A stretch of 20,800 nt of DNA, from positions 1 to 20,800 of the IMG/VR virus record IMGVR_UViG_3300023179_000607. One strand, given 5' to 3'. The notes below the pieces were generated by a model that did no database searches, had not been told where the DNA came from, and worked only from the letters and a program-made list of their open reading frames with translations. The position numbers were made by a program, and so were the translations under genes. The DNA is from a virus. Below, in pieces: positions 1 through 20,800 of this stretch. Numbering within the stretch: the stretch's first letter is position 1; every line of letters starts with the position of its first letter.

Positions 1-184
1 CAATATTCTTTATTACTTGTTCAACTTCTGGGTTTATTTTTTCCCCCGCAGGTATGTCCTGTAATTTCCTATTAAAATTTTTACAACGAAAATTACAACC
101 AAACGTTCTTAAAAATACACTAGGAACACCCATATAACGTCCCTCGCCTTGAATACTATAAAAACATTCTGTATATCTAATCAC
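1..184 (-). CDS. queE: QueE-like radical SAM enzyme (7-carboxy-7-deazaguanine synthase family), partial, 3' end outside window
   Basis: This frame stays open from a GTG at 184 to the left edge, giving 61 codons of the N-terminus. QueE converts carboxy-tetrahydropterin to 7-carboxy-7-deazaguanine, a precursor of queuosine in tRNA and, in some phages, of modified DNA bases. The match rests on the opening [15 protein letters not shown], typical of QueE, followed by [12 protein letters not shown], the start of the iron-sulfur site. The first two cysteines are residues 30 and 34; the position where a CxxxCxxC motif has its third cysteine is Phe37. The GTG start is supported by AGAGGA at 191-196, six bases upstream, and by the usual distance from start to the QGEG motif. 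The start overlaps the end of the HNH gene by 8 nt in another frame. Another small radical SAM activase is possible but fits less well. Confidence 0.75.
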
Positions 185-971
185 TTTTATTCCTCTCAAT
201 TCTTATAATACCATATTCACTAAAAGTTTTTCCTATATGCGATTTAAACTCTATATGAACGGATGCAAATTTTTTCGTAATTTTTTTATTATCCCGTATA
301 GGATCCAATGTAGAACCAGTAAATGAGGGGTAAAGAATTAACAAATCCCTAAAATTCTTACAATAACCTTTCGGTGTAGAGTATCCCCATTTAGATGCTG
401 ATAAACTTCGTTTTTCCTTATCAATAAATGTTTTTCTAGGTTTACCTTTATTTCCTATACTTTTTCTTAGTCTAGTTTGTAAACTATCTTTACTATTTTT
501 TCTGACACCTTCATATAATATATCTTTATAATAATCAAATAATTTTTTGGGTATTCTCTTTAATTCTTTAGTATAGATTTGTCTCGCAAGTACGGTATCT
601 TTACTATAGGATGAAACTATTTCTGAATGGTACTGCCTAAATATACTATACATTTTACTAGTTATTTTATAGTCACGCTTAATATTTTTATTTTTACCAA
701 ACACCATTCTATGAACAGCTTTTATCATTTTTTTATTTTTTGTCGCCCTCATTAGTAAAAGATGAGCAACATAATGATGTCTAGCAGATAGTTTAATTAT
801 ATTTGTACTATCGTCTGTTCCACCAAAAGATTTGGGTATAATATGATGTTTTTCGGTATATCCCGTAAAAGACATTTTCCTACATTTTTCTATAAAGAAA
901 ATATATTTAAGTATATACTTATCATTGTACACAGTAGAATTTTTTGTTAAAACTTGTAAAAGATTTTGCAT
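177..971 (-). CDS. Free-standing HNH homing-type endonuclease
   Basis: This 264-residue protein has an HNH nuclease core near residues 38-75: the first histidines in the run [13 protein letters not shown], an Asn in the STNII segment, and a closing histidine in [11 protein letters not shown]. Such proteins nick or cut DNA near their own gene and spread it between related phages. The rest is rich in Lys, Arg and Tyr and probably binds DNA; the last ~70 residues may be a separate specificity module, which is inference. The ATG at 971 follows a weak TGGAA-like ribosome site. A late promoter and a 66-base leader lie upstream. The gene sits between gp55 and queE, both apparently uninterrupted at the junction, so it looks like an intergenic insertion and not an intron-borne gene. 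It is strikingly AT-rich. Confidence 0.85.
191..196 (-). promoter_or_regulatory. Ribosome binding site of queE inside the end of the HNH gene
   Basis: On the minus strand these bases read AGAGGA, a good Shine-Dalgarno sequence six bases before the GTG at 184. They also encode part of the last residues of the HNH endonuclease. This fixes the queE start and shows that the HNH frame runs into the queE translation signal. Confidence 0.65.
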
Positions 972-999
972 AGATATTCCAGTAAATAGTTGAGGGCTA

Positions 1000-1017
1000 T
1001 CTGTGTACTGGCACAGA
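1000..1017 (-). other. Small hairpin in the HNH gene leader
   Basis: The bases TCTGTG and CACAGA form a perfect 6-bp stem around a 6-base loop. It lies between the predicted late transcription start (about 1038) and the HNH start codon at 971, so it would form in the 5' leader. It has no U-tract, so it is not an obvious terminator. A role in translation control is only a possibility. Confidence 0.4.
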
Positions 1018-1043
1018 AGGATGATCAGTCCGTTCGCCCGTTA

Positions 1044-1051
1044 TATTTATA
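1044..1051 (-). promoter_or_regulatory. T4-type late promoter for the HNH/queE genes
   Basis: The minus strand reads TATAAATA exactly, the -10 element used by T4 gp55 sigma. It lies in the gap after the gp55 stop, 73 bases before the HNH start codon. Transcription would begin at about 1038 and could continue into queE. Confidence 0.75.
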
Positions 1052-1092
1052 AACTGTCTTACCTCGTAAACATACTCATATTATATAGTAAA

Positions 1093-1707
1093 CTATTCAT
1101 CTAAATCAAGAGCATTATTCAAATTTTCTTCAGCTAATTTGTTCTTTTTCGGGAATTGAATTACCCGTTTTTCTATATCGATTTGATCAAGTTGTTTTTT
1201 TACATATTCCATAAATTGATTATTAAATTCTTCATTACCATGCTCTTGGGATATTATCTGATCAATATCAATATTTTCTATCATTCTATATTTGGTGGCC
1301 TGTTGCTTTTTTTCTTTTTGAATTCTGCGAATAAAAGCAAAATAAATTATTTGAGTATAGTATGCAAAAGGATTAGATGATCTAGATGGATCAAATTTAG
1401 CAACAGCAGTTAAACAATTTTCTATTCCATCACTTATCATGTCATCTTTAAACGTATAATTTATGAAATTAGACTTATAAGATAAATGCGTAGCAATCTT
1501 TATAAAACATTCACCTATATAGTTTGGAACCTGTGGTTGCGGGTTCCCTTCTACAAGGGCCCGATCTACTAAAACTTTATAATCTATTAATGCCTGTAGA
1601 AATTTCTTGTTATCTACATAATGAGATGAACGAGGTATTTCAATGGACTGATCTTGATCCTGGGACAAGGATTGGTTTGTCCCCGCTACTATCTTCGATT
1701 TCTTCAT
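1093..1707 (-). CDS. 55: Late-transcription sigma factor gp55
   Basis: This phage sigma factor binds host RNA polymerase and recognises the late promoter. The 204-residue protein matches what I know of T4 gp55: the run YVDNKKFLQALIDYK near residue 30, then a sigma region 2 block (about 90-140) with MISDGIE, KFDPSRSSNPFAYYTQ and the basic RRIQKEKKQQATKY. No sigma region 4 is visible, as expected for gp55. The C-terminus ends in an acidic, leucine-containing tail (NALDLDE), a plausible sliding-clamp contact, by inference. I chose the ATG at 1707; a GTG lies directly before it at 1710. GGGGAA upstream serves as ribosome site. The first 23 codons overlap the end of the preceding gene by about 68 bases, and the segment before YVDN is about 20 residues longer than I recall in T4. 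Confidence 0.9.
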   Translation of the reverse strand: MKKSKIVAGTNQSLSQDQDQSIEIPRSSHYVDNKKFLQALIDYKVLVDRALVEGNPQPQVPNYIGECFIKIATHLSYKSNFINYTFKDDMISDGIENCLTAVAKFDPSRSSNPFAYYTQIIYFAFIRRIQKEKKQQATKYRMIENIDIDQIISQEHGNEEFNNQFMEYVKKQLDQIDIEKRVIQFPKKNKLAEENLNNALDLDE

Positions 1708-2092
1708 CACTATTGTTCCCCAAACTATTAAGAAGATGTTTTAGCATTACTTCTTTATCTTGTTGTACTAAATCTTCAGTTTTATTTTGTGCTTCAACAT
1801 AACTTATATAATTTTCTTTAAAATTGTGTTTCAAATCCACAGCTACAATAATTTGTTCTGTTGGGATTTCAAATATTATTTCTTCACTTATAGAAATCCA
1901 AGGTGTCATAATATATGTTTCCGCAATATTCATACCTCGAGGAACTCTAAAAGGAATAACTAAAACAGGATCACAAACGTGGATACTAGATTTGCTTCTA
2001 AGATTTTCGCAGTTATCATCGGTAGAACATACTATACTTTCGCCATTAATTAATTTTAGTAGTTTGTAATGGAATACTAAGTTATCTTTCAT
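1640..2092 (-). CDS. Conserved T4-like phage protein, candidate Sm-like (LSm/Hfq-type) fold
   Basis: This 150-residue protein has no name I can assign. The opening HYKLLKLINGESIVC, followed by strands and IHVCDPVLVIPF, resembles the small beta-barrel pattern of Sm-like proteins, which bind RNA or act as scaffolds. That fold call is inference. From about residue 95 the protein becomes charged and probably helical, ending in an acidic, serine-rich tail. Its start overlaps the UvsW stop in an ATGA, so the two are probably translated together. Its final 68-71 bases overlap the start of gp55 in a different frame. Its position between uvsW and gp55 suggests a link to late transcription or recombination, but nothing here proves it. 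Confidence 0.75.
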   Translation of the reverse strand: MKDNLVFHYKLLKLINGESIVCSTDDNCENLRSKSSIHVCDPVLVIPFRVPRGMNIAETYIMTPWISISEEIIFEIPTEQIIVAVDLKHNFKENYISYVEAQNKTEDLVQQDKEVMLKHLLNSLGNNSDEEIEDSSGDKPILVPGSRSVH

Positions 2093-3573
2093 TTGATAGG
2101 AACCTTTATTAATTTGTAATCAAAATGCTCATCATTATAAATCTTTATTCTTTCTATCATATGAAGTAAAGTATAATTCTTTTTTGATTTCCAAGACAAA
2201 TCATCACCTATATCATAAAGATTACACTTATCTTTTTCTTCACTTGTTCTTAATCCCCTACCAATAGATTGAAGATTTCTAATTCTAGATTTAGACGGGG
2301 AGGCAAAAATAATATTATGTAATTTTTTGATATTTATCCCTGTAGAAAATGTCCCGACCGAGGCTACTATAATAGCATTATTTTCTTTTTCCGTTAGTTG
2401 TCTTATCATTTCTCGTTGCTCTGTATCAGTGCCACCATACACAAAAAATACTTGTCTATCTTGTGCTTTATCTGAAATCATATCATGAAGAATCTTACCA
2501 TGTTTTTCTACGTACTGAAACAATACCAAAGTATTACCTTTTTGATCCAATGCAAGATTTCTTATAAATTTATTTCTTTCATTATATGATACTATAAAAT
2601 CCATTTCTTGCTGGTATTCAAAATGTTTTACTGCTTTTCTAATCTCATCTGGATATTCCAAAACAATACTATAAATTTGTAAATCTGCTAAAGTTTTATC
2701 TGTCATTAATTTTTTAGTTGAAGTAACTTTATATACAGAACCAAATAATCCTTCGAGAACCAACCTATGAGTTTTAGTGCCATCTAAAGTACCGGTTGTT
2801 CCGATTCTAAAAGCTGCAGTTGTACATTTATTAAGTATGCTGGTTAGTGATTTTGCCTTAAAGAGATGGGCTTCATCGCCATAAATAACTTGAAATTCGA
2901 AGAAAAATGTCTTGGGAAGTTTGTAGATTGACTGCCAAGTACTAATAACAACATTGTATAAATTAGACTTTTCATGTCCACCATAAATTCTATGACAGTT
3001 TTCAGATGTTTTCCAACCATTAAATCCTGAGTAATCTTGGAAATCTGAGTACATCTGTTCTACAAGACTTGTTGTAGGCACAAGTATAAGTTGTCGTCTC
3101 CCATATTTTTCATGCCAACGTATTAAGCAGTAAATAATAAGAGATTTTCCAGAACCAGTTGGCGATAGTAATAAGCGTCTTCCGTTAACAATTGCCTGAT
3201 AGACTGCATCTATTTGATACTCTCGTATTTGAATAGATTGTCCTTTGGATGATATATTTAAGGATTCACAAAAAGCTTTTACTTCTTCTAAAGTAACATA
3301 GTCATATGATTTTTTATAATTAGTTTCATCAACAATGTATTCTCTTTCTTCTGCAAATTTTTTTACATAATCTGACAATCCAACATACAATTCTTTAGTA
3401 AACATTGAAAATAAATGTACTTTGCCGTCCCAAACTTTAGATCTATACAAAGGATGAAATTTGGCCCCAGGAACATCAAATGAAAAGTAATCATAAATTT
3501 CTTGAAGTATTGAGGGATCACTATCAATGAGGAGATAAACCTCATTTTTCTTTCTTATAGTTATATCGGGCAT
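2089..3573 (-). CDS. uvsW: UvsW-type ATP-dependent DNA/RNA helicase
   Basis: In T4, UvsW unwinds branched DNA and R-loops, rescues stalled forks, and shuts off origin replication in favour of recombination-dependent replication. Counting from the GTG at 3576, this 495-residue protein has the superfamily 2 motifs in order: Walker A PTGSGKS at 139-145, the DEAH-type box GDEAH at 233-237, GTTGTLDG near 259-266, then NTLVLFQY, the late block SVGTFSTGINI and the arginine-finger motif QSIGRGLR. The N-terminal ~115 residues match the small UvsW substrate-binding domain. The length is close to T4 UvsW (about 500). Either the GTG at 3576, which abuts the uvsY stop, or the ATG at 3573 may be used. The end overlaps the next gene as ATGA. 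Confidence 0.93.
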   Translation of the reverse strand: MPDITIRKKNEVYLLIDSDPSILQEIYDYFSFDVPGAKFHPLYRSKVWDGKVHLFSMFTKELYVGLSDYVKKFAEEREYIVDETNYKKSYDYVTLEEVKAFCESLNISSKGQSIQIREYQIDAVYQAIVNGRRLLLSPTGSGKSLIIYCLIRWHEKYGRRQLILVPTTSLVEQMYSDFQDYSGFNGWKTSENCHRIYGGHEKSNLYNVVISTWQSIYKLPKTFFFEFQVIYGDEAHLFKAKSLTSILNKCTTAAFRIGTTGTLDGTKTHRLVLEGLFGSVYKVTSTKKLMTDKTLADLQIYSIVLEYPDEIRKAVKHFEYQQEMDFIVSYNERNKFIRNLALDQKGNTLVLFQYVEKHGKILHDMISDKAQDRQVFFVYGGTDTEQREMIRQLTEKENNAIIVASVGTFSTGINIKKLHNIIFASPSKSRIRNLQSIGRGLRTSEEKDKCNLYDIGDDLSWKSKKNYTLLHMIERIKIYNDEHFDYKLIKVPIK

Positions 3574-4013
3574 CACATTAATCCATTAGTAAATTTCATA
3601 AATTCGATGGTATTTTTTATGTCCCAAGTTCTACTATTCAATGATCTAATAATTGCTTCCAATTGATATAAAACAGTTTTAAAGTATTCTACTTTATCTT
3701 GTAAAGAAAGTAAATCAGCATCTCCCTGAAGAAACTCATCTATTTCATTTTTTAAAGGTTTAGTTCCTTGCCATTGATTCCAGCCCTCTTCCTCGAGTTC
3801 GCTTTTCGACATTTCTCCTCTATAATAACGATACTTCTTTCTTCTACAATTTAAATAATCTGATTCTGCTTTTCTAAGATTAAGTCTTGTAGAAGAAAGA
3901 TAGTTAATATATTTGGCATGAAGTAGCGGAGTGCGAGCTGATTCTCTTCCAAGATTTGCTTCATCGATCTTGCAATCCTCAGCCCACATTTCCTGAAGAT
4001 CACTTAATTTCAT
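3573..4013 (-). CDS. uvsY: Recombination mediator UvsY
   Basis: UvsY loads the UvsX recombinase onto single-stranded DNA coated by gp32. The 146-residue length is close to T4 UvsY (137). Visible family features are the opening LSDLQEMWAEDCKIDE, the basic helical region with KAESDYLNCRRKKYRYYRG near residues 50-66, and the C-terminal helix with RSLNSRTWDIKNTIEF. No clear ribosome site precedes the ATG; the upstream stop is only three bases away, so translational coupling is likely. It ends in ATGTGATG, where the uvsW start signals overlap its stop. No uvsX is in the window. Confidence 0.92.
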   Translation of the reverse strand: MKLSDLQEMWAEDCKIDEANLGRESARTPLLHAKYINYLSSTRLNLRKAESDYLNCRRKKYRYYRGEMSKSELEEEGWNQWQGTKPLKNEIDEFLQGDADLLSLQDKVEYFKTVLYQLEAIIRSLNSRTWDIKNTIEFMKFTNGLM

Positions 4014-4016
4014 AGT

Positions 4017-4898
4017 TTAAGATTGTATTTGTATAATCTGCGCAGGATTGCCCATAAAATTAAATGTGCCATAATGGTTTAAAGATATGGTAGGATCTAA
4101 CCAAATATCTCCACCTATATCTTGCCATCTACGACTAAAGGTATAATCCTCAGATAGATATCGTTTGTCTTTAGGATCAATCATAGTATCGAACATAGCA
4201 TAAAAGAAATCACTAAGTTCTGGAGGTGTATTTAAATCATTATTATATTTGAGCTCTGGATATGCTTTGATCATCTTATCGATAGCATCTCGCTTGATCA
4301 TCATAAAACCTGTTGCTCCATCGTGCAATCTAATTAATCCATTTTCTATAGCTATTTGTTTTGCATCTCTATTAATAAATTTGAAATTAATAGCATAATC
4401 AGATCCGAATGCTGCTACTTGATTTGCTGAGAATTCTTTTGTCGGTTCTCCTCTTACCGAGTCTCTGATACGATCCCAATTAACACCTTTCTTGGGATAT
4501 GCGCCAACTGCTACATCTTTATTATGTGCAACTAATTTTAGTACATCTTCTACTTGAAATTCAATATCTGCATCTATAAACATTAAACGAGTAAAATTAC
4601 TCTGTAAAAAATATGCCAATAATACATTACGAGCTCTAGTAACTAATGACTCATTAGCAATAGTTCCAAATGCTAATGGAATTTGATGCTGATTACAAAA
4701 AGTTAGTAGTTTAATTACCGATCGAAAATATGCTTCATTTAGCATACCACCATAGCAAGGTGTCGCTACAAAGATTCTTTCCTTACGAAGATCATCAAGA
4801 CGAATCTCTAATTTGCCTGATTGTGGCGGTGTCGTCACATCTTCTTGTGTTTTTAAAGTTGGTGGTTTGATTTTTGTTGGATCCAATTTTATTGCCAT
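4017..4898 (-). CDS. Glycosyltransferase-like protein (GT-A fold, DxD motif)
   Basis: This 293-residue protein looks like a nucleotide-sugar glycosyltransferase. It begins its core with RIFVATPCYGG (about 41-51), carries NESLVTRARNVLLA near 82-95, then FIDADIEF at 108-115, which fits a hydrophobic strand ending in the metal-binding DxD. Further on are DGATGFMMIKRDA, the acidic LSEDYTFSRRWQD near 249-260 and a late histidine in NHYGTFNFMG. The first ~35 residues are proline-rich and probably flexible. TTGGAG gives a good ribosome site. Similar genes occur in T4-like marine phages. It may glycosylate virion protein, DNA or a host surface sugar; the acceptor cannot be read from the sequence. It lies oddly between a tail gene and uvsY. 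Confidence 0.75.
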   Translation of the reverse strand: MAIKLDPTKIKPPTLKTQEDVTTPPQSGKLEIRLDDLRKERIFVATPCYGGMLNEAYFRSVIKLLTFCNQHQIPLAFGTIANESLVTRARNVLLAYFLQSNFTRLMFIDADIEFQVEDVLKLVAHNKDVAVGAYPKKGVNWDRIRDSVRGEPTKEFSANQVAAFGSDYAINFKFINRDAKQIAIENGLIRLHDGATGFMMIKRDAIDKMIKAYPELKYNNDLNTPPELSDFFYAMFDTMIDPKDKRYLSEDYTFSRRWQDIGGDIWLDPTISLNHYGTFNFMGNPAQIIQIQS

Positions 4899-4913
4899 TA
4901 TAACTCCAAAATA

Positions 4914-5501
4914 TTAAAGTTGTTCTACTTCAAATAATTTATATTTGAATGCTGCGATTGCTGTGAAATATTCTACTGTCTGGGATGCAATTTCAAAATC
5001 TAACGCTTCCAAAGATATTGGGAATAACTCTTTGAATATTATATTAGTTTTAGGATTGTTTGTCGAGTCTAAAATAGTTAAAATTCCATCCGAGTATGCC
5101 AAAGCAGTAGATTGGCCAATAGAATTAACAACAAACGGAAATCTATTTATTTTTTTCAAAACAAATTCTGAAAACTGCGCATGTCTTTGGGGAAATCCTA
5201 AAGCTACTAACCATGTGTATAATTCAAGATAATTAGACATATCTTCGGAAATTAAAAATCTTATAGTAAAATCGCCATATACTAATTTGTCTCCTACCGT
5301 TGGTATATCTATAAAAGGTGTAGGTTGTTGTGCAAAACCCAATGCTAAACCGGGAAGATTAGCAGATTGACAGGTATAGGAAGTATTTGGCAAATCTTTT
5401 ATAGTAAATCTAAAAGCGTTTGGTCTAAGAAAATCATAGGTAGTAGGCCTATTAGACGTATATGATGCTTGTAATATGTTTAAATTTGATGTATATGCCA
5501 T
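4914..5501 (-). CDS. Tail-tube-fold structural protein, probably gp3-like tail completion protein
   Basis: This 195-residue protein follows a pattern close to the tail tube family: RPNAFRFTI, LPGLALG, GDKLVYGDFTIRFL, then SNYLELYTWL. gp19 in this window has a parallel layout (RPNQFAVQL, LPG, a GD/F strand pair, a late Trp). In marine T4-like phages the gene directly after gp23 is often named gp3, which caps the tail tube and stabilises the sheath. I adopt that name with moderate confidence; a baseplate tube protein such as gp54 is the alternative. GGAGGG is a strong ribosome site, and a late promoter lies immediately before it. Confidence 0.6.
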   Translation of the reverse strand: MAYTSNLNILQASYTSNRPTTYDFLRPNAFRFTIKDLPNTSYTCQSANLPGLALGFAQQPTPFIDIPTVGDKLVYGDFTIRFLISEDMSNYLELYTWLVALGFPQRHAQFSEFVLKKINRFPFVVNSIGQSTALAYSDGILTILDSTNNPKTNIIFKELFPISLEALDFEIASQTVEYFTAIAAFKYKLFEVEQL

Positions 5502-5506
5502 AAATA

Positions 5507-5512
5507 CCCTCC
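5507..5512 (-). promoter_or_regulatory. Strong ribosome binding site of the gp3-like gene
   Basis: The minus strand reads GGAGGG five bases before the ATG at 5501. The predicted late transcription start falls at almost the same place, so the mRNA leader would be only about ten bases. Confidence 0.6.
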
Positions 5513-5516
5513 ATAA

Positions 5517-5524
5517 TATTTATA
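5517..5524 (-). promoter_or_regulatory. T4-type late promoter for the gp3-like gene and downstream genes
   Basis: An exact TATAAATA lies on the minus strand between the gp23 terminator and the gp3-like gene. It would restart transcription of the gp3-like, glycosyltransferase, uvsY, uvsW, Sm-like and gp55 genes. Confidence 0.75.
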
Positions 5525-5527
5525 AAG

Positions 5528-5553
5528 AAAAAAAGGGGGATTTAAAATCCCCC
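5528..5553 (-). terminator. Rho-independent terminator after gp23
   Basis: On the minus strand a run of five G and five C forms a 7-8 bp stem with an A/T-rich loop, followed at once by seven T. It lies 25 bases after the major capsid gene stop. The plus strand has no T-run after the stem, so it acts in the minus direction only. It is the only strong terminator I see in the window. Confidence 0.88.
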
Positions 5554-5578
5554 TAATCCCGATCTATGCCGGTTATTA

Positions 5579-6874
5579 TTACATAAGATTCACTACACGA
5601 GTTTTACGATAATACTGATTACGATCTGCGGTGAAAGTATCAGCATCATTAGTGCCCGTTGAAGTTACTACATATGGATTTGCAATTAAACCATAACGAG
5701 TCTTAAAGCCAATTTTTGGCTGGAAGCTATTGGGGTCTATTGCACGAACCATTTGTAATGGAACATAAGGGCAGTAGAAAATACCTGCATCATATGGGCT
5801 TACACCTTTATATCCTACAAGGTAAAACTGATTACTTGCACCCAAGTTGCCTGTATAAGGATCAATGTAAACACGATAACGCCCATTAAGAACACCAGCA
5901 AAAGTGTTGCCTGTGTCATCAACGTTTAGATTAGCATTTGAAGCTAGGGCAGGGGCATAGTCTAAGACACCAGACATTGCCAATGCAGATGCTACGTCTG
6001 CTGAACATACAATGAAGTTACCTTTTCCTCTACGAGTATCTTGAGCAATGTGATTGGCATCACGTTCAATATTAAATAAAAGGCCTTTAAAACGTTCTAC
6101 AGACCAACGACCATTTGAATCAACGTCTAGGTCAAATGTGCCAGCACTTGCTGTAGCTGGTGACCCTGGCTTAGATACTTTATAGATTAAACGTACGATT
6201 TCACGATTAATTTCAAACATAAATTCCTGTGATAGAATATTTGAAAGTTCTGCTTCAGCATCTAGTCCATGGATTGCCTTCAAGTCTTGTGCCAGTTCAA
6301 CAGTATACTCAGCCTTTAATGCACGTGATTTAGCAGTAACTGTTGTTTTATCTATCGCAAAAGACATTTCAGCAAAATCTTGTGCCGCTTCAACTGCAGC
6401 TAAAGTATTTGCAGATCCTGTAGCATATCCGCCTAAAATATTGGCGATTGATCCAGTATGGCCTGTTGCACCAGAAAAACTTGTATTTGCTTCATTGTAC
6501 AAAGCTTCAACACGAGTAGTCGTATTGGAACGAGTGTCACCTGAACCACCATACATTGATCGCATAGCAAAGATCAAGCCTGTTGGGCCTGTCATTGGCT
6601 GAACGCCGCAAATATCATATGCCATTAAATTAGGCATAGCACGGCGAACTAAACCAATCATAATTGGATCATATTTTTGTATTGCTGCAGTATCCTGAGC
6701 AATATTATTAGTGGGTGTCTCAAAAAGAGCTTGACGTTCTTCGCGTAAAGCTCTTTCTTGATTCTCTAAAAGAACAGATGTGACTGCTCTTTTATAGGAA
6801 TCTTTAATTTGTGGAAGCTCCGGATGATCCAGAATTGCTGACCACTTTTGTTGTAAATTTTCGGATAAAAACAT
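5579..6874 (-). CDS. 23: Major capsid protein gp23
   Basis: gp23 forms the hexamers of the T4-type capsid shell. At 431 residues it has the shorter length common in marine T4-like phages (T4: 521). Typical features are the opening NLQQKWSAILDHPELPQI, the segment RRAMPNLMAYDICGVQPMTGPTG cut short here as AMPNLMAYDICGVQPM near residues 79-94, AEYTVELAQDLKAIHGLDAE, and the C-terminal FKTRYGLIANPY. The prohead protease normally removes an N-terminal piece after an L/I-x-E motif; Leu50-Phe-Glu52 is the best candidate, by inference. AAGGAG gives a strong ribosome site. The 35-bp gap before it holds no late promoter octamer, so expression probably relies on the gp22 promoter. A strong terminator follows. 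Confidence 0.96.
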   Translation of the reverse strand: MFLSENLQQKWSAILDHPELPQIKDSYKRAVTSVLLENQERALREERQALFETPTNNIAQDTAAIQKYDPIMIGLVRRAMPNLMAYDICGVQPMTGPTGLIFAMRSMYGGSGDTRSNTTTRVEALYNEANTSFSGATGHTGSIANILGGYATGSANTLAAVEAAQDFAEMSFAIDKTTVTAKSRALKAEYTVELAQDLKAIHGLDAEAELSNILSQEFMFEINREIVRLIYKVSKPGSPATASAGTFDLDVDSNGRWSVERFKGLLFNIERDANHIAQDTRRGKGNFIVCSADVASALAMSGVLDYAPALASNANLNVDDTGNTFAGVLNGRYRVYIDPYTGNLGASNQFYLVGYKGVSPYDAGIFYCPYVPLQMVRAIDPNSFQPKIGFKTRYGLIANPYVVTSTGTNDADTFTADRNQYYRKTRVVNLM

Positions 6875-6909
6875 TTTGTTCTCCTTACGAACCTTTTTTT
6901 ATTTTGTTG

Positions 6910-8028
6910 TTAAGCACGTTTAATTGTTCTTGAAAGTGCTTGCGCATAAGCTGCGACTATACCTGTCGATTCAACTAAAGTATTCTCTGTTACATCTGAT
7001 GTATCTTCAACTAAAGTCTGACTTGTTGTAGCTTCAGTTATTGTAGCTTTGCTTTTTGGAAAATAATTTTCCTTGATCACGCGGACTTTTTCGCTATAAA
7101 TGTCTACATCATCAAAGGCAATGCCTTCTACTAACTTATGCAATTTAGCTGTTTCTGTATCAGCCAAATCTTTTGACAAATCTTCTAAAATAGATTTTCG
7201 AGTTAACTTAATAAGCTCAGAACTCAATTCTACATTGGTATTAATAGCTTCATCAAGTTTTTGTTCTAAATCTTCGGCTTTAGCTTGTAACTCACCAATA
7301 ACATCATATTTCTCTTCAGGAACATCTACGTAATGTTCTTTAAATAAATTTTTAAGTCCACTAATAAAATCTTCAGCTATCTCTGTGCGAAGACCAGATT
7401 CTATAGCCAATTCATTACTTTCCATCCATTGTTCAACAACATAGTTAAGATATGAATCAATTTTATCAACCATACCTTCTCTTAGTTCAGCAAAATCTTC
7501 TTCATATTTAGATTCTAATTGTTCGGCAATCCTTTCCATCTCATGATTTACTCGGGCAATAACTGCAGCCTCAAAAATTGCAGTAGCTTTAGATTTAAAT
7601 TCTTCAGAAAGATCTTCACCAAAAATTGGGGATAAATCTATAGATTCAATTTCTACATCATCGGAATCTTCTTCTTCTTCCATCATAGATTGGTTACCTG
7701 TTGGATTTTTGCCAGTAGCTGATGCAGTCAAATCTTTAACTGTATTAAAATTTGTCGCTTGGCCTGGGCCCTTGCCTTGGGGCGGAGTAGCTTTAGGAGT
7801 AGTAGCAGTTACTTGTGCTACTTGATTTTCATCTTTTTCGCCTTCTCTTGTTTCAAATGAAGCCTTCTCTGACGAACCCTGCATTGGCTGAGAAACATCC
7901 CCTGGATTAGCAGGACTCAAGGTCGAATCCTTTTTAACGGTATCTGCGCCCATTTTATCAGTTTCGTTAAAAGTTGCTTTAGCTTCTACACGCTCAAGCA
8001 ATTCTTTGATTTTACTTTCTACTGACAT
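6910..8028 (-). CDS. 22: Prohead scaffold (assembly core) protein gp22
   Basis: gp22 forms the internal core on which the capsid assembles and is later degraded by the gp21 protease. This 372-residue protein is longer than T4 gp22 (269). Residues ~25-115 are low-complexity and rich in Pro, Gln, Thr and Gly. An acidic patch (MEEEEDSDDVEIESIDLSP) follows, then a long, highly charged helical or coiled-coil stretch (about 150-320) rich in Glu and Lys. The C-terminus ends in AYAQALSRTIKRA, resembling the end of other gp22 proteins. Assignment rests on this composition and on the place between gp21 and gp23. TAGGAGA is a strong ribosome site, and the gene has its own late promoter. Confidence 0.9.
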   Translation of the reverse strand: MSVESKIKELLERVEAKATFNETDKMGADTVKKDSTLSPANPGDVSQPMQGSSEKASFETREGEKDENQVAQVTATTPKATPPQGKGPGQATNFNTVKDLTASATGKNPTGNQSMMEEEEDSDDVEIESIDLSPIFGEDLSEEFKSKATAIFEAAVIARVNHEMERIAEQLESKYEEDFAELREGMVDKIDSYLNYVVEQWMESNELAIESGLRTEIAEDFISGLKNLFKEHYVDVPEEKYDVIGELQAKAEDLEQKLDEAINTNVELSSELIKLTRKSILEDLSKDLADTETAKLHKLVEGIAFDDVDIYSEKVRVIKENYFPKSKATITEATTSQTLVEDTSDVTENTLVESTGIVAAYAQALSRTIKRA

Positions 8029-8059
8029 TTATTGTCTCCTAAATGGAAATTTACTCAAT

Positions 8060-8067
8060 TATTTATA
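8060..8067 (-). promoter_or_regulatory. T4-type late promoter for gp22 and gp23
   Basis: An exact TATAAATA on the minus strand begins one base past the gp21 stop codon and lies 32 bases before the gp22 ATG. It allows more transcript for scaffold and capsid protein than for the upstream protease. Confidence 0.75.
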
Positions 8068-8068
8068 A

Positions 8069-8719
8069 TTATGGTTGCCTAGACAACATATGAACAAATT
8101 TTTCAAAGATTTCAATCTTTACTCGATCTAAATCTTTTCGTTTTGTTTCTTTTATTTGTTTTTTGGTTTCTTCTATTTGTCTAGATTTCCATACGCCATT
8201 TTCGCAAATCCAATCTACGTTCTCCATTATACCTTGAACAAAAGCTTCGGGGGCAGAAGGATCAGCTACTATATCTACGGTAGCTAAATGAAAATCATCT
8301 TGAACTTCCATGACACCATTTTTTTCTTTTAAAGAACCTAAACCTCTAGATGAAACACCAAGCATTACGCCTTCTTCTATAAAATTTTTAGCAATCTTGC
8401 CCATTGGTGTTTCTAAAATTTTAGCTTTACCAATAACGTTAGTACCATCAAATTTTAATTCACTTATCAAATGTGACACTGTGTTAAGATTAATTGTTGG
8501 ATTAGAAGGATGTCCAAGTTCACCAAGTGAGCGTTTTTGGTCTATAAGGCCTTGATATCTTTGTACTTCTTTTTCCATTACAGGCATTGGATAAATTCTT
8601 CCATTGCGATTTTGCTTATTTGCCTGCATAAAGATACCTTCTATGAAGACATTCTTTTTACCATTTGACTCTTCTGTCAAATAATTTAAATCCTGGGTGA
8701 CTTCAGTAATTAGTTTCAT
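8069..8719 (-). CDS. 21: Prohead maturation protease gp21
   Basis: gp21 cleaves capsid and core proteins when the prohead matures. The 216 residues match T4 gp21 in length (212). The serine-protease motifs of the herpes/T4 prohead protease clan are present: His70 in LGELGHPSNP and the serine pair 123-124 in LGVSSRGLG, with TVDIVADPSAPEAF (about 148-160) closing the core. The N-terminal strand (NVFIEGIFMQANKQNRNGR) is also typical. The basic tail after residue ~175 (KSRQIEETKKQIKETKRK) may be trimmed during activation, by inference. The start lies one base past the stop of the preceding gene and has only a weak, A-rich ribosome site, which suggests coupling and modest expression. Confidence 0.93.
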   Translation of the reverse strand: MKLITEVTQDLNYLTEESNGKKNVFIEGIFMQANKQNRNGRIYPMPVMEKEVQRYQGLIDQKRSLGELGHPSNPTINLNTVSHLISELKFDGTNVIGKAKILETPMGKIAKNFIEEGVMLGVSSRGLGSLKEKNGVMEVQDDFHLATVDIVADPSAPEAFVQGIMENVDWICENGVWKSRQIEETKKQIKETKRKDLDRVKIEIFEKFVHMLSRQP

Positions 8720-8720
8720 T

Positions 8721-9125
8721 TTATCTTTTCTGGTAATCTTTAAGTTCTTGGTTATTAGTTTCTTTAAATCCTTGTTTTGTTAATCCTAGATATAAAGTAG
8801 AGGATACTGGCAATGTAACTTTTATATTAGATCCTGCAGATTCATTATCTACGAAACCGAATTGTTGGGAAAATGACCAGTTATCGTTTCCAAATAACTG
8901 CATTACAGTATTAGCATCTCTCGCAATAGTAATAGGTGTGGAGGCGTTACTGTTTGAAAAGACTACTGAATTAATAGTTACTCTTACAGTATTGGCAACA
9001 TCAGTAACAGTTTCGTCAGATAACTTTAGATCAGCAACTAAATCAACGTTAGCAGTACCATCACCAACAAACTTTACAATAGCTTGTTGGCGTACTTTTT
9101 TTATTATAAATTTAGTAATTGCCAT
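8721..9125 (-). CDS. Uncharacterised protein in the prohead cluster, possibly structural
   Basis: I do not recognise a named family. The 134-residue protein appears to be almost all beta strand: ITKFIIKKVRQQAIVKFVG, then repeated alternating hydrophobic segments and a NDNWSFSQQFGF motif near residues 75-86, ending in TLYLGLTKQGFKE. It has no signal peptide or membrane segment. It stands between the small core genes and the gp21 protease, where T4 has only core genes. A beta-rich capsid decoration or core-associated protein is the most reasonable guess. Its start is two bases past the previous stop, with a GAGG-type ribosome site. Confidence 0.7.
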   Translation of the reverse strand: MAITKFIIKKVRQQAIVKFVGDGTANVDLVADLKLSDETVTDVANTVRVTINSVVFSNSNASTPITIARDANTVMQLFGNDNWSFSQQFGFVDNESAGSNIKVTLPVSSTLYLGLTKQGFKETNNQELKDYQKR

Positions 9126-9127
9126 TC

Positions 9128-9319
9128 CTATACCTCATTATTCTTTCGCATAATAGCATACTTGGCACCTAAAGCCATACGAATTCTTTCTTTTTTACTT
9201 TTTCCAGCAAATTTAGGATTATCGCTATGTACAAAATCACTTATCCACTTGCTTGTAGAATCAGAAGCTTTAAGTTTTTCTAGTAAAGCTTCTTCTCTTA
9301 AAAAAGAAAAGTTTTTCAT
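9128..9319 (-). CDS. Small basic phage protein in the position of T4 gp68, function unknown
   Basis: This 63-residue protein carries the motif WISDFVHSDNPKFAGKSKKE followed by RIRMALGAKY. I have seen related short motifs in small proteins of many marine phages, so it is likely a real conserved family. Its location directly after the gp67-like gene matches T4 gene 68 (prohead core), but it is less than half the length of T4 gp68 and I see no direct similarity, so the function is not assigned. Its ATG overlaps the stop of the previous gene (ATGA). Confidence 0.7.
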   Translation of the reverse strand: MKNFSFLREEALLEKLKASDSTSKWISDFVHSDNPKFAGKSKKERIRMALGAKYAIMRKNNEV

Positions 9320-9489
9320 TCTGTTTCCTGTTTACCTGTATAAAGATTACTAGCTAAATCTTGTCTTTTATTATCTAAAGCATCACTAATTTTTACTGCC
9401 ATTAAAGAATTAAATTTTTCCATAGCATCTGATGCTTTATCAGTTAAAATATCATTTACCATATGTTTAATTACTTCAGATTGTTCCAT
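9316..9489 (-). CDS. 67: gp67-like prohead core protein (57 residues)
   Basis: This short gene lies between the portal gene and the 63-residue gene. The product contains AMEKFNSLMAVKISDALDNK followed by RQDLASNLY. This lines up with the core of T4 gp67 as I recall it (ARKLFAEAMAARTIDLIKEE, then KIAIARNFL). T4 gp67 is an internal core protein needed for correct head shape. The position after gp20 is the same as in T4. The protein is shorter than T4 gp67 (about 80 residues) and lacks the long acidic Glu/Asp tail. TAGGA ahead of the ATG overlaps the gp20 stop, and its own stop overlaps the next start as ATGA, so it is embedded in a coupled operon. Confidence 0.75.
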   Translation of the reverse strand: MEQSEVIKHMVNDILTDKASDAMEKFNSLMAVKISDALDNKRQDLASNLYTGKQETE

Positions 9490-9498
9490 ATTATATTC

Positions 9499-11022
9499 CT
9501 ATTGTTGAGTCGCAGTATTATTTATTGTTTGAGATGAGGATGTTTCTGATTGTATTTCTCCCTCAATTCTTCGTATATCATCATCATTCATTTTTAATAT
9601 ATTTTTCATAACAAATAATTTACTAAAATAAGTACCAACAAAGGGTGTTACCTGATTTAAAATATCCATTCTATTACGAAGATTTTCTGCTTCCTTCATT
9701 TCATAGAAATATTGATCCTGCGCATATTTTACTTGAAGTTTTTCACTTATAACATTCCAATCCGCATCAGTGATAACACCTTTAAGAATCAAATTAGTTT
9801 TTAAAACATCTAAAAATAATTCATTAAATTTTTTACGTAATCTTGAAACAAATTTAGCAAATTTTAATTCATCTCTAGTAATTTCTTCGGCTCTACCAAA
9901 TTGAAAACCATTTTGAGGTTGCATTCTAGATACTGGCACATTTAACGATTGATATACCTTTTGTTGAAAATAATTTATATCTTCAATTTGTCCTAAATTT
10001 TCTCCGCCAGGCAAAGTTGTAATTTCTGTTCCTCTGCCCCCCTCTCTACGAGGAAGCCAAAAATCCTCAAGCATTGATAAAAATTTTCTATCATCTCTTA
10101 TTTCACCAGTATTGGAATCATACACAATTTTATTTCTATATCTGGCCATCACATCTTTAAGATATTGCTCGGCCTTTATTTTAGGTAAATTGCCAACATC
10201 TATATAAAATATTCTTCTTTCTGGTGCTCTCGAAATTCTGTAAATAACTAGAGCATCTTCCATCATTTTAAGTTGATTAATGGGTTTCACAGCTTTATGC
10301 ATGTAACCTAAAACTACATTCTTTTCTAAATCCATTAATCCAGAAGGTACAAAAGTAATAGAATCTAAAGATAATTTTATTACTTGATTGGATACAGACG
10401 CCATAGAATATTGAGGATTATAATTTATACCTTTATCATTGTAGATAAAAAATTCCTCAATTTTCTTTATTAAATCTACGCCTGTTTTTTGATCCTTTTG
10501 TTTATCTATTTTTCTAATTTTTCTTATTTTCCTAGGATCAATATTTCTTAATTCTAAAATACCTCGTTTTGGATTCGTAATATCAATAACTTTTTGAAAA
10601 TATATTCTTCCATCAATATACCATTGCCTAAACCAATCATAACCTTTATAATTAAAGTTTAGTAATCTAAGTACTTCTTGAAATTCTATTTTAATAGAAT
10701 CTTTTATATTTTCAGGCAAGTCTGAATTATCTAAATTAATTGTTACAGGATCTTCGTTATCTGTGGCAGCTATTGCCTCAGTTACTATTTCGTCAACTGC
10801 AGTTGAAGCATCAGCATACAAAGCTGCTTCTCTATATCTTGTAATAAGCTCTGCCTCAGATTTAGAGGATGCATCTAAATCTACGTATGTACCATAATAC
10901 CCTGCACCTGATACTGTTGCAGCTCCATCCTCAGATTCGGGATTTATAAAGGATTGAGCTTTTGTTCCTAAATCGTTTACTTCATTACGAGAAATTGTAA
11001 AACCAAATAACGAAAGTGCCAT
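9499..11022 (-). CDS. 20: Portal vertex protein gp20
   Basis: gp20 forms the dodecameric portal through which DNA enters and leaves the head and on which the prohead nucleates. The 507 residues are close to T4 (524). Typical segments are YREAALYADASTAVDEIVTE near 63-82, GRIYFQKVIDITNPKRGILE, ISRAPERRIFYIDVGNLPK in the middle, LPRREGGRGTEITTLPGG, and the C-terminal MQPQNGFQFGRAEEITRDEL. The last ~30 residues are Ser/Thr/Gln-rich and likely disordered. It begins six bases after gp19 with a weak GGAA-type ribosome site. No late promoter precedes it directly, so it should be read from the gp18 promoter. Confidence 0.95.
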   Translation of the reverse strand: MALSLFGFTISRNEVNDLGTKAQSFINPESEDGAATVSGAGYYGTYVDLDASSKSEAELITRYREAALYADASTAVDEIVTEAIAATDNEDPVTINLDNSDLPENIKDSIKIEFQEVLRLLNFNYKGYDWFRQWYIDGRIYFQKVIDITNPKRGILELRNIDPRKIRKIRKIDKQKDQKTGVDLIKKIEEFFIYNDKGINYNPQYSMASVSNQVIKLSLDSITFVPSGLMDLEKNVVLGYMHKAVKPINQLKMMEDALVIYRISRAPERRIFYIDVGNLPKIKAEQYLKDVMARYRNKIVYDSNTGEIRDDRKFLSMLEDFWLPRREGGRGTEITTLPGGENLGQIEDINYFQQKVYQSLNVPVSRMQPQNGFQFGRAEEITRDELKFAKFVSRLRKKFNELFLDVLKTNLILKGVITDADWNVISEKLQVKYAQDQYFYEMKEAENLRNRMDILNQVTPFVGTYFSKLFVMKNILKMNDDDIRRIEGEIQSETSSSQTINNTATQQ

Positions 11023-11028
11023 ATTTTA

Positions 11029-11610
11029 TTATGTTCCAAAAGGTGTAGTGGCAATATCAATTATAGAATTTAATGGATTTGCGGATACTGTAAAAGTTTG
11101 ATATTCAAACGTCACTGTAAATTCAGAAATAGTATCGTTGGCTCCAAAATTTAATCCAACAGGACTTAAAATTGTTGGAAATGCCCCTTGAAGTATATAC
11201 TGTTTAAGAACATTGCCATTTCTATCTAGTTGATAAACAAACATATCTCTTTGGTATTCTGCAGGATTCAATTTACCAGTTTTATTAATAAGATTATCCA
11301 TTCCATTTATCCATTGCTCAATAGCACTTCGAATAGAAAAATCAGAATCATTTATAACATTTATAGTAAATCCGGCAAAAGTTCTATCACCTGAAAGTTT
11401 AACATCTCTACCTCTATAAAATACATTTACTAGTCCCATTGTTTGCCCGGGAAGTTCTGCTGCTGTAACAAGAAAGGGAGCTCTAGCTACTGCTGCAGCT
11501 GCCCCCGTAACATACGTAGGGAAACTTAGCTGAACTGCGAATTGATTTGGTCTAGCGCCCCCATTAGTAAGCGCAGACTTAAATCTATCTACATTAAATG
11601 CGGTTGTCAT
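11029..11610 (-). CDS. 19: Tail tube protein gp19
   Basis: gp19 polymerises into the rigid inner tail tube. The 193 residues are slightly longer than T4 gp19 (163). Visible features are NVDRFKSALTNGGARPNQFA at the start, AAELPGQTMG near residue 50, FYRGRDVKLSGDRTFAGFTI, the Trp in IEQWINGMDN, and a final strand block ISEFTVTFEYQTFTV. GGGAG precedes the ATG. It follows the sheath gene by 16 bases, as in T4, and so is made from the same transcript. Confidence 0.94.
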   Translation of the reverse strand: MTTAFNVDRFKSALTNGGARPNQFAVQLSFPTYVTGAAAAVARAPFLVTAAELPGQTMGLVNVFYRGRDVKLSGDRTFAGFTINVINDSDFSIRSAIEQWINGMDNLINKTGKLNPAEYQRDMFVYQLDRNGNVLKQYILQGAFPTILSPVGLNFGANDTISEFTVTFEYQTFTVSANPLNSIIDIATTPFGT

Positions 11611-11626
11611 CCATTACTCCCTTAAT

Positions 11627-13279
11627 TTATGCGCCTATTTCTTCAAAAGAAATTCCTGATCTAGTAGCAATAAAATTCAATTGAACAAAATTAATTGATC
11701 TTGCAGGTTTAATATAGATATCTGCTACAAATTCGTTTCGATCTATTACCTCACCCGTATTGTTAGTTTCATCACAAACTACTCTAAAGTCAGTAATACC
11801 TCGGCGACCTTGTACATCTCTTAAATAAGGTTCAACTAGATTTCTGAATTGTGCTCTAGTAAAAGCATCATTAAATTCGAACAATTGAAATTTAGCTGCT
11901 GTTGCTATTGCTTTTTCCAACACAATAAACAATCTACGGACGTTAATTCTATCAAAAGCGCTTGGTCTTGCTAATAAAGTTTTGTCGCCAAATAATACAG
12001 TTCCTTGTCCAGGAAAAGTTACTACAGGATTTACACCTGCTCTATATAAGGTATCTCTGTCAGATTTAGAGGGCGAATATGCTAGTTTTACAACATTCTT
12101 TATTTGCCCTCTATTAAATCCTGCAGGGGAAAACCAAGGATCAGCAACAAAATCTGATCTTGCAGTTAATCCTGCTATATCTCCGTTTAATGGTATCCAA
12201 CGATAGACATCATTATATCTATCATACTGATATTTGTAACCAGAATCCAAAACTGCATAAGATGAACTTGGTAGACTATTTCTAAAATTTACTACATTGG
12301 TGACAGCTGTGGTATTATTAACAGTATCTACAAAACCAGGAGACGAAAAAACCATACAATCTTTTCTTACTTCTGCAACATTATTAATTACAAATGAAAT
12401 ATTGGCTGCATCAAGATCTCCAGTTGGTATTAAATTTACATCATACAATTCATCATTAGATAAAACTGTATATCCATTTAAAATAGCAGCAATATTGGAT
12501 GAAAAATCAGATCCCCCATTTAATGTCATAGTAATATTAGTTGCTAAATTGGCAAATGTAGTACCTGCAGAAACATTTCCCCAATTATTTGTGTTGGCTG
12601 TATGATTAGCCCATCTTATATAATTAGATGTATTATTAATGACTGTTTTGTAATAATTTGAAGATCCATCCAATGCTTTAGCATCAGATGCTTTAGATAA
12701 AAATGAAAATTTTTCTAAAACAGTATCGGCCGCACCAGTCCAAGTACCATTTGAATCTAATACTATAATATGTAATTCATCATACTTGCCGCCTAAAATG
12801 TTTGTATAACTAGATGTATTGGGCGATGTTGAACTAAACTGAGTTTTGTATGCCCACGCAACAAAAGTATTAGCATCTGCCATAGATACTTTTATAGAAT
12901 TACCAAGTACTCCCGGATATCTTGCTACCCATTCACCTGCATTAGTAAAGGAAACTGTATCATAATGATCATCATTTCTTACTAGGACTGCTGAATTTGA
13001 TGCTGCGTTTTTACTACTACCATTTATTGCTCTTATTACTTTTAAATTATTACCATAAGATAAAAAATTAGCAGCAGTAAAAAAAGAAATATACGTATTT
13101 GTGGTTGGTTTACCAAAAACCGAAACTAGTGTTTTTTCTGAATCTATTTGAGTTACCTGATCAACAGGACCCCATTGGAAATTCCCTACAAATCCACCGG
13201 CAGTTGTGGAAACGCTTGGAACACTAAGTGTGTCATCTCTTTCAGTTACTAAAACACCCGGTGAAAGCTGAAATGCCAT
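11627..13279 (-). CDS. 18: Tail sheath protein gp18
   Basis: gp18 forms the contractile sheath around the tail tube. This 550-residue version is shorter than T4 gp18 (659), as is common in marine relatives. The start LSPGVLVTERDDT, followed by GGFVGNFQWGPVDQVTQI and VSVFGKPTT, is the usual sheath N-terminus. The C-terminal conserved domain carries RLFIVLEKAIATAAKFQLFE, NDAFTRAQFRNLVEPYLRD, QGRRGITDFRVVCDE and the closing VQLNFIATRSGISFEEI. The Asn/Ser/Thr-rich middle (about 100-330) is the variable surface domain. It has a strong AGGAGA ribosome site and its own late promoter, giving a ~46-base leader. Confidence 0.96.
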   Translation of the reverse strand: MAFQLSPGVLVTERDDTLSVPSVSTTAGGFVGNFQWGPVDQVTQIDSEKTLVSVFGKPTTNTYISFFTAANFLSYGNNLKVIRAINGSSKNAASNSAVLVRNDDHYDTVSFTNAGEWVARYPGVLGNSIKVSMADANTFVAWAYKTQFSSTSPNTSSYTNILGGKYDELHIIVLDSNGTWTGAADTVLEKFSFLSKASDAKALDGSSNYYKTVINNTSNYIRWANHTANTNNWGNVSAGTTFANLATNITMTLNGGSDFSSNIAAILNGYTVLSNDELYDVNLIPTGDLDAANISFVINNVAEVRKDCMVFSSPGFVDTVNNTTAVTNVVNFRNSLPSSSYAVLDSGYKYQYDRYNDVYRWIPLNGDIAGLTARSDFVADPWFSPAGFNRGQIKNVVKLAYSPSKSDRDTLYRAGVNPVVTFPGQGTVLFGDKTLLARPSAFDRINVRRLFIVLEKAIATAAKFQLFEFNDAFTRAQFRNLVEPYLRDVQGRRGITDFRVVCDETNNTGEVIDRNEFVADIYIKPARSINFVQLNFIATRSGISFEEIGA

Positions 13280-13328
13280 CTTAATCTCCTAAAGATTTTT
13301 GGAAGTCGTCATGACAATTTGATTACTA

Positions 13329-13344
13329 ATTATTTATAAATAAT
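13329..13344 (-). promoter_or_regulatory. T4-type late promoter for gp18-gp19-gp20, inside a 16-bp palindrome
   Basis: The minus strand has TATAAATA at 13331-13338, 52 bases before the sheath gene. The element is part of a perfect 16-bp palindrome, so the plus strand also has TATAAATA at 13335-13342, facing into the end of gp17. The gene-oriented copy is the likely functional promoter. Confidence 0.75.
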
Positions 13345-13349
13345 GGCTT

Positions 13350-15047
13350 TTAGACATTTTCAAGCATTTTTCTTCGCATCTTTTCCATCGCTTCGGTTGG
13401 ATTCAGATTAAACCAAATATCATCATTTATTTTTTCTGGCCTTACTTCTTCAGGAATACCTGTATTAACTATACCAAACGGAGTAAGATTTTCCTCAATT
13501 TGTTTAGTCTGTTGCTCATACAAAGCTAATCTAAGATTAGAATTAGTTAATTCCTTAAAATATAATTCATTAGTTGCCCAAGAAAATATAATTAATGACA
13601 TTACTAAATCATCATGATATCCTTCATCAGCTTTGAAAGACCCCCTCTGTTCAGTAAACGTGGAAATCTCAGATATAATGTCTTTATCGGTTATTATCAA
13701 CTTTTGATTTTCTACTAAATTTTTAAACAAAGAACAGCCAAGTCTTTTAACTTGTGTAGTTGTCCTTAATCCTAGAGTTGTACCAGTGCCAAATCCTCCT
13801 GACAAAAACTGCCTAGATTTACCACTAGCTGTTGCAAAAATATTTTCATATTCTAAATCAGTATATAAAGAATCAACTACTTGTTGTCCTATATCATTAG
13901 TTTCTACTAAACAAAAAGCATCATTATAGTCTCTTGCAACTTTATATAGTATTGTTGCATATAAAATGGGACTTATTTTATTATTTCTATATTTGGCAAC
14001 TATTCTAAATGGATATTCTGTCACATCTATAACAGTAAATGCAGAATAATCGCCACCCACTCCTCTAGATGTATCAGCAGAAATAACATAAGTATGCGGT
14101 TTTCTTACTATTTCGCCTTTATCATTAAATAACCCAATAATTGGTTCCTCAATAACATCTAATCCTTCATTTTCAAAGATATAGGGCAACGGTGACATTC
14201 TTGAAATAGCATCTGGAGAAATTAGTGTATTTGATGATCCCAAAAATTTACATAGTACTTCTTGATTAAATTTTAGTTCACCCAATAATGCTTTTTGTTG
14301 GTTAGCCCATTCCTCTGTTCTGCCTGGTATTTTCCAATAAGGTACAAATAAAGATTTAAATCCATTTATATTTTGTTCGGCGTCATTCCAAAATTTCCAA
14401 AAATGATTATAACCAAAGGGAGTGGAAGTAAGAAGAATTTTTGTAGTTTCACCTGCAGAGATCGTTGGATAAACTGAAGTGAAAAATTCTTCAGCAACAT
14501 TGTTAGGAATAATTGCTGCTTCGTCAATATATAACCAATTCACAGATTTACCTCGAATACCAGACATACTAGTTGCAGCAGTAAAAATTCTTGACCCGTT
14601 TTCTAATTCTATATCACCTTTATTAAAAGTCTTTACACCTTGTTGCATCCATAAAGGCAAAGCTTCATACATTACCTGATATCTATGCAGTACCTCTCTT
14701 GCAGCTGAGGATTTATTAGCCAATATTGCAACAGTTTTTGATTCTTGAAATAAGGTATACCAAAGAATACAAGCAGCAGCAGTAATAGTTTTTCCTTGTT
14801 GTCTGCCTTCCATAAGTATAACTTTACGATTATTTAGTATTACTTCCACTTTTTCTTTTTGACAATCATAAAGTTTAAAATGCACAAGGCCATTATCTAA
14901 TGAAACAATCATACAATAAGTTTCAATAAAGTATATAGGATTTTGAGAACACTTTATTATTTCCTGTACTTGTTCTGGGGAATAGTTGATAACTGTTCCT
15001 ATCTGTTTAAGATTAGGGTTACCATTATAAGCTATTCGTTTATTCAT
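13350..15047 (-). CDS. 17: Terminase large subunit gp17 (packaging ATPase and nuclease)
   Basis: gp17 powers DNA translocation into the prohead and cuts the concatemer. The 565 residues are near the T4 length (610). ATPase motifs: Walker A GRQQGKT at 81-87, Walker B WLYIDEAA at 171-178, and the coupling segment LLTSTPFG near 205-212. The RNase H-like nuclease has its acidic residues at Asp325 (VISADTSRG), Glu382 (VETNDIG) and Asp479/480 (YHDDLVMS), the positions expected from T4. The gene overlaps gp16 by 8 bases and has no clear ribosome site, only an A-rich stretch, so it is probably coupled to gp16 translation. Confidence 0.96.
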   Translation of the reverse strand: MNKRIAYNGNPNLKQIGTVINYSPEQVQEIIKCSQNPIYFIETYCMIVSLDNGLVHFKLYDCQKEKVEVILNNRKVILMEGRQQGKTITAAACILWYTLFQESKTVAILANKSSAAREVLHRYQVMYEALPLWMQQGVKTFNKGDIELENGSRIFTAATSMSGIRGKSVNWLYIDEAAIIPNNVAEEFFTSVYPTISAGETTKILLTSTPFGYNHFWKFWNDAEQNINGFKSLFVPYWKIPGRTEEWANQQKALLGELKFNQEVLCKFLGSSNTLISPDAISRMSPLPYIFENEGLDVIEEPIIGLFNDKGEIVRKPHTYVISADTSRGVGGDYSAFTVIDVTEYPFRIVAKYRNNKISPILYATILYKVARDYNDAFCLVETNDIGQQVVDSLYTDLEYENIFATASGKSRQFLSGGFGTGTTLGLRTTTQVKRLGCSLFKNLVENQKLIITDKDIISEISTFTEQRGSFKADEGYHDDLVMSLIIFSWATNELYFKELTNSNLRLALYEQQTKQIEENLTPFGIVNTGIPEEVRPEKINDDIWFNLNPTEAMEKMRRKMLENV

Positions 15048-15438
15048 TATTTTTTTTAAGTAGTTTCATTAATTCTGCGGTAGATCCTGCAAAAACTACA
15101 TTATTTTGAGTACCTATAGAAGGTTTATCATTATCTACAGATAATTCTTTTACTTGCTTTTGTAAAACCATAAGATCTTTTGCTACATCAGACATAGTTT
15201 TTATTAATTGGCCAGCAACTTCATATGTTCTTGGATGTTCAGAATTTTTAGCCAAATTTATCATTTCATCTAGGGTATCTTCGCCCTTAAAAATTAATTT
15301 ACGCAAAGTATTTCTAGCCAATTGATAGTCATCTTCTTTATCCATTTCAATTTTAGTTGAAGGCAAAACTAAAGGCATTTCATCGCTTTTAGTTTTTTCA
15401 ATGTTAAATAATTTATTTAATTCAGGAATACTACTCAT
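15040..15438 (-). CDS. 16: Terminase small subunit gp16
   Basis: gp16 recognises DNA and regulates gp17. This 132-residue protein is a little shorter than T4 gp16 (164). It is mostly helical, with DYQLARNTLRKLIFKGEDTL and a long helix through AGQLIKTMSDVAKDLMVLQK, resembling the central coiled-coil of gp16. Assignment rests on this pattern and the position directly before gp17. Its ATG overlaps the gp15 stop in a TAATG. It ends in a run of eight A just before the gp17 start. Confidence 0.88.
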   Translation of the reverse strand: MSSIPELNKLFNIEKTKSDEMPLVLPSTKIEMDKEDDYQLARNTLRKLIFKGEDTLDEMINLAKNSEHPRTYEVAGQLIKTMSDVAKDLMVLQKQVKELSVDNDKPSIGTQNNVVFAGSTAELMKLLKKNNE

Positions 15439-16187
15439 TAGAAATCTTCAAAAGATTCGTTAAAATTAAAATCATCCTCAGGTGTTGCTGTTAATGGATC
15501 AACTTGTACCGTATAAGTTTGTTGTTTCTGAGTAAGAGCTTTATCTGTAAATGTATCGGCTATTACTCGTTTGATTACCCCTTGTTTGTTTATAGGACCA
15601 TAAAAATTTAATTTCATCAAAAAATTAAATGTCCAAATAATAGATCTTCTTTGTCTCAAATCTCCCTCATATTGATCATCATATATGATATTCTCAAGTA
15701 AAATTGGAAGATCGTTTTTTATATTTAAAGTGGATATTGCTTTTAATGTTAAGTTATAATCTGGATTAAAATATGGTAATATTTGTTCTACTATTTGCAA
15801 TCCATCATCTTGATTTTTAGAATATACATATAAACTTATTTCTATATTGTAAGGCGTTGGTGCATATTGAGCTAAAGCAGTGGTAGAAGAATTTATAGCA
15901 CGATTTTGTTGAATTGGACTAATTTTTCTATTAGGATCATATCGTAGCCCCATCATTTCAAAAGACATTCTAGGCAAATACACTTCTATATTTTGATCAT
16001 CTATATTTGGTTGCTGTGTTATTCTTTGAATAAACTTTTGTTTTGGGGCATAAGATAAAGGTACTCTTATAGTTTGAACTATATTTCCATTTTCATCCAA
16101 TCTATCTATGGTAATATTATTAAACATATTACCAAAAGCAACAATAGATTTTCTAATAGTCCCCCAATAAAATTTTTGATCTAACAT
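15438..16187 (-). CDS. 15: Tail terminator / sheath stabiliser gp15
   Basis: gp15 caps the finished tail, holds the last sheath ring, and joins the tail to the neck. The 249-residue protein is close to T4 gp15 (272). The start LDQKFYWGTIRKSIVAFGNM with NITIDRLDENGN and VPLSYAPKQKFIQRI is typical of gp15 in T4-like phages, as is MSFEMMGLRYDPNRK. The final ~30 residues are acidic and Thr/Gln-rich. It overlaps gp14 by one base (TAATG). Confidence 0.92.
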   Translation of the reverse strand: MLDQKFYWGTIRKSIVAFGNMFNNITIDRLDENGNIVQTIRVPLSYAPKQKFIQRITQQPNIDDQNIEVYLPRMSFEMMGLRYDPNRKISPIQQNRAINSSTTALAQYAPTPYNIEISLYVYSKNQDDGLQIVEQILPYFNPDYNLTLKAISTLNIKNDLPILLENIIYDDQYEGDLRQRRSIIWTFNFLMKLNFYGPINKQGVIKRVIADTFTDKALTQKQQTYTVQVDPLTATPEDDFNFNESFEDF

Positions 16188-16936
16188 TATCTGTATATCT
16201 CGCCGAAGGGATTTCTTTCAGTAAAATCTAAAATATCGTTGATATTTGCATCAAAATCATCATTGTCTGCTGCTTTATCTTTTACTACGGTTGAATAATC
16301 TTCCAACATTAATGAAGATTCTGAATAGTATTCCAATAATAATTCACTACCATCTTCTTTAAGGAATTTATATAACTCAAGATCAAGTCTTTTATCATCA
16401 AGTAATTCATCAATTTCTTCAATCCCGGTATCAAATCTTTCTTCAGAAAATTGAAATATTTCACAATCCATTTTAAATACGTAGAGTTTACCTAACTGAA
16501 AAAAAGGATCCTGTCCACTTACTTTACGTATTTCAAAAAAAGATTTAGTTAAAGGAAAATAAATAAGATCGCCTTCAGCAGGTCTTGTTTCAATTAAAGT
16601 ATTACCAAATCTGCCAGCGACTTCAGCCCATCTTCTTCTAGCTACAACAAATCTCGCAGTGTCTCTTAACTCTAAACCAAACTTAGTTAATAACTCACCA
16701 TCACCTTCAAACCCCATAACATTTTCCAAATACATTTCTATGGGGTAGGCATAGTCAAATTTTTGCAGTGGATCCTCACCCAAAATAATATCTTCGTTAA
16801 CCGTTTTTCTAGGTATATAATAAGTTTCAAAACCATAAATTTTCATACTTTCGATTATTAAATCTTCAATCAAAAGCTGCTCAGATCTGCGTCCCATTGG
16901 GATGCCAGATTGAAAATATGGATTAACTGTAGTCAT
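16187..16936 (-). CDS. 14: Neck protein gp14
   Basis: gp14 joins gp13 to form the neck that closes the packaged head. At 249 residues it matches T4 gp14 (256). Characteristic segments are NPYFQSGIPMGRRSEQLLIE at the start, MKIYGFETYYIPRK, and EDPLQKFDYAYPIEMYLENV near residues 54-73, then VVARRRWAEV and GDLIYFPLTKSFFEIRKV. The C-terminal third is strongly acidic, ending ILDFTERNPFGEIYR. A 59-base gap separates it from gp13; I see no late octamer or terminator in it. Confidence 0.93.
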   Translation of the reverse strand: MTTVNPYFQSGIPMGRRSEQLLIEDLIIESMKIYGFETYYIPRKTVNEDIILGEDPLQKFDYAYPIEMYLENVMGFEGDGELLTKFGLELRDTARFVVARRRWAEVAGRFGNTLIETRPAEGDLIYFPLTKSFFEIRKVSGQDPFFQLGKLYVFKMDCEIFQFSEERFDTGIEEIDELLDDKRLDLELYKFLKEDGSELLLEYYSESSLMLEDYSTVVKDKAADNDDFDANINDILDFTERNPFGEIYR

Positions 16937-16995
16937 TCTTTTCTATTGACTTTCTATAGACCAGATGTTATTATTGCTATAAGCCTGAATGATAA

Positions 16996-17739
16996 TTAGC
17001 CCACAAACATATCTACTGGCAATTCAAATCTAGATTGCATTTCATCCTCAATAGCCTTTATTTCTCCTATTGCTTCTTGATAAATTGTATCTCCATTAAG
17101 CATAACTCCGCCAGGAAGTTGTAATCCGGAAAACTTCTTAAGATTTACTCCCCATTGTCTTTTAATTAATGCTGTGGTATACTTTTTTAGAAAATAGTCA
17201 TCATACACATCAGTATACGTATTTGGATCAAGTATTCTATAGCATTCAACAATTGCATAATCTTCCGCTGCTATATCTGCTTCCCAATCCCAATCTATGT
17301 ATAAACGATTAATATGTCTATTAAATCTAACAGGTTTAGTGCCCACTAATAATTGATTTATAAGTTCAAGTTCCATTTTAACTTGAGTATAATAAATTAG
17401 ATCAGTAGACATAAGACTATACAAATCATTTATAAGTATTTGATATCTAATATCAAATATATTCATTCCCCTAGTTCTGTTAGTTAAAGGAAGAATTCTA
17501 TTTACACCTACGATTAAATCACTGGTGCTTATATACTGATTTGTAATATCTTCAGCAGTAAATTGATGCTTAAGATATACTAATTCAACGGCATCATAAT
17601 GATATTCTCTATAGAATTGAAATGATTCATCGATACGATCTTCGACTTGATCGTCATCTACGTTTATTTCAATTACTGGATGCCCTAGAGCTCTTAAGCA
17701 ATAATCTTTAAGCCCTTCTCTGGTAGTTACTTTGGCCAT
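16996..17739 (-). CDS. 13: Neck protein gp13
   Basis: gp13 binds the portal side of the neck with gp14. The 247 residues are shorter than T4 gp13 (309) but usual for marine relatives. The start TTREGLKDYCLRALGHPVIE, followed by VDDDQVEDRIDESFQFY, is distinctive for this family. Further support comes from DIRYQILINDLYSL and RQWGVNLKKFSGLQLPGGV near residue 190-210. The start overlaps the previous stop in a TAATG. Confidence 0.93.
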   Translation of the reverse strand: MAKVTTREGLKDYCLRALGHPVIEINVDDDQVEDRIDESFQFYREYHYDAVELVYLKHQFTAEDITNQYISTSDLIVGVNRILPLTNRTRGMNIFDIRYQILINDLYSLMSTDLIYYTQVKMELELINQLLVGTKPVRFNRHINRLYIDWDWEADIAAEDYAIVECYRILDPNTYTDVYDDYFLKKYTTALIKRQWGVNLKKFSGLQLPGGVMLNGDTIYQEAIGEIKAIEDEMQSRFELPVDMFVG

Positions 17740-18068
17740 TATTTTGTTACCTCTGGAAATACTGTTATAATGCCTTCTTGTATTCTATATACTACATTAG
17801 TATTAAATAACTCTACATCATAAACATATCTACCTATTTTGAGATTAGCAGTTTGAAAAGCAGATAAGGATATATTTACATTTCCGCCACTATTACTATT
17901 AATAATAGTAGTAAAGGTAATAGCATTTGCGCTATAATATGATCTTCTCATACTGGCTCTTGGAGTAAGCCCAGTTATATCTATTACATTTTTAGTTTTA
18001 TCTTTATAAAGTATAAAATCTGAAAATGTAGTTCCCTGATCGATAGCTAAATTTTTTGTTGCTGCCAT
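17739..18068 (-). CDS. Small beta-sandwich structural protein, BppU/fibre-attachment type
   Basis: This 109-residue protein has a pattern seen in many small phage structural proteins: an opening IDQGTTFSDFILYKD, the phrase DITGLTPRASMRRSYYS, a middle segment NVNISLSAFQTANLKIGRYV, then YDVEL and a closing IQEGIITVFPEVT. The pattern recalls the N-terminal domain of BppU-like baseplate proteins and similar proteins next to fibre genes. It lies one base past the end of the large fibre gene, so a role in fibre attachment or tail surface is likely, by inference. It overlaps gp13 by one base. Confidence 0.7.
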   Translation of the reverse strand: MAATKNLAIDQGTTFSDFILYKDKTKNVIDITGLTPRASMRRSYYSANAITFTTIINSNSGGNVNISLSAFQTANLKIGRYVYDVELFNTNVVYRIQEGIITVFPEVTK

Positions 18069-18069
18069 T

Positions 18070-20800
18070 TTAACCGCAATAATAGATTACTGCTATTTGT
18101 TTGACTTGTTCGGGTGAGGAAAAGATAACTGCCTCTCTGGCCTTGCCCACTGTGTAGTTTCTAATGATGTCGTCGGATTGTTTCATTCCTTTTCCGGGAA
18201 TAGAGGATGTGGTAATTAAATCGCCTATTTCTATATTACCATTTTCTCCGCAGACATTTAATTGCCCTTCACCTATTGAATTAATATTGATATACTTACT
18301 ATTTAAATGTATTTCTGCGATATTGGGATCTAGAGTAGGAATAGAATTAGTTGAAGCTGGTATTATTGTCTCAGTAATAGTTTCGCCTGTAATCATGTCT
18401 ATTCTTTCTGCAGTTACTGCTTCAATTTCTTGTATAGTATACACTGTCACTGCTGCAGGAATCGTATTTGGATTACTTTGATCTATAGTATGAGTATAAA
18501 CACCAATTACAGATTTTTGATTGGGCGAAGAGGATAAAGCAACCTTCGTTAATGTATCACTTATGGATTTTTTAGCCACTACTTCTATATCAACCATGAT
18601 ATCGCCTGGTTCGGGTTCTATATCTAATCCTAAATAAGCATCATGTGATGCTGTAAAGGGGCCCAAAGTACCTGCTAACGTATAAATGGAGTGCCCGCCA
18701 GCTGTTGCTATGAATACTCCCGAACAAGCACCACCTGAAGAATTATAATGAGCTATTCCTGCTCCGTATCTACCTAATCCCGTGGTTCCTGTATCCACGG
18801 CTAAAACTGCCTCAGCCAATTTAGTTGTTGACGATGGCCATCTAACAGTTGATCTTAATCCTTCTCTGCAGGCAGAACTACAAAGAGAGATATCTGTTAG
18901 AACATTATATATGCCATTAGATATTTGAGTAGCGAATCTTCCTCCATATGAATTAGTCCCATCAAATAAACCTGAATAACCATACGATCTTGCAAAAGAA
19001 GATGTATTTAATGCAGCACCGTATGCACCATACATAAATGTATTTGTTTCTGTTCCTTGTGCACCGATAAAACATGTAAGTCCACTTCCTGAACTATTAT
19101 ATTGTACTGCAGTAATTCCTACAGAACAATCACCAAATATTCCTAATGATTTCCATAATCCATTATAACTTGAACCCAAAGATTTACCATAAGCAAAAGG
19201 CACACCTGATGCAGTAGCGCCTGATCTATTTGCAGCAACAAGTGTGAACGCGCACGCAGATGAATCAAATGCGCCAGTAAATTTATTATTATTACTATTT
19301 GTAAAAGTAGCTTGGGCTGGAAAATTGCATCCGCCTATACAAATAGAAGCGCCAGTACCCAATGCAAAACTTCCATCTGCTGTACATGCAGTTCCTGAAG
19401 TTATTTTGTCAGCAGTAAGTGTTCCAGCGCAAATTCTATCTCCATTTATAGATCCGGCCGTCATTTTATCCGTAGTAATAGCACCTGCTTGTATTTTTGA
19501 CGCATTCACTGAATCTGCTGCTAATTGATTGGCTGAAATTGTGCCATTTACAACTAAACCTCCATTAATGTAAGCTGACACTGTCGACCAAGCTGAACCA
19601 GTCCAAAATCTAGTATCAGAAAAATTAGTAGAAGTATTAAATAATGTTACTTCATCTCTAATTACCTTCGTTAGCCCTAATTCTGTAATAGCAGTATCTG
19701 CTGCAGCATCTGACCAAGTAGAAGAAGACACTGCCTTTGCTATTTTATAATTTCCCCTTGCACCAGCTGCACCATCGGCGCCCAACTGAGTAAGTTTTGC
19801 GGGAGCTGACCAAGTGCCTGCCGTCACAGTAGAATTTATATTTGTGGTAAAAAACTGAAAAAACGAAAACCACGTGGGTGTTGTTGCTGCCGAAGGCTGG
19901 GATATTGACCAACCAGCCGGAGCAGTTAAAGTATTTGTACTAAAATTAAATGATCCGGTACCTGCTGTAGGAGTACTCGGTGCGGCAGACTGTTGAAGAT
20001 ATACTACACCTAAAAAATATGTTTTGCCGTCAGATCTTTGTTCCGCAAAAACAATAGGTGTATTGTAAGTACCCCCTGTCACTGTTCCTGTGCCCACAAA
20101 AGTGTAAGTTGCAACGTAGGTTGGGGTGGTGGTTGTAGCTGGAGGGGATATTGACCAACCAGCTGGGGGAGTTAAAGTATTTGTACTAAAATTATAAGAG
20201 CCACCCGATGGCGCACTAGGAGCTGTGGCACTTTGTTGGTATATTGCTGCGGTAAATGACGACGACCCTGTAGCACCATTTGATAAAAATTGTGTCCAAG
20301 TACCATTATTTTGTTTTATATAAGTAATATTATCAGTGGTATTCTTATATACAGAATTAATAGGCGCACTACCGCCGTATGCTGCATCTGCAGCTGCATT
20401 GCTAGCAAAATTGCCTATAAATTGTATTGCACTAGAATTCGATTGTGTAACTACGTTAGCAAGTGTTCGCAAAGTTCCAGTATTATCAGAAACTACAATA
20501 GCATTGGATAATATTACTGAAGATCCAGACCCCGCGCCAAGTAATAGATTTCCTGTTGCATCTCTTATACTTAATCCTCTACTATCAATCATGGATGCAG
20601 TTATAGTATTCGCAGTAATATGTTTAGATGTTATAGCATTTGCTGCTAAAGAATCGGTAGTTACAGAATTAGATTGTAAAGCATTAGCATAAATAGAATT
20701 GGCTGCTAATTGTACAGCAGTTATAGAATTGGCTGCTATTGTTGCTGCTGTAACTGAGTTTGCTTGTAAAGCATTAGCATAAACAGAATTAGCTGCTAAT
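18070..20800 (-). CDS. Large modular tail fibre / adhesin, partial, 5' end outside window
   Basis: The frame is open from the right edge to the stop at 18070, giving at least 909 residues. The ATG at 20592 is internal: 69 codons upstream of it continue the same repeat. Numbering from that Met, the order is: stalk repeats of about ten residues (pattern AANSI/V-x-A-x-x-L); a linker (1-115); two copies of an 82-residue module (about 119-200 and 201-282) each with NFSTNTL, PAGWSIS and TTPT; a short collagen-like GADGAAGARG; a lambda gpJ-like stretch INGGLVVNGTISANQLAADS with further ADKIT/AG steps (344-400); a Gly/Ser/Cys-rich head (400-600); and a C-terminal domain (~600-840) with GEGQLNVCGENGNIEIGDLI and IPGKGMKQ. 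It should be the host-contact fibre. There is no signal peptide in view. Confidence 0.85.
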   Translation of the reverse strand, partial: LAANSVYANALQANSVTAATIAANSITAVQLAANSIYANALQSNSVTTDSLAANAITSKHITANTITASMIDSRGLSIRDATGNLLLGAGSGSSVILSNAIVVSDNTGTLRTLANVVTQSNSSAIQFIGNFASNAAADAAYGGSAPINSVYKNTTDNITYIKQNNGTWTQFLSNGATGSSSFTAAIYQQSATAPSAPSGGSYNFSTNTLTPPAGWSISPPATTTTPTYVATYTFVGTGTVTGGTYNTPIVFAEQRSDGKTYFLGVVYLQQSAAPSTPTAGTGSFNFSTNTLTAPAGWSISQPSAATTPTWFSFFQFFTTNINSTVTAGTWSAPAKLTQLGADGAAGARGNYKIAKAVSSSTWSDAAADTAITELGLTKVIRDEVTLFNTSTNFSDTRFWTGSAWSTVSAYINGGLVVNGTISANQLAADSVNASKIQAGAITTDKMTAGSINGDRICAGTLTADKITSGTACTADGSFALGTGASICIGGCNFPAQATFTNSNNNKFTGAFDSSACAFTLVAANRSGATASGVPFAYGKSLGSSYNGLWKSLGIFGDCSVGITAVQYNSSGSGLTCFIGAQGTETNTFMYGAYGAALNTSSFARSYGYSGLFDGTNSYGGRFATQISNGIYNVLTDISLCSSACREGLRSTVRWPSSTTKLAEAVLAVDTGTTGLGRYGAGIAHYNSSGGACSGVFIATAGGHSIYTLAGTLGPFTASHDAYLGLDIEPEPGDIMVDIEVVAKKSISDTLTKVALSSSPNQKSVIGVYTHTIDQSNPNTIPAAVTVYTIQEIEAVTAERIDMITGETITETIIPASTNSIPTLDPNIAEIHLNSKYININSIGEGQLNVCGENGNIEIGDLITTSSIPGKGMKQSDDIIRNYTVGKAREAVIFSSPEQVKQIAVIYYCG
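19899..20199 (-). repeat. Tandem 246-bp module in the tail fibre gene (two copies)
   Basis: A segment beginning at 19899 recurs at 20145, 246 bp away (82 codons), with high DNA identity over about 50 bp. The encoded copies share NFSTNTL-x-PPAGWSIS-type wording. This interval spans the conserved segments; the full modules extend over roughly 19740-20250. Confidence 0.75.
20593..20800 (-). repeat. Stalk repeat of the tail fibre, about 30 bp per unit with a 90-bp higher period
   Basis: The encoded ten-residue units follow LAANSVYANA, LQANSVTAAT, IAANSITAVQ, LAANSIYANA, LQSNSVTTDS. A 37-bp DNA segment at 20674-20710 recurs at 20764-20800 with two mismatches, exactly 90 bp (three units) apart. 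The repeat continues past the window edge. Such repeats build elongated triple-stranded fibre shafts. Confidence 0.85.

Follow-up and report, generated by a model that had tools for sequence, protein, structure and literature searches.

The DNA analysed here, hereafter the window, is a viral stretch of 20,800 nucleotides (positions 1 to 20,800 of IMG/VR record IMGVR_UViG_3300023179_000607), and one of its ends is taken up by a long fibre gene. The features with which we are concerned, in window coordinates, are the following.

18070-20799, minus strand: tail-fibre ORF of 909 amino acids, from the ORF list and matches to tail-fibre PHROGs; open at the window edge, its 5' end missing
19477-19941, minus strand: PB4_spike-like domain (residues 287-441 of the fibre protein, P0001), from PF24168 and PDB chain 7zlv
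18700-19257, minus strand: variable part of the fibre in front of the module (the identity test was run on this stretch), at random-level identity between most relatives
18073-18657, minus strand: C-terminal module (F715-G909 of P0001) of predicted beta-tulip fold, from alignments A1/A2, the model and the fold matches
18643-18657, minus strand: F-T-A-S-H motif (F715-H719), whose T and H are retained throughout the family; putative cut before T716
18214-18273, minus strand: GEGQLNVCGENGNIEIGDLI core, from the pattern search and invariant alignment columns
17739-18068, minus strand: ORF of 109 amino acids directly downstream of the fibre gene (phrog_3304, E 4.9e-19; phrog_1084, E 6.2e-24)

The PB4_spike-like part of the fibre matched PF24168 at E 3.7e-8 (33.2 bits, for a cut-off of 27) and the T5 pb4 chain 7zlv at E 1.2e-8, and other parts of the protein matched tail-fibre PHROGs. 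Seven member proteins were scanned whole, and three of them (the window fibre, L003 and L010) carry the PB4_spike domain. Ten further ORFs, scanned against the PHROGs, point to a T4-like phage with a contractile tail; they match head proteins (major head protein, scaffold, portal, head-closure and adaptor proteins), both terminase subunits and the tail sheath with its stabiliser. This T4-like cluster, neck included (5582-18068), adjoins a fibre with a spike domain of the T5 siphophage type, i.e., a mosaic fibre. A second IMG/VR contig (L002, 59,675 bases) matches 7,728 bases of the window at 99.96% identity and stops at the same position, so that the start of the fibre is absent from both. Both assemblies of this virus break off in ANSI-type repeats of the fibre gene (20590-20800 in the window, the start of L002), and this shared stop may reflect either an assembly break or a variable region.

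The module spans the C-terminal 195 residues of the window fibre and runs to the stop codon. The original prediction had singled out 18070-18830 as a distinctive C-terminal domain on the basis of five short strings, all of which are found in the minus-strand ORF ending at 18070. There is indeed a conserved module in that stretch, but it begins at FTASH (F715, base 18657), so that the first ca. 57 residues (18658-18830) belong to the variable fibre sequence. Conservation of the module is far above chance: 32 columns were invariant in a 28-row alignment, a tblastn search with the last 209 amino acids against Colwellia phage 9A gave E 6e-31, and the window has a single match to a 60-base pattern of the GEG...GDxI core, against zero matches in 100 shuffles. 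Its C-terminal position is constant too, the domain match reaching the last residue in all 112 matching ORFs (111 loci, with the window's own and some near-identical ORFs counted in); the total was 124 domain matches, the remaining 12 being extra ones inside these same ORFs.

Searched against Pfam, PHROG and NCBIfam, the window module matched no model, and searches of PDB sequences with it and with three profiles gave nothing or chance-level matches (inhibin, 0.32; superoxide dismutase, 0.049). With 72 members as queries, 17 Pfam families appeared at E<=1, each in at most two members, and 37 PHROGs, each in at most three members among the matches listed (best 25); both sets were taken as noise. 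The best PHROG match was phrog_15817 (E 2.4e-4), in one member. In the open PMC literature, a name for the module was absent from titles and abstract openings among the matches listed, and the only match to the five motif strings was to Neurospora work; the module is conserved and apparently unnamed.

Relatives of the module are encoded by 288 of 309 pattern-matched stretches in IMG/VR, 80 of which were kept and examined, and by 14 of 22 such stretches among 84,980 bacterial and archaeal species genomes. Seven of these 14 loci are from Pseudoalteromonas and the rest from Endozoicomonas, Undibacterium, Paraburkholderia and MAGs (one Flavobacteriaceae). Plasmid records (72,556) gave a single match, in Rhizobium rhizoryzae, whose 41-kb plasmid NZ_CP049252.1, possibly a phage-plasmid, encodes the module at 36599-37120 with 36.8% identity. 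Two entries of Colwellia phage 9A were the sole matches at E<=10 among 50,697 phage records. The C-terminus of central tail fibre J of this phage is a direct sequence relative, with 37% identity along the whole module, although the protein is a lambda-type J protein of another phage and is annotated just as tail protein or central tail fiber J. One contig (L044, 3-9386) has two successive fibre genes, with the module at the end of each.

The pattern GEGxxWV...GDxI led to 65 more stretches in IMG/VR, which we call the W-branch. All 65 ORFs bearing this motif match the profile of the first branch, the weakest of them, a fragment of 74 residues, at E 4.8e-7. As they had been chosen by a motif within the domain, the comparison of the two branch alignments with each other is the fuller test; by hhalign it gave E 1.7e-40 and a probability of 100% over 161 columns that begin shortly before FTG and reach the last residue. 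Judged by their sequences, the W-branch and the branch of the window (N) are one family. Three W-branch domains run against family models gave weak matches, none above the curated cut-off. Some W-branch members (L128, L144, L155, L159, L161, L163 and L168) extend ca. 40-130 residues beyond the usual length after the GDYI core.

As for the viruses that carry this branch, Terminase_6N was above its curated cut-off in 8 of 25 of the larger W-branch contigs and below it in one, the other 16 having no match. A tail-sheath protein lies near the fibre in three of five loci whose neighbours were scanned (L135, E 5e-80; L140, 1e-16; L131, 1e-12), so at least part of the W-branch is found in contractile-tailed phages. 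On the 133-kb W-branch contig L176 two neighbours of the fibre had no PHROG match, so that its identity as a phage hangs on the terminase (E 3.8e-21). The giant-virus capsid family PF04451 had no match in any of 25 W-branch records, in a search whose control likewise gave none, so that this absence carries no weight.

Giant viruses did appear when predicted structures were searched. The best match of the L176 W model was to Pyramimonas orientalis virus (E 2.5e-20, 45% identity over 186 columns, TM 0.81) and the second to Tetraselmis virus 1 (E 3.9e-16, 32% identity, TM 0.78). The window model retrieved Colwellia phage 9A first, Tetraselmis virus 1 second and Pyramimonas orientalis virus third, at 23% identity for each algal virus; these algal-virus identities are the structure-search tool's own figures, on predicted proteins. 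Both algal viruses belong to the Nucleocytoviricota (Varidnaviria). Profile and structure searches taken together, one family occurs in tailed phages (from metagenomes) and in giant algal viruses, which bears out the earlier suggestion of a module common to very different viruses. The notion of phage-like fibre chaperones in algal viruses has already been published, for another domain family, since passages of PMC12906663 report phage-type tail-fibre genes and an endosialidase chaperone in viruses of Ostreococcus.

The sequence in front of the module behaves very differently from the module itself. In 923 pairs with 50-70% identical modules, drawn from 66 non-redundant N-branch members (modules <90% identical), the 185 amino acids upstream had a median identity of 0.23-0.24; the identity of shuffled upstream sequence had a mean of 0.22 and a 95th percentile of 0.26. 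The median rises to 0.40 at 70-80% module identity (7 pairs) and to 0.58 at 80-90% (4 pairs), i.e., close relatives share both parts. The pair L053 and L066 has modules that are 75% identical behind upstream regions that are 24% identical. On these comparisons the module is a swappable unit, independent of the fibre sequence upstream of it. Collagen-like Gly-X-Y runs, which form three-chain helices, are present in 29 of 111 and 9 of 66 carrier ORFs, and in L170 (near 12594-13139) such a repeat stops one residue before the FTGQH motif.

This variability bears on the possibility that the module serves as the fibre's receptor-binding tip. Receptor-binding tips are usually the most variable part, whereas the module is conserved while the preceding fibre sequence varies freely, and it is common to viruses of bacteria and of algae. 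A tip would be in keeping with its distal place in the protein, of which the parts nearer the N-terminus are similar to tail-tip and tail-fibre proteins, and phi29 gp8.5, which contains the same fold, is tied to host adhesion in passages of PMC7602432. We nevertheless regard this role as quite improbable.

The 109-aa ORF resembles the T5 L-shaped tail-fibre assembly protein and is probably a separate accessory factor. A relative of it adjoins the fibre in 37 of 109 N-branch loci; none was detected in the other 72, so the module seems to be independent of this ORF. With a one-sequence query and flanks of varying length, no relative was found in the 65 W-branch loci either, and an obligate partnership with the module was rejected on these counts.

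Predicted models of the module as a monomer had a mean pLDDT of 92.8 for the window and 86.0 for the W-branch. Against solved structures, Foldseek gave no E below 0.001 for the window model, and the top matches were coherent, comprising head-decoration or capsid-shell chains and phi29 gp12 (3SUC, E 0.010; 3GQH, E 0.018, prob 0.96). By VIA-align the same model matched HFTV1 8qsy_JJ (Z 13.4, 113 aligned), Sf11 9ocb_K (Z 11.9), the C-terminal fragment of phi29 gp12 in 3GQH (692-854; Z 11.5, rmsd 4.6, 136 aligned) and the longer, uncut 3SUC (Z 11.1, rmsd 2.9, 105 aligned). The order was the same for the W model (HFTV1, Z 11.7; Sf11, Z 10.8; 3GQH, Z 10.6, rmsd 3.1, 109 aligned), so that the HFTV1 and Sf11 capsid-shell chains outscore gp12 with both. 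The phi29 gp8.5 base 6QYY reached Z 9.2 and 8.1 with the two branch models, lambda gpD 1c5e had a low Z (4.6 with the window model, 5.4 with the W model), and no ICA chain was among the matches listed for either model. As modelled, the module has a beta-tulip fold. The original prediction of a fibre chaperone is supported in so far as this fold matches the C-terminal assembly fragment of phi29 gp12, but not by any match to the Peptidase_G2 model. With the giant-virus matches and the gp12 fold in hand, the relatives are not confined to close kin and the predicted fold is not unlike that of fibre chaperones.

Beta-tulip head-decoration proteins (lambda gpD, TW1 gp56, phi29 gp8.5) share the fold predicted for the module, and lambda gpD is already linked to the phi29 appendage 3SUC in passages of a review (PMC7602432). 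On the models, the fold by itself would suit an assembly domain and a decoration protein alike. Proteins of the latter kind, however, are separate capsid-bound proteins or the N-terminal base of a fibre, whereas the module is C-terminal in a fibre, and this site, together with the point at which the domain starts, favours an assembly domain. The structural matches to the gp8.5 base and to head-decoration proteins would also suit an anchor holding the C-terminus of the fibre to the capsid, like the beta-tulip base of the phi29 gp8.5 head fibres. Such an anchor is highly improbable, given that members bear domains of the tail-tip type (PB4_spike, in three of the seven scanned whole) and tail-fibre PHROG matches, and that the gp8.5 base is N-terminal according to passages of PMC7602432.

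The start of the module can be compared with the cut point of gp12. With 3GQH, the alignment opens at the motif Thr (22 in the window model, 16 in the W model), opposite gp12 residue 692, which is the first of the 3GQH chain; against the longer 3SUC the window model again begins with 22 opposite 692, but the W model aligns with 3SUC from residue 13 opposite 686, so the register around the motif can be fixed only to within some residues. The gp12* of the virion ends at 691, according to passages of PMC6542822. T-x-x-H is kept in all 137 distinct members (177 ORFs minus 12 too short and 28 duplicates) with an expression widened after exceptions were seen. In the first count, which omitted five ORFs missed by its core expression, FT[GAX]xH was present in 125 of 132 distinct members, the other seven having HTSAH (6) or VTGAH (1). 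Seven of the 65 W-branch ORFs are without this motif, six being fragments (74-172 residues) without that part and one, L169, having an undetermined residue inside it. In ten aligned gp12-type domains (A3) it is D-x-x-E (Asp692, Glu695) that is invariant, i.e., Asp/Glu at the same spacing as Thr/His in the module family.

The likeness to phi29 gp12 (Peptidase_G2) thus consists of the C-terminal place in a fibre or spike protein, the predicted fold and a domain that begins at or close to the gp12 cut. The Peptidase_G2 model PF11962, which recovers gp12 (E 2.6e-97) and matches a Bacillus subtilis control, had no match in 72 members (E<=1) or in 25 records. Against the ten gp12-type domains, hhalign gave E 0.31 (A2), 0.008 (A4) and 0.037 (merged), with probabilities of 0.2%, 4.9% and 1.4%, and a profile relation on this basis is not convincing; the weak match with A4 does run colinear (GxxGQ..V...GDxI), and there may be a remote tie. 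A search of IMG/VR for gp12-type domains found only three close phi29 relatives.

The Peptidase_S74/ICA domains (endoNF, T5 pb1, MyRF) offer an analogy, being C-terminal modules behind a trimeric fibre; in T5 pb1 and MyRF the cut is made before a hydroxyl residue. That residue is Ser, whereas the module family has Thr, and Peptidase_S74 had no Pfam match in 72 members (E<=1). Passages of PMC8326128 describe a Ser-Lys dyad at the ICA cleavage site, with Lys five residues after Ser, and place the MyRF cut at P586-S587; in passages of PMC4690869 T5 pb1 is cut at Thr1263-Ser1264. No Lys was found at +5 after the motif Thr among the rows listed for A2 (24 of 72) and A4 (35 of 35). Since the searches established no sequence relation to a known autoprotease, we class the module with C-terminal fibre-assembly modules and not with Peptidase_G2.

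This would also fit a trimerising cap that is never cleaved, which forms the permanent far end of the mature fibre and keeps the three chains together much like a foldon. The module lacks the gp12-type Asp/Glu as well, and its fold is that of decoration proteins that are trimeric (trimers according to passages of PMC7602432). Nevertheless, to have T and H conserved right where the module begins, at or near the equivalent of the gp12 cut, exceeds what a cap would seem to need, and we consider a permanent cap possible but rather unlikely.

Our own reading, held with slightly more belief than doubt, is that the module is a C-terminal trimerisation or assembly domain (an intramolecular chaperone) of a homotrimeric fibre, which subsequently cleaves itself off. 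It probably helps three fibre chains to assemble, and self-cleavage may take place before the motif Thr. In the sequence of events that we infer, the module would be translated last and three copies would meet as a beta-tulip trimer, setting the register of the three chains so that the exchangeable fibre region upstream could fold. Self-cleavage would then occur between F and T (the F|T bond) in the F-T-[G/A]-x-H motif, Thr acting as the attacking residue and His as its helper.

Much more tentatively, we propose that this is an undescribed family of self-cleaving fibre chaperones, with a Thr/His pair in contrast to Asp/Glu (Peptidase_G2) or Ser/Lys (Peptidase_S74), that has been exchanged between the Duplodnaviria (tailed phages) and the Varidnaviria (giant algal viruses). 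If true, transfer of the module has carried fibre assembly across realms. A profile is now available for hundreds of fibre proteins from the environment with ends unmatched by the family models tried, and the start of the module marks where their receptor-variable sequence ends. It also gives rise to a sharp prediction, a cut before the motif Thr. The distribution points to one interchangeable assembly part with which both tailed phages and giant algal viruses build their fibres.
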